Origin: Actinomycetota bacterium
GTDB taxonomy: Bacteria; Actinomycetota; JAHEXW01
Reading direction: 5' to 3'
Length of the DNA stretch: 64,000 nt
Assembly: GCA_025355855.1 (NCBI GenBank)
Contig: JANXYU010000019.1
Span: forward strand, 1 to 64,000
Shown piece after piece: positions 1-64,000 of this stretch. Within the stretch, counting starts at the first letter, position 1; the number at the start of each line of letters is the position of its first letter. The translations under genes were made by a program, and so were the position numbers. Below the pieces are notes generated by a model, which saw only the letters and a list, made by a program, of their open reading frames with translations, ran no database searches and had not been told where the DNA came from.

Positions 1-2
1 AG

Positions 3-635
3 CCATGGGCGGCCTATAATTGGTATCAGGGAAACGGGCTGTCTACGATTGAAATAAATACCGATACGCCTCGCACTAGGTATGATGTCATGACCTCTTT
101 GGCGCACGAAATCTATCCGGGGCACCACACAGAACTTTCAATAAAAGAACTCACGGCATTTAAGGAAAACGATTACCTTGAAACTTCCGCGCAGCTTCTT
201 AATACTCCGATGTGTATGGTCAGCGAAGGTATAGCTGAGTGCGCGTTTGTTTTTCTTGAAGAGACATCAAATGTAGTGGATTCATACATAGATCCTACTG
301 AACAAAATATCGCACAGGGACTTTCGGAACTTCGCATGGGCGCCTGGGTTAACGCTACGTTCCTACTGCATAAAGAAGGATTGGGTGATAAAGAAGCAGC
401 ACGGTATCTTGGCGACGTAAGTCTGCTTCCGATGGATCGAGCCGAGCGGAGCCTGGGCTTTCACCATGGATCACTTACGAAAGCGTATGCCGCAACATAT
501 TGGTGGGGCAAGAAACTTATTCGAGAATGCTATGAAAACGCAAAGAAACAATCAAAAACCCATGAATTCTTTATGTCTATCTATACATTGCCCCAGATTC
601 CTTCTGGGTTGTTAAAGAATTGGGAGCAAACCTAA
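3..635 (+). CDS. DUF885-like putative zinc metallopeptidase (5' end outside window)
   Basis: The reading frame is open from the left edge, so only the C-terminal 210 or so residues are seen; the ATG at 90 is internal to this frame. The motif HEIYPGHHTE matches the HExxPGHH signature of the DUF885 family, which is thought to bind zinc through a gluzincin-like HExxH site with a downstream glutamate; the stretch SEGIAECAF could supply that glutamate. The C-terminal part (RSLGF, AYAATYWWG) also resembles DUF885 proteins. Substrate unknown. The gene lies in the AT-richer stretch that appears to be an integrated element, so it may be cargo. The family call rests on motif recognition only. Confidence 0.6.
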   Translation, partial: PWAAYNWYQGNGLSTIEINTDTPRTRYDVMTSLAHEIYPGHHTELSIKELTAFKENDYLETSAQLLNTPMCMVSEGIAECAFVFLEETSNVVDSYIDPTEQNIAQGLSELRMGAWVNATFLLHKEGLGDKEAARYLGDVSLLPMDRAERSLGFHHGSLTKAYAATYWWGKKLIRECYENAKKQSKTHEFFMSIYTLPQIPSGLLKNWEQT

Positions 636-899
636 CGGATTTCGAGTAATTTGTAGGTTCTTGCAGTTCAGTTAATTGATTAATTATCAACACTCCTTTA
701 GATCCCGCCTCATTTACTTAATCAGAGCTTTTGTTTGACTTTATTAGGAAATATTTGTCTATGAAGTATTGACCACGAGACAATGAAATGATACGATGCC
801 ATAGACCAAGAGACACTACTAGTAAGCAATGGGCAGGATATTTCCCTAAAACATAAAGATCAAGATTCCTGGCAATTGAGGAAAGCGAGGAGGCGAGCG
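636..899. other. AT-rich intergenic stretch of the integrated element
   Basis: No convincing gene is seen here. The stretch is clearly richer in A and T than the rest of the window. A small inverted repeat TTGAT-TAATT-ATCAA lies near 678-692. TTGACT near 734, followed 17 bases later by a poor -10 (TCTATG), is only a weak promoter candidate for the next gene. Confidence 0.4.
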
Positions 900-1079
900 A
901 TGATGAATCTGCCTAAGCAACCAACTGCTGTCCCAAGTGACAACGATCTGATAATGCACGTTAGGGAGGAATTAATGCGAGCGTTCCGCTCAAGAAACAA
1001 GGGCAGCAGGGAAAATGAAAAAACTAATGAGATTACCGAACTGGTTGAATTCCTTAAAATTTTCGAAGAAGAAGACTAG
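900..1079 (+). CDS. Small hypothetical protein of the integrated element
   Basis: This 59-residue charged protein is of unknown function. I chose the ATG at 900 because an ideal ribosome binding site, AGGAGG at 888-893, sits six bases upstream; the TTG at 876 in the same frame has no such site. The product is basic in the middle and acidic at the end (EEED), with no signal peptide or membrane segment. It lies upstream of the excisionase-like gene and integrase in the same direction and is probably part of the element. No domain recognised. Confidence 0.5.
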   Translation: MMNLPKQPTAVPSDNDLIMHVREELMRAFRSRNKGSRENEKTNEITELVEFLKIFEEED

Positions 1080-1177
1080 ATAGCTAAAAAGTCAAGAAAA
1101 CTCAAAGTTAGGCAAAGGATCACTATGGGAATGCGTTTTGTAAAAGGATTAACGAAGCGAGGTATCGGAGGTGAAAA

Positions 1178-1405
1178 ATGGAATGGAGTCAGACAGTAAT
1201 CGAGTTTCCGGAGAAGAAGTACTACTACTGTATTGAGGAGGTAGTAGCTATGCTCCCGGTGTCAGTATTCTGGATATACAGACACACAAGCCTGGGGAAT
1301 ATACCGCACCATAAATTCTCAGGGCGTCTACAGTTTTCCGAAGCTGATATTAAGGGGATAGAAGAGTTCGCTGCACGTGAAGCGAACCATCCCGACGCTG
1401 CATAG
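1178..1405 (+). CDS. Excisionase-like small helix-turn-helix protein
   Basis: This 75-residue protein looks like a MerR/AlpA/Xis-type winged helix DNA-binding domain: a hydrophobic core (CIEEVVAMLPVS), a recognition segment with VFWIYRHTSLG, a wing (IPHHKFSGRLQF) and a final helix beginning SEADIKGIEEF. Such proteins next to an integrase usually set the direction of recombination or repress the element. A strong ribosome binding site, GGAGGTGA, lies just before the ATG. It ends 15 bases before the integrase start, so the two are probably cotranscribed. Role as excisionase is inferred from size, fold and position. Confidence 0.65.
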   Translation: MEWSQTVIEFPEKKYYYCIEEVVAMLPVSVFWIYRHTSLGNIPHHKFSGRLQFSEADIKGIEEFAAREANHPDAA

Positions 1406-1420
1406 GAGGGTGAACCAAGG

Positions 1421-2488
1421 ATGGCTATTGTAAAGCGCGGCAAAAAATATCATGTGATTTGGAGGGATCCCAGTGGGAAGCAACGATCGCGGTCGGCTGG
1501 AAGCCTCAAACGGGACGCAGAAAGGATGCTGACCGAGATAAACCACGATATGATGACCGGACAATACGTTGATGTTAAGCCGATTGTATTCCGGGATTTT
1601 GTCGCGCTTTGGCTATCCCGTCAAAAGCCGAATGTTAAGCGAAGCTCATATCTAAAATATGAGAGCGTAATCAATACTGAACTCATGCCCCGATTCGGGG
1701 ATTTGAAATTAGCAACGCTTGACGTTGGCAGGATTCAAGATTGGATTACCAGACTCTCAACTAGAGATTTATCTGCGAGTACGATAAATACGTATTACGC
1801 GGTATTGCGGAAAATGTTAGAAGACGCCGTCAAATATGACTATATATACAGAAATCCCGCGGCCAAGGTTGATCGGCCGAAAATTCCAAAAAGCGAAATC
1901 ATTTATCTAAAACCAAAAGAAATTGGGCGTCTCTTAAGAGCAGTAGAAGACCGACCGCTGGATCATGCGATTCTGTTTCTTCTTGCAATGACCGGACTAA
2001 GAATCGGGGAGGCTCTAGCGTTAACATGGAGCGATATCGACCTTGTGACCCAGACGATAGCTGTCAATAAAACTACGCATGCTGGTGAGGTGTCGTCGCC
2101 GAAGACATCTGGCTCGAACAGGAACGTACGATTCCCGGAGGTTTTAAAGACTGAACTGATGACCTTTACGCTCTCGCAATCAATCTCTCCGGGCGACCAC
2201 GTCTTCTCTACGCGCAACGGGACCGCTCTCGATAGGAACCATGTAAGGAACCGGATACTGGCTCCTGCGTTGAAGAAAGCAGGCTTAAAACATGTTTCAG
2301 TGCACTCCCTGCGACATTCCTACGCGACAATCATGATAGATCACGGCGAAAACCTGAAATTCATTCAAAATCAACTCGGACATTCGTCAATGAGAGTGAC
2401 ATTTGACCGCTACGGACACTTGCTACCTGCAGCAGGAGACGAAGCTATGAAGAGGTTGGATAGGATGGTTGATGATGAGTTCTGTTAG
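1421..2488 (+). CDS. int: Tyrosine recombinase, phage/ICE-type integrase
   Basis: A 355-residue site-specific recombinase of the tyrosine integrase family. The N-terminus (KYHVIWRDPSGKQRSRS) is an arm-type DNA-binding domain with AP2-like strands, followed by a SAM-like core-binding domain (about residues 55-145) and the catalytic domain. All catalytic positions are visible: Arg in TGLRIGEAL (about residue 192), His and Arg in HSLRHSY (about 295-298), His in LGHSS (about 320) and the nucleophile Tyr in FDRYGH (about 330). The gene points at the 3' end of tRNA-Val 72 bases downstream, the classic layout for an element inserted in a tRNA. It is a mobile-element integrase, distinct from the XerC and XerD homologues elsewhere in this window. 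Confidence 0.93.
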   Translation: MAIVKRGKKYHVIWRDPSGKQRSRSAGSLKRDAERMLTEINHDMMTGQYVDVKPIVFRDFVALWLSRQKPNVKRSSYLKYESVINTELMPRFGDLKLATLDVGRIQDWITRLSTRDLSASTINTYYAVLRKMLEDAVKYDYIYRNPAAKVDRPKIPKSEIIYLKPKEIGRLLRAVEDRPLDHAILFLLAMTGLRIGEALALTWSDIDLVTQTIAVNKTTHAGEVSSPKTSGSNRNVRFPEVLKTELMTFTLSQSISPGDHVFSTRNGTALDRNHVRNRILAPALKKAGLKHVSVHSLRHSYATIMIDHGENLKFIQNQLGHSSMRVTFDRYGHLLPAAGDEAMKRLDRMVDDEFC

Positions 2489-2559
2489 CAAAATGTTAGC
2501 AGTGGCACGTATCATGCCAATTAGAAATCGGCAAAACTTGATAATCTAGCAGATGAGAA

Positions 2560-2610
2560 TGGTGGGCGATGAAGGATTTGAACCTTCGACCTCTTCCGTG
2601 TCAGGGAAGC
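2560..2610. other. Probable attachment site (att) at the tRNA-Val 3' half
   Basis: The integrase ends just upstream and the base composition changes at the 3' end of the tRNA, so the crossover most likely lies within the anticodon arm to 3' end of this tRNA. The partner repeat at the far end of the element is not in the window: I found no second copy of the tRNA 3' sequence to the left. Two copies of GTTAGCA at 2485-2501 could be integrase arm-binding sites. Inferred from layout only. Confidence 0.45.
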
Positions 2611-2634
2611 GCTCTCCCCCTGAGCTAATCGCCC
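2560..2634 (-). tRNA. tRNA-Val(GAC)
   Basis: On the minus strand the sequence folds as a complete cloverleaf: acceptor stem GGGCGAT/ATCGCCC, D stem GCTC/GAGC, anticodon stem CTTCC/GGAAG with loop CTGACAC (anticodon GAC, valine), and T stem GAAGG/CCTTC with loop TTCAAAT. Discriminator A and an encoded CCA follow at 2563-2560. The gene runs in the same direction as tatD. Its 3' end faces the integrase, so it is the probable insertion target and has been kept intact. Confidence 0.95.
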
Positions 2635-2717
2635 TCAAGCAGGAATACTAGATAATATTAAAGGAGGGCCGGGTTGTTAGCAACCTGCGCCGTCATGATA
2701 GAGGCAGAAGAGGGCGT

Positions 2718-3509
2718 CTAGAGGTTGAAGAATTTCTCAGCGTTCGCGGTAGTGGCTTCCTCGATAACGTCCAAAGAGACCCCGCGATATTCGGCTAGTT
2801 TCCTGGCGATCTCGACGACGAAGGCGGGTTCATTGCGCCAACCGCGGTAGGGGGTCGGGGCGGCGAACGGGCAATCTGTCTCGATCATAAGCCGATCAAT
2901 AGGAATACTGTTTACGATTTGTTCTCTTAGATGATCGTATCGAGCGCCGGACCCGGCACCTGACGCCCGGGGCTTGAACGTGATGACGCCTGTAAAGGAC
3001 ACATACAGCCCCGATTCGATCGCGTTGAGAGCGAATTCCGGCGAGCCGGAGAAGAAATGAATCACTGCGCGCAGATCTTTAAAGCGGTGCAAGATGTCCA
3101 TTACGTCATCTTCCGCGTCGCGGGTGTGGATGATGACGGGCAGGTCATGGTCGCGGGCTAAATTGAGCTGGCGGACAAAAGCTTCTTTTTGCAGGGCCGG
3201 GCTGGTCTTGGATTTGAAATAGTCCAGGCCTATCTCGCCGACCGCGACCACGCGTCCGTCTTTTAGCATCTCACTCATCTCAGAGATGTTTTCTTCGGTG
3301 GCTTCCTGGGCATCGTGAGGATGGATGCCGACCGTCGCGTAGATGGAACCGTAACTAGCGGCGAGATCGACTGAGGCGCGAGAACCCGCCATGTTCGCGC
3401 CGACATTAATAATTTTGCCCACGCCAGCCGTAGCCGCGCGCGAGATTATTTCATCGCGATCCTTGTTGAAATCCTCAAAATCCAGATGAGCGTGGGTATC
3501 GATAAACAT
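2718..3509 (-). CDS. tatD: TatD family metal-dependent 3'-5' exonuclease/hydrolase
   Basis: A 263-residue TIM-barrel metallohydrolase of the TatD family, acting on DNA ends in the cytoplasm. Metal-site motifs are visible: DTHAHLD at the N-terminus, GEIGLDYF around residue 93, IIHTRDA and ETDCPF near residue 215. Length fits the family. It is the last protein gene before tRNA-Val on the minus strand. A TATACT hexamer ends six bases before the ATG, which suggests a leaderless mRNA; no ribosome binding site is seen. Confidence 0.93.
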   Translation of the reverse strand: MFIDTHAHLDFEDFNKDRDEIISRAATAGVGKIINVGANMAGSRASVDLAASYGSIYATVGIHPHDAQEATEENISEMSEMLKDGRVVAVGEIGLDYFKSKTSPALQKEAFVRQLNLARDHDLPVIIHTRDAEDDVMDILHRFKDLRAVIHFFSGSPEFALNAIESGLYVSFTGVITFKPRASGAGSGARYDHLREQIVNSIPIDRLMIETDCPFAAPTPYRGWRNEPAFVVEIARKLAEYRGVSLDVIEEATTANAEKFFNL

Positions 3510-3515
3510 AGTGAC

Positions 3516-3526
3516 AGTATAGTATA
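3516..3526 (-). promoter_or_regulatory. Promoter -10 of tatD (leaderless geometry)
   Basis: On the minus strand two overlapping TATACT hexamers occupy this interval. The nearer one ends six bases before the tatD ATG, placing the expected transcription start on the A of the start codon. No good -35 box is visible. Confidence 0.45.
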
Positions 3527-3567
3527 GTGACGCTCTCGCTCCCAGGGTCTTTGCGCAGAGTCTCTAG

Positions 3568-4623
3568 TTAGGGTAAGAAATAAAAGGCGATTGCCAGAAT
3601 GAGATACACGGCGCACAAAAGAACGCCTTCCAGCCAGTTGGATTCCCCGTCGGTCGACACGAATTTGACCGCCAGCACGGCCAACAACACGGCCGCAACC
3701 TCGAACAACGAAAACGTAAGGTCCATGGGCTTGGCCGTAAGGTAGCTGACGAAAACGAGCACCGGAGCGACAAAGAGCGCCATTTGCTGACTGCCGCCCA
3801 ACGCGATCCCGAGGGTAACATCCATCTGGTCTTTAGTGGCGAATGTAACGGCGCTGAAGTGCTCAACCGCGTTGCCGATGATGGCGACCAGGATAACGCC
3901 GACGAAAATCTGGCTCATCCCGGCGGCCGCCGCAGCCGGTTCGATGGCGCCGACCAAAAACTCGCTCATAAAAGCCAATGCGATGGCCGCGGCCAACAAA
4001 ATGCCGACCGCCCGGCCGACGCTCCAGGTGTTCTTGCCCGGAGCTGCCTTCGCTTCTCCGGCGTAGAGGTGTTTATGTGTTTTAAAAGAGAAAAGGAGGC
4101 TGAAAACATATACGGTGAACAAAACAATTGCTATGGTCAGAGACAGTTCATGTTCGCTATGAGCGGTCGCGCCGCCAGTAACATTATGAAACAACGCCGG
4201 GACGACTAGAGCGGTGGCGGACAATAGTAACAGCGTAGAGCTGATTCCCGCAGCCGTCTTGTTAAAGGTCTGTTTTTCTTTTCTAAGTCCGCCAACTAGA
4301 AAGGCGGCGCCGGTGACGAGCAACAGATTGCCGATTATAGCGCCTGTGATGCTGGCTTTGACGACATCGTGCAAACCGGCGCGCAAAGCGAAGAAGCAGA
4401 TTATAAGCTCGGCTGCGTTTCCGAACGTGGCGTTCAGAAAGCTGCCGACTCCGGCGCCGGTGCGCTCAGCCAGGTGTTCAGTGGCCGTGCCGATCAAACC
4501 AGCCAACGGTATGATTCCCAAGGCGGCAATAACAAAACGCGCGACCGGAGCGACGTGCGCCCATTCCGCGACAAAAGCCAGCGGTATGAAGATGAGTAGC
4601 AGGTAAACGGCTTTCTTAAGCAT
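3568..4623 (-). CDS. Calcium/proton antiporter (CaCA family)
   Basis: An integral membrane cation/H+ exchanger with about eleven hydrophobic segments. The two inverted alpha-repeat motifs typical of the family are present: NATFGNAAELI in the first half and GNAVEHFSAV in the second, which supply the acidic ion-binding residues. It should export Ca2+ in exchange for protons. I start it at the ATG at 4623 (MLKKAVYLLL), giving 351 residues, because a TACAAT hexamer lies eight bases upstream on the same strand; an in-frame ATG at 4662 is possible but overlaps the promoter region shared with divergent thrS and lacks a ribosome binding site. Confidence 0.88.
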   Translation of the reverse strand: MLKKAVYLLLIFIPLAFVAEWAHVAPVARFVIAALGIIPLAGLIGTATEHLAERTGAGVGSFLNATFGNAAELIICFFALRAGLHDVVKASITGAIIGNLLLVTGAAFLVGGLRKEKQTFNKTAAGISSTLLLLSATALVVPALFHNVTGGATAHSEHELSLTIAIVLFTVYVFSLLFSFKTHKHLYAGEAKAAPGKNTWSVGRAVGILLAAAIALAFMSEFLVGAIEPAAAAAGMSQIFVGVILVAIIGNAVEHFSAVTFATKDQMDVTLGIALGGSQQMALFVAPVLVFVSYLTAKPMDLTFSLFEVAAVLLAVLAVKFVSTDGESNWLEGVLLCAVYLILAIAFYFLP

Positions 4624-4683
4624 ACTGATATATTGTATAGTTAACTTTGCTAATTTACACATCGAGACGAGGATTCTAAGCGT

Positions 4684-6408
4684 ATGGAAGCATCTGAACT
4701 GGACATATTACGTCACTCGACCGCTCACGTCATGGCCCAGGCCGTGACGGAGCTGTTCGACGACGTAAAATTGGCGATCGGTCCAACCATCGAGGACGGA
4801 TTTTACTACGACTTCGAGCTGGAGCATACTTTCACGCCTGACGACCTAATCAAGATTGAAGCCAGGATGAAGGAGATTGCTAAACGCAACCTGCCTATCG
4901 CGCGCGCCGAGATGTCTAGCGAAGACGCTGAGATTTTGTTCACCGAACTACACCAGCCTTATAAAGTCGAGCTCATCCGGGATCTGCCGGGCGACTCGGT
5001 TACCGTATTTCGCCAGGGAGAGTTTGTCGACCTGTGCCGAGGACCCCACTGTTCTTACACTAAGAAGGTCAAGCACTATAAATTGTTGAGCCTGGCCGGA
5101 GCCTATTGGCGCGGCGACGAGACGAACGCTATGCTGCAGCGCATCTACGGCACCGCGTGGGGCACAGCCGACGAACTGGCGGCCTATCTGGTTCGCCTAG
5201 AAGAGATTGCCCAGCGGGATCACCGGAAGCTGGGACGGGAACTGGATCTGTTCAGCCTGCCCGAGGAGCTAGGTCCGGGCCTGGTCGTCTGGCACCCGAA
5301 GGGCGCGATCTTACGCGGCTTGATCGAGGATTTCTTGAAAGAAGAGCACAAAAAACGCGGCTACGACTTTGTCGTGGGGCCGCATATCATGAAGACTTCC
5401 TTATGGAAAACAAGCGGTCATTACCAGACTGGCTATCCGATGTATTTCTTCGACATAGAAGGCCAGGAATACGGTATCAAGCCGATGAACTGTCCGGCTC
5501 ATATTTTAGTATACAAATCGCAACCGCGCAGCTATCGCGCCCTGCCCCTGCGCTACTTTGAACTGGGGACGGTTTACCGACACGAGCGCAGCGGCGTTCT
5601 GCATGGTTTGTTGCGTGTCCGCGGTTTTACTCAAGACGACGCTCACATATTCTGCACTCGGGACCAGATGGAGGAAGAGATCATTGGCGTCCTTGACTTC
5701 GCTTTTCACTGCCTGAAAACATTCGGTTTCGCTGAATACGAAGTCATGTTGAGCACCAGGCCCGACGCGGATAAAACGGTGGGGACCGACGAGAACTGGG
5801 AATTGGCGACCAATGCTTTGGTCGCGGCGATGGAGCACCACAACCTCAAATATACGGTCGATCCCGGCGAGGGGACATTTTACGGACCGAAGATCGATGT
5901 GAAGCTAAAGGACGCACTGGGGCGTCTCTGGCAGGGCCCGACGATTCAGGTTGACCTAAACCTGCCGGAAAGATTTGACGCGGTCTACTATGGCGACGAC
6001 AATGCCCAGCACCGGCCGGTCATGATCCACCGGGTTGTCCTGGGCAGCATGGAGCGCTTCATCGGCGCGCTTATAGAGAACTATGGCGGGCAGTTCCCGC
6101 TGTGGTTGGCGCCTGTGCAGGCTATTGTAGCTCCGGTAAGTGAAAAAGCCACTGACTATGCCGCGCGCGTTTTTCGACAGTTGAAAGACGCGGGGGTCCG
6201 AGTTGAACTGAATGACAAAAACGAGACGATATCGTCAAAGGTCCGCGACGCGCAAATGCAGAAAATACCTTTTACCCTGGTTGTCGGGGAAAACGAAGCG
6301 GCGGATGGCACAGTTGCCGTGCGCGACCGCGGCGGCAAAGATAGACGCGGCGTCAAGCCGGCCGACTTCATCGAGGAAATAGCCGCGGCCGTCCGCGACA
6401 GGAGCTAA
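4684..6408 (+). CDS. thrS: Threonine--tRNA ligase
   Basis: Class II aminoacyl-tRNA synthetase that charges tRNA-Thr in the cytoplasm. The 574 residues begin directly with the editing domain (HSTAH at 11-15 and CRGPH near 120, the HxxxH and CxxxH zinc-like site), then the catalytic core (NCPAH zinc ligands, YRHERSG motif 2, RPVMIHRVVLGS motif 3) and the C-terminal anticodon-binding domain. The N-terminal TGS domain of longer enzymes, about 60 residues, is absent; this shorter architecture is known in several bacterial groups. Divergent from the antiporter gene. It ends three bases before accB, so it probably heads the operon. Confidence 0.96.
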   Translation: MEASELDILRHSTAHVMAQAVTELFDDVKLAIGPTIEDGFYYDFELEHTFTPDDLIKIEARMKEIAKRNLPIARAEMSSEDAEILFTELHQPYKVELIRDLPGDSVTVFRQGEFVDLCRGPHCSYTKKVKHYKLLSLAGAYWRGDETNAMLQRIYGTAWGTADELAAYLVRLEEIAQRDHRKLGRELDLFSLPEELGPGLVVWHPKGAILRGLIEDFLKEEHKKRGYDFVVGPHIMKTSLWKTSGHYQTGYPMYFFDIEGQEYGIKPMNCPAHILVYKSQPRSYRALPLRYFELGTVYRHERSGVLHGLLRVRGFTQDDAHIFCTRDQMEEEIIGVLDFAFHCLKTFGFAEYEVMLSTRPDADKTVGTDENWELATNALVAAMEHHNLKYTVDPGEGTFYGPKIDVKLKDALGRLWQGPTIQVDLNLPERFDAVYYGDDNAQHRPVMIHRVVLGSMERFIGALIENYGGQFPLWLAPVQAIVAPVSEKATDYAARVFRQLKDAGVRVELNDKNETISSKVRDAQMQKIPFTLVVGENEAADGTVAVRDRGGKDRRGVKPADFIEEIAAAVRDRS

Positions 6409-6411
6409 AAC

Positions 6412-6879
6412 GTGGATAAGAAGAAGATCGATGAACTGATCTCAATCCTTAAAAAGAATGACTTAAGCGAAGTCACGGTTGAGGAGAATGGCGTGAAGAT
6501 AACGGTCCGGCAGGGCGATATCACTATAGTCGAAGGCGGGCCTGCGGGCGTACTGCCACACGTCGGCGGACACACCCCGAATGCCAAACCCGCGATTTCC
6601 GGGGAAGATGCCGCGCTGGCCGAGCTAGAAGCCAAATACGCGACCTTGGTCTCACCGATGGTGGGGACGTTTTACCGGGCGGCGGCTCCCGGCGCTGACG
6701 TCTTCATCGAAGAGGGAGACGTTTTCGAGGTCGGTCAAACATTGTGCGTTGTGGAAGCAATGAAATTAATGAATGATATTGTCGCTGACGAAGCAGGTCG
6801 GCTCATCAAGATCGCCGTCTCCGACGGGAGTTCCGTGCAATTCGGGCAAACACTCTTGTTCTTTGAGCCCCTGGTTTAA
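6412..6879 (+). CDS. accB: Biotin carboxyl carrier protein of acetyl-CoA carboxylase
   Basis: This 155-residue subunit carries the biotin used to carboxylate acetyl-CoA in the first step of fatty acid synthesis. It has the usual plan: an N-terminal helical region, a short Pro/Gly-rich linker (about 45-60), and a C-terminal biotinyl domain with the modification motif VVEAMKLMND, where the lysine near residue 118 is biotinylated. The start is GTG, three bases after thrS. It is followed five bases later by accC. The carboxyltransferase genes accA and accD are not in this window. Confidence 0.95.
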   Translation: MDKKKIDELISILKKNDLSEVTVEENGVKITVRQGDITIVEGGPAGVLPHVGGHTPNAKPAISGEDAALAELEAKYATLVSPMVGTFYRAAAPGADVFIEEGDVFEVGQTLCVVEAMKLMNDIVADEAGRLIKIAVSDGSSVQFGQTLLFFEPLV

Positions 6880-6884
6880 CCGTT

Positions 6885-8231
6885 ATGTTTAAGCGAATCC
6901 TTATCGCCAACCGCGGCGAGATCGCTGTTAGAGTCATCAGAGCCTGTCGTGAGCTGGGAATAGAATCCGTCGCAGTGTATTCCACGGTTGACGCGAACAG
7001 CCTGCATGTCAGCGAGGCGGATACCGCTATCTGCATCGGGCCCGGTCCGGCGGAAAAAAGCTATCTGAATATTCCAAGCATCATCGCGGCCGCCGAGGTT
7101 GCCGGCGCGGACGCCATTCACCCCGGGTATGGTTTCCTGGCTGAGAACGCCAGGTTCAGCGATATCTGTTCCACATGTGGAATCACGTTTATCGGACCGC
7201 CTCCCGATGTCATTGATCGCTTGGGTGACAAGGTTGCGGCGCGCACCATCATGGAAGACGCCGGCGTGCCGGTAATACCGGGGACTCGGGGTGCGGTTAC
7301 CAAAGAACGGCAAGCTTTGACCTTCGCGGCCCAGGCTGGTTATCCGGTTATCGTGAAAGCGGCCGGCGGCGGCGGCGGACGCGGCATGCGCATCTGTTAT
7401 ACCGACAAAGAGCTAGCCCAGGGATTTCAAACCGCGCAAGTCGAGGCGGGTACGTATTTCAAGAATCCGACGGTCTATGTAGAAAAATACATCCTCAACC
7501 CGCGGCACATCGAGTTCCAGATTCTGGCGGACCAGCACGGTAACGTTGTTCATGTGGGGGATCGTGATTGCAGTATTCAAAGGCGCCATCAAAAGCTGGT
7601 AGAGGAAGCGCCGTCGACTTTTATCACTGCTAAAACAAGAGCGGCCATGGGGAAGATCGCTGTCAGGGCGACTGAGGCAGCGGCTTACGTGGGCGCGGGA
7701 ACCATTGAGTTCCTGGTCGATGAGGCAGGCAAATACTATTTCATTGAAGCTAACACTAGAGTACAGGTTGAGCATTCCGTTACGGAAGCTGTTGCCGGTC
7801 TGGACATTATAAAGGAGCAGATAAGGATCGCGGAGGGAGAAAGACTGAGCGTCACGCAACGCGATATCAGTCTCTTTGGTTACGCGATGGAGTTCAGAAT
7901 CAATGCCGAGGACCCCGCCAGCGATTTCCGGCCGACTGGAGGGACAGTTGAATTCTTTAGTCCGCCGGGCGGACCGGGTGTACGGGTCGACACACATTTG
8001 TATTCCGGATACCGGGTACCGTCGGACTATGACAGCCTATTGGCCAAGCTGATAGTCTGGGGACGGGATCGGACGGAGACGATTGCCCGCGGCAAGCGGG
8101 CCTTGCGAGAAATGATCATCGAGGGCATGGCGACAACCATCCCGTTTCATTTATGGCTTTTGGAGCAGGAAGAATTTGTGTCCGGCCAGGCGACGACGAA
8201 TTTTGTTGAGCAGCACTATAAGGGAGTGTGA
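6885..8231 (+). CDS. accC: Biotin carboxylase subunit of acetyl-CoA carboxylase
   Basis: ATP-grasp enzyme of 448 residues that carboxylates the biotin on AccB using bicarbonate and ATP. Diagnostic motifs are present: MFKRILIANRGEIAVRVIRA at the start, the glycine-rich ATP-binding loop AAGGGGGRGMR, the HIEFQ motif, DCSIQRRHQK, and EANTRVQVEHSVTE with the catalytic and Mg2+-binding residues. Length is normal. It overlaps the region just before the Asp23-family gene and belongs to the same transcription unit as accB. Confidence 0.97.
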   Translation: MFKRILIANRGEIAVRVIRACRELGIESVAVYSTVDANSLHVSEADTAICIGPGPAEKSYLNIPSIIAAAEVAGADAIHPGYGFLAENARFSDICSTCGITFIGPPPDVIDRLGDKVAARTIMEDAGVPVIPGTRGAVTKERQALTFAAQAGYPVIVKAAGGGGGRGMRICYTDKELAQGFQTAQVEAGTYFKNPTVYVEKYILNPRHIEFQILADQHGNVVHVGDRDCSIQRRHQKLVEEAPSTFITAKTRAAMGKIAVRATEAAAYVGAGTIEFLVDEAGKYYFIEANTRVQVEHSVTEAVAGLDIIKEQIRIAEGERLSVTQRDISLFGYAMEFRINAEDPASDFRPTGGTVEFFSPPGGPGVRVDTHLYSGYRVPSDYDSLLAKLIVWGRDRTETIARGKRALREMIIEGMATTIPFHLWLLEQEEFVSGQATTNFVEQHYKGV

Positions 8232-8233
8232 GC

Positions 8234-8536
8234 ATGTCTGAAAACGATGAGATTGTTGTCGGCGACATGAAGATTGCCGAGAACGTTGTAGTAAAGATCG
8301 TCCGGGAAAGCGCGACCTCAGCCACGGGCGTCTCACAGGTGCGTGAGATTGAAGTACTCCCCAAGGAAGGCGCCCTGGCCGTTAACCTGACGCTCTCCGT
8401 CGGCTATAAGACCATCTATCCCGACGTTGCCGCTGAAGTCCAAAAGGTCGTCAAAACAGATATAAACCGAATGACCGGAGTCAAGGTGGACGACGTGAAC
8501 GTGACTGTCGAACGCCTGGATTTCTCTAAGGAATAG
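8234..8536 (+). CDS. Asp23/Gls24 family protein
   Basis: A 100-residue member of the Asp23 (alkaline shock protein) family, found in Gram-positive bacteria and linked to cell-envelope homeostasis. Typical features are the start (GDMKIAENVVVKIVRESA), the central beta strands (VNLTLSVGYKTIYPDVA) and the end VDDVNVTVERLDF. I prefer the ATG at 8234, preceded by GGGAG at 8222-8226, over the GTG at 8228. Its place between accC and nusB is common in Firmicutes and Actinobacteria. Confidence 0.9.
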   Translation: MSENDEIVVGDMKIAENVVVKIVRESATSATGVSQVREIEVLPKEGALAVNLTLSVGYKTIYPDVAAEVQKVVKTDINRMTGVKVDDVNVTVERLDFSKE

Positions 8537-8548
8537 GGGCTACTTCGA

Positions 8549-8953
8549 TTGAGCCGTCGCCATCGCGCCCGCAAGATAATTCTCGACGTCCTGTATCGCT
8601 TGGAAATTGACAAAGTCTCTCCGAGCGAGGTACTGGACGACTACCGGAAAGAAATGGCTAGCAAAGTGATAGACGAGTTCGTGGAGCGCGTTCTGGCGGG
8701 TGTGGTCGAGAAGATGCCTGAGTTGGATAAGATAATTGACGCGCACGCCGACAAATGGGCGTTGAAAAGGATGCCTATTTTGGATCGTAACATCTTGCGT
8801 CTGGGCGTCTACGAGCTAATGTACGAAGACGATATACCCGCGAGCGTGACCATAAACGAAGCTGTTGAATTAGCCAATATGTATAGCACGGATGACTCGG
8901 GGCGTTTTGTTAACGGAATTCTAGGAAGGTTAGTTAAGGATGGCGAGGTTTGA
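8549..8953 (+). CDS. nusB: Transcription antitermination factor NusB
   Basis: A 134-residue all-helical RNA-binding protein that, with NusE (S10), helps form antitermination complexes on rRNA operons. The family pattern is clear: an N-terminal RHRARKIILDVLY segment and the C-terminal block RNILRLGVYELMY, followed by NEAVELANMYS and FVNGILGRL. Start codon is TTG with only a weak ribosome binding site. The stop overlaps the start of the next gene. Confidence 0.95.
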   Translation: MSRRHRARKIILDVLYRLEIDKVSPSEVLDDYRKEMASKVIDEFVERVLAGVVEKMPELDKIIDAHADKWALKRMPILDRNILRLGVYELMYEDDIPASVTINEAVELANMYSTDDSGRFVNGILGRLVKDGEV

Positions 8954-9177
8954 TGGCGGACAAGAAGAAGAACGTTAAAGACACGGAAGAATTTAAGGAC
9001 GTCGAAGCGAAGGTTAAACGCTTAGAGAAGGAAGACCTGAAGGACTCGAAAAAGTTGGGGCACCTGAAGGATTTAGAGGCCAAGATCAAGCGGTTAGAAA
9101 AAGAAGACATCGACGCGTCCGAGGCGGCTGTGCTCATTGACGAATGCATCGGTCTGGCCGCGGAATGCGGCGAATGA
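8953..9177 (+). CDS. xseB: Exodeoxyribonuclease VII small subunit-like protein
   Basis: A 74-residue charged helical protein in the place where xseB normally sits (between nusB and ispA). The C-terminal half (DLEAKIKRLEKEDIDASEA, then LIDECIGLAAECGE) fits the XseB pattern of a helical hairpin. The N-terminal half holds a second copy of the same unit (DVEAKVKRLEKEDLKDS), so the protein looks internally duplicated. No xseA is found in the window. The start at ATG 8953 overlaps the nusB stop; ispA overlaps its end. It could be a degenerate or repurposed XseB. Confidence 0.55.
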   Translation: MADKKKNVKDTEEFKDVEAKVKRLEKEDLKDSKKLGHLKDLEAKIKRLEKEDIDASEAAVLIDECIGLAAECGE

Positions 9178-10052
9178 GCCCTTACCCGGAAGGTGTTCGC
9201 CAGCGCGTCGAAGAAGCGCTGGCGGAATATTTCCCCGCGGTTGATACGTACCCAGAAATTTTATACCAGTCGATGCGATACAGCCTGTTCGCCGGAGGTA
9301 AGCGCTTTCGCCCGGTATTAACGGTTATCACCGCGGCCGTTTTTGGCGCCTCCCCGGAGACGGTTCTGCCTTGCGCCTGTGCCATTGAGTACATCCACAC
9401 ATATTCGCTGATTCATGATGACCTGCCCGCTATAGATAACGACGACCTGCGCCGAGGCCTACCCACCAACCACAAGAAGTTTGGGGAAGATATCGCCATT
9501 ATGGCCGGTGACGCGTTATTTGCCGAGGCGTTTTCCCTTATCAGCCGGTTGCAGATGGCATCCGACCAGCGTAAAATAGTAGACGTAATCCGCGAGATCG
9601 CGGCCGCCAGCGGCCCCGCCGGAATGGTCGGAGGACAAGTTGTCGATATGGCTTCGACGGGGAAACCGATCTCGCTGGAAACATTACGCTTCATTCACGC
9701 CCGGAAAACCGGGCGTTTGATTACTGCCGCCGCCTGGTGCGGCGCTATCTTAGCAGGTGCAACGGACGATGAGTTGGAGACTGTCACACGCTACGGCAAG
9801 CATCTTGGGTTGGCGTTCCAAATAACTGACGACATTCTGGACGAGACGGGCAGCGTCGAGGAGCTAGGGAAAACACCAGGACAAGACCAAACGCTTCATA
9901 AAGCGACGTATCCGGCGCTCGTCGGCCTGGAAGAATCAAAACGGCTGGCGTGTGACGAAACGACCGCGGCTATAGCCGTGGCGAACGCGCTCGGCGAGAG
10001 CGCCCATGCGCTGCGCGGGCTGGCCGAATTTGTAATCGAGCGAACAGGGTAG
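9174..10052 (+). CDS. ispA: Polyprenyl synthetase, farnesyl/geranylgeranyl diphosphate synthase type
   Basis: Short-chain trans-isoprenyl diphosphate synthase (292 residues) that condenses IPP with allylic diphosphates. Both aspartate-rich motifs are present: DDLPAIDNDDLRRG (FARM, with the two-residue insertion typical of bacterial FPP synthases) and FQITDDILDE (SARM), plus GGKRFRP. I use the ATG at 9174, which overlaps the stop of the preceding gene as ATGA, rather than the upstream ATG at 9144. It sits next to dxs, so precursor supply and chain elongation are co-encoded. Confidence 0.94.
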   Translation: MSPYPEGVRQRVEEALAEYFPAVDTYPEILYQSMRYSLFAGGKRFRPVLTVITAAVFGASPETVLPCACAIEYIHTYSLIHDDLPAIDNDDLRRGLPTNHKKFGEDIAIMAGDALFAEAFSLISRLQMASDQRKIVDVIREIAAASGPAGMVGGQVVDMASTGKPISLETLRFIHARKTGRLITAAAWCGAILAGATDDELETVTRYGKHLGLAFQITDDILDETGSVEELGKTPGQDQTLHKATYPALVGLEESKRLACDETTAAIAVANALGESAHALRGLAEFVIERTG

Positions 10053-10058
10053 GCATAC

Positions 10059-12050
10059 ATGCCGGAAGACAAACTGTTAGCCACAATATCATCACCTGAT
10101 GATCTAAAGAAGCTCACGTTGCCCGAGCTTGACCGGCTGGCAGCCGAGATTAGAAATAAAATGATTGGGGACGTCGCCAAAACGGGTGGTCATTTAGCCC
10201 CCAGTCTAGGCGTTGTCGAATTAACGATCGCGCTTCACTATGTTTTTGACAGTCCTCACGACCCCATTGTCTGGGACGTCGGACACCAGTGCTATGTCCA
10301 CAAAATGCTTACGGGACGGGCTGATTCCTTCGATACAATCAGGCAGTATCAAGGTCTAAGCGGCTTTCCCAAACATAAAGAGAGTGAGCACGATATCGTC
10401 GACACCGGACACAGCTCAACCTCTATTTCCTTTGCCGTTGGTTTGGCCGAGGCAATGAAAAGAACCGGCCAGACCGGTAAAGCGATCGCTGTGATCGGTG
10501 ACGGAGCGATTGCGGCGGGCCTGGCCTATGAGGCCTTGAATCACGCCGGTCATCTCAAGAGTAACGTCCTGGTTGTCTTAAACGACAATGAGATGTCCAT
10601 ATCCCCTAGCGTCGGGGCCTTCGCCAGTTATTTGGCTCGCGTCCGTTTGGATCCCCGCTACCGGCGCGCGGAAGAGGGATTCGAGACGGATGTCAAGCGC
10701 ATCCCGCGAATCGGTGAAAAAGTATATGAGCTGGGGAAGCACGTCAAAAGCAGTATTAAGCAGATGGTCGTGCCTAGTATGATATTCGAAGAACTTGGTT
10801 TTACCTACGTCGGCCCGATCGACGGTCACAACATCGATCTGGTCGCCAAAAATCTGCGTCTGGCCAAGGGAATAAATACGCCGGTTCTCCTGCATGTAAT
10901 AACGAAAAAGGGCAAAGGTTACGCGCCCGCCGAGGAAAATCCCAACCGGTTTCACGGAACCGGCTCGTTCGACGTGGTGACGGGTTTGCCGGTGGCCAAG
11001 AAAGATGCGCCGCCCGCTTACACAAAGGTATTTGGTGATGCGCTGGTCGAAATGGCGGACGCTGACGATAAGATTGCCGCGATTACGGCCGCTATGCCCA
11101 GCGGTACCGGACTTGACCGATTCGCCTCTGAATTCCCGGACCGTTTCTTTGATGTCGGGATCGCCGAACAACATGCCGTGGCTTTCGCATCAGCGCTGGC
11201 TCTCGGGGGTTTGAAGCCGGTCGTCGCAATTTACTCAACATTTCTGCAACGCGCTTATGACCAGGTTATACATGACGTATGCCTACAAGGGCAAAGCGTT
11301 GTTTTAGCCGTCGATCGGGCCGGCTTGGTCGGCGAAGACGGCCCGACACACCACGGTGTTTTTGACTTGTCTTATCTGCGCGCCGTTCCTGGTTTGACCG
11401 TGATGGCGCCCAAGGACGAGGCGGAGCTGCGCGATATGATTTACACGGCCTTAAGGATGGCAGGCCCGGTCGCGGTGCGGTATCCGCGTCGCGACGGCTT
11501 GGGCGTCGATATCAAACCAGCTCCCAAAGAGCTGCCGATAGGGCAAGCGGAAACATTGCGGGAAGGTGAAGACGTTGCCTTGATCGCGATAGGCACAATG
11601 GTTGACGCGGCTGTCCGGTCCGCCGAGCTGTTGGCAACACACGAGGTTTCGGCGACCGTAATAAACGCCCGGTTTGCCAAGCCTCTGGACACTAGGGTTA
11701 TCATAGCAGCAGCGAATAAGCATAAAATGATCGTCACTTTGGAGGAAAACTCAGTCAATGGCGGTTTTGGCGAGGGCGTACTTAGTGTTCTGGCTGAGCA
11801 CGACATCGAACGCGACACCCTAGTGCTCGGCCTGCCCGACGGATTTATAGAACACGGGCCGATTCCGAAACTGCTGGACCTGAACGGATTGAGTCCGGAA
11901 AAGATCGCGGCGTCGGTCATCGCGCGATTGGATCGCCAAAAACATCGGCCAGGATCAGCAGCCATCCTAAAAAATATACGCAACGCTATCAAATCAGGAA
12001 TCAATGGGTCGAATGACAAAGACACGCCTCGACGTTCTGCTCGTAGATAG
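10059..12050 (+). CDS. dxs: 1-deoxy-D-xylulose-5-phosphate synthase
   Basis: Thiamine-diphosphate enzyme that joins pyruvate and glyceraldehyde-3-phosphate, the first step of the MEP isoprenoid pathway. The cofactor-binding motif starts at GDGAIAAG and ends at the conserved Asn (LNDNEMSIS). The transketolase-type pyrimidine domain (DVGIAEQHAV) and the C-terminal domain (ENSVNGGFGEGV) follow. At 663 residues it is somewhat longer than usual, with a basic tail that overlaps the tlyA start by 47 bases. It uses the same TPP cofactor made by the thi operon at 55-59 kb. Confidence 0.96.
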   Translation: MPEDKLLATISSPDDLKKLTLPELDRLAAEIRNKMIGDVAKTGGHLAPSLGVVELTIALHYVFDSPHDPIVWDVGHQCYVHKMLTGRADSFDTIRQYQGLSGFPKHKESEHDIVDTGHSSTSISFAVGLAEAMKRTGQTGKAIAVIGDGAIAAGLAYEALNHAGHLKSNVLVVLNDNEMSISPSVGAFASYLARVRLDPRYRRAEEGFETDVKRIPRIGEKVYELGKHVKSSIKQMVVPSMIFEELGFTYVGPIDGHNIDLVAKNLRLAKGINTPVLLHVITKKGKGYAPAEENPNRFHGTGSFDVVTGLPVAKKDAPPAYTKVFGDALVEMADADDKIAAITAAMPSGTGLDRFASEFPDRFFDVGIAEQHAVAFASALALGGLKPVVAIYSTFLQRAYDQVIHDVCLQGQSVVLAVDRAGLVGEDGPTHHGVFDLSYLRAVPGLTVMAPKDEAELRDMIYTALRMAGPVAVRYPRRDGLGVDIKPAPKELPIGQAETLREGEDVALIAIGTMVDAAVRSAELLATHEVSATVINARFAKPLDTRVIIAAANKHKMIVTLEENSVNGGFGEGVLSVLAEHDIERDTLVLGLPDGFIEHGPIPKLLDLNGLSPEKIAASVIARLDRQKHRPGSAAILKNIRNAIKSGINGSNDKDTPRRSARR

Positions 12051-12846
12051 GGGACATTTCACCAGCCGGGAAGCGGCCCGACGGGCCGTGTTGGCCGGCC
12101 AGGTCAAAATAGGGGATGTCATCTACGACAAACCTGGCGCAACCGTCGCTTTCGATTCCGTCTTGCAAGTCAAACCCTCTTCGCCTTATGTGTCTCGCGG
12201 CGCAGATAAGCTGATTCGCGCGCTCGACACTTTCTCAATTGTAGTGGCTGGCCGGACGGCGTTGGACGCGGGCGCTTCTACGGGCGGTTTTACCGACGTT
12301 CTTCTATCGCGCGGAGCGGCGCGGGTAATCGCTGTCGACGTCGGTTACGGTCAATTGGCATGGCGGTTGCGCAGCGACCCCCGAGTAGACGTATTTGAAC
12401 GCGCGAATATCAGAGGCTTGAGTCTGGACGAACTCCCCGCCGTACCAGACCTGGTTGTCGCCGACTTGTCATTCATTTCGCTAACCAAAGTGGCGGCCAA
12501 CCTGCTAGTGTTGTCGGCTGAGGGTTCCGACTATGTATTTCTGATAAAACCGCAGTTCGAGGCTGGTCGGGGGCAGGTCGGCAAAGGCGGTATAATAAGA
12601 GAAGCCCAGCGTCACGTGGCCATTTTGCGTGACGTGGTGGCGGCTTTGGCAGAATCGGGACTCGCCCTCGTCGGGTTGACCTACTCTCCGATAACCGGAG
12701 CGGACGGCAACATTGAGTTCCTAGCGCATTTAAGGCGCGAGGAACTCAAAAAAGTAAGAAGTTTAACAACTAAAATAGATGAGAAGACGTTGATTGACAA
12801 AATTGTGAATGAGGCTCATGAGGCTTTGAACACAAAAGGCAAGTGA
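12004..12846 (+). CDS. tlyA: TlyA family 16S/23S rRNA 2'-O-methyltransferase
   Basis: A 280-residue protein with an N-terminal S4 RNA-binding domain (RLDVLLVDRGHFTSREAARR) and a FtsJ/RrmJ-type methyltransferase domain (SAM-binding LDAGASTGGFTDVLL, VADLSFISL, KPQFEAGRG). Family members methylate ribose 2'-OH positions on rRNA. The start lies inside the end of dxs; ATG at 12004 has AGGAA close upstream, and ATG at 12013 is also possible. In many actinobacteria NAD kinase follows tlyA, but here recN follows directly. Confidence 0.93.
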   Translation: MGRMTKTRLDVLLVDRGHFTSREAARRAVLAGQVKIGDVIYDKPGATVAFDSVLQVKPSSPYVSRGADKLIRALDTFSIVVAGRTALDAGASTGGFTDVLLSRGAARVIAVDVGYGQLAWRLRSDPRVDVFERANIRGLSLDELPAVPDLVVADLSFISLTKVAANLLVLSAEGSDYVFLIKPQFEAGRGQVGKGGIIREAQRHVAILRDVVAALAESGLALVGLTYSPITGADGNIEFLAHLRREELKKVRSLTTKIDEKTLIDKIVNEAHEALNTKGK

Positions 12847-12864
12847 TACGGACGGTACGCATAA

Positions 12865-14505
12865 ATGCTGACAGACCTGCATATTAAGAACTTCGCCCTC
12901 ATAGATGAGGCGCACATAAGATTCGAGCCCGGGCTAAACATTATGACGGGGGAGACCGGCGCCGGCAAAACAATCGTCCTGGAAGCGATGAATTTGTTGT
13001 TGGGCAAACGGGCTGACCCCGTTTTGATCGGCGTCTACGGCCACGAAGCAGTAGTTGAGGCCTCTCTGACGGCTCAAGAAGCGGAGATCGTCTTGGCCCG
13101 TTCCGTGACAACGTCCGGAAAAAACAAATGCTATTTGAACGGTCACTTAGCAAATGTCGCGATGCTCGCGGAACGGGCCGGCGCGATGATTGACTTCCAT
13201 GGCCAACATGAGCATCAGGCTTTGCTCCAGGTGGCAGCTCACATTGACTATTTGGATGGGTATGGCGGAGACTTTCTGATCGGTTCCCGTAAGGAATACG
13301 ACACCGCCTATGCCGAGCTGAGCAAGATTGAGAGCCAACTGGAGAAAGTCACTTCCGCGGAGCGGGACCGTTTGGGTCGTCTCGACTTGACGCGCTTCCA
13401 GGTAGACGAGATCGAGCGCGCTGATCTTAAACCCGACGAAGACATCGCTTTGGAACAGGAACTAGTGCTTTTACGAAGCTCCGAACGGCTCGCTCGGGGC
13501 ATTACGACTGCCTTGGCGGCCTTGTCCGGCGAGGACGATAGTCCTGGCGGGGCGGCCTCCCTGGACGCCGCCGCGAAAGAGCTGGGCGCGCTCGCGTCAA
13601 TCGACGACCGTTTGGCGGCAACGGCCGCCAGGCTGGCGAGCTTGTCGCTGGAAACGGCTGACGCGGCTGGCGATCTGGCCCGATATAGGTCAGAAATTGT
13701 TTTCGATCCCGCGCGGCTGGCGGAAGCTGACGGCCGGTTGGAGATGGTCAAAAACCTAAAGCGCAAGTATGGCGATAGCATTGAGGCAGTCCTTCTGTTT
13801 AAAGATAAAGCTAAACAAGAGCTTGATCTGATTGAGGATAGCGGCGCCAAGCTGGAGTCGCTCCAGACGCGGCAGAAAGAGCTTGAAGCAATCCTGCACG
13901 ATCTAGCCGATCACCTAAGTGATCTCCGTCACCAAGCGGCGGTTGGCCTGGAGAAGACAGTAGAAGACGAGCTGGCAGACCTAAATCTGCCGGGCTGTCG
14001 TTTTAAGGTAGGGTTCGGCGACACGCTGGATCTAACCCCGGCGGGTCGTGATAGAGTCGAGTTTCTGCTTAGCCCCAATATTGGGCAGGGCTTGAAGCCG
14101 CTGGCCAAGATCGCGTCCGGCGGCGAAGTGTCGCGCATCATGTTGGCTCTCAAAATAGCGTTCATAAAAGCGGATCCTGTACCCGTGCTCGTATTCGACG
14201 AGATCGATTCCGGGATCGGAGGCGAGACTGCCGCGGCCGTAGGAGCAAAGTTGAAGTTATTGGCCGCCGCGCACCAGGTTATTTGCATAACTCATCTGCC
14301 CCAGATAGCCGCTTACGGTGACGCGCATTTATACGTCGCCAAGGAAGTGCGCGATAAGATCACGGTTTCCAATGTAAAGACCTTAGACGAAGCTAGCCGC
14401 GTCGAGGAGCTGTCGCGCATGTTGACCGGCGGCGCGTCCACTGCGGAAACATCCCGCCAACATGCCCGGGAGCTGTTGCAGGCGGCCCGGCAGAGACGGA
14501 ACTAA
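12865..14505 (+). CDS. recN: DNA repair protein RecN
   Basis: SMC-like ATPase (546 residues) that acts at double-strand breaks. The N-terminal half-domain has the Walker A motif GETGAGKT (about 29-36) and the family signature DFHGQHEHQ. The middle is long coiled coil. The C-terminal half has the ABC signature region (ASGGEVSRIMLALK), Walker B (VLVFDEIDSGIGGETA) and the ITHLPQIA switch. It ends four bases before the next gene. Confidence 0.96.
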   Translation: MLTDLHIKNFALIDEAHIRFEPGLNIMTGETGAGKTIVLEAMNLLLGKRADPVLIGVYGHEAVVEASLTAQEAEIVLARSVTTSGKNKCYLNGHLANVAMLAERAGAMIDFHGQHEHQALLQVAAHIDYLDGYGGDFLIGSRKEYDTAYAELSKIESQLEKVTSAERDRLGRLDLTRFQVDEIERADLKPDEDIALEQELVLLRSSERLARGITTALAALSGEDDSPGGAASLDAAAKELGALASIDDRLAATAARLASLSLETADAAGDLARYRSEIVFDPARLAEADGRLEMVKNLKRKYGDSIEAVLLFKDKAKQELDLIEDSGAKLESLQTRQKELEAILHDLADHLSDLRHQAAVGLEKTVEDELADLNLPGCRFKVGFGDTLDLTPAGRDRVEFLLSPNIGQGLKPLAKIASGGEVSRIMLALKIAFIKADPVPVLVFDEIDSGIGGETAAAVGAKLKLLAAAHQVICITHLPQIAAYGDAHLYVAKEVRDKITVSNVKTLDEASRVEELSRMLTGGASTAETSRQHARELLQAARQRRN

Positions 14506-14509
14506 ACGC

Positions 14510-15307
14510 ATGGCGGCGCCCGATGTAAAAGAGCATTTTCGAGTTTGGGGTCTATATTGGATAACGGCGGTTTTAACCGCGCTGGTGCTGGCTACCGTCG
14601 GCTGGCTGGTCTTCTTGACCGCGGACGCGGTGGCGACGTGGAAGTCGGTCAAAGGGCCGACGACACTCGAGAGTCCACAGCTGGCGACGGCCGCGAAAAC
14701 CCCTGAACAGCGAGCCGCTAACCTGATTTTGCCGTACGCAACCATCGATCAGTTGAACATGGCGCTCTATTTACCCAATGTCTACCGACACATAAGGGGT
14801 ATCGGATTTCACGAATCGAGCCATACGCGAGCTTTTTCCATGAAGCCCAGTGGGCGGTTGCTGCAAAACGACAACGCTTGGGACCTCGAGGTCGAGCTAA
14901 CCAGCCAGGCGCCTTTGCCCACGTATTATATAATGGAGTCGCGGGGCGAATACGCCGCGGGAACCACTGTGGCTGACATCGCCATGGATCCCGGCACGCC
15001 CGTTTTTCCACCTATCAGCGGAATAATTATTAAGATCGCGCCTATAGTCATCTATAACGAGTACCAAGATCAGCAGATCGAGATGCGCCCCGACGGCTAT
15101 CCGAACGTCGTCGTTGCTTTCCTGCACGTCGATGACATTCGTGTTAGGGTAGGTGACCACGTAATTCAGGGCAAAACGAAGATCGGAATCCCTAAAGACT
15201 GGCGCGGCGTGATTCCCTCAGAGGTTGAGGACTATGTTAAACCGGCCATGCCGCATGTGCATATCCAGGTAAACACTCCGGCTCCGCCGGAAGCGCCGGT
15301 TCCCTAA
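14510..15307 (+). CDS. Membrane-anchored M23/LytM-like protein, probably without catalytic activity
   Basis: A 265-residue protein with one N-terminal membrane segment (about residues 15-37) and a long extracytoplasmic part. The C-terminal half resembles the LytM/M23 fold: TVADIAMDPGTPVFPP corresponds to the start of the domain, FLHVDDI and MPHVHIQV to the later strands with an HxH-like ending. The first zinc histidine (usual HxGxD) is missing, since the sequence reads VADIAMDPG, so catalysis is doubtful. I start at ATG 14510; an upstream in-frame ATG at 14462 lies inside recN. Its place before steA-steB suggests a role in division or wall remodelling. Confidence 0.6.
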   Translation: MAAPDVKEHFRVWGLYWITAVLTALVLATVGWLVFLTADAVATWKSVKGPTTLESPQLATAAKTPEQRAANLILPYATIDQLNMALYLPNVYRHIRGIGFHESSHTRAFSMKPSGRLLQNDNAWDLEVELTSQAPLPTYYIMESRGEYAAGTTVADIAMDPGTPVFPPISGIIIKIAPIVIYNEYQDQQIEMRPDGYPNVVVAFLHVDDIRVRVGDHVIQGKTKIGIPKDWRGVIPSEVEDYVKPAMPHVHIQVNTPAPPEAPVP

Positions 15308-15314
15308 GGAGCAT

Positions 15315-16433
15315 ATGAAGTATAAAGGCATCGCGAAGATAGACAAAAAGACAAAAACACTCGTCAAACGCCTGAAGCCCGGCGATGTTGCGATTATCGA
15401 CCACGATGACATCGACCGAGTCACCGCGGAAGCGCTGGTCGAAACCCGTGTTGATGTGGTCGTCAATGCCGGCCGCAGTATTTCAGGACGCTACGCCAAT
15501 TTGGGGCCGCTGATTATTACCGAGGCCGGAATATATTTGATCGACGCTGCCGGACCGGAATGCATGACGGCAATTAAGGAAGGCGACACGGTGAATATTA
15601 ATCGCGACGCCGTTATCGTCAAACAAAAAGTGGTCTGCCGCGGCTCCGTTCTCACTAAAGAAAAGGTAGAAGCTGCAATGGAGGCCGCGAAGGTCAACAT
15701 GGCACACGAGCTGGAACTATTCGCGCAGAACACGCTGGAGTTTATAGAAAAAGAGAAGCATTTCTTCGAGGGCATGGACATGCCGCCGACAACCGTGTCG
15801 TTTAGCAAGCGGCATGCCTTGGTAGTCGCGCGCGGCTACGATTATAAGAAAGACCTGAAGGCGTTGCGCGCCTATATCAGCGAATTCAAACCTGTTTTAT
15901 TGGGAGTCGATGGGGGGGCCGACGCTCTCTTAGACGCCGGTTATAAACCGGATATCATTATCGGTGACATGGACAGCGTTTCCGAGAAGGCGCTGATTGG
16001 CGTTGCGGAACTGATCGTCCATGCCTATCCGGATGGCAGGGCGCCGGGCGAAGAACGCCTGAACGCCCTGGGTCGCCAACATTTGATTTTTAAGAGCCCT
16101 GGAACCAGCGAAGATATTGCGATGATGCTCGCCTACGATCAGGGGGCGGAGCTGATCGTCGCCGTCGGGTCGCACGCTAACATGGTCGAATTTCTTGATA
16201 AAGGACGCAAGGGCATGGCCAGCACTTTCTTGGTACGTTTACGGATCGGGCCGGCTCTGGTTGACGCCAAAGGAGTAAACAAACTTTACCGGGCGACAGT
16301 TAAGCCGTCTTATTTGCTTGTTGTTGTTCTCGCGGCCATTTTCAGCCTGCTTTTGATTGCGCAAGCGTCACCGCAGTTGCGCAATCTGGCGCAACTACTA
16401 TTTTTAAAGATCAGACTACTGTTAGGAATCTAG
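15315..16433 (+). CDS. steA: Cytokinetic ring protein SteA-like
   Basis: A 372-residue protein of the SteA family, known in actinobacteria to act with SteB at the division septum. It has an N-terminal domain (residues 1-130), a thiamine-pyrophosphokinase-like domain with GVDGGADALLDAG and DIIIGDMDS (about 195-225), and a C-terminal membrane segment (about 330-350). It directly precedes steB, and both follow recN, the usual order. The kinase-like domain is not expected to make TPP. Confidence 0.9.
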   Translation: MKYKGIAKIDKKTKTLVKRLKPGDVAIIDHDDIDRVTAEALVETRVDVVVNAGRSISGRYANLGPLIITEAGIYLIDAAGPECMTAIKEGDTVNINRDAVIVKQKVVCRGSVLTKEKVEAAMEAAKVNMAHELELFAQNTLEFIEKEKHFFEGMDMPPTTVSFSKRHALVVARGYDYKKDLKALRAYISEFKPVLLGVDGGADALLDAGYKPDIIIGDMDSVSEKALIGVAELIVHAYPDGRAPGEERLNALGRQHLIFKSPGTSEDIAMMLAYDQGAELIVAVGSHANMVEFLDKGRKGMASTFLVRLRIGPALVDAKGVNKLYRATVKPSYLLVVVLAAIFSLLLIAQASPQLRNLAQLLFLKIRLLLGI

Positions 16434-16441
16434 GAGGATAT

Positions 16442-17305
16442 ATGTTCGATTTTAAATACCACATCGTCTCGCTGGTGGCTGTTTTTCTGGCCTTAGGGAT
16501 CGGCGTGGTCATGGGTTCAATGACCGCTGAGCGCGGCGTAGTGACGACCCAGGAGAAATCTCTGATAGCGACGATGGAAAAGGATTTTGAGAACCTGCGC
16601 GCGACGAACAAGGAGCAGGCCGCAACGATTGCGGCCGAACTCGCCTATACCGACGCTAGCCTGCCCCTTCTGATTAAAGGCAAGTTAGCCGGCAAGAGCA
16701 TCGCCATTGTGGTCACCGGTGATGTCGAAGCCCCGACTCTTAAGGGGCTAAAAGCCGCGCTGGAACAAGCAGGCGCAACTCAGGCGTCGGTCACGTATCT
16801 AGCCGCTCCGCTTGGGCTAGACAACAAGGATGTTTTGGTCAAAGCCGCGACTCTGTTGGATGTGCCAGGGCAAAGCCAAACGGTTGTCAGCGGCAAGGCC
16901 CTAGCCGTTACAGCGCGCGCCATTGTCACCGGCTCTGACGGGACCACTCTTGCCGCGTTGGCTGACGCGGGCGTCATAAAGATCAGTGGGATTTATGCGT
17001 CGCCGGCCAACGGTGTCATCGTTATAGGCGGTGCGGAAAACGGCAAGCATCTAAAGTTCGCCGAGTTGGACGCGCCACTGGTTAAAGCGTTCCAAGCCAC
17101 TGGCTTGTCGCCGGTCGGAACAGAGTCGGCCACCGTTAAGAATTCATACATGAAGGATTACCAAACCCTAAATCTAAGCACCGTCGATAACCTTGACACC
17201 GCAGCCGGACAGGTTTCTGTCATTTTCGTTCTGGCTGGTGGACCTGGGCACTATGGCGCCAAAGCGACGGCCGATACAATAATGCCGACGCCCGTGAGCC
17301 CGTAG
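16442..17305 (+). CDS. steB: SteB/MctB family membrane protein
   Basis: A 287-residue protein starting MFDFKYHIVSLVAVFLALG, a membrane segment characteristic of the SteB family (often annotated as copper transporter MctB). A coiled coil (about 35-70) and an extracytoplasmic domain follow. In actinobacteria SteB partners SteA and helps coordinate peptidoglycan synthesis at the septum. A TAGGAGG ribosome binding site precedes the ATG. The copper-transport name is inherited from one mycobacterial member and is not supported by anything in this sequence. Confidence 0.85.
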   Translation: MFDFKYHIVSLVAVFLALGIGVVMGSMTAERGVVTTQEKSLIATMEKDFENLRATNKEQAATIAAELAYTDASLPLLIKGKLAGKSIAIVVTGDVEAPTLKGLKAALEQAGATQASVTYLAAPLGLDNKDVLVKAATLLDVPGQSQTVVSGKALAVTARAIVTGSDGTTLAALADAGVIKISGIYASPANGVIVIGGAENGKHLKFAELDAPLVKAFQATGLSPVGTESATVKNSYMKDYQTLNLSTVDNLDTAAGQVSVIFVLAGGPGHYGAKATADTIMPTPVSP

Positions 17306-17310
17306 GCAGT

Positions 17311-18726
17311 ATGCGAGTCGTTGCCCTGATTCCGGCATATAACGAGGCCGGCAAGGTGGGTCTGACAGTCGCCGCCCTGCGGGAAGCCGCGTTGGCCGAT
17401 CAAATAATTGTCATTGACGATAAATCTACCGACTCTACGGCGGAGGAAGCAGCCGCGGCCGGGGCTGATGTTATCCGCCTGACCAAGAATGTGGGCAAGG
17501 GCGGGGCGGTCAACCGTGGCCTGAAGGCAGCCGGGGATTATGACGTGGTCTTGTTGATCGACGCCGACGTGACTGCGACAGCGACCGAAGCCGGGAAATT
17601 ACTTGCGCCGGTTCAAAAGGGCGAGACGGATATGGCTGTAGCTATTCTGTCGCGTCGAGAGGGAACAGGCGGTTTCGGTCTAGCTTTGGGGTTGGCGCGC
17701 CGGTTGATCAGGCGCCGCGGCGGTTTGGACGTAACTGCGCCGCTCAGCGGACAACGCGCTTTGACTAAAACGGCCGTTGCCGCGGCGACGCCCCTGGCTA
17801 CCGATTATGGTTTAGAGACCGCCATGACGATCGATGTTTTGCGGGCCGGCTTGCGGGTAACCGAGGTTCCGGCCGCCTTTACCCACTCCTATACCTATCG
17901 TGACATGGCAGGATTTCGTCATCGCGGCCGCCAGTTCTTGGATATTTTGAAGGTTATGTTTCGCTGGCCGCGGGGGAAGAACTACGCCGGTCAGATGATA
18001 CCGACATCCGTTGGCGTCGTATTCGGTGGTGTCGCCGCGGTCGCTGGTTTATTGTGGCTTTTCACAGGGGCGCTGGGACAGAGCCCAACCGGGCGTTTTG
18101 TGACGGCGCTGTTTCTCTTGACGATAAGTTTATGTGGGCTTGGTTGGGCGGACGATGTCTATGGCGGGCAGCAGGCGAAGGGATTCCGAGGCCACCTGCG
18201 AGAGTTACGGCGCGGCCGGATAACGACCGGTTTGATCAAGGCTGGCGGGGCGGGTGTAGCAGCGATAATCGCGGTTTGGTATGTAACCGGGGAGCCTCTC
18301 AATCTTGGTACCATCGTGAATGGCGTGATCATAGCGCTGGCAGTAAACGCATTCAACCTCCTCGATCTTCGTCCCGGCAGAAGTCTTAAATGGTTTATGC
18401 TCGTGATCATTTTCCTGGCCGCACTGTCAACGGGAGCTTGGGTTTGGCAACTGCCCGGCGTTTGGCTGATGTTGTTCACGGCTTTGGTTTTATTTCCCTT
18501 CGATCTGCGAGGCAAGCTGATGTTGGGTGACGCCGGTTCCAACGTGCTGGGCGGGGTGGTCGGTCTTTTAGCCGTTATCTGCTTAACCACTGGACCGAAG
18601 ATTACTGTTGGGATTATTTTTCTACTGGTTAACATCGTCAGCGAGCGTTGGTCATTTTCCCGGATTATCGCGGCGGTCGGCCCTCTGCGTTGGCTTGACG
18701 ACCTTGGTCGGCCTCACGCTAAATAA
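17311..18726 (+). CDS. Fusion of GT2 glycosyltransferase and MraY/WecA-like phosphoglycosyltransferase
   Basis: A 471-residue two-domain protein. The N-terminal 225 residues are a GT-A fold family 2 glycosyltransferase (LIPAYNEAGKVG, IVIDDKSTDST, LLIDADV with the metal-binding aspartates). The C-terminal part is a polytopic domain resembling the MraY/WecA/TagO family: WADDVYGG, NAFNLLDLRPGRSLK and LMLGDAGSNVLGG match its cytoplasmic active-site loops. One chain might therefore attach a sugar-phosphate to a lipid and extend it. It follows steB by five bases, linking it to envelope or septum synthesis. Substrates cannot be read from sequence. Confidence 0.75.
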   Translation: MRVVALIPAYNEAGKVGLTVAALREAALADQIIVIDDKSTDSTAEEAAAAGADVIRLTKNVGKGGAVNRGLKAAGDYDVVLLIDADVTATATEAGKLLAPVQKGETDMAVAILSRREGTGGFGLALGLARRLIRRRGGLDVTAPLSGQRALTKTAVAAATPLATDYGLETAMTIDVLRAGLRVTEVPAAFTHSYTYRDMAGFRHRGRQFLDILKVMFRWPRGKNYAGQMIPTSVGVVFGGVAAVAGLLWLFTGALGQSPTGRFVTALFLLTISLCGLGWADDVYGGQQAKGFRGHLRELRRGRITTGLIKAGGAGVAAIIAVWYVTGEPLNLGTIVNGVIIALAVNAFNLLDLRPGRSLKWFMLVIIFLAALSTGAWVWQLPGVWLMLFTALVLFPFDLRGKLMLGDAGSNVLGGVVGLLAVICLTTGPKITVGIIFLLVNIVSERWSFSRIIAAVGPLRWLDDLGRPHAK

Positions 18727-18729
18727 TCC

Positions 18730-18759
18730 TTACAAACCTGTGCTGTATATCGCTATAAT
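18730..18759 (+). promoter_or_regulatory. Promoter upstream of pyrG
   Basis: A consensus -10 TATAAT at 18754-18759 has TTACAA at 18730-18735 as a weaker -35, with an 18-base spacer. Transcription would start near 18766, leaving a 5' leader of about 55 bases with two small hairpins before pyrG. Confidence 0.6.
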
Positions 18760-18775
18760 AGAAAAAACCATTTGT

Positions 18776-18808
18776 CCTGCCTACCGGCAGGCAGTTGCCC
18801 GCAGGGCA
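18776..18808. repeat. Two adjacent inverted repeats in the pyrG leader
   Basis: CCTGCC-TACC-GGCAGG (18776-18791) is a perfect six-base-pair hairpin with a four-base loop. It is followed by TGCCC-GCA-GGGCA (18796-18808). They lie between the promoter and the pyrG ribosome binding site. They may regulate translation or be a copy of a dispersed palindromic repeat; no U-run follows, so neither is a terminator. Confidence 0.55.
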
Positions 18809-18821
18809 TGAAGGGTGATAA

Positions 18822-21565
<2,744 letters not shown>

Positions 21566-21578
21566 GCGGAGGACCGCG

Positions 21579-22547
21579 ATGAACATTACAGCGAAAAACA
21601 AGGTAAAAATAATTCTTACAGTGATTATAGTTATCCTGTTCGCGAGCTTCTTTTATGGTGGCTATCGCATCGGCCTAAACCAAGCGGTGACGACTTTCCC
21701 GGAGCCTGAAGAGGTATGGGCAAAAGAGCCAGGGGTGCGTATAGACGGGGCGACGGCTCCATCCGTAGTGCGTTTAGCGGACGGCACGTGGCGCATCTAT
21801 TACACAGTAAAGGAAGGCATTGTCAGCGCCTTAAGCCAGGACGGCGTCCAATGGGTAAAAGACGAAGGTGTTCGCCTCGAAAACAAAAGCAAAGGTTCCG
21901 ACCAGGCTCTTGTTAGCGGTCCCACCCTTTTCACACTCAAAGACGGCGGTTTCAGAATGCTCTACGAGGGCAGTGACGCCAAGCAGAATACATTTGCTAT
22001 TTTCAGCGCCCTCAGTACCGACGGTTTGGTTTGGACGCGAGAAAAAGGGGTCCGGCTGACCGACAAGAACCAGTTTGGCCAGGCCATAGCCGCCTCTCCC
22101 AACGTGGTGCGGACGGCCCAGGGAGAGCTGTTTTGCTACTATGGCGACGGAAACACGGTTAAGGCCGCCATATCTAAAGACCAAGGCGTCACGTGGTCAA
22201 AGCGGACTCTGACCGGTTTTCCGCAAGCTAGCGTCGACCCTTCGGTAATCATCATGACCGATGGCGTCTGGCGGATGTATTTCGCGGTCAGCGAGTCAAC
22301 GGATCATCTTCTCAACAGCCGCATAATGAGTGCTCGCAGTACGAACGGGCTAGACTGGAGCGTGGAAAAAGGGGCGCGCGTCGTCGCCGACAAAAAAGCG
22401 ACGCAGGTATTGGATCCCGACATCATCATGGTTAGTATGGGCAAGATGCGCCTCTATTACGTGCAGTTGGATAAGGGCGTTATCGATGGAAAAGGCGCGA
22501 ACTCGCCAGTTCTCTCCATTAGAAGCGCGATCCTGGAGCTGAAGTAG
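21579..22547 (+). CDS. Membrane-anchored beta-propeller protein (sialidase/GH43-like fold)
   Basis: A 322-residue protein with an N-terminal membrane segment (about 10-30) and a repetitive extracytoplasmic part. Repeats read ‘DGTWRIYYT..., SALSQDGVQW’, ‘GGFRMLYEG, SALSTDGLVW’, ‘GVWRMYFA, SARSTNGLDW’, about 60 residues each, as in five-bladed propellers of the sialidase or glycoside hydrolase 43/32 type. No clear catalytic set could be assigned. I start at ATG 21579 with GCGGAGGA six to ten bases upstream; the in-frame ATG at 21498 lies inside the preceding gene. Function unknown, possibly carbohydrate binding. Confidence 0.7.
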   Translation: MNITAKNKVKIILTVIIVILFASFFYGGYRIGLNQAVTTFPEPEEVWAKEPGVRIDGATAPSVVRLADGTWRIYYTVKEGIVSALSQDGVQWVKDEGVRLENKSKGSDQALVSGPTLFTLKDGGFRMLYEGSDAKQNTFAIFSALSTDGLVWTREKGVRLTDKNQFGQAIAASPNVVRTAQGELFCYYGDGNTVKAAISKDQGVTWSKRTLTGFPQASVDPSVIIMTDGVWRMYFAVSESTDHLLNSRIMSARSTNGLDWSVEKGARVVADKKATQVLDPDIIMVSMGKMRLYYVQLDKGVIDGKGANSPVLSIRSAILELK

Positions 22548-23636
22548 ATGGCCTCGTATAGGACGGGCAAGGTTACCAGAATAGTTGAAACTCAACCTGA
22601 CCTCGTTCGGCTGCAGGTCGAGGTCAAAGGAGCCGAGCGTCGCGCCATCGCCTATACCGGCCTGGTCGGCGAGGTTGCAGTCGGCGACTCGGTCATCATC
22701 AACACTACCGCTGGCGAGCTCGGCCTAGGGAGCGGAGGTTGGGATATCATCGTTTGGAATCTGGAGACGGCGGAGCTAGATATTGATAACCCGGGCCATA
22801 TCATGAAGCTGAGATACACACCGCAGCAGTTTAACGTCCTGGCGGTTGAAGAAGCAGCCAGTCCTATGGCTGCCGCTATCGCTGGACCGGTAGACCTAGG
22901 CGGAATGCCTGTTATCGCGGGTACGATCCTCAGCCAATTGGCGCCGGCAGCCGCCGTCCTTAACCGGCAGACCGCGGGTCACGCCAAAGTCGCCTACATA
23001 ATGACCGATCGCGCTTGCTTGCCCCTCGCCCTTAGTGACCAAGTCAGGGACTTAAAGAGCAAAGGGTTGATTGACGCCACGATTACTATCGGGCAGGCGT
23101 TTGGCGGCGATCTGGAGGCCGTCAACCTGTTCAGCGGGCTGGCGGCGGCCAAAAAAGTTGTCGGGGCGGACGTCGCCATCGTGACCATGGGCGTCGGCGT
23201 CGTCGGAACCGGGTCCTATCTGGGATTTTCCGGCATCGAACAGGGGGAGATCATCAACGCCGTCGCGGCCATGGGCGGACGGCCGATAGCGATTCCTAGG
23301 ATCATGTTCGGCGACGCGCGGCCGCGTCATCGAGGCCTAAGCGCCCAAACGGTAGCCGCGCTAGGTTTGGCGGCTCTAGAAACGTGTGATATCGCCGTTC
23401 CCCGAATGGATCCAGACAAGATGACGAAGGTAACGCAGGCCCTGGAAACATCAGGACTGGCGGCTAAACATCGGGTGAGGATCGTCGCGGCTGACGAAAC
23501 CGCAGAGGCCCTTGAGGCCTTCGATCTGTCTCCCACCACGATGGGCCGCGACTTCGCGTCCGAACCGGAATTCTTCCGGGCGGCGGGGTCGGCAGGGTAT
23601 TTGGCGGCCGAGATAGTTAAGGCGCGACACGCATGA
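22548..23636 (+). CDS. DUF3866 family protein
   Basis: A 362-residue cytoplasmic protein that I recognise as the DUF3866 family, conserved in Actinobacteria and some Firmicutes and of unknown function. It begins with a small beta domain (YRTGKVTRIVETQPDLVRLQ, residues 1-75) and continues with an alpha/beta domain containing GQAFGGDLEAVNLF and MGVGVVGTGSYLGFSG. The start directly abuts the preceding stop, and its end overlaps the Nudix gene as ATGA. It usually sits near Nudix and xerD genes, as here. Confidence 0.85.
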   Translation: MASYRTGKVTRIVETQPDLVRLQVEVKGAERRAIAYTGLVGEVAVGDSVIINTTAGELGLGSGGWDIIVWNLETAELDIDNPGHIMKLRYTPQQFNVLAVEEAASPMAAAIAGPVDLGGMPVIAGTILSQLAPAAAVLNRQTAGHAKVAYIMTDRACLPLALSDQVRDLKSKGLIDATITIGQAFGGDLEAVNLFSGLAAAKKVVGADVAIVTMGVGVVGTGSYLGFSGIEQGEIINAVAAMGGRPIAIPRIMFGDARPRHRGLSAQTVAALGLAALETCDIAVPRMDPDKMTKVTQALETSGLAAKHRVRIVAADETAEALEAFDLSPTTMGRDFASEPEFFRAAGSAGYLAAEIVKARHA

Positions 23637-24184
23637 AACGATATGAAATCATTGGCAGCCGCGTCGTATACAAAGGGTCAATACTCACACTGCGCGTCGA
23701 CGACGTCCGGATGCCCTCCGGCCGGGTCGCGGAAAGAGAGATTGTGACTCATAGCGGGGCGGTCGGAATAGTCCCCCTGACGGACAAGGGTGAGATAATC
23801 ATGGTAAACCAGTACCGCCACGCCGTCTCGGCCAGTCTCAAAGAGATTCCGGCTGGCAAGCTTGATCCTGGTGAAACGCCGGAGGCATGCGCCCGGCGAG
23901 AGCTTATCGAGGAGACCGGCTTCGCACCGGGGCGCCTGGTTCATTTGACCACCTTTTATACCACGCCCGGCTACAGTAACGAGATATTTCACCTGTTCGT
24001 CGCGGACGAGCTGAAGCCGGAATCTTCCGACCTAACCGAAGAGGAAATCGAGAGCATCGAATATTTAAGTCTCGCCGAAGCGGTAAGTCAGATAGACAGC
24101 GGCGTAATCGAGGACGGCAAAACCGTTGCCGCCATCGGCTTAGTCAAGATTTGGCTGGATTCAGGCGGGCATGGCCCGGCGTAA
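23633..24184 (+). CDS. Nudix hydrolase, ADP-ribose pyrophosphatase type
   Basis: A 183-residue Nudix enzyme. The complete box GX5EX7REUXEEXGU is seen at about residues 76-98 (GKLDPGETPE, RRELIEETGF), with EIPAGKLDPGE and the downstream TPGYSNEIFHLF typical of ADP-ribose pyrophosphatases. It should hydrolyse ADP-ribose to AMP and ribose-5-phosphate. The start overlaps the DUF3866 stop, and xerD begins directly after its stop, so the three are one transcription unit. A macro-domain gene at 43.8 kb is another ADP-ribose-linked gene. Confidence 0.88.
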   Translation: MKRYEIIGSRVVYKGSILTLRVDDVRMPSGRVAEREIVTHSGAVGIVPLTDKGEIIMVNQYRHAVSASLKEIPAGKLDPGETPEACARRELIEETGFAPGRLVHLTTFYTTPGYSNEIFHLFVADELKPESSDLTEEEIESIEYLSLAEAVSQIDSGVIEDGKTVAAIGLVKIWLDSGGHGPA

Positions 24185-25144
24185 ATGAGCGGTCAGCCGC
24201 CTCCTTCGCCGATTCCCGCGGCGCTTAGCGACAGGGTCAGGGAATATCTGAGCTATTTAGGGGTGGAGCGCGGTCTGTCTCGCAACACAATCGCCGCCTA
24301 CACGCGCGATCTAACCCGATTCACTGCTTGGCTGGTCGGTCAGGGTATTGTCGACTTTAAGGACGTGACGTCAGCCGATTGTCTTAGCTTCTCAGCCGCC
24401 TTGGCCGACGGCATCTTCACGGCGAACCACAGTCAATTAGCGGTTACGTCCGTGGGGCGGGCGCAGGCCGCGTTGCGCGGTTTTTTTAAGTTCTTAGTGC
24501 GCGAGGGCTATCAGACTAACGATCCCATGAGCCGGGTATTGAACGTTAAGCCGGGACGCCGGCTGCCCAAGGCGATATCGATCGAAGACATTGCCGCGAT
24601 TCTTGACGGCAATTTTAACCCTGACCCCGCCGGACGCCGCGACAAGGCCATTCTTGAGCTTATGTACGCGGCGGGGCTGCGCATCTCCGAAACGGCCGGC
24701 GTAACAATGGGAGACATTGACTTGGAGGATGGATTCGTGCGCGTTACCGGTAAGGGCTCCAAGGAACGTATGATACCAGTCGGCGGGGGCGCCGTGCGCG
24801 CCATCGGTTCGTATCTTGTCGACGGCCGCGGCCGCCTAGTTATGCAAATACGCGATGACCATTTGTTTCTGAGTACGCGCGGCCGAGGATTGTCGCGCCA
24901 GTCGATCTGGAACATCGTCAAGAAGTACGCCGCCCGCGCTCATGTTAAAGGTGTAACGCCGCATACTCTGCGCCACAGTTTTGCTACGCACATGCTTAAA
25001 GGGGGCGCTGACCTGCGGGCCGTTCAGGAGATGCTGGGTCACGTGTCTATCTCGACTACGCAAGTCTACACGCACGTCGCAAAAGATCATCTAAAAGAGG
25101 AATACCTAAGCACCCACCCGAGAGCGCATGACCCGAAAGCATAA
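24185..25144 (+). CDS. xerD: Tyrosine recombinase XerD
   Basis: A 319-residue chromosome-dimer-resolution recombinase. An N-terminal SAM-like core-binding domain (residues 15-110: YLSYLGVERGLSRNTIAAY) precedes the catalytic domain with Arg in GLRISETAG, HTLRHSFATHML, LGHVSISTTQ and the nucleophile Tyr in VYTHV. It acts with XerC, encoded at 60.7 kb, at dif. It starts right at the Nudix stop and ends 50 bases before deoB. The Nudix-xerD-deoB order is common in Gram-positive bacteria. Confidence 0.94.
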   Translation: MSGQPPPSPIPAALSDRVREYLSYLGVERGLSRNTIAAYTRDLTRFTAWLVGQGIVDFKDVTSADCLSFSAALADGIFTANHSQLAVTSVGRAQAALRGFFKFLVREGYQTNDPMSRVLNVKPGRRLPKAISIEDIAAILDGNFNPDPAGRRDKAILELMYAAGLRISETAGVTMGDIDLEDGFVRVTGKGSKERMIPVGGGAVRAIGSYLVDGRGRLVMQIRDDHLFLSTRGRGLSRQSIWNIVKKYAARAHVKGVTPHTLRHSFATHMLKGGADLRAVQEMLGHVSISTTQVYTHVAKDHLKEEYLSTHPRAHDPKA

Positions 25145-25193
25145 GTCGCGGCGCTCGAGTCGCGAACCTGGACAGGCGCAAAACGGAGCACAA

Positions 25194-26372
25194 ATGATCA
25201 AACGAGTATTTATACTGGTCTTTGACAGTCTTGGCGTTGGCGCGCTGCCGGACGCGGCAGACTATGGCGATGCTGGCGCAAACACTCTCGGCCATGTCAC
25301 CGCGGCCGCCGGCGGGCTGACTCTGCCGACACTGCAATCACTTGGACTCGGCAATATTATAGAGTTAGAAGGCGTGCCTCCTGCCGATAAGCCAGTCGCA
25401 GCCTTCGGCCGGCTGACGGAAATAAGCCACGGCAAGGACACTACGGTGGGTTTGTGGGAGATGATGGGTGTCGCGACAAAAACGCCATATCCCGTATTTC
25501 CGCAAGGCTTCCCGCCAGACGTCGTAGACCGATTCGTTACGGCGACCGGCTGCGGAGGGATTCTGGGCAACAAGGCGGCCAGCGGTACTGAGATCATTGA
25601 TGAATTAGGTGCTGAGCATATCAAGACCGGCCAGCCGATCATTTATACCTCAGGAGATAGCGTCTGGCAGGTCGCAGCGCATGAATCAGTAGTGCCGATT
25701 GAGCGGCTATATGAAATGTGCTTGACCGCGCGTGGCATTCTGACCGGCTCGTTGGGCGTCGATCGCGTTATCGCGCGCCCCTTTACCGGAGAACCCGGCT
25801 CCTTTGTCCGCACTGCGGGTCGGAAAGACTTCGGGTTGGCGCCGGCGGCAAAGATGACACTCGATTACGCGGCGGCGGCCGATGTAGACGTCGTGGGCAT
25901 AGGCAAAGTAAGTGATGTCTTCAGCGGGCGCGGCATTAAAACATCGATAAAGACAAAAGACAATGCGGCTGGACTGGCGGAGACGACGCGGCTGGCGCGA
26001 GAGGCCGGGAACGGCATAGTATTCACGATTCTGGGTGATTTCGACACCCTCTGGGGACATCGGAACGATATAGCGGGGTACTCTAAAGGTTTAGTTGAGG
26101 CTGACAAAAAGCTGGCTGACCTGTTGGCGTCTCTTAGCGCGAGTGACGCGCTTATAATTGTTGCTGACCACGGGTGTGACCCAACCCTTCCGGGCACCGA
26201 TCACACTCGTGAATACGTGCCGCTCTTGGTTTACGGTGAACTTATAAAGAAAGGCGTATCGCTTGGCACGCGAAGCTCGATGTCTGATGTAGGAAAGACA
26301 ATTGCTGACCTATTGGGCTTTCCCGCACCCGTTTCGGGTATATCCTTTGCCGCCGATATTCTAAAGTCGTAA
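25194..26372 (+). CDS. deoB: Phosphopentomutase
   Basis: Alkaline-phosphatase-superfamily enzyme (392 residues) that interconverts (deoxy)ribose-1-phosphate and -5-phosphate. It begins MIKRVFILVFDSLGVGALPD with the metal-binding aspartate, contains GKDTTVGLWEMMG with the phosphorylated threonine, and ends with the second metal site around VADHGCDPTLPGTDHTRE. I chose ATG 25194 (GGAG upstream) over an in-frame ATG at 25128 that would add 22 residues unlike the family. It feeds from the adjacent nucleoside phosphorylase. Confidence 0.95.
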   Translation: MIKRVFILVFDSLGVGALPDAADYGDAGANTLGHVTAAAGGLTLPTLQSLGLGNIIELEGVPPADKPVAAFGRLTEISHGKDTTVGLWEMMGVATKTPYPVFPQGFPPDVVDRFVTATGCGGILGNKAASGTEIIDELGAEHIKTGQPIIYTSGDSVWQVAAHESVVPIERLYEMCLTARGILTGSLGVDRVIARPFTGEPGSFVRTAGRKDFGLAPAAKMTLDYAAAADVDVVGIGKVSDVFSGRGIKTSIKTKDNAAGLAETTRLAREAGNGIVFTILGDFDTLWGHRNDIAGYSKGLVEADKKLADLLASLSASDALIIVADHGCDPTLPGTDHTREYVPLLVYGELIKKGVSLGTRSSMSDVGKTIADLLGFPAPVSGISFAADILKS

Positions 26373-26384
26373 GGAGGTGTAAAT

Positions 26385-27608
26385 ATGCCGTCAGTGATAA
26401 CGCAACTCGTTATGGGTTATACGCGCGGGGACGTTGCGGACGAGGCGATGACGGCGTGGCTGCGCGAGGTTTGCCTCAAAGGATTGTCGTACGAGGATAC
26501 GCGGGAGCTGACGCAAGCAATGGTAGACTCCGGCGAGACTGTCGATCTAAGCGGCATCTCGGGTTTTAAGGCGGACAAACACTCTACAGGTGGAGTCGGA
26601 GACAAAACCACATTGGTCGTCGCTCCTTTGGCAGCGGCTTGCGGGGTTAAGATTGCCAAGATGAGCGGGCGGGCTCTCGGCCATACCGGGGGGACCCTCG
26701 ATAAACTGGAGGCGATTCCTGGTTTCCGCGTCGACCTTAGCCGTCAGAAGTTCATTGACCAGGTAAAAGAGATTGGTGTCGCCATCGTCAGCCAAAGCGA
26801 CCAGCTCGTGCCGGCGGACAAGTTGATATATGCCCTGAGGGACAAGACGGACACCGTGGCCAGCCTGCCATTGATCGCTTCCAGCGTAATGAGTAAAAAA
26901 ATCGCGGCCGGCGCCGAATACGTCGTTCTAGACATCAAAGCCGGAAACGGCGCATTTATGCCAGATACAACGACCGCGCGGCGTTTGGCCGATGTTTGCG
27001 TTCGCCTTGGACGTGACGCCGGTCTGGCGGTTACAGCGCTAATCACCGATATGGACCAACCGCTCGGCTTGGCTATCGGCAACAGGCTAGAGGTGCGAGA
27101 AGCAATAAACGTGCTCGCCGGACAGGGTCCTACCGACGTTATCGAATTATCTTCCGCGATTGTCGCTTTAATGGTGGCGCGGGCCGGGCTGGCCCCGTCC
27201 GTTACCAAAGCCAGGGCGCTCGTCGACGATACCTTGGCGGCGGGCGCCGGCCTGAGAAAGTTTGGCGAACTAATCGCTGCTCAGGGTGGTGATGCCCGCG
27301 TACTCGACAATCCCGACAGCCTGATGGAGGCTTCGGGGCGGGCGTCCGCACTGGCCACAGCCGGAGGTTACGTGATCGGGTTTTCGACCGCTGAAATCGG
27401 CCGCCTGGTCAAAAAGGGCGAAGGCTTAACGTTGCTTGCCAAGATCGGGACCGTGGTCGCGCCTGGCGACGCTCTCGCCAAAATCTACGCGCCAAACGAA
27501 GCCGCTGCGGAAATCATTGCGCGGCGGTTAGCGCCACTCATAGCAATCGGTCCGCGTTGTCCGCGCCGCCGCCCCTTGGTGCTCGATAGAGCCGGTACTG
27601 CTCCGTGA
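26385..27608 (+). CDS. pdp: Pyrimidine-nucleoside phosphorylase
   Basis: Cleaves thymidine or uridine with phosphate to the free base and a sugar-1-phosphate. The 407 residues contain the phosphate-binding loop KHSTGGVGDKTTL, KMSGRALGHTGGTLDKLE and the substrate segment IASSVMSKKIAAG. An excellent ribosome binding site (AAGGAGGTG) precedes the ATG. The C-terminal domain looks slightly shorter than in typical 430-residue members. With deoB just upstream it forms a two-gene nucleoside salvage unit. Thymidine phosphorylase (deoA) is the close alternative. Confidence 0.92.
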   Translation: MPSVITQLVMGYTRGDVADEAMTAWLREVCLKGLSYEDTRELTQAMVDSGETVDLSGISGFKADKHSTGGVGDKTTLVVAPLAAACGVKIAKMSGRALGHTGGTLDKLEAIPGFRVDLSRQKFIDQVKEIGVAIVSQSDQLVPADKLIYALRDKTDTVASLPLIASSVMSKKIAAGAEYVVLDIKAGNGAFMPDTTTARRLADVCVRLGRDAGLAVTALITDMDQPLGLAIGNRLEVREAINVLAGQGPTDVIELSSAIVALMVARAGLAPSVTKARALVDDTLAAGAGLRKFGELIAAQGGDARVLDNPDSLMEASGRASALATAGGYVIGFSTAEIGRLVKKGEGLTLLAKIGTVVAPGDALAKIYAPNEAAAEIIARRLAPLIAIGPRCPRRRPLVLDRAGTAP

Positions 27609-27614
27609 TAAACT
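27606..27614 (+). promoter_or_regulatory. Extended -10 promoter of the CCA-type nucleotidyltransferase gene
   Basis: TGATAAACT has the extended -10 form TGnTAnnnT; the hexamer TAAACT (27609-27614) ends six bases before the ATG at 27621, so transcription would begin at the start codon. No ribosome binding site is present. The same 12 bases (TGATAAACTAGT) occur before rpsB. Confidence 0.45.
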
Positions 27615-27620
27615 AGTGAG

Positions 27621-28901
27621 ATGAATATCGCGCCTCGTATAAACGAACTGCTGCCAGCAGAGATCAGGGACTTATTGTTCTTGATCGGCGCGTTGGCGGA
27701 CCGCGAAGACCGGGAGGTATTTCTAGTCGGCGGGATGGTTCGGGATATTATCATGGGCCGCGGGACAGTTGATGTCGACGTCGTAGTCAACGGTGACGGT
27801 CCCTCGTTCGCCGCGGCGTTGGCAACCCTGACGGGCGGTTCGATTGTTTTGCATGACCGTTTCGGCACATCCGTGTTGATTTTGCCTGATAAGCGCCGCG
27901 TGGACGTGGCAACGGCGCGCACTGAAACCTACAGCGCCGCGGCTGCCTTGCCGGACGTGTCGTTCACCGTTATCGATTATGATCTGGAACGCCGAGACTT
28001 CAGCGTAAACGCTATCGCGGTCGCCTTAGCCAGTGGAGAGTTTGGCGAGATTTTGGACCCATTCTACGGTCAGGCGGACATTGCCGCCGGCGTCATCCGC
28101 GTTCTGCACGATGGCAGTTTTGTCGACGATCCGACCCGTATTTGGCGCGCCGCGCGGTTTGAACAACGCTTTCATTTCCACATTGATCAGACAACCGAGA
28201 AACTTTTGCGAGCCGCCGTAAGGGGAGATATCCTCAACCAGGTTTCTGGGACGCGGATTCGAAACGAGGTCAAAGCGCTGTTTGAAGAACGCGAGCCGAG
28301 CGCGACAGTAGGCCGCCTGCAGGACTTTGGCGTTTGGGAAGCTCTGGTACCGGGCCTCCACGTCGGCGCGGAGGCGGTCCGAATCGTGGGCGCGATCGCT
28401 TCGACGGGAGAGACGTTGTCGGTCTGGCTGAAACCGGACTGGCGTGTGTTTAACGCGTATCTAATGGGCCTGGCAGTGGACGGTTCGGCTGAGGCGGCGC
28501 GAGGTTTGACGCAACGTCTGGGGTTGTCTCAGCACAGCCGGCGCGCCGTCATTGGGGCTGTATCCGGTAGGCGGCAGGTGCTGTCTGATCTTGATAAAAA
28601 GTCTAAGGCAAGCACCGTGCATCGAGCCCTTGCCAGCTATAGCGACGCGGCGCTTGTGTTTTTTTACGCGGCCGGAAAGGAAGGTGTTCGCGGCAACATC
28701 GAGCGGTTCTTAGTCAACCGCCAGATCAAGTCGTTGATTAGCGGCCGCGACCTGACGCGTCTTGGCTACCGGCCCAGCGCGATATTTACGTCCGTATTGG
28801 AAGACGTTAGAGCTGCTCAGCTGGACGGCGTTGTCACGACCGTGACTGAGGCCAGGTCCCTGGCCCAACACCTTATGGATTCACGCAAATCAAATGGTTA
28901 G
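27621..28901 (+). CDS. cca: CCA tRNA nucleotidyltransferase/poly(A) polymerase family protein
   Basis: Class II nucleotidyltransferase of 426 residues. The head domain has the GGMVRD motif and the metal-binding DxD in TVDVDVVVNG, then RRDFSVNAIAV and DPFYGQADIAAG; the neck carries DDPTRIWRAARF. The C-terminal helical half is divergent. Such enzymes add or repair CCA on tRNA 3' ends. The tRNA-Val gene in this window already encodes CCA, so a repair or A-adding role is possible. It seems to have its own leaderless promoter. Confidence 0.85.
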   Translation: MNIAPRINELLPAEIRDLLFLIGALADREDREVFLVGGMVRDIIMGRGTVDVDVVVNGDGPSFAAALATLTGGSIVLHDRFGTSVLILPDKRRVDVATARTETYSAAAALPDVSFTVIDYDLERRDFSVNAIAVALASGEFGEILDPFYGQADIAAGVIRVLHDGSFVDDPTRIWRAARFEQRFHFHIDQTTEKLLRAAVRGDILNQVSGTRIRNEVKALFEEREPSATVGRLQDFGVWEALVPGLHVGAEAVRIVGAIASTGETLSVWLKPDWRVFNAYLMGLAVDGSAEAARGLTQRLGLSQHSRRAVIGAVSGRRQVLSDLDKKSKASTVHRALASYSDAALVFFYAAGKEGVRGNIERFLVNRQIKSLISGRDLTRLGYRPSAIFTSVLEDVRAAQLDGVVTTVTEARSLAQHLMDSRKSNG

Positions 28902-28914
28902 AGTCAGGAGATAA

Positions 28915-29577
28915 ATGAACGTTGCCAACATCACGGACATTGTAATCAAGATCTTAGTCTTGCTCACAGCTGTAGTTGTGCATGAATACTCACACGGCCG
29001 CATGGCGGAGGCGATGGGCGACTCTACCGCGCGGCGGGCCGGACGGTTGACGTTGAATCCGTTGCCGCATTTAGATCCCTTCTATTCCGTGATCTTGCCA
29101 TTGTTCTTGATCATCAGCGGTTCGCCGGTTCTTTTTGCGGCCGCCAAACCGGTGCCGATCAATCCGCTGATGTTTCGGCACCGCCGCAGCGGCCTGTTTT
29201 GGGTCGGCCTGGCTGGTCCCGCCTCAAACCTAGTGATGGCTTTCGTCGCCGGGGCGATGCTGGGCGCAACCTGGTCATGGGCGCCGGCGATCGCGGTAAA
29301 GTTCCTGGGGAGCTTCGTGACCATTAATTGCTTATTGGCGGTGTTCAACTTGATACCCCTGCCGCCGCTGGACGGCAGCCGTCTGGCCGAAGCGGTCATG
29401 CCGCGTGAGTGGGTCCGCGGCTATACGGCCATTGAGCCTTTCGGCATCTTCATTATTTTTGGCCTGTTCTTCCTCGTCCCTCGATTTTTTGAAGCTGTCA
29501 TCCTGCCGGTGGTGAACTTCCTGGCGACTATGTTTACTGTCTGGCCCCAGGCGCTCGCCAAGTTGTTGGGGTTCTAA
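28915..29577 (+). CDS. Site-2 protease family membrane zinc peptidase (M50)
   Basis: A 220-residue polytopic intramembrane protease homologue. The zinc site HEYSH lies at residues 23-27 and the second motif NLIPLPPLDGSR, with the third zinc ligand Asp, at about 145-155. Five or so membrane segments are visible. It belongs to the compact form without a PDZ domain, as in small stand-alone M50 proteins of Firmicutes and Actinobacteria. GGAG lies before the ATG. Its position two genes before scpA-scpB is common. Confidence 0.9.
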   Translation: MNVANITDIVIKILVLLTAVVVHEYSHGRMAEAMGDSTARRAGRLTLNPLPHLDPFYSVILPLFLIISGSPVLFAAAKPVPINPLMFRHRRSGLFWVGLAGPASNLVMAFVAGAMLGATWSWAPAIAVKFLGSFVTINCLLAVFNLIPLPPLDGSRLAEAVMPREWVRGYTAIEPFGIFIIFGLFFLVPRFFEAVILPVVNFLATMFTVWPQALAKLLGF

Positions 29578-29581
29578 AGAG

Positions 29582-30085
29582 ATGCTAAAGCGCGTGCGCC
29601 AGTTCATCAGGGGGATGTTTGCGAGGCTGGTTGAAAACGACTATACTTTCATAGCGGATTACCTGACCAAACCCGAATTCGCGTTGTTTAAAACGATGTC
29701 CCGTTACGATCAGAAACATGCCTTGAACGTGGCGCGGTATTTGGCTGAGGACGGCGCCGGAACGCCTCTGGTTCGCGCGGGTCTGCTGCACGATATCGGT
29801 AAGGCTGAATGTCCGGAACTGACTCTAATCAGGCGCAGCGTGGCCGTGTTTTTAGAATGGCAGGCGCCCGCGGAAGCGGTTGTGCTGGCCGAAAAGGGCC
29901 GCGGAAGACTGGCCCGAGCGATGTCGGTCCACCGTGATCATCCGGCGCTGGGCGCGGCCAAACTTGACAGCCTGAATGTCGACGGTTATATCGTAGCGCT
30001 GGTCCGGTGGCACCAAAACGGGGAGGCGGCTCCGGAAGCCGAGGCCGACCTGGAGCTCTTGCGAGCCGCTGACGAACTTTTCTAG
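29582..30085 (+). CDS. HD domain protein
   Basis: A 167-residue protein with an HD-superfamily phosphohydrolase core. Metal ligands can be placed at His in DQKHALNVA, the His-Asp pair in GLLHDIGKAE and later residues in VHRDHP and VRWHQN. It starts four bases after the site-2 protease and is followed by trpS. Members act on nucleotides or phosphorylated small molecules; the substrate here is unknown. Confidence 0.8.
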   Translation: MLKRVRQFIRGMFARLVENDYTFIADYLTKPEFALFKTMSRYDQKHALNVARYLAEDGAGTPLVRAGLLHDIGKAECPELTLIRRSVAVFLEWQAPAEAVVLAEKGRGRLARAMSVHRDHPALGAAKLDSLNVDGYIVALVRWHQNGEAAPEAEADLELLRAADELF

Positions 30086-30093
30086 GGGGATAC

Positions 30094-31080
30094 TTGAAGG
30101 ACAAAAAGAGGCTGCTGACCGGATATCGACCGACGGGACGGATGCACCTAGGCCATTTCGAGGGCAATCTGAAGAACATGTTGGCGGCCCAGGATCAACA
30201 CGAGTGCTTCTTCTTTATCGCCGACTGGCATGCTTTGACGACGAAATACAAAGACGTTTCCTCGCTGAAGAGCGATACGGCCGACATGGTTATCGACTGG
30301 CTGGCCATGGGTCTCGATTCAGATAAATGCAGTATCTATCGCCAATCAGACCTACCTGAGATAGCCGAATTCAACCTGTATTTATCCATGATCACTCCCC
30401 TGGGTTGGCTGGAGCGCAATACTACATATAAAGATCAGCTGCGCGAATTGGGAGCGCGCTTGGTCGCGACCTACGGATTCCTAGGCTACCCGGTTCTGCA
30501 GGCGGCCGATATCCTGATTATGCACGCCGACCTCGTGCCGGTAGGCGAAGACCAGTTGCCTCATCTCGAGCTGGCCCGCGAGATCGCCCGCCGGTTTAAC
30601 CATTACTACGGCGCCTACCTCAAAGAACCCCAGGCGGTTCTATCGGCTTCTCCTAAGGTTCCCGGTCTGGACGGACGCAAGATGAGCAAGAGCTATGACA
30701 ACGCGATATTCTTAAGTGACGAACCGGAAGTCATAACCAAGAAGGTCCGGATGATGGTAACCGACCCTGCGCGCCTGCGCGCGGACGACCCGGGACATCC
30801 CGAGGTCTGCAGCGTTTTCGCCGCCCAGAAGATATTCGATGCGGACGCGGCGGTTGCCATAGAACCGGCTTGCCGGGCGGGCGAGATCGGTTGCAGCGCG
30901 TGTAAAGCACGCCTGGCGGAGAAGTTGAGCGCGACGTTGGCTCCCTTCCGGGCCAAAAGGGCCGAGATTCTGCGCGACCCCAGCGTCGTCAACGACGTTC
31001 TAAGCGCCGGACTGGCCAAAGCGAAACCCGTCGCCGAGGCGACTCTGTTGGAAGTAAGGAAGCGATTGAACATCGGGTAG
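30094..31080 (+). CDS. trpS: Tryptophan--tRNA ligase
   Basis: Class I aminoacyl-tRNA synthetase (328 residues) for tryptophan. The HIGH motif is MHLGH at about 17-20 (start TGYRPTGRMHLGH), the KMSKS loop is GRKMSKSYDN near residue 194, and the segment PVLQAADILIMHADLVPVGE is typical of TrpRS. Start codon is TTG with a GGGGG stretch upstream. No T-box leader is possible in the eight bases before it. It is followed by a hairpin-rich spacer before scpA. Confidence 0.96.
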   Translation: MKDKKRLLTGYRPTGRMHLGHFEGNLKNMLAAQDQHECFFFIADWHALTTKYKDVSSLKSDTADMVIDWLAMGLDSDKCSIYRQSDLPEIAEFNLYLSMITPLGWLERNTTYKDQLRELGARLVATYGFLGYPVLQAADILIMHADLVPVGEDQLPHLELAREIARRFNHYYGAYLKEPQAVLSASPKVPGLDGRKMSKSYDNAIFLSDEPEVITKKVRMMVTDPARLRADDPGHPEVCSVFAAQKIFDADAAVAIEPACRAGEIGCSACKARLAEKLSATLAPFRAKRAEILRDPSVVNDVLSAGLAKAKPVAEATLLEVRKRLNIG

Positions 31081-31128
31081 GCGTCAACCTTCAGGTCGAC
31101 GCCCGAGTGCCGGTCTAAAGACCGGCAC
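31081..31128. repeat. Two adjacent near-perfect hairpins between trpS and scpA
   Basis: Hairpin one (31081-31102) pairs GCGTCAACCT with AGGTCGACGC, one mismatch, two-base centre. Hairpin two (31107-31128) pairs GTGCCGGTCT with AGACCGGCAC perfectly. They begin exactly after the trpS stop. There is no U-run, so a simple terminator is unlikely. The arrangement looks like a REP-type dispersed palindromic repeat, but no second copy lies in this window. Confidence 0.8.
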
Positions 31129-31145
31129 CTACATTTTGGTGACTT

Positions 31146-31919
31146 ATGGATAACTTGGCCTATAAAATCGAATTAGAAGTCTACGAAGGGCCTTTCGACC
31201 TGCTGTTAGAACTGATTCTAAAGCAGGAAGTGGATATCTATGAGGTGCCGATAGCGGCCATTACCGACGGCTATCTGAAATACATTACCAAGATGCCGGA
31301 GCTTAATCTGGATGTGACCAGTGAATTTCTAGTCATCGCGGCAACCTTGCTGGAATTGAAATCATACGCGCTGCTGCCCGTCGACGAGGCGGAAGAGATC
31401 GCTATCATCCGCAGCGAGATGGAGACGCGGGACAGTCTCATCGAGCACCTGATCGACTATATGACATTCCAGGGTGTGACCGTGGCGATGGCCGGGAAAG
31501 TGGAGGAACAAAGCTACCGCTATCCGCGCATCGCTCAACCGGAAGAAGACTATGCTGATCTGGCGCCGGATTTTCTGGCCGGCATTCGCCTGACTGATCT
31601 GTCGAGCCTGGCCCAAGAACTTTTGGGAACCAAGCCGATGCTGCTGGTCGATACATCGCACATGGCCTTGTACAACATATCGATTTCGGAGAAAGCGCAT
31701 GATATGGTCGAACTTCTCAAGGCCAAACCAAGTGGTTCCTTCCGGGAGCTTTGCGAGCAGGCCGAAAGCAAGATCGAGAAGATCGTAGTTTTCCTTGCCT
31801 TGTTGGAGTTGTTTAAAAGAGGAGTTATCGGGGTCAGTCAGGCGCGTGTCTTCGGCGATATCCGGGTCAAATTGGTGGATGAGACGATGATTAACTGGAA
31901 TAAATGGAACGAAGAATGA
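31146..31919 (+). CDS. scpA: Segregation and condensation protein A
   Basis: Kleisin subunit of the SMC-ScpAB condensin complex, 257 residues. The N-terminal SMC-neck-binding domain (KIELEVYEGPFDLLLELILK, then AAITDGYLKYI) and the C-terminal winged helix that binds the SMC head (LALLELFKRGVIGVSQ) are both clear. It overlaps scpB by four bases (ATGA), so the two are coupled. The smc gene is not in the window. Confidence 0.95.
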   Translation: MDNLAYKIELEVYEGPFDLLLELILKQEVDIYEVPIAAITDGYLKYITKMPELNLDVTSEFLVIAATLLELKSYALLPVDEAEEIAIIRSEMETRDSLIEHLIDYMTFQGVTVAMAGKVEEQSYRYPRIAQPEEDYADLAPDFLAGIRLTDLSSLAQELLGTKPMLLVDTSHMALYNISISEKAHDMVELLKAKPSGSFRELCEQAESKIEKIVVFLALLELFKRGVIGVSQARVFGDIRVKLVDETMINWNKWNEE

Positions 31920-32545
31920 GCGAGGGGCAAATGGAACTTAAGTCGATACTAGAATCACTGTTATTCGTGACCGACGAGCCGCTGGCTGTCAAAAAGCTGG
32001 CAGAATTGACAGGCCGCCCAGACGCTGAGGTTAAAGAGGCCTTAACGGACCTGAAAGAAGACCTTGTCAGCCAGGGACGGGGGATTCGTCTTAAGGCGAT
32101 CGCCGGCGGTTACCGGTTGTTTACGGACACCAAAAACCGAGTGTACGTAGAGAAGCTGGTCTTGTCCTCCGACTTTCGCAGGCTGACCCAAGCGGGATTG
32201 GAAACGCTGGCTATCGTTGCTTATCGTCAGCCGATCACGCGCGGTGAGATAGCCGGAATCAGAGGCGTCAGCGTTGATTCTGTTTTGGCGAATTTGATTG
32301 CCAAAGGTCTCGTCAAAGAGGTAGGCAAGGAAGACGTGCCCGGTCATCCGACCCTTTACGGCACCACTGAACGCTTTCTAGAAAGCTTCGGCCTCGAGGG
32401 CTTGAACGAACTTCCCGAACTTGAAGGGTTCGAACCGGACGAAGAAACCCAGCGAAAAATTAGGTTCCGCCTCGCCGGGACAACACCCGAAGCGGATATG
32501 ACGGAGACCGAAGCGACCGAGCCTGACGCGCCGGCGCCCGCCTGA
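31916..32545 (+). CDS. scpB: Segregation and condensation protein B
   Basis: Partner of ScpA in the condensin complex: 209 residues with two winged-helix domains (KSILESLLFVTDEPLAVKKL and ETLAIVAYRQPITRGEIAGI, the latter a family hallmark, followed by RGVSVDSVLANLI). The acidic, Pro/Ala-rich tail (residues 165-209) is likely disordered. I chose ATG 31916, which overlaps the scpA stop as ATGA; an in-frame ATG at 31904 is less likely. Confidence 0.95.
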   Translation: MSEGQMELKSILESLLFVTDEPLAVKKLAELTGRPDAEVKEALTDLKEDLVSQGRGIRLKAIAGGYRLFTDTKNRVYVEKLVLSSDFRRLTQAGLETLAIVAYRQPITRGEIAGIRGVSVDSVLANLIAKGLVKEVGKEDVPGHPTLYGTTERFLESFGLEGLNELPELEGFEPDEETQRKIRFRLAGTTPEADMTETEATEPDAPAPA

Positions 32546-32551
32546 ACGCCT

Positions 32552-33532
32552 ATGCCGACATTCGGATTAGAGGAAGAAGTCTTTGTCGTCGAGCCCGAAA
32601 AGCCTTCTCTAAAATCTCTTTACTACCTGTCTAAGCTGTTGTGGCGTAATCCGCGCCGGCACTATCGTTTAACCGCGTCGAATTTCAGCCGGGGTCCGGA
32701 CGTCAAGCAGGCCTTGATGAGCGGCGTCGAAGTCGCGACCGAGGTCCACAACGATCCCGCCAGTCTGGTAGACGACCTTAGGGAACGACGCGGCGAACTG
32801 GCGTCCGTGGCCGAAGGCCTAATCGCGCCGATCGGTCACTTGGTCAATCTCAGCACCCCGTCAAACGTCTGCGCTCTTCAGCTGCACGTCGGGGGGGTTC
32901 CTAACATCGAAACTGTCTATCAAAATCTCGGCCACTTCCTGCCCATCTTGACGCTCATCACGATAAACGCGCCATTTGCCGGGGGCACCTACTACGGCCA
33001 GTCGTTCAGGCTGGCCCACGGTTATTCAATCGGGCCGTTGCGACCCGACCCGACCGACCGGTTTCAGGACATGATAATCACCAAAAGGCTGGGAACCGTG
33101 GAGCTCCGGGCCTTTGATCCGTGTTGGGACTTGGAACGCGTGCGAGTTTTGGCGCGGGCGGTGGCCGCTATCGCGGCTTTAGACAAGCCGCTGGCTTTTG
33201 ACCGCGCCCTATATAACAAGGGGCGGATCGCGCTTGCCGAACGCGGTTTCGTACCAGAGTTACGTCCTTTGTATAATGAGTTGAGCTTGATTGCTGACGT
33301 CCCGGAGGAAATGTTGATCCGGACTGCGTCAGATGAGGTCAAAGAGTTTTGCCAGGCACACGGCACTGTCGCGGCCTACAGCGCGCTGGATAACGGCTAC
33401 AGAAACGGCATTTTCGCCGCCGCTCCGGTACCAGAGAATAAGGCGGCTCTTCTGAAATCAATGGCTGGCCTCGCGGGCTACTACGTGCCCAAGTTGCCTT
33501 ACGTAACGTGGAAGTATCTTAAAGAGAAGTAA
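32552..33532 (+). CDS. GCS2-family carboxylate-amine ligase
   Basis: A 326-residue member of the glutamate-cysteine ligase type 2 (YbdK-like) family. FGLEEEVFVV is the ATP/Mg2+-binding N-terminal motif, EVATEVHNDPASL follows, and ITKRLGTVELRAFDPCWDLE is the conserved C-terminal half motif. Members join a carboxylate to an amine with ATP; glutathione precursor synthesis is one case, but related clades make other products. Length is a little short for the 370-residue norm. It starts six bases after scpB. Confidence 0.82.
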   Translation: MPTFGLEEEVFVVEPEKPSLKSLYYLSKLLWRNPRRHYRLTASNFSRGPDVKQALMSGVEVATEVHNDPASLVDDLRERRGELASVAEGLIAPIGHLVNLSTPSNVCALQLHVGGVPNIETVYQNLGHFLPILTLITINAPFAGGTYYGQSFRLAHGYSIGPLRPDPTDRFQDMIITKRLGTVELRAFDPCWDLERVRVLARAVAAIAALDKPLAFDRALYNKGRIALAERGFVPELRPLYNELSLIADVPEEMLIRTASDEVKEFCQAHGTVAAYSALDNGYRNGIFAAAPVPENKAALLKSMAGLAGYYVPKLPYVTWKYLKEK

Positions 33533-33576
33533 AGGCAAGGCCCTGGATTATAGGGATTATAAGGAGTATAGAGAGC

Positions 33577-33648
33577 ATGAAAAACATTGTTTTTGCGAGG
33601 CTGGGTTTTGGCCGCGGCAATCTCAGCGAGGCGGGTGCCGTCCAATGA
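33577..33648 (+). CDS. Short leader ORF coupled to psd
   Basis: A 23-codon frame starting at ATG 33577 ends in TGA at 33646-33648, overlapping the psd start as ATGA. AAGGAG lies at 33561-33566, while psd itself has no close ribosome binding site, so translation of psd may depend on ribosomes finishing this frame. The encoded peptide (MKNIVFARLGFGRGNLSEAG and three more residues) resembles nothing I know. It may be a regulatory leader rather than a functional peptide. Confidence 0.4.
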   Translation: MKNIVFARLGFGRGNLSEAGAVQ

Positions 33649-34349
33649 AACCAACCACAATGATCCCCATAATCCTTATACTCTCAATAATCCTCCTTGC
33701 CGTCCTTTACCTGCTCAACCGTTTTGTCTGGTTCTACCGCGACCCTGTCCGGCAGGCCGACGCGACCGGACGCGTTGTCATCAGCCCCGCCGACGGCCAG
33801 GTCGTGTACATTAAGAAATTTGTTGACGGCGCTGTGGCTAGCGAGAAACTCGGCCGGCAAATCAAACTTGACGAGCTTACCGACCTAAAATTGCCGGAAC
33901 ACAGCCAAGGCTGGATAATAGGCATCTACATGTCGCCGTTTGATGTTCATTTCAACTACGCGCCTTTGCCCGGCAAGATTAAATCGATTGCTTACACGAA
34001 GGCCAGCGCGAACCTGCCTATGGTTGACCTTTGGGAATATATTCGGTATAGTTTTTTGCGCCAAGCCGTTGACAACTTTGCCGAGCGTTTTCACCTGACC
34101 AACGAGCGTAACAGCCTCTTGGTTGAGGGCCCGGGCTTCGACTACGCGGTTATCGAGATTGCCGACAAGTTCGTCAACAAAATCTCTTGCTACGTGCGAG
34201 AAGACATGACTGTCAAGGCAGGCGCCAAGGTCGGGTTTATCGACCGCGGCAGTCAGGTTGACCTCATAATATACAAGACTGACATCGACTTCCAAGTCAA
34301 GACGGGACAGCAGGTATATGGCGCGAAGACGATTCTCGCAACTTACTAG
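33645..34349 (+). CDS. psd: Phosphatidylserine decarboxylase-family protein
   Basis: A 234-residue membrane-anchored pyruvoyl enzyme precursor expected to turn phosphatidylserine into phosphatidylethanolamine. It has a N-terminal hydrophobic segment (residues 5-25), then WFYRDPVRQ, ISPADGQVVY, MSPFDVHFNYAPLPGKI, and the self-cleavage site Gly-Ser in IDRGSQVDLIIYK near residue 215. Length fits the short bacterial/archaeal type. It is overlapped by a leader ORF at its start and overlaps the MFS gene by 32 bases at its end. No pssA is in the window. Confidence 0.9.
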   Translation: MKPTTMIPIILILSIILLAVLYLLNRFVWFYRDPVRQADATGRVVISPADGQVVYIKKFVDGAVASEKLGRQIKLDELTDLKLPEHSQGWIIGIYMSPFDVHFNYAPLPGKIKSIAYTKASANLPMVDLWEYIRYSFLRQAVDNFAERFHLTNERNSLLVEGPGFDYAVIEIADKFVNKISCYVREDMTVKAGAKVGFIDRGSQVDLIIYKTDIDFQVKTGQQVYGAKTILATY

Positions 34350-35550
34350 TTTCTTCTGGCAGAACGCCGCTGTCATCGGCATTACCATGTCGACGACCCT
34401 TATATTCGCGTTCGCGACCCTCTATTTACGCGAAGAAATGCATGTTTCCAACTTCATGGTCGGCGTAGCGGTCAGCCTGTCGCATATTATATCCGTCGTA
34501 TTTTCACCCCTGGTAGGGACTTTGTCGGATCGGGCGCAAACGCCATGGGGACGCCGCCGTCCGTTCTTGGTCGGCGGAGCTATAGCGGCGGGGATATTCT
34601 TGTTCATCATGCCGCACGTCCTGAACTACTGGCTTTTCCTGCTTGTTGTGAGCTTGTTCTTTGTTTTCAGCATCGGCTATCAGATTCCGTTCTACGCGTT
34701 GATACCGGAGATCGCTCCGGAAGGACAGCGCGGTGTCTATTCGACATTTACCGGGTTGCTGCGCCTGGCCGGGGCTGGCATAGTGATGGGCGTCGGCGGT
34801 TGGTTGTGGGCTAAATCGCCCGCGTGGCCTTTCAATGTAACGGCGATCGCCGTGATGTTGACGGCGTTTGTGACCGCCGCCGCGATTCCCGAAGAGCCAA
34901 AGCGGCTGTTGCCGCATGACGAGAGAATCGACATCTACCGAAACTTCCGGCTGTATCTAAAGGAATTAGTCGCCCAGCATCAGATATTCCTGTTCTTCGG
35001 GGCGCAGTTCTTTTGGTGGATGGGCCTCGGCGCCATCCTGCCTTTCGCGACAATCATGCTCAAGGAACTATATGGAGTTAACGTGTCTGAGCTGATGAAG
35101 GTCACCCCGTTGGTTTTGGTGGGCGGCGGCCTTCTAGTCGGGACAATTGTCGGGGCGGGTGTTTTGGGCGATCGGTGGGGTCAAAGACGCGTCATCATGC
35201 TGGGCTTAAGTGTGTTGGTTGTTGGTTGCCTGCTGGCGATCGCCGGCCGCAGCTTGCCGATCGTCTATCTGGCGGCTTTCACTGTGGTTATCGGAGCGTC
35301 GCCCCTATTTACGGCGCCGTTCGCGATGCTGGCCGACCTTATTCCGCGGGGCCGGGAAGGCGAATTCTACGGTTTGGATACCATATCCATTACTCTTAGC
35401 CAGGTACCCGCCGCTTTACTAGGCGGGGCAATCATTGACGGTTTTGGGTATCCGGCGATATTTGCGTTCGTGTCTGTCTGCGCGGTTGTTGCCATAGTTC
35501 TGATGTGGCGTGTCGGATTACCGAAAAAGCGCCGGCCGAGCGTGTCTTAA
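34318..35550 (+). CDS. MFS transporter, SLC45/sugar-proton symporter-like
   Basis: A 410-residue major facilitator with about twelve membrane segments. The loop SDRAQTPWGRRRPFLVGG after helix 3 is typical of the GPH/SLC45-like branch, suggesting a sugar or glycoside substrate. A second related loop (GDRWGQRRVIMLG) starts the second half, and LADLIPRGREGEFYGL resembles the equivalent loop in that group. It starts inside the psd gene. Substrate not determinable. Confidence 0.8.
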   Translation: MARRRFSQLTSFFWQNAAVIGITMSTTLIFAFATLYLREEMHVSNFMVGVAVSLSHIISVVFSPLVGTLSDRAQTPWGRRRPFLVGGAIAAGIFLFIMPHVLNYWLFLLVVSLFFVFSIGYQIPFYALIPEIAPEGQRGVYSTFTGLLRLAGAGIVMGVGGWLWAKSPAWPFNVTAIAVMLTAFVTAAAIPEEPKRLLPHDERIDIYRNFRLYLKELVAQHQIFLFFGAQFFWWMGLGAILPFATIMLKELYGVNVSELMKVTPLVLVGGGLLVGTIVGAGVLGDRWGQRRVIMLGLSVLVVGCLLAIAGRSLPIVYLAAFTVVIGASPLFTAPFAMLADLIPRGREGEFYGLDTISITLSQVPAALLGGAIIDGFGYPAIFAFVSVCAVVAIVLMWRVGLPKKRRPSVS

Positions 35551-35579
35551 ACAGTAAAAGTCATCCCTCCAAGGTGTAA

Positions 35580-35588
35580 TGATATACT
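35580..35588 (+). promoter_or_regulatory. Extended -10 promoter upstream of the HIT gene
   Basis: TGATATACT fits TGnTATAAT with one mismatch; expected start of transcription is near 35595. A strong ribosome binding site, AGGAGG at 35606-35611, lies six bases before the ATG at 35618. This marks the start of a new unit after the MFS gene. Confidence 0.55.
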
Positions 35589-35617
35589 TAAAAGGTTAAC
35601 TACACAGGAGGAAAACC

Positions 35618-35959
35618 ATGGCTGACTGCGTTTTTTGTAAGATCGTGGCCAAAACCATTCCGGCCGACATCGTTTTTGTGGGCGCTACCGTTATTGCGTT
35701 TCGAGATATCACACCCAAAGCACCGGTTCATGTTGTCATAATCCCGAAGAAACACATCAATCCTCTGGAAGACCTGGATGAGGAAGACATTGTCATGATT
35801 CCCGAAATATACATGGCGGCTCGTACGATCGCGGCCGATGAGGGCATTGACGTTTCCGGCTACCGGGTCTTAACCAACCATGGCCCCGATTCCGGCCAAG
35901 AGGTCGAGCACATGCACTGGCATCTGTTGGGCGGACACCGGCTCGGCGATATTGGCTAG
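35618..35959 (+). CDS. HIT (histidine triad) family nucleotide hydrolase
   Basis: A 113-residue HINT/PKCI-like protein. It starts MADCVFCKIVAKTIPADIVF, has RDITPKAPVHVVIIPKKHI in the middle, and ends with the histidine triad HMHWHLLGG, whose middle His is the nucleophile. Such enzymes hydrolyse adenosine phosphoramidates and related nucleotides. CVFC resembles the zinc cysteines of the N-terminal finger seen in many HINT proteins. It has its own promoter and excellent ribosome binding site. Confidence 0.95.
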   Translation: MADCVFCKIVAKTIPADIVFVGATVIAFRDITPKAPVHVVIIPKKHINPLEDLDEEDIVMIPEIYMAARTIAADEGIDVSGYRVLTNHGPDSGQEVEHMHWHLLGGHRLGDIG

Positions 35960-35987
35960 CGGCTTAAAGCCGCGAGAGGACATGTGA

Positions 35988-38477
35988 ATGAAGGCTGTCA
36001 TTATGGCCGGGGGAGAGGGTACTCGCCTAAGGCCATTGACCAGTAACCAACCCAAACCGATGGTGCCGGTTATCAACCGGCCCGTGATGGAATACATCAT
36101 CGAGCTCCTAAAGAGCCACGGCATCACGGACATCATCGCTACACTGCAGTTCTTGCCCGCGCTGGTGCGCAATTATTTCGGCGACGGCCAGGACCTGGGC
36201 GTTAACATGGCTTACAGTACTGAGGACAAACCGCTCGGCACAGCCGGCAGCGTCAAGAAGGTCGAGCAGTATTTAGACAGCACTTTTGTGGTTATTTCGG
36301 GCGACGCAATGACCGATATAGATTTGACAGCGGCCGTTGCGTTCCACAAAAAGAATCGCGCCCTGGCGACACTGGTATTAAAAAGCGTACCTAATCCTCT
36401 GCAGTTCGGCGTGGTTATTACCGACGACGACGGCCGGATTCAGAGGTTCGTCGAGAAACCGAACTGGAGCCAAGTCTTCAGCGACACGGTCAATACCGGG
36501 ATTTATATCCTGGAACCGGCGATCTTTAACCACATCCCAGCCGACCAGTCATTTGATTTCTCTAAAGATTTGTTTCCGAAACTGCTCAAAGGCCGCAAGC
36601 GCTTATTCGGCTACGTCGCCGACGGCTACTGGCAGGATATCGGCAGTATCGAACAATATATGCAAGTAACCCAGGACCTTTTGCGAGGAGCGGCTGTTTT
36701 TCAGCCGGATGGGTTCAAGTTGGGCCGCAGCGTTTGGTTAGACGGCGGCGCGCAAGTCGATCCGCAAGCCAGCCTGCGCGGACCGATCGTTATCGGCAAA
36801 AACGCCAAGATAGAGGCGGGAGCAAGAATCAGACCGTACTCAGTCATCGGCAGCAACACAATCGTCAAAACCGGAGCTTTCGTCAGCCGAGCGGTAGTCG
36901 GCGACAACTGTTATGTCGGGGCCGGGGCTGAATTGCGCGGTTGCGCCATCGGACGGACCTGTGACATCAAACGTAACGCGCGCATCGGTGAAGGTGTGGC
37001 CATCGGCGACAACTGCAGTATCGGCAACGATGCCGTGATCAGCCCGAATGTACGCATCTATCCATTTAAGACCGTTGAGCCGGGGGCCGCGGTTAGCGCC
37101 TCGATAATCTGGGAAACGCGCGGGGCGCGGTCACTATTCGGACGCCAGGGTATTGCGGGTTTGATCAACATCGATATTACGCCGCGGATGGCGATGCGCA
37201 TCGCCGGCGCCTATGGTTCCGCGATACCGGCCGGTTCGACGGTAACCGTCGGCAGCGATCAAGTGAGGTCTTGCGACATAATGCGCCAGGCAGTCATAGC
37301 CGGCCTTAACTCTACGGGCGTTAATGTCTGGGACTTAGACAACATGCCCGCGGGCGTCAGCCGGTTTGCCATTATTAACGATCATCTGGCCGGCGGCGTG
37401 GATATAAGACTTTCTCGTGACGACGCGCAGAGCCTCGAGTTCGACTTTTTCGATTCCAACGGTATTAATATCAGCGAGGACATGCAGGGTCGGATTGAAA
37501 AGAATTTCTATCGCGACGATTTCCGGCGGGCCTTTCATAACGAGATGGGCGATGTAGTCTATCCTCCTCACACGGCCGAGAATTACATTAACAACGCGCT
37601 GCACAAACTAGACGGGGAATTGATTCGCAAAGCGCGATTGAAGTTGGTTGTCGATTACGGTTTTGGGCGGTCGATCAAAGTAGGGCCGGAGCTTCTCGGA
37701 CGCCTAGGCGTTGGCGTTATCGCCTTAAACGGTATGGGCGCGGCTCGTCCGGCGCTTGATAGAGACGAAATCGAGCGATCTTTGCGGCAAGTCTCTCAGA
37801 GCGTACGCGCGCTAAAAGCTGACTTGGGTGTAATCATCGACGGCCCGAGCGAACGCGTCATATTCGTCGACGAGAAAGGTCAGAGAATCGGACAGTCGGC
37901 TGCGTTGATAATGATGCTCAAACTGGTCTGCGAAGACAAGGGAGCGGGTACAGTGGTGTTGCCGATGAGTGTTACTCAGGCAGCTGACGATATCGCCGCT
38001 CTCTATGGTTGCGAAGTCAAACGAGTGCGCATCAGCCCGGCCGCGCTCATGGAAGCCGCGCTAGACGAACACGTTATTTTCGCCGGCGCCGAGGGCGGCG
38101 GCTATATCTTCCCCGACATGGTTCCGGCTTACGCGGCGTTAACCAGCCTCGGAAAACTTTTGGAGATCATGGCGCGCAAACGCCGGCCGCTTAGCGTATT
38201 AGCCGGCCAGGTACCCCGTTATCACGTTCAGCATCGTCAGGAGGTCTGCGCCTGGGACCGCAAAGGTTATGTCATGCGGCAGATGATGGACGCGACCCGT
38301 GGCCGCAAGGTCGAGCTGATCGACGGTATCAAAGTATACACACCGACGGGTTGGGCTTTAATGCTGCCTGACCCCGTCGAACCGGTTTGCCATATCTATG
38401 TCGAGGGCGACACGGAGCAACACGCGGAGGCCATCGCGTCGCGTTACGCCGCCCTGATTCGCAAACACCGGGCATAA
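35988..38477 (+). CDS. Sugar-1-phosphate nucleotidyltransferase fused to inactive phosphomannomutase-like domain
   Basis: An 829-residue three-part protein often annotated as mannose-1-phosphate guanylyltransferase. Residues 1-230 are a nucleotidyltransferase (MAGGEGTRLRPLT, PKPMVPV, FVVISGDAMTD). Residues 250-370 are left-handed beta-helix hexapeptide repeats. Residues 380-829 have the alpha-D-phosphohexomutase fold but lack all four active-site motifs: no TASHNP serine loop, DGPSER instead of DGDxDR, AEGGG in the substrate loop, and LPDPVEP in place of RPSGTEP. The C-terminal domain is thus likely regulatory or structural. An intact mutase follows 14 bases downstream. Confidence 0.85.
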   Translation: MKAVIMAGGEGTRLRPLTSNQPKPMVPVINRPVMEYIIELLKSHGITDIIATLQFLPALVRNYFGDGQDLGVNMAYSTEDKPLGTAGSVKKVEQYLDSTFVVISGDAMTDIDLTAAVAFHKKNRALATLVLKSVPNPLQFGVVITDDDGRIQRFVEKPNWSQVFSDTVNTGIYILEPAIFNHIPADQSFDFSKDLFPKLLKGRKRLFGYVADGYWQDIGSIEQYMQVTQDLLRGAAVFQPDGFKLGRSVWLDGGAQVDPQASLRGPIVIGKNAKIEAGARIRPYSVIGSNTIVKTGAFVSRAVVGDNCYVGAGAELRGCAIGRTCDIKRNARIGEGVAIGDNCSIGNDAVISPNVRIYPFKTVEPGAAVSASIIWETRGARSLFGRQGIAGLINIDITPRMAMRIAGAYGSAIPAGSTVTVGSDQVRSCDIMRQAVIAGLNSTGVNVWDLDNMPAGVSRFAIINDHLAGGVDIRLSRDDAQSLEFDFFDSNGINISEDMQGRIEKNFYRDDFRRAFHNEMGDVVYPPHTAENYINNALHKLDGELIRKARLKLVVDYGFGRSIKVGPELLGRLGVGVIALNGMGAARPALDRDEIERSLRQVSQSVRALKADLGVIIDGPSERVIFVDEKGQRIGQSAALIMMLKLVCEDKGAGTVVLPMSVTQAADDIAALYGCEVKRVRISPAALMEAALDEHVIFAGAEGGGYIFPDMVPAYAALTSLGKLLEIMARKRRPLSVLAGQVPRYHVQHRQEVCAWDRKGYVMRQMMDATRGRKVELIDGIKVYTPTGWALMLPDPVEPVCHIYVEGDTEQHAEAIASRYAALIRKHRA

Positions 38478-38491
38478 AAGGAATGATCTAG

Positions 38492-39889
38492 ATGCTTAAA
38501 TTCGGCACTGACGGCTGGAGAGCCATAATCGCCGAGGAATTCACATTTCACAACCTGCGCTTGGTCACTAGGGCGGTGGCTGATTACCTCAAAAGTAAGA
38601 CGGACGCGCCAACGGTCGTGATTGGTTACGACAACCGTTTCATGGGCGCGGAATACGCCGCCGCTGTCGCCGAGACAATGGCCGCTTGCGGTGTGCGCGC
38701 CATCCTGGGAGACCAGGCATACCCGACGCCCGTCGTTGCGTATGCGGTGCGAGAGTTCAAGGCCACTGGCGGCGTCATGCTTACCGCCAGCCATAATCCA
38801 TATTATTACAACGGCTTTAAGTTCATCCCCGATTACGCGGGACCGGCCACTGGCGAGATTACCTCCGCGATCGAGCGCAACATCGCGAGTCTTACGGGAG
38901 GAGCTCCGGCGCCGCGGGCTGAGGAACGGGTCGACATTGCCATAACGACGCTGGATTCCGCCTATCGCGTCCACCTTCTCGACTTTATTGACACCAAATC
39001 AATTCGCGCGGCGAAAATATCGGCCGGAATCGATCCCTATTATGGAGCTGGCCTGAACCTTATGCCCGCGCTGGCCCGGGAGGCCGGTTTGGCCGCCACC
39101 GTTATTCACGATTCAATCGATCCTCTCTTCGGCGGCACATTACCCGACCCATCCGAGGCGAATTTGACCGAACTGAGAAGCTTGGTGAAAGAGAATGGTC
39201 TGGATATGGGTTTGGCTCTGGACGGCGACGCCGATCGGTTCGGAGTCATCACGAGCGACGGGCGCTATCTAACCCCTAACCAGGTCGTGGCGATTATCCT
39301 GCTTCATATGGTTAAAAACCGGGGCGCCCAAGGCGCGGCAGTTCGTACTGTCGCCACAACGCACTTAATCGACGCGGTCGCGGCCGCCTACAATATCGAG
39401 GTCGTCGAAACACCGGTAGGATTTAAATATGTCGGAGCCGTCATGCGGCAACGTTCGGTCATAATCGGCGGCGAAGAAAGCGGAGGCTTAAGTGTACTCG
39501 GTCATATACCGGAAAAGGATGGCCTCTTGGCCAACCTATTGCTAGCTGAAATGGTCGCGAGGGAGGGCCGGTCGCTGGCCGACATATGGGATGGCATCCG
39601 AGCTGACTTTGGCGACTATTTCAATACCCGGTTGGACATCGAATATCCCCAGACCAAGATGGCCGCTTTACTAAAAGGTCTAGCTTCAGCGCCGCCCAAA
39701 GTACTGGCCGGGCTGAATGTAACCGGCGTGAATCGTACCGATGGCGTTAAATTATTGTTGGCAGGCGATGCTTGGCTGCTGGTTCGTCCTTCGGGAACCG
39801 AGCCGTTGATCCGTGCTTATATCGAAGCTAAATCTCATAAGAAATTGATCGCATTGGAAAGCGCGGTGCGGGAGATGCTCCAAAAATGA
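38492..39889 (+). CDS. Phosphoglucomutase/phosphomannomutase family protein
   Basis: A 465-residue alpha-D-phosphohexomutase with every catalytic motif: MLTASHNPYYYNGFKF (phosphoserine loop), LALDGDADRFGVI (metal loop), IGGEESGGLS (sugar loop) and RPSGTEPLIRAY (phosphate loop). It interconverts hexose-6-phosphate and hexose-1-phosphate, which the upstream nucleotidyltransferase could use. It ends in an ATGA overlap with the VanW gene. Whether glucose, mannose or glucosamine is the main substrate cannot be read from the sequence. Confidence 0.93.
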   Translation: MLKFGTDGWRAIIAEEFTFHNLRLVTRAVADYLKSKTDAPTVVIGYDNRFMGAEYAAAVAETMAACGVRAILGDQAYPTPVVAYAVREFKATGGVMLTASHNPYYYNGFKFIPDYAGPATGEITSAIERNIASLTGGAPAPRAEERVDIAITTLDSAYRVHLLDFIDTKSIRAAKISAGIDPYYGAGLNLMPALAREAGLAATVIHDSIDPLFGGTLPDPSEANLTELRSLVKENGLDMGLALDGDADRFGVITSDGRYLTPNQVVAIILLHMVKNRGAQGAAVRTVATTHLIDAVAAAYNIEVVETPVGFKYVGAVMRQRSVIIGGEESGGLSVLGHIPEKDGLLANLLLAEMVAREGRSLADIWDGIRADFGDYFNTRLDIEYPQTKMAALLKGLASAPPKVLAGLNVTGVNRTDGVKLLLAGDAWLLVRPSGTEPLIRAYIEAKSHKKLIALESAVREMLQK

Positions 39890-41751
39890 TAGAGCGCCGC
39901 CCGCCTCGTAAGCTGACATTTAGTAAACTAACCGGTGGACTAGTATTGTTGATCATCTCATCCTTCGCATTGTCCGTCCACGGCCTTACGGCTTTCGCGT
40001 TTGCCGATTACGCCAACACCTACAAAAAGATTCACTACGGCGTAAGTGTTTATGGCCAGGACCTAACCGGCCTATCTGCTCATGATGCTCAGGCTCAACT
40101 TGAGCCCAAGGTAACTGCTGCGGTTAAGAAGAATCTGACAATCAAAGACAAAGGCCGGCAGTGGCCGGTCGAACCCGTTTTCGCCAAACCCAAACCCGAC
40201 ACGGCGGCTGGCGTCGCGCTGGCGTATCACGCCGGCCGAGCAGGCGGTATTTTAACACAGCTTAAAGATCGCGCTTGGCTATACGTCAAACCGATAGACC
40301 TGACCATTCCAACAGCCATGGTCGACGGCTACGCGATCATAACCGCTGGCAAGGTCGCCTCTGTTATAGACAAACCGGCGGCGGACGCGACCGTTGAAAT
40401 AAAAGGGCAGACCGCGACGGTTCGGCGCGCCAAGAATGGCTGGGAGGTTAAACAAGGGGCGCTCGCGGAGCGCATCAAAACACGCTTAGCTGATTTCTCG
40501 ACCCGGACGATTAGCGTGCCGCAGGGTGTAGCCCTGGTGAAGGTGCATGATGACGACGCCGACGCGGCACGCGCGGTGGCTCTGAAAATGATGCGTGCCC
40601 CGATTGATTACACGATAAACAACAAAAGTTACACGATAGAAAAGGACAAGATAGGCGCTTTGATCGGCTTCAAGCCTGAGGTAAAGAAGAAGCGGCAAGG
40701 CGGTCGGGCGGTAGCTGACACGGTTCTGACCGCTGTGATAGACCGGGCCAAACTAGAAAAGTATTTTGCGCCTCTGCGTGACGAGTTCGAGATAAAACCG
40801 GTCAACGCGCGATTCGAGGCCGCTGAGGGCAGCGTGACAATAGTGCCAGGCGTAAACGGCCTGGTGATCGATCTCGACGCAGCGGTGGCCGATCTACGCA
40901 AAGTTGCCCTGGCGTCCGCCCCGCGCCATGCCGACCTGAAAATGAAACCGGTCGAGCCGGAGATCTCAACTGCCAAAGCCGAGGGCATGGGAATCAAGGA
41001 ACGAGTCAGCGTGCACACAGAGTATTTTGATTACACCGCCAACCGATCGACGAATATCGGCAAGCTGGCCGACGCTCTTAACGATACTCTGGTGGCGCCG
41101 GGAGAAACCTGGTCTATCAACGCGGCTACCGGACCGCGTACGGCCGCGATGGGCTATACGGAGGCGCCGGTCATCGTCAACGGCCAGCTATCGCCGGACA
41201 TCGGCGGGGGCATCTGCAACGTCTCAACCACCTTTTTCAACACCGCGTTTTTCGGCGGTTATGAGATCGTCGAGAGATATCCGCACGACTTCTATATCAG
41301 CCATTATCCAGACGGCCGTGACGCCAGTATTTACTACGACGGCGGCATGGATTTCAAATTCAAGAACGATACGGCTTATTACATTTTGATTAAGACGGAT
41401 CACAGCGATTCTTCCGTAACCATAGCCTTCTACAGTACGAAGACCGATGTCGAGGTTTCTTATACGGATACCGGCTTTACAAACATCGTGCCTTACGGGA
41501 TGGTTTACAAAGACGAACCGACGATTCCGACGGGCTACGAAGCAGACGCTGACATGGGTTATGGCGTCGATGGACGGGACATCACGGTCTCACGCACCGT
41601 AAAAAAGGGTGGGCAAGTGACGCGCCAAGACAAATTCGCCAGTCACTACGAACCCAAACAACGGCTGATTCTAAAAGGAACAGGCCCGGCACTAGCGCCT
41701 GGAACGCCTCCGCCACCCGGGGTGCGGCCGTTCGGACAGACGCCTCAATAG
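39886..41751 (+). CDS. VanW family protein with peptidoglycan-binding-like repeats
   Basis: A 621-residue envelope protein with one N-terminal membrane segment (about 13-38), two or more YoaR-like/peptidoglycan-binding-4 repeats (VSVYGQDLTGLSAHDAQAQL; a second around IDYTINNKSYTIEKDKIGAL), and the VanW domain from about residue 400 (PGETWSINAATGPRTAAMGY, SPDIGGGICNVSTTFFN, ERYPHDFYISHYP). The Pro-rich C-terminus is probably disordered. Role in cell wall biology is likely but no activity is established for the domain. Start overlaps the phosphohexomutase stop as ATGA. Confidence 0.9.
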   Translation: MIERRPPRKLTFSKLTGGLVLLIISSFALSVHGLTAFAFADYANTYKKIHYGVSVYGQDLTGLSAHDAQAQLEPKVTAAVKKNLTIKDKGRQWPVEPVFAKPKPDTAAGVALAYHAGRAGGILTQLKDRAWLYVKPIDLTIPTAMVDGYAIITAGKVASVIDKPAADATVEIKGQTATVRRAKNGWEVKQGALAERIKTRLADFSTRTISVPQGVALVKVHDDDADAARAVALKMMRAPIDYTINNKSYTIEKDKIGALIGFKPEVKKKRQGGRAVADTVLTAVIDRAKLEKYFAPLRDEFEIKPVNARFEAAEGSVTIVPGVNGLVIDLDAAVADLRKVALASAPRHADLKMKPVEPEISTAKAEGMGIKERVSVHTEYFDYTANRSTNIGKLADALNDTLVAPGETWSINAATGPRTAAMGYTEAPVIVNGQLSPDIGGGICNVSTTFFNTAFFGGYEIVERYPHDFYISHYPDGRDASIYYDGGMDFKFKNDTAYYILIKTDHSDSSVTIAFYSTKTDVEVSYTDTGFTNIVPYGMVYKDEPTIPTGYEADADMGYGVDGRDITVSRTVKKGGQVTRQDKFASHYEPKQRLILKGTGPALAPGTPPPPGVRPFGQTPQ

Positions 41752-41769
41752 AAAAGGAAGGACAAGCCA

Positions 41770-42942
41770 GTGATTGAAGAGTCAGCGCGCTTAATGCCGA
41801 TTACCAGCGGCATCTTCTCGACCATTTCGGCGGCCATTGGCGAGACAGAGGCCGGGGGCCGTGACGTCATTAATTTGGGGATCGGCAGCCCTGACTTGCC
41901 GCCCGCCCCGCATGTCGTGGAGCGTCTGCGGGAAGAGCTGTACGTTCGAGAGAATTACGATTACGGTTCGTCACAAGGCCTGCCTGAGTTACGCGGCGCC
42001 GTAGCCGCCTGGTACGCTCGCCGGTTCGGGGTCGACCTGGATCCCGCGCTTGAGACGCTCGTTCTGATGGGCTCCCATGACGGTTTAGCGCATGTGCCGT
42101 TAGCGTTTCTCAATCCTGGCGACGTCGCCTTGATACCCAGCCCCCATTACCCGGTTTATAAGGTTGGCGCCCAACTGGCGCAGGCCGAGATCGTCGACAT
42201 GCCGCTGACAGCTGCCAATGACTGGCTCCCGGACCTCGATGCTATTCGCGCCGACGTCAAGGCCAGAGCCAAGCTTATGCTGCTTAATTATCCCAATAAT
42301 CCGGTGGCGGCCATCGCTGACCTGGCCTTTATGGAACGAGCGGTTGCGTTCGCCCGTGAAAACAATATTCTGCTGGTACATGACGCGGCCTATTCGGAAC
42401 TTGCGCTGGCCGACGACGTTCCGCCCAGCATTCTACAGGTACCGGGGGCCAAAGAAGTGGCAATCGAGTTTCATTCCGTCTCCAAAACATATAACATCGC
42501 GGGTTGCCGGCTTGGCTTTGTCGTCGGCAACGCTTTGGCAATCGGCGTACTAGCCAAGCTAAAAAGCAACCTTGACTATGGCGTTTTCAAAGCGATTCAA
42601 CAGGCCGGCGTGGCCGCATTGTTGGGCCCGCAAGAGATAGTGGCTTCGAATCGAAGAACCTATAAGAAACGCATGAACGTCTTCCGCGAGGGCGCGGCGC
42701 GAGCCGGTTGGCACATTCCACAATCTCCGGCTACGATGTTTTTGTGGGCTCCGATTCCGGACAACATTTTGGCCGTCGATTTTGCCTTGACGCTGATCCG
42801 CAAGGCGGGAGTGGCGGTCATCCCGGGCACAGCGTTTGGAAAACACGGGGAAGGATACGTGCGTATCGCCATGGTTACGTCAGAAGACAGATTACGCGAG
42901 GCGGCCAGGCGTTTGTCAGACGCCGGCCTGCGATTTAGCTAA
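41770..42942 (+). CDS. Class I/II PLP aminotransferase, possibly LL-diaminopimelate aminotransferase
   Basis: A 390-residue fold-type I aminotransferase. The cofactor lysine is in SVSKTYNIAGCRLGF; NYPNNPVAA and HDAAYSELAL hold the Asn and Asp/Tyr that contact PLP, and YVRIAMVTSEDRL holds the substrate-carboxylate arginine. INLGIGSPDLPP and SPHYPVYKVG resemble LL-diaminopimelate aminotransferases (DapL), which would make a wall and lysine precursor, but aspartate-type enzymes are close. Start is GTG with AAGGAAGGA upstream. Confidence 0.85.
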   Translation: MIEESARLMPITSGIFSTISAAIGETEAGGRDVINLGIGSPDLPPAPHVVERLREELYVRENYDYGSSQGLPELRGAVAAWYARRFGVDLDPALETLVLMGSHDGLAHVPLAFLNPGDVALIPSPHYPVYKVGAQLAQAEIVDMPLTAANDWLPDLDAIRADVKARAKLMLLNYPNNPVAAIADLAFMERAVAFARENNILLVHDAAYSELALADDVPPSILQVPGAKEVAIEFHSVSKTYNIAGCRLGFVVGNALAIGVLAKLKSNLDYGVFKAIQQAGVAALLGPQEIVASNRRTYKKRMNVFREGAARAGWHIPQSPATMFLWAPIPDNILAVDFALTLIRKAGVAVIPGTAFGKHGEGYVRIAMVTSEDRLREAARRLSDAGLRFS

Positions 42943-42950
42943 GGACGGAT

Positions 42951-43346
42951 ATGCCGCTGACCATTGGAATCAAAGGGTTGAACAGTGAGGTCAAGACAAG
43001 CGCTGCCGAAGCGTTGATTGCCGCATTGACGGCGCGCGGCCATAACGTCGGGGCGATCAAGAGCCATACGCACGGCGGATTTGATTTTGATAGACCGGGC
43101 AAGGCCAGTTACCGGCATCGGACGGCGGGCGCGGTAGAGACAGTCATGTCTAGCCCCGAGGTCCTGGCTGACGTGCGCTATCGGGCGGCGACCCCGAGTT
43201 TGGTTGAGGCCTTATCCAGGTTCAGCCCCGCTGTCGATGTCATCGTCTGCGACGGTTTTGCCGACCAGGCGGATATGACCGAGACGGCGCCATTTACCAA
43301 CCTGGGCGAAATCGTTGACCGGGCAGAACATGCCTTGACTAGATAG
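42951..43346 (+). CDS. mobB: MobB-like molybdopterin-guanine dinucleotide biosynthesis protein with altered P-loop
   Basis: A 131-residue MobB homologue: LTARGHNVGAIKSHTHGGF, DRPGKASYRHRTAGA and the end DVIVCDGFADQAD match the family, which binds GTP and helps MobA finish the molybdenum cofactor. The P-loop, normally GxSGSGKTT, reads GLNSEVKTS: the Lys-Thr pair is kept but the glycines are lost, so GTP binding may be weakened. mobA is present at 53.7 kb on the other strand. Confidence 0.75.
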   Translation: MPLTIGIKGLNSEVKTSAAEALIAALTARGHNVGAIKSHTHGGFDFDRPGKASYRHRTAGAVETVMSSPEVLADVRYRAATPSLVEALSRFSPAVDVIVCDGFADQADMTETAPFTNLGEIVDRAEHALTR

Positions 43347-43362
43347 AAAAAGGAGCGAGCCC

Positions 43363-43794
43363 GTGGCATTCGCAAGCGGCGCGGCGGACATAGAATTTGC
43401 TACCGGCGGCAATGATGAGGTTGTTGACATTACGGCGCGAGTCGCGCGCGCCGTGTCTGAGTTCGGCCTGGCTGAAGGGATTGCGACGGTGTTTGTCATC
43501 GGCTCGACAGCCTCGGTAACAACCCTGGAATTTGAACCTGGGCTGGAAACTGACATAAAGGAATGGTTGCGCGGCCTGGCGCCCGCGGGCGGCTGGCAAC
43601 ACGACGCGGCCTGGAGCGAAGCCAACGGCCAAAGCCATTTGCGCGCCAGTATTATCGGTCCCTCATTAACGGTTCCGGTTGGCGCAGGACTGCCGATTCT
43701 TGGAACGTGGCAGCAGATCGTTGTCATCGACCACGACGTTAAGCCGCGCCGCCGGCGTGTCGTCGTGCAGATGATCGGGGAGATGGCCAAATGA
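43363..43794 (+). CDS. YjbQ family (UPF0047) protein
   Basis: A 143-residue member of the YjbQ/UPF0047 family, sometimes called secondary thiamine-phosphate synthase. Typical elements are GIATVFVIGSTASVTTLEF, the conserved acidic stretch LETDIKEWL, NGQSHLRASIIGPSLTVPV and GTWQQIVVIDHD. Start is GTG with AAGGAG upstream. It overlaps the macro-domain gene (ATGA). A physiological link with the thi operon in this window is possible but unproven. Confidence 0.9.
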   Translation: MAFASGAADIEFATGGNDEVVDITARVARAVSEFGLAEGIATVFVIGSTASVTTLEFEPGLETDIKEWLRGLAPAGGWQHDAAWSEANGQSHLRASIIGPSLTVPVGAGLPILGTWQQIVVIDHDVKPRRRRVVVQMIGEMAK

Positions 43795-44330
43795 TCTTTA
43801 ACTCTGGCTATACCGAGATCGAGGTCAAGAAAGGCGACCTGACCCGGGAATCGGCTGACGCGATCGTCAATGCGGCAAATGCCACGCTGGTCATGGGAGG
43901 CGGGGTGGCGGCGGCTATCCGCGAATTGGGAGGCAGACGCATCCAAGAAGAAGCAGCCGAGAAAGGCCCGATCGAGATAGGCGGAGCGGTTGAAACGAAC
44001 GCGGGCAACCTGTACGCTCGCTACGTCATTCACGGCGCCGTCATGGGCCCGGATTTTCGCACCGATGCTCGCCGCATCAGACAGACGATGGAAAGCGTTT
44101 TCGACCTGGCCGACTCTCTGGCGATCGAAACAATCGCATTTCCGGCCTTCGGAACCGGCGTGGGACGTTTTCCGCCCGCCGACGCGGCCCGAGTCATGCT
44201 GTCCGTTTTGCAGGAGCGGATAGAGTCGGGCTGCGGCTTGCATAAGGTGATTTTTGTTTTGTGGACCGACGAGATTCTTGATATATTTTTAGACCAGGCC
44301 CGACAACTATTCGGAGAACCGGTTTCTTAA
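43791..44330 (+). CDS. Macro domain protein
   Basis: A 179-residue stand-alone macro domain of the Af1521/YmdB type. Ligand-loop motifs are AIVNAANATLVMGGGVAAAI and AFPAFGTGVGRFPP, which bind ADP-ribose or its derivatives; the Asn-Ala-Ala-Asn signature of hydrolytic members is present. It likely removes ADP-ribose or acetyl groups from such ligands. Coupled to yjbQ by an ATGA overlap. Confidence 0.92.
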   Translation: MIFNSGYTEIEVKKGDLTRESADAIVNAANATLVMGGGVAAAIRELGGRRIQEEAAEKGPIEIGGAVETNAGNLYARYVIHGAVMGPDFRTDARRIRQTMESVFDLADSLAIETIAFPAFGTGVGRFPPADAARVMLSVLQERIESGCGLHKVIFVLWTDEILDIFLDQARQLFGEPVS

Positions 44331-44359
44331 AGAACCGCACATCACGAGGGAAGACGACA

Positions 44360-44844
44360 ATAAAACGCACAGGCCAACTTACCGCAGTCCTAATTCTGAC
44401 CTTTCTTTTGTTTGCGGTCGCGGGTTGCGGGCAAATGGACAAACAAGAACTCGCCTATCGTAATGCCTATAAATCGGTGTGGGAAAAAATGTGGCCACGG
44501 TGACCGCCGCCCAGAAAAAAGCGGACGCCGCCTACGCAGCGGGAAATATCGACGCGGTTGTTGCCGCCTATAAGAGCCTGACAGCTGCCTATACGGCCGG
44601 CAAAAAAGATCTTGCCAAGCACGAACCGTTGCCTGCCTATAAAAAACTGCAAACGGCAACAGGTGATTATTTTACGGCTGGCGAAGTCTATTACGGCAAA
44701 CTGTTATCCTTGGTGGAGGCGACGGGCGGCAACTACAGCGATACTCAGACCGCGGCGCTAAAGGCCAGCGAACAGCGACTCTCTTCAGCGACGGTTAAGG
44801 TTGAATCGGAACTGAAGAGAATGCGCTTCACCCTCCAGAAATAG
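44360..44844 (+). pseudogene. Broken lipoprotein gene (frameshift and non-standard start)
   Basis: A signal peptide with lipobox (LLFAVAGC, Cys at about codon 23) is encoded from the ATA at 44360, with GAGGGA eight bases upstream. That frame closes at a TGA near 44505-44507. The mature domain continues one frame away (44479-44844: Ala/Lys-rich helices to the C-terminus KRMRFTLQK). The shift falls at a run of six A's (44484-44489); a seventh A would join the two into one protein of about 160 residues. With both the start codon (ATG to ATA) and the frame damaged, decay is likely, though a consensus error at the A-run could explain the shift. Confidence 0.65.
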
Positions 44845-44950
44845 ACTAGGCATTCCGAGTGTCTTAACTAGGTCATCCCCTCGGTTACAGCCAACCTTCT
44901 GCCCGCTAATATTGTTTTAGAAGACGCGGAAAACGGGTTCTGGAGGAAGA

Positions 44951-45478
44951 ATGGACGAGACAATGACATTGGCTGGCGCCGGTACGTTGGTACTGCAATG
45001 GGAGCTGACCATCTCTAGGATTATTGACGCCCCGCGAGAAGTTGTCTTTAAGGCCTGGACCGATCCTGAGATGCTCAAGAAGTGGTGGGGACCGAAAGAG
45101 TTTACGGTGCCTTTCGCGACGATTGACCCGCACGTGGGCGGGAAGTACCTGTTCGACATGCGAGGGCCTGACGGCCGGGATTATTGGAGCACGGGCGTTT
45201 ACCAGGAAATCACGTTCCCCGAAAAAATCGTGGCCAGTGATAGCTTCGCCGACGCCGACGGAAATGTTATGCCGGCCTCTGCCTACGGCTTGAGCGCTGA
45301 CTATCCACGTTACCTTATGTTGACGGTTACATTTGACGAGATTGGCGGCGCGACCATGCTGACAATCAAGCATTCCGGCACCCCGGCGGCTGATAATGAC
45401 AACGAGCGGCCGGCCTGGAATCAGTCTTTGGATAAGCTCGAGGAACTACTTGAGAACCAGCTGGCCGGCCGAGAATAG
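44951..45478 (+). CDS. SRPBCC (AHSA1-like) domain protein
   Basis: A 175-residue START/Bet v1-like ligand-binding fold protein of the AHSA1 family. Signature elements are ISRIIDAPREVVFKAWTDPE, LKKWWGPKEFTVP, and the final helix WNQSLDKLEELLEN. GGAGGAAGA lies before the ATG. Members often bind hydrophobic molecules or are encoded next to ArsR regulators; no regulator is adjacent here. Function unknown. Confidence 0.9.
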   Translation: MDETMTLAGAGTLVLQWELTISRIIDAPREVVFKAWTDPEMLKKWWGPKEFTVPFATIDPHVGGKYLFDMRGPDGRDYWSTGVYQEITFPEKIVASDSFADADGNVMPASAYGLSADYPRYLMLTVTFDEIGGATMLTIKHSGTPAADNDNERPAWNQSLDKLEELLENQLAGRE

Positions 45479-45734
45479 CTAAATCAATCCAGGCGGGATT
45501 CTTCGAGGACGTCGTTGAGCAAAGCAGTCTGGCCTGATATCACTTCCACGGCTTGCGCAGCTCTGGCAACCAAATAGCATTAATCTTTCGCCACCTAACT
45601 AAACAGGCTGCGGGCGGTTAGAAAGCGCTCGCAGCCTGTTTTTTATAGCCTGACCGTTGATCTGGCCGGCGAATACTAAACCTAGGCCAATACCTGGGTG
45701 CAAGTATTGCCCAGCTTAAGTTACGGTTTGTGGT
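45479..45734 (+). other. Intergenic region with terminator and inverted repeat
   Basis: No gene is seen. The region holds a strong rho-independent terminator (45601-45646) after the SRPBCC gene, and an inverted repeat CAATAC-N10-GTATTG at about 45687-45709, some 25 bases before the FAD/Rieske gene, which could be an operator. Confidence 0.5.
45601..45646 (+). terminator. Rho-independent terminator after the SRPBCC gene
   Basis: AACAGGCTGCG (45602-45612) pairs with CGCAGCCTGTT (45630-45640), an 11-base-pair stem with inner GCG/CGC pairing, followed by a run of six T's. Orientation fits the plus-strand genes upstream. Confidence 0.85.
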
Positions 45735-47261
45735 ATGGAAAAGCAGCTCGGCACGGGTATAAAACCCGGACATCAGAACTCATATTGGCTTGCCAGCACG
45801 CCGCGCAGTGACTATGCCGCCTTGTCAGGCGACGTTAAAGTCGACGTCGTGGTTGTCGGCGGCGGCATAACCGGACTGTTGATCGCTGACCGGCTCAAGA
45901 CAGCCGGAAAAACGGTCGCGGTTTTAGAAAGGCGTCGTATCGCGGAGAGCGTGACCGGGCATACGACAGCCAAGATAACGTCATTGCACGGAATGGAGCT
46001 GGAGACACTCGCTCGGCATTTTCATATTGATGAAGTGCACCAGCACGCCATGCTTAACCAAGCCGCGGTCGAGGAATTCGCGAAGTTGGTTAAAAGCCGG
46101 TCAATTGATTGCGATTTCCAGCGGACCGACGCCTACATTTATACCGAAGATGACAAAACCCTAGGCGACATGGAACGTGAAGCGGACATGGCTGGCGAAC
46201 TGGGCTTGCCAGTTGACTTTGTCCACAAGACTCCGTTGGGGTTTGCTGTAGACGGCGCGGTGCGAGCCAAAGCGCAAGCCCAATTTCATCCGCGGAAGTT
46301 TCTATTGGCATTGGCCGAATCGATCAATGGCGGGGGCAGCAAGATATACGAGAACTCTTCAGCCATCAGGATCGACGACCGAACTGCCACGGTATCAACG
46401 GCCGCCGGGACTGTGCAAGGCGCCGCCGTTGTGATAGCGACCCACTACCCGATGCGGGACAAAGGTCTGTTCATCTCGAAACTATATCCCTTTATGGCGC
46501 ATGCGGTTGGTTTACGCGCTGGCGACGATATATTACCGGGCATCTATTACACGGAAGATGAGGGGCAAAGGTCGATAAGAACTCAGGCCACAGAACACGG
46601 GCCTTTGCTGATCGTCGGCGGCGGTCATCACCGCAGCGGTCAAATGCCGGATGAACTGGCCGACATTCGCGCGATTGAATCTTACGCGCGGGCGCGATTC
46701 GCGGCAGCCAAAACAAAATATTTCTGGTCAACGTTGGACTACTATACTGCAGACGGCTTCCCATATATCGGCCGGTCGCCGGGGGACGACAACACGTTTT
46801 TAGCAACCGGATTTGGCGGTTGGGGAATGACGCAGAGCATGGTCGCAGCAACTATGATAAGAGACTTGATTATAAACAAGTCACACCCGGCGGCTGATAT
46901 GTACGCTCCGAACCGGCTGAAACCGACAGCGGCTATGGTCATGGGCGGTCTGAATGTTACCGAACAGTTTGTCGAAGGATTTGTCACAGAACATCGGCAT
47001 CGGAGGCCCGCGGACTTGGCCAAGGGCGAAGCGGCCGTCTTCGAATCCGACGAAGCTCCAATGGCGGCTTTCAAAGATGACAAGGGCGATATTCACGCTG
47101 TCCGTCCCGCCTGTACGCATCTAAAATGTGTTGTCCATTGGAATAATGCCGAACTAACCTGGGATTGTCCTTGTCATGGGTCTCGTTTCACTGTGGACGG
47201 CGAAGTTATCCATACGCCCGCGCCCGGGCGGCTAAAAAAGATCTTTACGTCAGATAAATAG
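45735..47261 (+). CDS. FAD-dependent oxidoreductase with C-terminal Rieske domain
   Basis: A 508-residue protein of the DAO/glycine-oxidase-like flavin family, with VDVVVVGGGITGLLIADRL as the Rossmann FAD loop (about 34-55) and the C-terminal flavin motif TGFGGWGMTQSMVAATMI. The last 90 residues form a Rieske [2Fe-2S] domain with CTH and CPCHGSRF ligand pairs. It probably moves electrons between the iron-sulfur cluster and FAD in the cytoplasm; the substrate is unknown. It is followed after 27 bases by an NRAMP-related transporter. Confidence 0.9.
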   Translation: MEKQLGTGIKPGHQNSYWLASTPRSDYAALSGDVKVDVVVVGGGITGLLIADRLKTAGKTVAVLERRRIAESVTGHTTAKITSLHGMELETLARHFHIDEVHQHAMLNQAAVEEFAKLVKSRSIDCDFQRTDAYIYTEDDKTLGDMEREADMAGELGLPVDFVHKTPLGFAVDGAVRAKAQAQFHPRKFLLALAESINGGGSKIYENSSAIRIDDRTATVSTAAGTVQGAAVVIATHYPMRDKGLFISKLYPFMAHAVGLRAGDDILPGIYYTEDEGQRSIRTQATEHGPLLIVGGGHHRSGQMPDELADIRAIESYARARFAAAKTKYFWSTLDYYTADGFPYIGRSPGDDNTFLATGFGGWGMTQSMVAATMIRDLIINKSHPAADMYAPNRLKPTAAMVMGGLNVTEQFVEGFVTEHRHRRPADLAKGEAAVFESDEAPMAAFKDDKGDIHAVRPACTHLKCVVHWNNAELTWDCPCHGSRFTVDGEVIHTPAPGRLKKIFTSDK

Positions 47262-47288
47262 GCCCGCAAAGAAGAAAGGGCTTGATCA

Positions 47289-48533
47289 ATGGCAAGCAAA
47301 AAGAAGAATCGCTTCCAACGCTACTTGATGACATTGAAGAACGGGGTAATATCGGGGGCAGCCGATAACGATCCGTCCGGCATTGTAACGTACACGCAAG
47401 CGGGCGCGCTGGCCGGGCTAACTCAGCTATGGTTGATTTTCATAATGACGCCCATGCTGATCGTCGTCCAGGACATGGCCGCCAGGTTGGGTGTTGTCGC
47501 CAAGAAGGGCCTCAACGTTATCATTAAGGACCGCTTCAGCAAATACATCGCGTGGCCGGCACTGGTGATTTTAATTGTCTGTAATACAGCCACTATCGGC
47601 GCGGACATGGCAGCTATTGCCGCTATCATCGAACAATTCACCGGCATCCATTTCTTGTGGTTCGTCGTGCCTATCGGAATCCTGTTTTATTACATGCTGG
47701 TCAAACAAAGCTACAAGATGACCTCTTTGTTGCTGTACATAGTCGCACCGGTGTTGCTGGTCTACGTCATAGTCGCTTTCATGTCCCATCCCGCCTGGCT
47801 ATCGGTAATCAAAGCCACCTTCACACCAACGATCAAATTTGACGCCGCGTTTATTTCGTCCGCGGTTGGCTTGCTGGGTACAACTATCACGCCCTTTCTG
47901 ATCTACTGGCAGGCCAGGGAGGAAATTGAAGAGGAAAAACATGTTGCGCAAGAGGTCGAAGAGAGGACTGGCGTAAGGTTCGGCATGATATATTCCAACG
48001 TGGTAGCCTATTTCGTCGTTTTGACCAGCGGTTTGGTATTGCATGGGCATATCCGGGGCAATATCAACACTTGGGGTCCGGCCGACGCGGCCGCGGCGCT
48101 AAAGCCATTAGTCGGTTCCGCTAGTTCAATTTTATTTGCTTTAGGGATTGTCGCGGCCGGTGTAATGGCGGTTCCAGTCTTGGCAATGGTCAATTCGTAT
48201 ACGGTGGAAGAAACAGTGCGGGGGAAAGAACAGGGGATGGAGCAGAAACCCAGCCGCGCAAAGCGATTCTACGGCGTTATTGCTTTATCCTTAGCGGCCG
48301 GCGCCACCCTCAGTCTATTCGGCGTCAAGCCCATGGCCATGCTCTACTATTCCCAGGTTCTGAATGGTTGCCTTATGCCGGTTCTGCTCCTGTTGCTGGT
48401 TATTGTTACGAGCGACAAAACATTTATGGGCGAGCATGCCAACGGTTGGCCGACGAAAATTATAGCCTGGCTGACCGTTGCGTTCATGACCGTTTTCGCC
48501 CTAACATTAATCTATAAGCTGATCTTCGGGTAA
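47289..48533 (+). CDS. NRAMP-related divalent metal transporter
   Basis: A 414-residue polytopic protein of the SLC11/NRAMP superfamily. In helix 1 the canonical DPGN metal-binding motif is replaced by DNDPSG (GAADNDPSGIVTYTQAGA), and in helix 6 the MPH motif by TPFLIYWQAREE. Loss of the helix-6 methionine is characteristic of NRAMP-related magnesium transporters, so Mg2+ or Mn2+ rather than iron may be the substrate. Possibly cotranscribed with the upstream FAD/Rieske gene. Confidence 0.82.
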   Translation: MASKKKNRFQRYLMTLKNGVISGAADNDPSGIVTYTQAGALAGLTQLWLIFIMTPMLIVVQDMAARLGVVAKKGLNVIIKDRFSKYIAWPALVILIVCNTATIGADMAAIAAIIEQFTGIHFLWFVVPIGILFYYMLVKQSYKMTSLLLYIVAPVLLVYVIVAFMSHPAWLSVIKATFTPTIKFDAAFISSAVGLLGTTITPFLIYWQAREEIEEEKHVAQEVEERTGVRFGMIYSNVVAYFVVLTSGLVLHGHIRGNINTWGPADAAAALKPLVGSASSILFALGIVAAGVMAVPVLAMVNSYTVEETVRGKEQGMEQKPSRAKRFYGVIALSLAAGATLSLFGVKPMAMLYYSQVLNGCLMPVLLLLLVIVTSDKTFMGEHANGWPTKIIAWLTVAFMTVFALTLIYKLIFG

Positions 48534-48560
48534 CCGGGAGAAAGGCAGAACGCTGCCCTG

Positions 48561-48785
48561 CTAATGTGGCTTGTGATTGCCCTGACCGTCGTAATCGCGG
48601 TGCTTAGTCCGCCCGTCCTGGTCGCGCACCCGCATGTGGTGACCAGGCTCATACTTGCTATTTTCCAAAGCCGTGGGACTGGCGATGTCGCTCTTGTCCT
48701 CGTTTGTAACTTTGGCTTTCTCTCTCTCTTCTTCAGTTTCAAACGATTTTCTTTTACGATCACTCAGAGTCTTTTTGCCGGTCAT
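48561..48785 (-). CDS. Small charged hypothetical protein
   Basis: A 74-residue, very hydrophilic protein rich in Lys, Glu, Asp and Arg (MTGKKTLSDRKRKSFETEEE), probably disordered. I trust it because an excellent ribosome binding site (AAAGGAGGAATT) directly precedes its ATG on the minus strand; longer in-frame starts lack one. No homologue recognised. It lies just downstream of the ABC exporter genes on the same strand. Confidence 0.6.
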   Translation of the reverse strand: MTGKKTLSDRKRKSFETEEEREKAKVTNEDKSDIASPTALENSKYEPGHHMRVRDQDGRTKHRDYDGQGNHKPH

Positions 48786-48858
48786 AATTCCTCCTTTAGA
48801 TGTCTTCATTAACTTGTAACACGAGACATGACCGGAGGCCACTAGGTTAAGAACTAGG

Positions 48859-50094
48859 TTAATTTCTCTGCCAGATCTCTCTGAACCCGAGTCGGCGCCC
48901 GTACTCCAACGCTCCGTAGCGGAAGGAGCGAGCGGCGAACGGGATGGCCAGACTTATGCTGGCCAGTATGACCGCCAATGACCCAATAGCTTCAGCAGGT
49001 GAAAGAGCACCAACAGTATTGAGCAGGAGAGCCGTCGTAGGCGCCGTCAGCGGGAAATAGGTAAAAATGGTAACCATGGGCGCGTGCGGTGAGTTAATAA
49101 TCAGAGGGACGATATATATCGGCACATAAGCCCAGATCATAGCGATACCTAGAAATCGGCCCGCTTCGTTGGCGTTGGGGAACATGGCGCCCAAGCCCAC
49201 AACAAGTGTCGTGAAAAATATGAACCCTCCAATGAAGAAGGCCAGCGCCCACAAAAGCTTTTCAGGGTCGAGCGGTATCTGTGCCAAAGAAACGCCGCCG
49301 GGAAGAGTCAGGGTTTTCGGAAACAACAAGAGGTATATGATTAGAGGTATAGCGATCACAGAGACCTGGATTAGGCCAAGCGAAATAATCGAAAGTATTT
49401 TTCCCCAGACCAACGTTCTGGCACGCGCGCATGTAAGCAAAATCTCCGCGGTCCGGTTCTCTTTCTCTTCCGTCGTGCTAGAGATCATCGTGGCCGATAG
49501 CAGAATGACTATTGTCAGGAAAAACACCATAAACGCTCCAGGCGCGACCATTTGGGCCAAAGCGTTGTATGAACGTCCGTCTCGATACGTCACAGCTGTT
49601 ACGGCTGGTGGTTGCTGTAGGATTTGCAGTGCTTGCCGGTCAGAAATGTCGCGCGCGATGGTGGTTACAATGCTTTGACGCAGCAACTGCACTGCGGCCG
49701 AGTTGTATGACGGCGAGAAGGTAATGCCCATATCGCGCGCGTATACCTTTACACCGCCGCGAACCAGGTCATGAGGATAATATAGAAACGCGTCAAGCCG
49801 ACCGGACTTGACTGCCGCGATACCGGTCGCGATGTTTGGTTCCAAAGCGATCTTGCGGGATTGCAGTAGTCGTTTATTCAATAACCCGGAATCATCGAGA
49901 ACGGCAATTTTGGCTATTCGGGCGTAAGCGGCGGCTTGCTCTTGTCCGGCGTTCTTGCCGCCTTGGTTAGATAGATAACTGATGCCGATAATGGTCAGCA
50001 TAATCAAAGGCGGAGCAAAAGAGGTGAACCAAAACGCCTTTTTCTTGAGCGTACGGATCACATCGAACCGTACGACGTCGCGCACCCGCCCCAC
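48859..50094 (-). CDS. ABC-2 type exporter permease, NatB-like
   Basis: A 411-residue membrane protein with the NatB/ABC-2 plan: one N-terminal membrane helix (residues 18-42), a large extracytoplasmic domain (about 43-170) and five or six C-terminal helices, with the conserved segment STTEEKENRTAEILLTCA. It partners the ATPase encoded three bases upstream. Such NatAB-like exporters move Na+, drugs or peptides; the substrate is not evident. Confidence 0.88.
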   Translation of the reverse strand: MGRVRDVVRFDVIRTLKKKAFWFTSFAPPLIMLTIIGISYLSNQGGKNAGQEQAAAYARIAKIAVLDDSGLLNKRLLQSRKIALEPNIATGIAAVKSGRLDAFLYYPHDLVRGGVKVYARDMGITFSPSYNSAAVQLLRQSIVTTIARDISDRQALQILQQPPAVTAVTYRDGRSYNALAQMVAPGAFMVFFLTIVILLSATMISSTTEEKENRTAEILLTCARARTLVWGKILSIISLGLIQVSVIAIPLIIYLLLFPKTLTLPGGVSLAQIPLDPEKLLWALAFFIGGFIFFTTLVVGLGAMFPNANEAGRFLGIAMIWAYVPIYIVPLIINSPHAPMVTIFTYFPLTAPTTALLLNTVGALSPAEAIGSLAVILASISLAIPFAARSFRYGALEYGRRLGFREIWQRN

Positions 50095-50096
50095 GT

Positions 50097-50828
50097 CTAG
50101 CTCGCTCCCTTTTGATGCAGGGAGAGGAATATATCGTTCAAGGCGCGTCCGCCAAATTGTTTCTTAACGTCATCTACATGGCCGTATACAGCACGAACAC
50201 CGTCTTTGAGAATAAGGATGCGTTCGCACAATTGCTCAACCTCATCTAGGCGGTGCGTTACCAAGATGACCGTCGCTCCCCGATCGCGATGTTGTGTGAC
50301 GAGGTCAAGGAGGAGCGCGCGATTAACCGGATCCAATGCCTCCGTCGGCTCGTCTAAAACAAGTAAGGCCGGGTCGTGAATTATGGTCGATCCGAGTTGG
50401 ACCTTTTGTTGCTCGCCGCCGGACAATGTGGCAAATCGCGCCTTAGCCTTGCCGGCCAGATCAACCTGTTTCAGGTATTTCAGTGCGCGCGTTTTGGCAT
50501 CTGTCCAGTTTAAGCCGTGCATGACGCCGAAATAAGTCAACGTGTCCAGAATGGGTTCATTTCGGTAAAGGCCCCGCTGTTCCGGCAGGTATCCAAGCAT
50601 TGCAGCCATAGAAGGTGAATACCGAGTTCCGGCCACCATTAAGGTGCCTGCCGTCGGTTGCAGTATATTCAGCAAAGCACGTATCGTCGTCGTCTTGCCA
50701 GCGCCGTTAGCGCCAAGGAAGCCAAATATCTCGCCTTTATTGACAGAGAACGAAAGGTCATGAATGATCTCTTTGTCTCCGAAGCGCATTTGGAAAGCCT
50801 CGACGTCAACAATCGTCTCGGTATGCAT
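50097..50828 (-). CDS. ABC transporter ATP-binding protein, NatA-like
   Basis: A 243-residue ATPase with Walker A GANGAGKTTT, signature LSGGEQQKVQ, Walker B LLVLDEPTEALDP and the switch histidine in LVTHRLDE. I start at ATG 50828 (MHTETIVDV) because a consensus TATAAT ends exactly six bases upstream, making a leaderless mRNA; the longer frame from 50852 would run through that promoter. It is paired with the NatB-like permease. Confidence 0.92.
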   Translation of the reverse strand: MHTETIVDVEAFQMRFGDKEIIHDLSFSVNKGEIFGFLGANGAGKTTTIRALLNILQPTAGTLMVAGTRYSPSMAAMLGYLPEQRGLYRNEPILDTLTYFGVMHGLNWTDAKTRALKYLKQVDLAGKAKARFATLSGGEQQKVQLGSTIIHDPALLVLDEPTEALDPVNRALLLDLVTQHRDRGATVILVTHRLDEVEQLCERILILKDGVRAVYGHVDDVKKQFGGRALNDIFLSLHQKGAS

Positions 50829-50834
50829 GCGCCT

Positions 50835-50840
50835 ATTATA
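50835..50840 (-). promoter_or_regulatory. TATAAT promoter giving a leaderless ABC ATPase mRNA
   Basis: On the minus strand TATAAT is followed by six bases and the ATG of the ATPase gene, so the expected +1 is the A of the start codon. No ribosome binding site is present. A clear -35 is not seen. Confidence 0.6.
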
Positions 50841-50917
50841 TACGAATGACAATGGCTGGTATTGGACAAGCGCGGGAATGAAACCTTAGCTATAACCTGG
50901 ATTTAGGAGGCATCTAA

Positions 50918-51421
50918 GTGGCAGAGCATATTGGGGCTTGCGCTGAATGCGGAGCGATGATGACAGAGGGCGCGACATTCTGCGGCTTATGTGGAGCGCC
51001 GGTCGGCGTCGCTACCGCAGAGCCGGATCTTGTCAAAACGCCGATCGAGCCGGAGAACCGGACGCGCGAAGAACTTGAATACGAGAGACAGAAGGCCGAA
51101 CTGCTGGCCAGGATGGGCGGGTCAAGAGCGGCTCGACCTGAACGTACACCCGCGGTCAAGACGAAGAACAAGAGGCAAGACATCATGATTGCCATAGGCG
51201 CTGCGGTGCTTTTGATTGTTTGCCTAGGAACCTTTACAGGCATTGTCTCGTTGAAATATTATCGTCTAAACACCCAGGACAAGCCCGTTATGGCAAAAGT
51301 GATGGATCAGGAGATGCGCGCCCTAGTTGCCAGAGATACGGAGACCGCGCTCGGGTATTTCGCCGCCAACAGTTATAAGACGATCACCGAACTTGACTCT
51401 TTCTTAAAAGAAAGTAATTAG
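50918..51421 (+). CDS. Zinc-ribbon membrane protein, C-terminal domain cut by an in-frame TAG
   Basis: A 167-residue protein with an N-terminal zinc ribbon (CAECG and CGLCG, residues 8-26), a charged linker, one membrane segment (about 88-112) and the start of a small extracytoplasmic alpha/beta domain of NTF2/DUF4878 type. TAG at 51419-51421 ends it within that domain. The same frame stays open afterwards to 51628 and completes the domain. GTG start with TAGGAGG seven bases upstream. Either a recent nonsense mutation, recoding, or a genuine short form. Confidence 0.65.
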   Translation: MAEHIGACAECGAMMTEGATFCGLCGAPVGVATAEPDLVKTPIEPENRTREELEYERQKAELLARMGGSRAARPERTPAVKTKNKRQDIMIAIGAAVLLIVCLGTFTGIVSLKYYRLNTQDKPVMAKVMDQEMRALVARDTETALGYFAANSYKTITELDSFLKESN

Positions 51422-51424
51422 GAA

Positions 51425-51628
51425 GTGCTGGCCGCATATGGCGGGTTGACGGTTACAAAGGTCATGTCGTTCTCGATAGTGCCCAAAGCCGATGAGGTCG
51501 CGACCGCGGAGGGTAAGCTGAACTACAATGACTGCTGTACCGGCACATTCACCACGATATTTCAAAAGGAAAGCGGGCAATGGAAGCTTATCAATTTTGT
51601 CCTAGCCGTAAAGCCCGCTGGCGGGTGA
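51425..51628 (+). CDS. C-terminal remainder of the amber-interrupted zinc-ribbon protein
   Basis: This 67-codon frame continues the preceding gene in the same phase after TAG and one GAA codon. It encodes the rest of an NTF2-like fold (TVTKVMSFSIVP, then CTGTFTTIFQKESGQWKLIN). It could start at GTG 51425 but has no clear ribosome binding site, so independent translation is doubtful. Confidence 0.35.
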   Translation: MLAAYGGLTVTKVMSFSIVPKADEVATAEGKLNYNDCCTGTFTTIFQKESGQWKLINFVLAVKPAGG

Positions 51629-51670
51629 CAAGGCTAGACAAAAGCCAGTTGGCTTTTACGCGGCAACTAA

Positions 51671-51895
51671 CTACATCTTCAAAAACGCCATAAGTTCGTA
51701 GACCACAAACGCTGGCCAGACCAGGGCCTTCAGAACTCCAAGGCAACCGGCCAAAAATGACGTCGCATGCACGATATAGTAGACCAAGGCGCCGATGAAT
51801 CCCAAACCATATAATCCGCCGGACGCTCCCGCACCGGCCGCGTTGCCCGATCTTCCCTTTGATTGACAATTCGACGGCGTGTTTTCCATATCCAT
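51671..51895 (-). CDS. Conserved small membrane protein
   Basis: A 74-residue protein with a polar, Gly/Ala-rich N-terminus and two hydrophobic segments (GLYGLGFIGALVYYIVHAT and GVLKALVWPAFVVYELM). The YGLGFIGALVYYI pattern recurs in small uncharacterised bacterial membrane proteins. AGGAGG lies five bases before its ATG on the minus strand. Function unknown. Confidence 0.75.
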   Translation of the reverse strand: MDMENTPSNCQSKGRSGNAAGAGASGGLYGLGFIGALVYYIVHATSFLAGCLGVLKALVWPAFVVYELMAFLKM

Positions 51896-51981
51896 GTATC
51901 CTCCTAACTTGCTTGCGACCGAATACTCCCTGTCGTTTAAACCGTGCTAGCATTAGCATACAGTAGAGCAAAGGAGAAACT

Positions 51982-52410
51982 ATGATCTTAGATGACATTA
52001 AGACTATCGCCGCGGCATCCGGTGGAGAAGTGACCGACAGGAAAGGCGCCTATTCGCTGCGGATTACCGTAGCGGAACGGAAATCCTTCCTATCGAAAAC
52101 CAAACTCGAATATATCGCGAGCTTCAGAATCGACGATGCCGCCAAGACGATTCATTTCTCTGAGATGTTGAAAGAAGCAGGCTCAGGTCTTTCATCCGGC
52201 AGCGGCGACATGAGCCCGGGATTCGGCTTCAAAACCGAAACTTATAAGACCGGGGGTGGCCCGCGCGAGGGGTCGATAAACGAGCAGTCAGACCTGTTCG
52301 GCAAGAAATATTCCTACTCTTTTGATTTCCAAACCATTAGGCCAAAGATAGAAGGCCAGGCGACCTCGGCGGGTTACACGTTCGAATACCAGATTCGGCC
52401 GGTTCGTTAA
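51982..52410 (+). CDS. Hypothetical protein
   Basis: A 142-residue soluble protein with no domain I recognise. It has mixed alpha/beta character (KLEYIASFRIDDAAKTIHFSE) and a Gly/Ser-rich middle, and ends in beta strands (YSYSFDFQTIRPKIEGQ). AAAGGAG lies before the ATG. It ends two bases before the EFR1-type gene and is probably cotranscribed with it. Confidence 0.7.
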   Translation: MILDDIKTIAAASGGEVTDRKGAYSLRITVAERKSFLSKTKLEYIASFRIDDAAKTIHFSEMLKEAGSGLSSGSGDMSPGFGFKTETYKTGGGPREGSINEQSDLFGKKYSYSFDFQTIRPKIEGQATSAGYTFEYQIRPVR

Positions 52411-52412
52411 CC

Positions 52413-53204
52413 ATGATGAAAGGGGCGATTCTCTATTATTCCGGCACGGGCAACACGGAACTGGCTTGCCAGTATATCGTCAACCATACTAAGAACGTTG
52501 AATTTGAGATGGTCAACGCGATAAAGGACAAGGCGCCGGATTTAACCGGCTACGACCTGGTCGGGTTCGCGGCGTTCGCGGACTTCTTAGTCCCATCCGT
52601 TGTATATCAGAAATTTATCGATGATTTGCCGGCGCAAGATGACAAACCGGCGTTCGTGTTCAATACATACGGGATGAGCAGCGGGCAGACGCTTAGAATC
52701 TTGGATAGGAAGGTAACCGACAGAGGTTTCCGCGTGGTCGCCGGCCATTCACTTCACATGCCGGAGAGCTTTCCGCCGATGATTGCCAGGCGACTTGGTA
52801 ACGAAAACGCGCCAAGCGACAAAGAGTTTAGAGCGTTTCAGACGTTCGCGGCTGAAATCGATCACATCGCGTTCAGGCTGTCCGAAGGCACTATCGTGCC
52901 GGCTAAAAGCATTGACCTAGGCGCGATGGATAAGGTGATGCGCTATCCCAAAAGCATGGCTAAGCGCATGATGGGAGCAAAAGCCGTAGACCCTAACCTA
53001 TGTACCGGCTGCGCGACTTGTGCCAATGTTTGTCCCAAAGGAGCAATAACTGTCGCTGGGCAACCTTCATTCGACGAGACCGAATGCGCCTATTGCTGGG
53101 CGTGTTATAACCAATGCCTATATGGGGCCATCTACACGAAGAAATATAAAGATAAAGGACGATACACAGGTCCGAGCGCGCGTCTCCGAGCCAAGTTTAT
53201 ATAA
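52413..53204 (+). CDS. EFR1-type flavodoxin-ferredoxin protein
   Basis: A 263-residue protein with a flavodoxin-like N-terminal domain (LYYSGTGNTELA, FMN phosphate loop) and two [4Fe-4S] ferredoxin clusters at the C-terminus (CTGCATCANVCP and CAYCWACYNQCL), the EFR1-family plan found mostly in anaerobes. It should carry electrons between flavin and iron-sulfur centres. Start is at the double ATG 52413/52416. Supports an anaerobic or facultative life style. Confidence 0.9.
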   Translation: MMKGAILYYSGTGNTELACQYIVNHTKNVEFEMVNAIKDKAPDLTGYDLVGFAAFADFLVPSVVYQKFIDDLPAQDDKPAFVFNTYGMSSGQTLRILDRKVTDRGFRVVAGHSLHMPESFPPMIARRLGNENAPSDKEFRAFQTFAAEIDHIAFRLSEGTIVPAKSIDLGAMDKVMRYPKSMAKRMMGAKAVDPNLCTGCATCANVCPKGAITVAGQPSFDETECAYCWACYNQCLYGAIYTKKYKDKGRYTGPSARLRAKFI

Positions 53205-53232
53205 TCGGCCGGAGAATATCAGGCGCAAACCT

Positions 53233-53538
53233 TTATTCCACGTCCTTCTTCATCTGATCGAATTCCTCTTTTGTGATCTCACCCTTGGCGTAGCGCTTTT
53301 TCAAAATCGATAGAGCCTTGCCATCGTCGTCCATCATGCCGGGTCCGCCCATCATTCCATGTCCGCCCATCATACCGGGACCCATGTGGTCATGCCGCGA
53401 ACCGTGGCGCGTCGTCGCAACAGCCCACCAGAGCAGGACCAGTAAGCCCGCCAAGAAAAGCAGCGCAAAGAACCCCATAGCCAACATTCCGATAATGCTT
53501 CCGCCGTCCCCGTAACCATTTCCGTACATCAAAACCAA
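53233..53538 (-). CDS. SHOCT domain membrane protein
   Basis: A 101-residue protein: one membrane segment (about 15-40), a His/Met/Gly-rich linker (HGSRHDHMGPGMMGGHGMMG) that could bind copper or other metals, and a C-terminal SHOCT domain (LKKRYAKGEITKEEFDQMK). The start may be TTG 53538, an internal TTG, or ATG 53529; GAGG lies upstream but spacing does not decide. Family function is unknown; oligomerisation is suspected. Confidence 0.85.
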   Translation of the reverse strand: MVLMYGNGYGDGGSIIGMLAMGFFALLFLAGLLVLLWWAVATTRHGSRHDHMGPGMMGGHGMMGGPGMMDDDGKALSILKKRYAKGEITKEEFDQMKKDVE

Positions 53539-53663
53539 TCGCCTCGCTTTCGTATTCTTTGTACTTGCATAAGTCTTCTCAAGTCTATCTTGGGTGATTG
53601 CGGCCGGGCACTAGCAAAAGACCTAGTTAGAGTTCGACGTGTCGTGAGGAAGAAAACGGCAGG

Positions 53664-54254
53664 CTAGCGCTGGCCGGCGAGGCATTCGGCCTGAGCCAGG
53701 TCGGCGGCGGTGTTGACGTTAAAGAACGACAGGCCATCGGGATCGAGTTCGCTGATGGCCGCGTCGACGAGGTATAAGACGTCGGCGTCGGGGAAGAAGC
53801 TGTTGACCTTGAGGTGGCCAAGCGTAATCTGTTTTTCAATAGCGGGCAGGCAGCTCGTGGCGTAAGCGGCGATGGCCGGATGAGCGCGGTCTTTATATTC
53901 AGGGACAACCGCGTCGTGGCCGGCCAGCTGGTCTAAAAGAAAGTGGAGTAATTCAGGTTTTAAAAAGGGCGCGTCGCACGGCAACAGCAGGTTATCCCGG
54001 TCGGATGTTGCCAAAAGGCCTGTATAAAGCCCGCCTAACGGTCCCAGATTCGGAGTCTCATCGCGTCTGATCTCGGCGCGGCCTGCCAAAGCCTCATATT
54101 TGTCAGGTTCATTGGCAACAACAAAGACTTCGCCCGGCAATCCGTCGGCCGCGTCTAGCACACGCGTGATTAACGCAACTCCTCCGACTGTCTGCCACGC
54201 CTTGTCGCGCCCCAGTCGACGACTTTGACCGCCGGCCAATATTATTACCGCCAT
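53664..54254 (-). CDS. mobA: Molybdenum cofactor guanylyltransferase
   Basis: A 196-residue nucleotidyltransferase that links GMP to molybdopterin. VIILAGGQSRRLGRDKA is the GTP-binding loop, LGPLGGLYTGL and LLLPCDAPFLKPELL complete the active site. I start at ATG 54254 with GGGAGGAG just upstream; the open frame extends to 54299 but those residues do not fit the family. It complements the MobB-like gene at 43 kb, indicating molybdoenzymes in this organism. Confidence 0.92.
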   Translation of the reverse strand: MAVIILAGGQSRRLGRDKAWQTVGGVALITRVLDAADGLPGEVFVVANEPDKYEALAGRAEIRRDETPNLGPLGGLYTGLLATSDRDNLLLPCDAPFLKPELLHFLLDQLAGHDAVVPEYKDRAHPAIAAYATSCLPAIEKQITLGHLKVNSFFPDADVLYLVDAAISELDPDGLSFFNVNTAADLAQAECLAGQR

Positions 54255-54306
54255 GCGTCTCCTCCCAGGCAAGCCAACCAGCCAGATTATACCATTCAAA
54301 ACGAAC

Positions 54307-54334
54307 TGGACCGGGCGCGGTTATGTGCTAAGAT
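54307..54334 (+). promoter_or_regulatory. Probable tatA promoter
   Basis: TGGACC at 54307-54312 and TAAGAT at 54329-54334, 16 bases apart, each match four of six consensus bases. A short inverted repeat GTAAC-TTGT-GTTAC follows at 54347-54360, between the promoter and the ribosome binding site. Confidence 0.45.
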
Positions 54335-54375
54335 TGTCTTAATGATGTAACTTGTGTTACGGAGGTAGGATTCGT

Positions 54376-54750
54376 ATGTTCGGTTTAGGTATGCCTGAAA
54401 TCATCGTTATTCTGGTTATCGCGCTAATAATTTTCGGTCCCACGAAGTTGCCTGAAGTAGCGCGCGGCATCGGCAAAGGCATTCGGGAGTTTAAGGATAT
54501 GACAATGGGCGTCGAGCAGTCTATGAAGGACGAGTTCGAGGCCATTATTAAGGACGGGGAAGAGGCGCCGAGTTCAGCCGATAAGGCGGCGCCGGCCGGC
54601 AATGCAACGACTCCAGAGACTACAGCCGCCGCCGACGCGAAGGCTTGGGCTGCCGATCTGCAGAAACAGGCAGACGCTGCCAAAGCGGACGAAACAAAAC
54701 CGGACGAGCCGGTCAAACCGGACGAAAAGACCGGCGACAAGACTAGCTGA
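54376..54750 (+). CDS. tatA: Sec-independent translocase subunit TatA
   Basis: A 124-residue TatA/E/B-family protein forming the pore for export of folded proteins: N-terminal membrane helix (GMPEIIVILVIALIIF), the hinge FGPTKLPE, an amphipathic helix (VARGIGKGIREFKDM) and a long polar Ala/Lys/Asp/Pro-rich tail. I start at ATG 54376 (GGAGG upstream), since an earlier ATG at 54352 would add a non-native leader. It is adjacent to mobA; molybdoenzymes are common Tat cargo. No tatC is in the window. Confidence 0.93.
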   Translation: MFGLGMPEIIVILVIALIIFGPTKLPEVARGIGKGIREFKDMTMGVEQSMKDEFEAIIKDGEEAPSSADKAAPAGNATTPETTAAADAKAWAADLQKQADAAKADETKPDEPVKPDEKTGDKTS

Positions 54751-54763
54751 CAACCGAATAATG

Positions 54764-54863
54764 ACGGGAGCTGCGTTTTTAGGGCGGCTGAGAGGATGCG
54801 GGAAGTATTGTTTGGGCGCATCGACCGTAGTACTTGATCCGGGTAATGCCGGCGTTAAGGAAA
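54764..54863 (+). promoter_or_regulatory. TPP riboswitch (THI element)
   Basis: The conserved THI-box blocks appear in order: ACGGGAG at the 5' side of P1/P2, GGCTGAGAGG (pyrimidine sensor loop), then TTGATCCGGGTAATGCCGGC and AAGGAA at the 3' side. It senses thiamine pyrophosphate and controls the thiM-thiE-thiC-thiL-thiD operon that follows. The terminator 15 bases downstream indicates control by transcription termination. Confidence 0.95.
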
Positions 54864-54877
54864 AGATCACAAGAGGA

Positions 54878-54914
54878 CCTCATCCCGTAAGCAGGATGGG
54901 GTTTTTTCTTTTTG
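54878..54914 (+). terminator. Riboswitch-controlled terminator before thiM
   Basis: CCTCATCC (54878-54885) pairs with GGATGGGG (54894-54901; one G-U pair) and is followed by six T's, a C and further T's. It should form when TPP is bound. The thiM ribosome binding site GAGGAG lies immediately after it. Confidence 0.88.
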
Positions 54915-54924
54915 AGGAGCGATT

Positions 54925-55752
54925 ATGAATCAGGAGCAATGGGGAGCGAAAGCCGCGTCAATTTTAGGTCGAGTCCGCCGGGTTAAACCTTTAGTGCATC
55001 ACATTACCAATCTTGTCGTAATGAACGAGACGGCCAACATAACATTGTGCGCCGGGGGATTGCCGGTCATGGCACACGCCGACGCTGAGGTCGAGGAAAT
55101 GGTCGCGGCCGCCGGCGCGCTCGTTTTGAATATCGGAACGCTGACGCCGGAATTGGTCGAGACCATGATCAAGGCTGGCGCCAAGGCCAATAGTCTGGGT
55201 ATCCCCGTAGTGCTTGATCCTGTGGGAGCGGGCGCGACCCGGTTGCGGACCGAGAGTGCTACGAAGATACTGGAGCGGCTAGATGTGGCGATTGTCCGAG
55301 CCAATACGGCCGAAGCGGCCGTATTGGCCGGTCTGGACGCCAATATTCGGGGGGTTGAGTCGGTCGGTGGCGTCGCCCCGGACGTGGCAGCGGCCTCCTT
55401 GGCGCGTCGGTACGGTTGCGTGGCGGCGGTAACCGGAGAGGTTGACTTCATTAGCGACGGTGACAAAATGGTCACGGTTACAAACGGCAGCCCCATGATG
55501 GCAACCGTCACCGGTACGGGATGCATGGCCAGCGCGGTCGTCGCCCTGTTCGCCGCGGTTGAAGACGATAAGATAGAAGCAGCCGCCAGCGCACTCGCGG
55601 CCTACGGTCTGGCGGGCTTCGTCGCCGCGCACACGGCCAAAGGCCCCGGCACTTTTCATGTTGGTCTCTACGACGCCGTCGCCGGCCTGACGGAGGACGC
55701 GTTGCGCGTCGGCGCGCGCATCAAGGAAGAGCCAAGTAATGCGCCTGCCTGA
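54925..55752 (+). CDS. thiM: Hydroxyethylthiazole kinase
   Basis: Phosphorylates the thiazole alcohol for thiamine salvage (275 residues, ribokinase-like fold). Family motifs: PLVHHITNLVVMNETANITL at the substrate site, VVLDPVGAGATR, and the C-terminal ATP/anion-hole motif VTGTGCMASAVVA with its catalytic cysteine. First gene of the riboswitch-controlled operon; its end overlaps thiE by 14 bases. Confidence 0.95.
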   Translation: MNQEQWGAKAASILGRVRRVKPLVHHITNLVVMNETANITLCAGGLPVMAHADAEVEEMVAAAGALVLNIGTLTPELVETMIKAGAKANSLGIPVVLDPVGAGATRLRTESATKILERLDVAIVRANTAEAAVLAGLDANIRGVESVGGVAPDVAAASLARRYGCVAAVTGEVDFISDGDKMVTVTNGSPMMATVTGTGCMASAVVALFAAVEDDKIEAAASALAAYGLAGFVAAHTAKGPGTFHVGLYDAVAGLTEDALRVGARIKEEPSNAPA

Positions 55753-56368
55753 TCTAAGAGTCTATGTGATAACGGCTAATATGCCGGAGTTGGGGAGAAC
55801 GCACTGTGACGTCGCTACAGCGGCGGCGCGCGGCGGCGCGACCGTGATTCAATTTCGGGATAAAACCTTAGATGACCGAGCTTTCGCTGAGGAAGCCCGG
55901 CGTGTCGGCGAGATAGCGCAGGCGGCCGGCGCTCTCTTTATAGTTAATGACCGCGTCAACGCCGCTGTCTCGGTTGGGGCTGACGGCGTTCACATAGGAC
56001 AGACCGACGACTGCTACGAGGCTGTGCGGGAGATTGTCGGACCGAAGATGATTATCGGCGTGTCAGCGACCGATCTGACTGAAGCGAGACAAGCAGCCCA
56101 GGCAGGCGCCGACTATGTCGGATTCGGGCCAATCTTCGCTACGACGAGCAAGAATGACGCGGCGCCGCCAGTCGGGTTGGCAGGGTTGGCGAATATAGTT
56201 TCCGAGATCAAACAGCCGGTGGTAGCCATCGGCGGAATGAATAGAGATAATATCGGAGCGGTAATTGCCGCGGGAGCGGCGGGTGCCGCGCATGTCGCGG
56301 CCATCGCGGGAGCGACGAATATGGTCGCGGCGGTCCGTGCCTTACGACTAGCTTGGGAGAGCCAATGA
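55739..56368 (+). CDS. thiE: Thiamine-phosphate synthase
   Basis: TIM-barrel enzyme (209 residues) that couples HMP-pyrophosphate with thiazole phosphate to thiamine phosphate. Visible motifs: VIQFRDKTLDDRAF, FIVNDRVNAAVSVGADGVHI (pyrimidine and Mg2+ site), GADYVGFGPIFATTSK and VAIGGMN. Overlaps thiM and thiC at its two ends. Confidence 0.95.
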   Translation: MRLPDLRVYVITANMPELGRTHCDVATAAARGGATVIQFRDKTLDDRAFAEEARRVGEIAQAAGALFIVNDRVNAAVSVGADGVHIGQTDDCYEAVREIVGPKMIIGVSATDLTEARQAAQAGADYVGFGPIFATTSKNDAAPPVGLAGLANIVSEIKQPVVAIGGMNRDNIGAVIAAGAAGAAHVAAIAGATNMVAAVRALRLAWESQ

Positions 56369-57666
56369 GTTTGTTAGAAGAGCTGAAGGTTGGAAACATC
56401 ACATCAGATATTGAGCAGGTCGCTGCGGCCGAAAAGGTCGACGCGGTAAAACTGGCGGCTGATGTAGCTGCGGGGAAAACGGTTATCTGCAAAAGCCGTC
56501 GCCGGCCGAAGGTGACGCCGCTGGGGGTCGGTCTTGGTCTGCGCACTAAGGTAAACGCCAATATTGGCACATCGGATACCTTGAGCAGCATCGACGAGGA
56601 ACTGGAAAAGCTGGATATCGCAGTTCGCGCGGGTGCCGACGCTGTCATGGACCTATCGACCGGAGGAGACGTCTATGGCACTCTGGATAAGATTTTGGCG
56701 CATTCGACCGTTGCTATCGGGACAGTGCCGATCTATGGAGCCGCTGTCGCTGCCATCGAACGGCGCGGCAGCATAGTCGACATGACTGAGGATGATCTGT
56801 TTGAGGCGGTCGCGGAACATTGCCGTCGGGGCGCGGATTTCATCACGGTTCATTGCGGTGTGACTCGCGCGGCCGTTGACGCGTTATCAAAAGAGCGCCG
56901 GGTCACCGACGTCGTTAGCCGCGGCGGAGCTCTTTTAACCGGCTGGATGCTGCATAACGACCGGGAAAACCCTCTATACGCCAACTATGACCGCCTGCTG
57001 GCCATCGCCAAGGAATATGAGACTGTCCTCAGCCTGGGCGACGGCATGCGGCCGGGATGTATCGCCGACGCGACAGACCTCGCGCAGTTAACTGAGCTAA
57101 AGACCCTGGGTGAGCTGGCCCGACGGGCCAAATCGGCCGGAGTCCAGGCGATGATTGAAGGCCCCGGGCATGTGCCGTTGGATCAGATTGAGACGAATAT
57201 TAAACTGGAGAAGGAATATTGTGACGGCGCGCCGTTCTATGTTTTAGGACCACTGGTCACGGACGTGGCGCCGGGATACGACGAGATAACCGCCGCTATT
57301 GGCGGGGCCATTGCCGCGGCCGCCGGCGCTGACTTCTTATGTTATGTCACACCTCGGGAGCACCTAGGCCTGCCCACGGCGTCCGACGTTCATCGAGGCG
57401 TTATTGCCAGCCGGATTGCGGCGCATGCCGCTGACATTGTCAAAGGCGTGGCGGGGGCCGCCGACTGGGACCTGCAAATGGCGCGCGCTCGCAAAGCGTT
57501 GGATTGGGAAGGTCAGATCGCCCTGTCTATCGATCCGCCGCACGCCGCCGCGATGCGGGCTGAACGGATTCTGCAGGATGGGGAGACGTGCACGATGTGC
57601 GGCAAGCTGTGCGCGATGAAGGTCGTTGGCGAGTATCTGGATAGCCCGGGCGGAGAAACGTGTTAG
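56365..57666 (+). CDS. thiC: Phosphomethylpyrimidine synthase ThiC (short form)
   Basis: Radical-SAM enzyme that rearranges aminoimidazole ribotide to HMP phosphate. The 433 residues lack the long N-terminal extension of enterobacterial ThiC. NANIGTSD, MDLSTGGD, EGPGHVPLDQIE and YVTPREHLGLP are diagnostic. The C-terminal cluster site reads CTMCGKLCAMK, that is C-x2-C-x3-C, rather than the C-x2-C-x4-C of the long form. I chose ATG 56365 (ATGA overlap with thiE, GGGAGA upstream) over TTG 56353. Confidence 0.95.
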   Translation: MSLLEELKVGNITSDIEQVAAAEKVDAVKLAADVAAGKTVICKSRRRPKVTPLGVGLGLRTKVNANIGTSDTLSSIDEELEKLDIAVRAGADAVMDLSTGGDVYGTLDKILAHSTVAIGTVPIYGAAVAAIERRGSIVDMTEDDLFEAVAEHCRRGADFITVHCGVTRAAVDALSKERRVTDVVSRGGALLTGWMLHNDRENPLYANYDRLLAIAKEYETVLSLGDGMRPGCIADATDLAQLTELKTLGELARRAKSAGVQAMIEGPGHVPLDQIETNIKLEKEYCDGAPFYVLGPLVTDVAPGYDEITAAIGGAIAAAAGADFLCYVTPREHLGLPTASDVHRGVIASRIAAHAADIVKGVAGAADWDLQMARARKALDWEGQIALSIDPPHAAAMRAERILQDGETCTMCGKLCAMKVVGEYLDSPGGETC

Positions 57667-58673
57667 TCAAAGAGCTCGGCGAGTTCGGGCTGATCGACTA
57701 TATCGACGCACTGATCAGAAAAGCGGACGGCGGCTCCAAAAAAGTCGCGTTGGGCATCGGAGACGACTCTGCGGTCGTCGACGCGCCCCTCGGCGCCAAA
57801 ATGTTATTAACCACGGATACGATGGTCGAGAATGTCCATTTCAACAGGCGCTACGTCAAACCCGCGGATATCGGCTATAAAGCCATGGCAGTCAGCGTAA
57901 GCGATATCGCCGCTATGGCCGGAACCCCGGAATATGCCCTCGTGACGCTGGGCCTGACCGCGGAGGCCGAGGTAGAATTCGTCGCCGGCGTTTATCACGG
58001 CCTGATTGACGCGGCGAAAGCTTTTGGCATTTCAATAGTTGGCGGAGACATGACAAAATCAAACCGGTTTTTCGTCACCGTAGCGTTGACGGGACGGGCG
58101 GAAGCGGGGCTAACCAGGCGCCGCTCCGATGCTAAAGTCGGTGATGCGATCATGGTGACCGGTTCGTTGGGCGGATCAGCCGCGGCTCTTAAACTCTTGA
58201 AAGAAGGTGCAAAACCGATGCGCGGCTGGTTAGCGCACTTGGCTGCCCGGCACACGAGGCCGACGCCGCGGATAACGGAAGCGAGAGCGGCCGCCGCAGC
58301 GGGCGCTCGGGCGATGCAGGACATAAGCGATGGGTTACTGGCCGATCTTGCTCATATCTGTAGTGCGAGCGGCCTGGGCGCTCGCCTTGATTCAATGGCG
58401 GTTCCCGTATTCCCTGAAGCGGCGAAAGCCGGGTTTAAAGCAGTGGATGCGCAAAGACTGGCAATCACGGGGGGCGAGGACTACGAGCTGCTTTTTACGG
58501 CTCCTCCGGCCAAGGTCGACGCCATCATCGCGGCGATAGCCCAGGTCGGAGAGACACCCGTAACCGTTGTCGGCACCATGTTTTCGGGCGCAGCCGAAGT
58601 CATTGTCGCCGGCCATGAAGGAAAACCAATGGTCATGAAGAGGCGAGGCTATGACCACTTCCAGAACGGTTAA
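57660..58673 (+). CDS. thiL: Thiamine-monophosphate kinase
   Basis: Makes TPP from thiamine monophosphate (337 residues, PurM-like fold). GIGDDSAVVDAP and LTTDTMVENVHF bind metal and nucleotide; SVSDIAAMAGTPEYALVTLG, GGDMTKS and MQDISDGLLADL are characteristic. GTG start at 57660 overlaps the thiC stop. Its end overlaps thiD by 23 bases. Its product is the ligand of the upstream riboswitch. Confidence 0.94.
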   Translation: MLVKELGEFGLIDYIDALIRKADGGSKKVALGIGDDSAVVDAPLGAKMLLTTDTMVENVHFNRRYVKPADIGYKAMAVSVSDIAAMAGTPEYALVTLGLTAEAEVEFVAGVYHGLIDAAKAFGISIVGGDMTKSNRFFVTVALTGRAEAGLTRRRSDAKVGDAIMVTGSLGGSAAALKLLKEGAKPMRGWLAHLAARHTRPTPRITEARAAAAAGARAMQDISDGLLADLAHICSASGLGARLDSMAVPVFPEAAKAGFKAVDAQRLAITGGEDYELLFTAPPAKVDAIIAAIAQVGETPVTVVGTMFSGAAEVIVAGHEGKPMVMKRRGYDHFQNG

Positions 58674-59439
58674 GACATTCATCGCGGCAGGCGGCCTCGA
58701 TCCCAGCGCCGGCGCCGGATTAGCCGCCGATTTGGCGGCCGCGTGGAGCTTTGGCGTCATCGCGTTGCCAATCGCTACGGCCCTGACTGTCCAAAACTCT
58801 CAGCAAGCGAGAGCGTCATACCCGGTCAATGTGGCCGTCGTGAGGGAGCAACTGGAGACGGTCTATGAAGACTTTCAACCGTCAATACTAAAGACGGGCC
58901 TGGTCGGGTCGGCTTTATTAGCAGTCGCACTGGCCGAGTTTGCGAGCTCCCGCGGTTTGCGGCTAGTCGTCGATCCCGTCCTGCGCGCCTCGTCCGGGCT
59001 TGACCTGGCTGATCAGGCTGCCTTAGCGGCTATCAAGACTACTCTTGTCCCGAACGCATTTGTGTTAACCCCGAACGCGATGGAGGCGGCGTCGTTAACG
59101 GGTTTAACCGTCACATCCTTGGCTGAAGCCGCGGCGGCGGCCCGCCAACTTTACCAGACAGGCGTGTCTAACGTTCTCATAACGGGGGGACATCTCACAA
59201 CAGGCGACGAGGTAATCGACACACTGTATAATGAAAACGGCGTCAGCACCTTTAAGTCGCCGCGTTCGTGCGGCAATGTCAGAGGAACGGGTTGCGCTTT
59301 AGCGTCGGCGGTTGCGGCGCGGCTGGCGCTGGGCGACGACGTTACCGTGGCGATAATCGCGGCTCGCGCCTACGTGGCTCGAGTAATAGAGCAGGCCGTG
59401 CCAGCCGGACAAGGATCTCGCCAGGGTTTACCGGGGTAG
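58651..59439 (+). CDS. thiD: Hydroxymethylpyrimidine/phosphomethylpyrimidine kinase
   Basis: Phosphorylates HMP twice to HMP-PP for ThiE (262 residues, ribokinase-like). Motifs: FIAAGGLDPSAGAGLAADL, VDPVLRASSG, LTPNAMEAASLTG and RGTGCALASAVAARLA with the catalytic cysteine. The N-terminus reads GLDPSAGAG where GxDSSGGAG is usual, a small change in the substrate loop. Last gene of the thi operon. Confidence 0.93.
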   Translation: MTTSRTVKTFIAAGGLDPSAGAGLAADLAAAWSFGVIALPIATALTVQNSQQARASYPVNVAVVREQLETVYEDFQPSILKTGLVGSALLAVALAEFASSRGLRLVVDPVLRASSGLDLADQAALAAIKTTLVPNAFVLTPNAMEAASLTGLTVTSLAEAAAAARQLYQTGVSNVLITGGHLTTGDEVIDTLYNENGVSTFKSPRSCGNVRGTGCALASAVAARLALGDDVTVAIIAARAYVARVIEQAVPAGQGSRQGLPG

Positions 59440-59468
59440 ACGCGAACTTAAGCTAGCGAAAGGCAAAA

Positions 59469-60728
59469 ATGGCGGAAGAAACATACGACATCACTTTGTT
59501 CGTCGACGGCGGGTCGCGCGGCAATCCCGGTCCGGCCGGTATCGGAGCCGTTATCGTTCGAGACGGCCGCGCCCCGGCCACTGTATCCGAATTCATCGGG
59601 GAAGCGACCAACAACGAGGCCGAATATCAGGCCTTGATCGCCGGTCTCAAGAAAGCCGCCGAACTATCTTCCGGCAGCATTCATGTAAAGGCCGACAGCC
59701 TGCTAATGGTCAAACAGCTACTTGGACACTATAAGATAAAGAGCGATCAACTACGGCCTTTGCATGCGGAGGCGGCCGCCCTGCTCAAAACCTTTGCACG
59801 GGTCGGCATCGAGCATATACCTCGAGAGGCCAACGCAGCCGCTGATAAGCTGGTCAACGCGGCGCTGGATAAAGCCACCGGCAAGACAAAAAAGCTTAAA
59901 CCGGCGGCTAAGCCAATAGTCGAATCATCCGTGATCACGTTCCTTTCGGATTTTGGCCATCGGGACGCCTGGACCGCTATCGTGAAAAATACAATGAAAA
60001 ATATCAACCCGCATGCTGATGTCCTAAGTATCACCCACGACATTGAGTCCTTTGATGTCCGCCAAGGCGCCTTCGTGTTGGAAACAGCAGTCGCGGATAT
60101 AAACGCGGCCGTCCATCTAGCGGTTGTTGACCCCGCTGTAGGAGCCGGCCGGGACCTGATCATCCAAACCAAACGGGGCGATTACCTGGTAGGTCCGGAT
60201 AACGGCTTGTTGCTGCCGGCGGCAACCCGTTTAGGGGGCATTGAGTCCGCGTACGTGATACGAGCCGACGACTCGGCCGCGCCGCCCTGTCCGACATTTC
60301 ACGCGCGTGACATATTCGCTTTAGCAGCCGCCGCTCTGGCGGCTGGCGAGGAACCCGGCCTGTTGGCCGACCTTATCGATCCCGTTTCGCTGGCGCCTGC
60401 TCCTTACGGTTACGCGACAGTCGTCGACGGCCAGATAGACGTGGAAATAATTAACATTGACGGATTTGGCACACTGCGCTTAAACGTTGAGGAAGAGGTG
60501 GCCCAATCAGCCGGATATTCGCCGCCGGCGCTCGTCGGGCTTACCTTGGAGGACGCACAACTAGAGCTAAACCTGGGCCGGACATTTACTGACGTAGGGC
60601 AAAACGAAATGCTGTTGCTTTTCGACTCGAGCGGGTATCTTTGCGTCGCTGTGAACCGCGGTTCGGCGGCGGCCGTTCTCAACGCGACTGCCGGAGACAA
60701 AGCGACGTTGCGGCTACTTAAATCCTAG
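59469..60728 (+). CDS. Fusion of ribonuclease HI domain and SAM hydroxide adenosyltransferase
   Basis: A 419-residue chimera. Residues 1-145 are a type I RNase H: DGGSRGNPGPAG, TNNEAEYQALIAGL, HVKADSLLMV and EANAAADKLVNAAL supply the D-E-D-D active site. After a Lys/Pro linker, residues 155-419 match the SAM hydroxide adenosyltransferase (DUF62, chlorinase/fluorinase) family: ITFLSDFGHRDAW, VVDPAVGAGRD, VGPDNGLLLPA and FHARDIFALAAA. The second half should split SAM to adenosine and methionine. A ribosome binding site GAAAGGC is present. I know of no standard fusion of these two. Confidence 0.85.
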   Translation: MAEETYDITLFVDGGSRGNPGPAGIGAVIVRDGRAPATVSEFIGEATNNEAEYQALIAGLKKAAELSSGSIHVKADSLLMVKQLLGHYKIKSDQLRPLHAEAAALLKTFARVGIEHIPREANAAADKLVNAALDKATGKTKKLKPAAKPIVESSVITFLSDFGHRDAWTAIVKNTMKNINPHADVLSITHDIESFDVRQGAFVLETAVADINAAVHLAVVDPAVGAGRDLIIQTKRGDYLVGPDNGLLLPAATRLGGIESAYVIRADDSAAPPCPTFHARDIFALAAAALAAGEEPGLLADLIDPVSLAPAPYGYATVVDGQIDVEIINIDGFGTLRLNVEEEVAQSAGYSPPALVGLTLEDAQLELNLGRTFTDVGQNEMLLLFDSSGYLCVAVNRGSAAAVLNATAGDKATLRLLKS

Positions 60729-60744
60729 GTACGGAGGCTGACTT

Positions 60745-61632
60745 ATGGATGCCGATCTGGACCGCTATCTGGACTACCTAAAGAGTCAGCATCGCTATTC
60801 GCCCCGGACAGTCGAAGCGTTCGGTCGAGACATCAAAACCTTCTTAAGCTTTTTTAAAAAAAACGGGACAGCCGACTTGGCCGAGGTCGACTATCGGCTG
60901 TTGCGCCGCTATCTGGCATATTGTGACACCCTCCGCCTGCAAAAAACGACAATCGCGAGACGGTTGTCTGCCATAAGGTCATTTCTGCGCTTTCTGTGCA
61001 ATGAGGGCTCGCTCGAATCAAACGCCGCGCTTCTGGTAAGCTTCCCGAAGAGCGGCTCGACGCTGCCCAAAGTCTTGAGCCGTGACGAGGTTGAGCGCCT
61101 GTTGGCCAAACCGCCGATCGAGCTTAGAGACGGTCTGCGTAACCGGGCGATCATGGAGCTGCTCTACGCTACCGGATTACGGGTCAGCGAACTCGCCGGA
61201 TTGTCTTTGTCTGATATCGATTTTCCCGCTCGCGAAATTCGAATAATCGGTAAAGGGGACAAAGAAAGAATCGTATTTTTTACGCCGGTAGCCGATCGTG
61301 CTTTGGCCGAATATCTAGCCATAGGCCGGGTCGACCAAGGGGAAGACAAGTCAGGCGGCGCAGTCTTTCTCAATGATCGCGCCCGGCGCTTGAGTGTGCG
61401 CAGTATCCAGAATGTCGTTGACCGGGCGGCCGGGGCAGGTCGCGTGGGGCGTCATGTCAGCCCTCATATGCTGCGCCATTCCTTCGCGACTCATCTGCTG
61501 GAGGAGGGGGCTGATTTGCGAACTATCCAGGAGCTTTTAGGCCATGCGGATTTGTCGACTACGCAGATTTACACCCACCTGGACAAAAAGCGTCTGAAGG
61601 CCGTCTATCGGCAGGCGCACCCCCGCGCTTAG
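60745..61632 (+). CDS. xerC: Tyrosine recombinase XerC
   Basis: A 295-residue Xer recombinase: core-binding domain (YLKSQHRYSPRTVEAFGRDI), then catalytic residues Arg in GLRVSELAG, HMLRHSFATHLL, LGHADLSTTQIYTHL with the nucleophile Tyr. It is the second Xer protein (XerD at 24 kb), the pair needed for dif recombination. Position before the sigma factor and rpsB is typical for xerC in Gram-positives. ACGGAGGC lies before the ATG. Confidence 0.92.
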   Translation: MDADLDRYLDYLKSQHRYSPRTVEAFGRDIKTFLSFFKKNGTADLAEVDYRLLRRYLAYCDTLRLQKTTIARRLSAIRSFLRFLCNEGSLESNAALLVSFPKSGSTLPKVLSRDEVERLLAKPPIELRDGLRNRAIMELLYATGLRVSELAGLSLSDIDFPAREIRIIGKGDKERIVFFTPVADRALAEYLAIGRVDQGEDKSGGAVFLNDRARRLSVRSIQNVVDRAAGAGRVGRHVSPHMLRHSFATHLLEEGADLRTIQELLGHADLSTTQIYTHLDKKRLKAVYRQAHPRA

Positions 61633-61640
61633 GAGGCTTT

Positions 61641-61670
61641 AAGACACAGCCAACACGGTTGTAGTATCCT
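61641..61670 (+). promoter_or_regulatory. Probable promoter of the WhiG-type sigma gene, leaderless geometry
   Basis: AAGACA (61641-61646, four of six matches to TTGACA) and TATCCT (61665-61670, four of six to TATAAT) are 18 bases apart. TATCCT ends six bases before the ATG at 61677, and no ribosome binding site precedes that ATG. Confidence 0.45.
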
Positions 61671-61676
61671 TTATCC

Positions 61677-62459
61677 ATGAGCCAAACCCCGGCGGATGAA
61701 CACAGCAAAATAATGGAGCTCTGGCGCCAATATAAAGAAGTAGGCACCCAGGAGCTGCGAGACAAACTTATCCTTCATTACGCGCCACTCGTGAAGTATG
61801 TCGCCGGGCGGCTGTACGTCAAAGTTCCCTCGAATGTCGATCACGGAGACCTGGTCAGCTCCGGTATATTTGGTTTGATTGACGCGATCGACAAGTTCGA
61901 TCTCTCCAAGAATATCAAATTTGAGACGTACGCTATTGCCCGTATCAAGGGTGCCATAATCGACGAACTGCGCGCTCTTGACTGGATCCCGCGCTCGGTA
62001 CGTTTTAAAGCCAAAGAATTGGAACGGGCCTACCAAGAGCTCGAAGGCCGTCTAAAGCGCTCGCCAACAGATGAGGAAGTCTGCAAAGAGCTAGGCATTA
62101 CAAAAGATAAACTGCACGACACGATCACGCAGATCGGCAACACCGCAGTCGTCGCGCTCGACGACACTTTCACGGTCGGTAAAGACATGGATGGACGGGT
62201 CGGCTTGATAGACATCATTGAGGACGAGAGCAGCGCCGAACCCGCCGCGACGTTCGAGATTGAAGAGATGAAAACGTTGTTGGCTCAATCTATCGATCGC
62301 TTGCCCGAGCGGGAAAAAACCGTAGTCGCACTGTATTACTACGAAGGCTTGACATTGAAGGAGATCGGCGAAGTCCTCGGGGTCACTGAATCCCGTGTTT
62401 CCCAGATGCACACCAAGGCAATTCTGCAGCTCAAGGCCAAACTCAAGCAATTCGTGTAA
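61677..62459 (+). CDS. whiG: FliA/WhiG family RNA polymerase sigma factor
   Basis: A 260-residue sigma-28-type factor. Region 2 ([20 protein letters not shown], then [19 protein letters not shown]) binds core and the -10; [20 protein letters not shown] is region 3, and region 4 has the helix-turn-helix [20 protein letters not shown]. In actinobacteria homologues are WhiG; in flagellates FliA. No flagellar gene is in the window, and the xerC-whiG-rpsB order matches the actinobacterial setting. Confidence 0.93.
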
Positions 62460-62481
62460 GTAGCGCTTATCTTCCCCCATA

Positions 62482-62525
62482 TGATAAACTAGTCGTTGCG
62501 CCTTTTTGCCTAATCAAGAGGGCGC
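62482..62525 (+). promoter_or_regulatory. Extended -10 promoter and leader hairpin of rpsB
   Basis: TGATAAACT (62482-62490) is an extended -10 element. The predicted transcription start (about 62497) is followed at once by an 11-base-pair hairpin pairing 62498-62508 with 62515-62525, with a six-base loop (five G-C pairs at its base). It may be the autoregulatory leader through which S2 limits rpsB-tsf expression; this function is inferred. Confidence 0.5.
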
Positions 62526-62561
62526 GTCTATTATTTTCGAAACCAAGGAGGTGAAAGAAAA

Positions 62562-63320
62562 TTGGCAATTATCTCGATGAAGAGCCTGCTCGAAGCCGGT
62601 GTCCACTTCGGTCATCAAACCCGCCGCTGGAATCCGAAGATGAAGAAATATGTCTTTACGGAGCGTAACGGGATTCACATTATCGATTTGGAACAATCAC
62701 TGGGCTATATCGAAAAGGCATACGGATTCGTTAAGGATGTGTCGGGTAAGGGCGGCAAAATCCTGTTCGTCGGCACCAAGAAACAGGCTCAGGAAGGCGT
62801 AAAAGACCAGGCAGACCGGTCTGAAATGCCTTATGTCAACCAGCGTTGGCTGGGTGGCACCCTGACCAACTTCACCACCATCAAGGAAAGATTGCGCCGG
62901 CTGGAAGAGCTGGAACGCAAGGATGAAAACGACGACTGGGACGGACTGCCGAAAAAGACGATCCTGCACCTAAAGCGCGAAAAGGAAAAGCTGGCCGCGA
63001 GTATCGGCGGGTTACGCAGGATGAGTAAATTACCTGAAGCCATGTTCGTTATCGACGGCCGCAAAGAGGTCCTCGCCATAAAGGAGGCCCGTAAGCTCGG
63101 TATCCCGATCATTGGATTGATCGATACCAACAGCGACCCGGATGACGTAGATTACATCATTCCGGGCAACGACGATGCCATCCGCTCGGTTAACTTGATT
63201 GCGCGGGTCATGGCAGACGCCGTGCTGGACGGTACGGCCGGCAGCCAGGCCGCGCAGGCGGTGGCCGCCCAAGAAGCGGTCGCGGCGGCGGACGCGGCGG
63301 TTCCGGCAGCAGAAGTTTAA
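62562..63320 (+). CDS. rpsB: 30S ribosomal protein S2
   Basis: A 252-residue ribosomal protein. The N-terminal motif [20 protein letters not shown], then [20 protein letters not shown] and the end [15 protein letters not shown] are diagnostic. Start codon is TTG at 62562 with an excellent AAGGAGGTG eight bases upstream. The Ala/Val-rich C-terminal tail (about 225-252) is lineage-specific. First gene of rpsB-tsf-pyrH. Confidence 0.97.
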
Positions 63321-63334
63321 GGAGGAACAAGATA

Positions 63335-63868
63335 GTGGTAACAGTAGACGACGTCAAGAGCCTGCGTGAGGCAACGGGTGCCGGGGTCATGGAGTGCAAG
63401 AAGGCTCTAGCCGAGTGCCAGGGCGACGCGACGCAAGCGGTCAAATGGCTGCAGGAAAAAGGCATGTCAAAAGCAGCCAAGCGCAGCGGCCGCGAAGCTA
63501 GCGAAGGCTTAGTCGAAGCATACATTCACAACGCGGGTCGTTTGGGCGTGTTGGTTGAAATCAATTGCGAGACCGATTTTGTCGCCCGCAACGAGCAGTT
63601 CCAAGAGTTCGCGCACAGCATCGCCATGCACATCGCGGCGGCCGGACCGGCCTATGTCACTGAGGACGACGTCCCGGTAGACTTGCTCGACGGTCTGGAC
63701 GATGCGGAAAAGGACGCGTTCCTGAAGGAGAAAGTTCTGTTCAACCAGGGCTTTATCCGCGACGAGTCCACTCCGGTCGGACAGGTTGTGACCGATCTCA
63801 TCGCCAAAACGGGGGAGAATATCGTTATCCGCCGTTTTGCTCGGTTCGGGCTGGGTCAGGAAAGATAA
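63335..63868 (+). CDS. tsf: Elongation factor Ts, short form
   Basis: Nucleotide exchange factor for EF-Tu. At 177 residues it has the N-terminal domain (VKSLREATGAGVMECKKAL), the core with INCETDFVARNEQF, and one C-terminal subdomain, ending IVIRRFARF. It lacks most of the second core half found in the 270-290 residue forms, so it is the short type known from Thermus and some Gram-positives. GTG start with GGAGG nine bases upstream. Confidence 0.94.
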   Translation: MVTVDDVKSLREATGAGVMECKKALAECQGDATQAVKWLQEKGMSKAAKRSGREASEGLVEAYIHNAGRLGVLVEINCETDFVARNEQFQEFAHSIAMHIAAAGPAYVTEDDVPVDLLDGLDDAEKDAFLKEKVLFNQGFIRDESTPVGQVVTDLIAKTGENIVIRRFARFGLGQER

Positions 63869-63871
63869 ATT

Positions 63872-64000
63872 ATGGAGAAGCCGGTCTATAAACGGGTTTT
63901 GCTGAAATTGAGCGGGGAATCCCTCGCCGATCCGGCGACCGGGACTGGCTTGTCTTATGAAACAATCGGCTCCATTGCCGAAGTCATAAAAGCCGTCCGC
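63872..64000 (+). CDS. pyrH: UMP kinase (3' end outside window)
   Basis: Only the first 43 codons are present. MEKPVYKRVLLKLSGESLAD carries the start of the amino-acid-kinase fold with the GES phosphate loop, typical of PyrH, which phosphorylates UMP. Position after tsf is the universal rpsB-tsf-pyrH order. The frame runs off the right edge of the window. Confidence 0.93.
   Translation, partial: MEKPVYKRVLLKLSGESLADPATGTGLSYETIGSIAEVIKAVR

Follow-up and report, generated by a model that had tools for sequence, protein, structure and literature searches.

Type 1 RNases H hold their metal ions with four acidic residues (D-E-D-D). In Actinomycetota, an N-terminal RNase HI is known to be joined to a C-terminal histidine phosphatase, as in the RNase HI-CobC/acid phosphatase proteins Rv2228c, MSMEG_4305 and SCO2299 (PRK07238). 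The two domains of MSMEG_4305, from Mycolicibacterium smegmatis, are separable in vivo; removal of CobC barely changed growth, fitness or the level of hybrids, and the authors regard drift as the cause of the fusion (PMC7466739). This organism does not survive the loss of both type 1 RNase H enzymes (PMC4429107). The DUF62 (SAM_HAT) enzymes hydrolyze SAM and prefer its (R,S) epimer (PMC12120602; PMC10491745). One of them is a trimer, and the authors of that study question whether hydrolyzing (R,S)-SAM is what DUF62 enzymes do physiologically (PMC12120602). The His-Arg-Asp triad of the family has been described as strictly conserved (PMC10491745).

We analyzed a stretch of 64,000 nucleotides (the window) from a genome of the phylum Actinomycetota (G000). 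A preliminary description of the window, made from the sequence alone, had claimed that RNase HI and a SAM enzyme are joined in one open frame and that both halves keep their signature motifs. We found that both claims were right. Positions 59469-60728 (+ strand) form a single uninterrupted frame of 419 codons that starts with ATG and encodes 419 amino acids, with a purine-rich gcgaaaggc directly 5' of the ATG. The quoted motifs are present in the protein. By Pfam, RNase HI occupies residues 12-132 and the two SAM_HAT (DUF62) domains residues 156-411, with a variable linker of ~18 residues between the halves. The parts of the protein are as follows:

59469-59876, + strand, RNase HI half, residues 1-136 (Pfam RVT_3/RNase_H), with ligands D13, E52, D76 and D126 kept and AlphaFold2 pLDDT mostly >90
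59877-59930, + strand, linker, residues 137-154, lysine-rich and variable in sequence and length (half-by-half identity comparison)
59931-60356, + strand, SAM_HAT N-terminal domain (Pfam PF01887), with the triad D221, R228 and H278 (PH0463 alignment)
60444-60701, + strand, SAM_HAT C-terminal domain (Pfam PF20257)

The RVT_3 model matched residues 12-132 (E 6.7e-22, 78.1 bits, cut-off 21.6), and the RNase_H model scored 43.3 bits (cut-off 25.8). SAM_HAT_N (residues 156-296, E 1.4e-40, 138.8 bits) and SAM_HAT_C (residues 326-411, E 1.4e-15, 57.8 bits) both exceeded their curated cut-offs. In an AlphaFold2 model of the whole fusion (mean pLDDT 66, pTM 0.38), the RNase H half was confident and the SAM half was poor, because just three aligned rows cover the SAM half. 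Contacts between the halves are therefore unreadable from this model.

Each half was compared with its described relatives. The four acidic residues of the RNase H half are invariant in a 19-row RNase HI alignment and in all three of the fusions described below. The best PDB match of this half is 3hst (Rv2228c), and other RNases HI also match. Identity as the bifunctional RNase H/acid phosphatase (PRK07238) was ruled out: the match covers residues 12-142 only, its 145.7 bits fall below the equivalog cut-off of 326, and there is no His_Phos_1 domain. Among solved structures, the SAM half is closest to DUF62 enzymes and to SalL, a related chlorinase. D221, R228 and H278 align with D68, R75 and H127 of PH0463, which we take to be the numbering of its triad; the register was counted by hand from the alignment. 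A SAM-dependent halogenase (fluorinase, SalL) was rejected, as all three residues are intact where SalL has others (e.g. Tyr70 and Gly131). The window protein shares both domains and the D-R-H triad with the DUF62 (R)-SAM hydrolases PH0463 and Salinispora StDUF62 (PF01887 and PF20257), and differs from them in its N-terminal RNase HI. It does not reach the NCBIfam equivalogs for (R)-SAM hydrolases (130.8 vs 350 bits for NF058624; 117.9 vs 470 for NF053629), whose cut-offs seem to be tuned to close subfamilies.

The window fusion resembles the RNase HI-CobC proteins in several respects. The N-terminal RNase HI is of the same family, a C-terminal small-molecule enzyme follows across a variable linker, and each fusion is confined to one branch of the Actinomycetota (PMC7466739). 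The differences are in the partner (SAM_HAT rather than a histidine phosphatase), in the linker (~18 residues vs 36-55; PMC7466739) and in the setting, which is a thiamin cluster for the window fusion. An RNase HI of this family also has a C-terminal histidine phosphatase (Pfam) in a member of the Bifidobacteriaceae (L101). In two members of the Coriobacteriia (L045:6001-7083 and L052:2166-3128), it is followed by a 6-pyruvoyl tetrahydropterin synthase-like (QueD-like, PTPS) domain, an RNase H-PTPS architecture for which we found no paper. These proteins are like the window fusion in that a metabolic enzyme follows an N-terminal RNase HI of the same family, and differ in their PTPS-like partner and their long, low-complexity linker. 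SAM_HAT is a third C-terminal partner of the same actinobacterial RNase HI, after CobC and the PTPS-like enzyme. Proteins in which a metabolic enzyme is attached to the C-terminal side of an actinobacterial RNase HI are a known kind; as far as we know, SAM_HAT as the partner and a thiamin cluster as the setting are new. The preliminary description had allowed that the combination might already be well described. We found no description of an RNase H plus SAM_HAT architecture in open-access papers, and the fusion is apparently unreported, although the combination may already be on record in automatic domain databases.

All three genomes of the class have the fusion in full length, and at the same locus. 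The protein of G001, which belongs to the genus of the window genome, is 81% identical to the window protein, and that of G002, from a different family, is 46% identical. Neither is interrupted by a stop or frameshift, and the neighboring genes are common to the three genomes, except for one additional gene in G002. Among the matches listed from 397 sampled genomes of the phylum, there was no further full-length match, and the strongest others, in order of score, span the SAM half only. A pattern scan of a named genome collection found 134 relatives, and two of the best 80, nzgw113 and DeMMO3_18 (this class), reached SAM_HAT; the scan was seeded with two RNase H peptides, and it could overlook a fusion that arose independently from another RNase H. 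RNase HI and SAM_HAT are separate genes on different contigs in each of the 13 closest outgroups examined, and in all 13 the RNase HI gene adjoins a zinc-ribbon gene. The fusion is real and specific to this clade.

The source assemblies all appear to be metagenome-assembled, and a sequencing or assembly error could in principle have joined two genes. This explanation is already refuted, and we give it essentially no weight, because three different assemblies have the same junction and the same neighbors at 46-81% protein identity. The preliminary description had itself named an error in a single genome, and separate genes in related genomes, as findings that would count against a fusion. The first is excluded by the intact frames of G001 and G002. 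The second holds only outside the class, in the 13 outgroups; within the class the genes are fused.

The fusion lies at the end of a thiamin gene cluster headed by a TPP riboswitch. The features of the cluster and its downstream neighbor are as follows:

54754-54878, + strand, TPP riboswitch aptamer that opens the cluster (Rfam RF00059, E 8.6e-08; at 46.7 bits it falls short of the family's cut-off, 54.3)
54872-54907, + strand, hairpin resembling an intrinsic terminator, between riboswitch and thiM (14-pair stem, then a T-run; consensus match only)
54925-55752, + strand, thiM-type hydroxyethylthiazole kinase (Pfam HK)
55739-56368, + strand, thiE (Pfam TMP-TENI)
56353-57666, + strand, thiC, radical-SAM HMP-P synthase (Pfam ThiC_Rad_SAM)
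57660-58673, + strand, thiL-like gene, AIRS fold (Pfam AIRS, AIRS_C)
58651-59439, + strand, thiD, directly upstream of the fusion with a 29 bp gap (Pfam Phos_pyr_kin)
60745-61632, + strand, xerC-type tyrosine recombinase, 16 bp downstream of the fusion (Pfam Phage_integrase)

The order in the window is therefore TPP riboswitch, hairpin, thiM, thiE, thiC, thiL, thiD, 29 bp, fusion, 16 bp, xerC, sigma factor. Despite its score, the window riboswitch retains the conserved core, and riboswitches above the Rfam cut-off are found at the equivalent place in G002 and in G275, a genome from another family of the phylum. No terminator-like or promoter-like site was seen on the + strand in the interval between thiD and the fusion. 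Because of this and the gene spacing, we infer that riboswitch control probably reaches the fusion.

Two other gene orders suggest how the fusion was formed. In G002 the order is TPP riboswitch, thiM, thiE, thiC, thiL, thiD, zinc-ribbon gene, fusion, xerC; the zinc-ribbon protein has a CT398-like coiled coil and Zn_ribbon_9 (Pfam), and its gene overlaps the fusion by 4 bp. The xerC-type recombinase adjoins the fusion in G001 as well. In G275 the order is TPP riboswitch, thiM, thiE, thiC, thiD, free SAM_HAT, all separate genes, with a gap of 2 bp between thiD and SAM_HAT and no RNase H there. Because of these gene orders, the fusion can be explained as the joining of two neighboring genes in a thiamin cluster. 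SAM_HAT would already have been behind thiD at the end of the riboswitch-led cluster, as in G275. The usual pair of a CT398-like zinc-ribbon gene and RNase HI would then have been inserted between thiD and SAM_HAT. Loss of the RNase HI stop codon would have joined it to SAM_HAT, with the zinc-ribbon gene retained in G002, and that gene would have been lost later in the genus of the window genome. In G000, a search with a single diverged query sequence, a weak test, gave no match to the zinc-ribbon gene elsewhere. We infer this order of events from gene orders only, and the gene orders of living lineages suggest each of its steps.

Trees of the two halves neither demonstrate nor reject a single origin. 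The three fusions were together in 0% of 200 bootstraps of the RNase HI tree, and a single fusion clade was not rejected for either the RNase half (p-AU 0.20) or the SAM half (p-AU 0.47). Because the RNase HI tree splits the fusions, a domain replacement in one lineage, or a second fusion event, is possible. In that tree, built on 131 columns, the G002 RNase HI is placed, with weak support, beside free RNases HI from other families and not with that of the window.

We favor the reading that this class-specific fusion combines two housekeeping enzymes, both intact and working independently, and that it was formed as proposed above, with co-expression as its main consequence; we put the probability of this reading at roughly 0.7. 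The N-terminal half would be the cell's type 1 RNase H, acting on primers and R-loops by cutting the RNA strand of RNA-DNA hybrids. The C-terminal half would be a DUF62 enzyme that probably turns the off-pathway (R,S)-SAM epimer into adenosine and methionine. The preliminary description had called it a SAM-hydrolyzing enzyme; the family assignment stands, and (R,S)-SAM hydrolase is a better description than a general consumer of SAM (PMC12120602; PMC10491745). That two enzymes would act independently on one chain is suggested because the CobC analog is separable and DUF62 is known to hydrolyze SAM. Two working enzymes seem to have been joined by chance, with no new function gained, and a neutral or co-expression fusion is most likely.

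One alternative is that the two activities are coupled. SAM, (R,S)-SAM or adenosine bound in the C-terminal half could regulate RNase H, or the SAM half could bring RNase H to places where RNA or nucleic acid is methylated. Each of the three genomes of the class, which span two families, has kept the fusion, and its persistence at 46% identity would be in keeping with selection that favors it. It is also the only match to either half at E<=1e-3 in the window genome, which is 91% complete; no second RNase HI or SAM_HAT was found there at this threshold, and RNase HII is present on contig C16. In addition, both halves are clearly under purifying selection, as judged from the sequences of G000 and G001: dN/dS (Nei-Gojobori) was ~0.05 in the RNase H half, and in the SAM half it was ~0.10; both ratios are rough because synonymous sites are near saturation. 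These observations would fit coupling, but the linker between the halves is short, lysine-rich and variable (56% identity between G000 and G001, 31% between G000 and G002). Unrelated partners are found on the same RNase HI family elsewhere, the halves of the CobC analog can be separated in vivo (PMC7466739), and the gene order offers a simple, non-functional origin. We consider coupling unlikely. The preliminary description had proposed that the fusion ties the level of SAM or adenosine to RNA processing, or that one half serves as a targeting module; the variable linker, the gene order and the CobC analog leave both proposals unsupported. In a more specific version, removal of RNA-DNA hybrids would respond to SAM or thiamin status, with the cell's only RNase HI and only SAM hydrolase on one riboswitch-controlled polypeptide and RNase H modulated by binding of the SAM epimer or adenosine in the SAM half; we regard this as very doubtful. 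We know of no earlier link between SAM and RNase H. If the halves communicate, this would be the first such link, and current evidence does not favor communication.

It is also conceivable that the SAM half is non-enzymatic or changed in substrate and now acts as an oligomerization or stability module for RNase HI. A DUF62 enzyme does form trimers (PMC12120602), and the SAM half evolves faster (79% identity between G000 and G001, 45% between G000 and G002) than the RNase H half (89% and 51%), with the SAM C-terminal domain fastest. Moreover, the triad His is replaced by Asn in the G002 fusion (L003 1480-2712, - strand), unlike in PH0463 and StDUF62, and the SAM half of G002 may be altered. Catalytic residues are otherwise kept: the window and G001 proteins retain D, R and H. 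In 35 SAM_HATs from the phylum, Asp and Arg never vary, and the His position is H in 26, Q in 5, D in 2, E in 1 and N in 1. Because free-standing SAM_HATs are among the variants (Gln, Asp or Glu), a change of the triad His is no mark of fusion. A role as a module thus seems rather improbable. The residues seen at this position in the phylum contrast with the strict conservation claimed for the triad (PMC10491745).

Finally, the halves could be made separately, by internal initiation or by proteolysis of the lysine-rich linker, so that the apparent fusion is a pair of overlapping genes. A GTG at residue 155 in the window and G001 is at the place where free SAM_HATs start, but it is without a clear Shine-Dalgarno sequence, and the G002 junction codons beside the SAM domain (AAC CGG ATC ACT) include no start codon. 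We think it highly improbable that the protein is made in two pieces.

With the halves taken as independent enzymes, the sole coupling with an independent rationale would be that of SAM_HAT with the radical-SAM enzyme ThiC, encoded in the same riboswitch-led cluster. DUF62, whose physiological role is debated, is placed with ThiC in a TPP-riboswitch cluster both as a free gene (G275) and fused. From this placement a testable hypothesis can be derived: DUF62 may support radical-SAM chemistry. A search for literature tying DUF62 to thiamin gave nothing relevant. In three related Actinomycetota (L120, L124 and L129), a free-standing SAM_HAT lies a few kb from ribD-ribE-ribBA, so the association of SAM_HAT with thiamin genes is not general. 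The linkages to rib and thi genes hint at cofactor-biosynthesis contexts for DUF62.

Downstream of the fusion, between xerC and rpsB, the window encodes an alternative sigma factor (61677-62459) with sigma-70 regions 2, 3 and 4. It is 97-98% identical in G001 and ~85% identical in G002, and is more conserved than thiD, the fusion or xerC.
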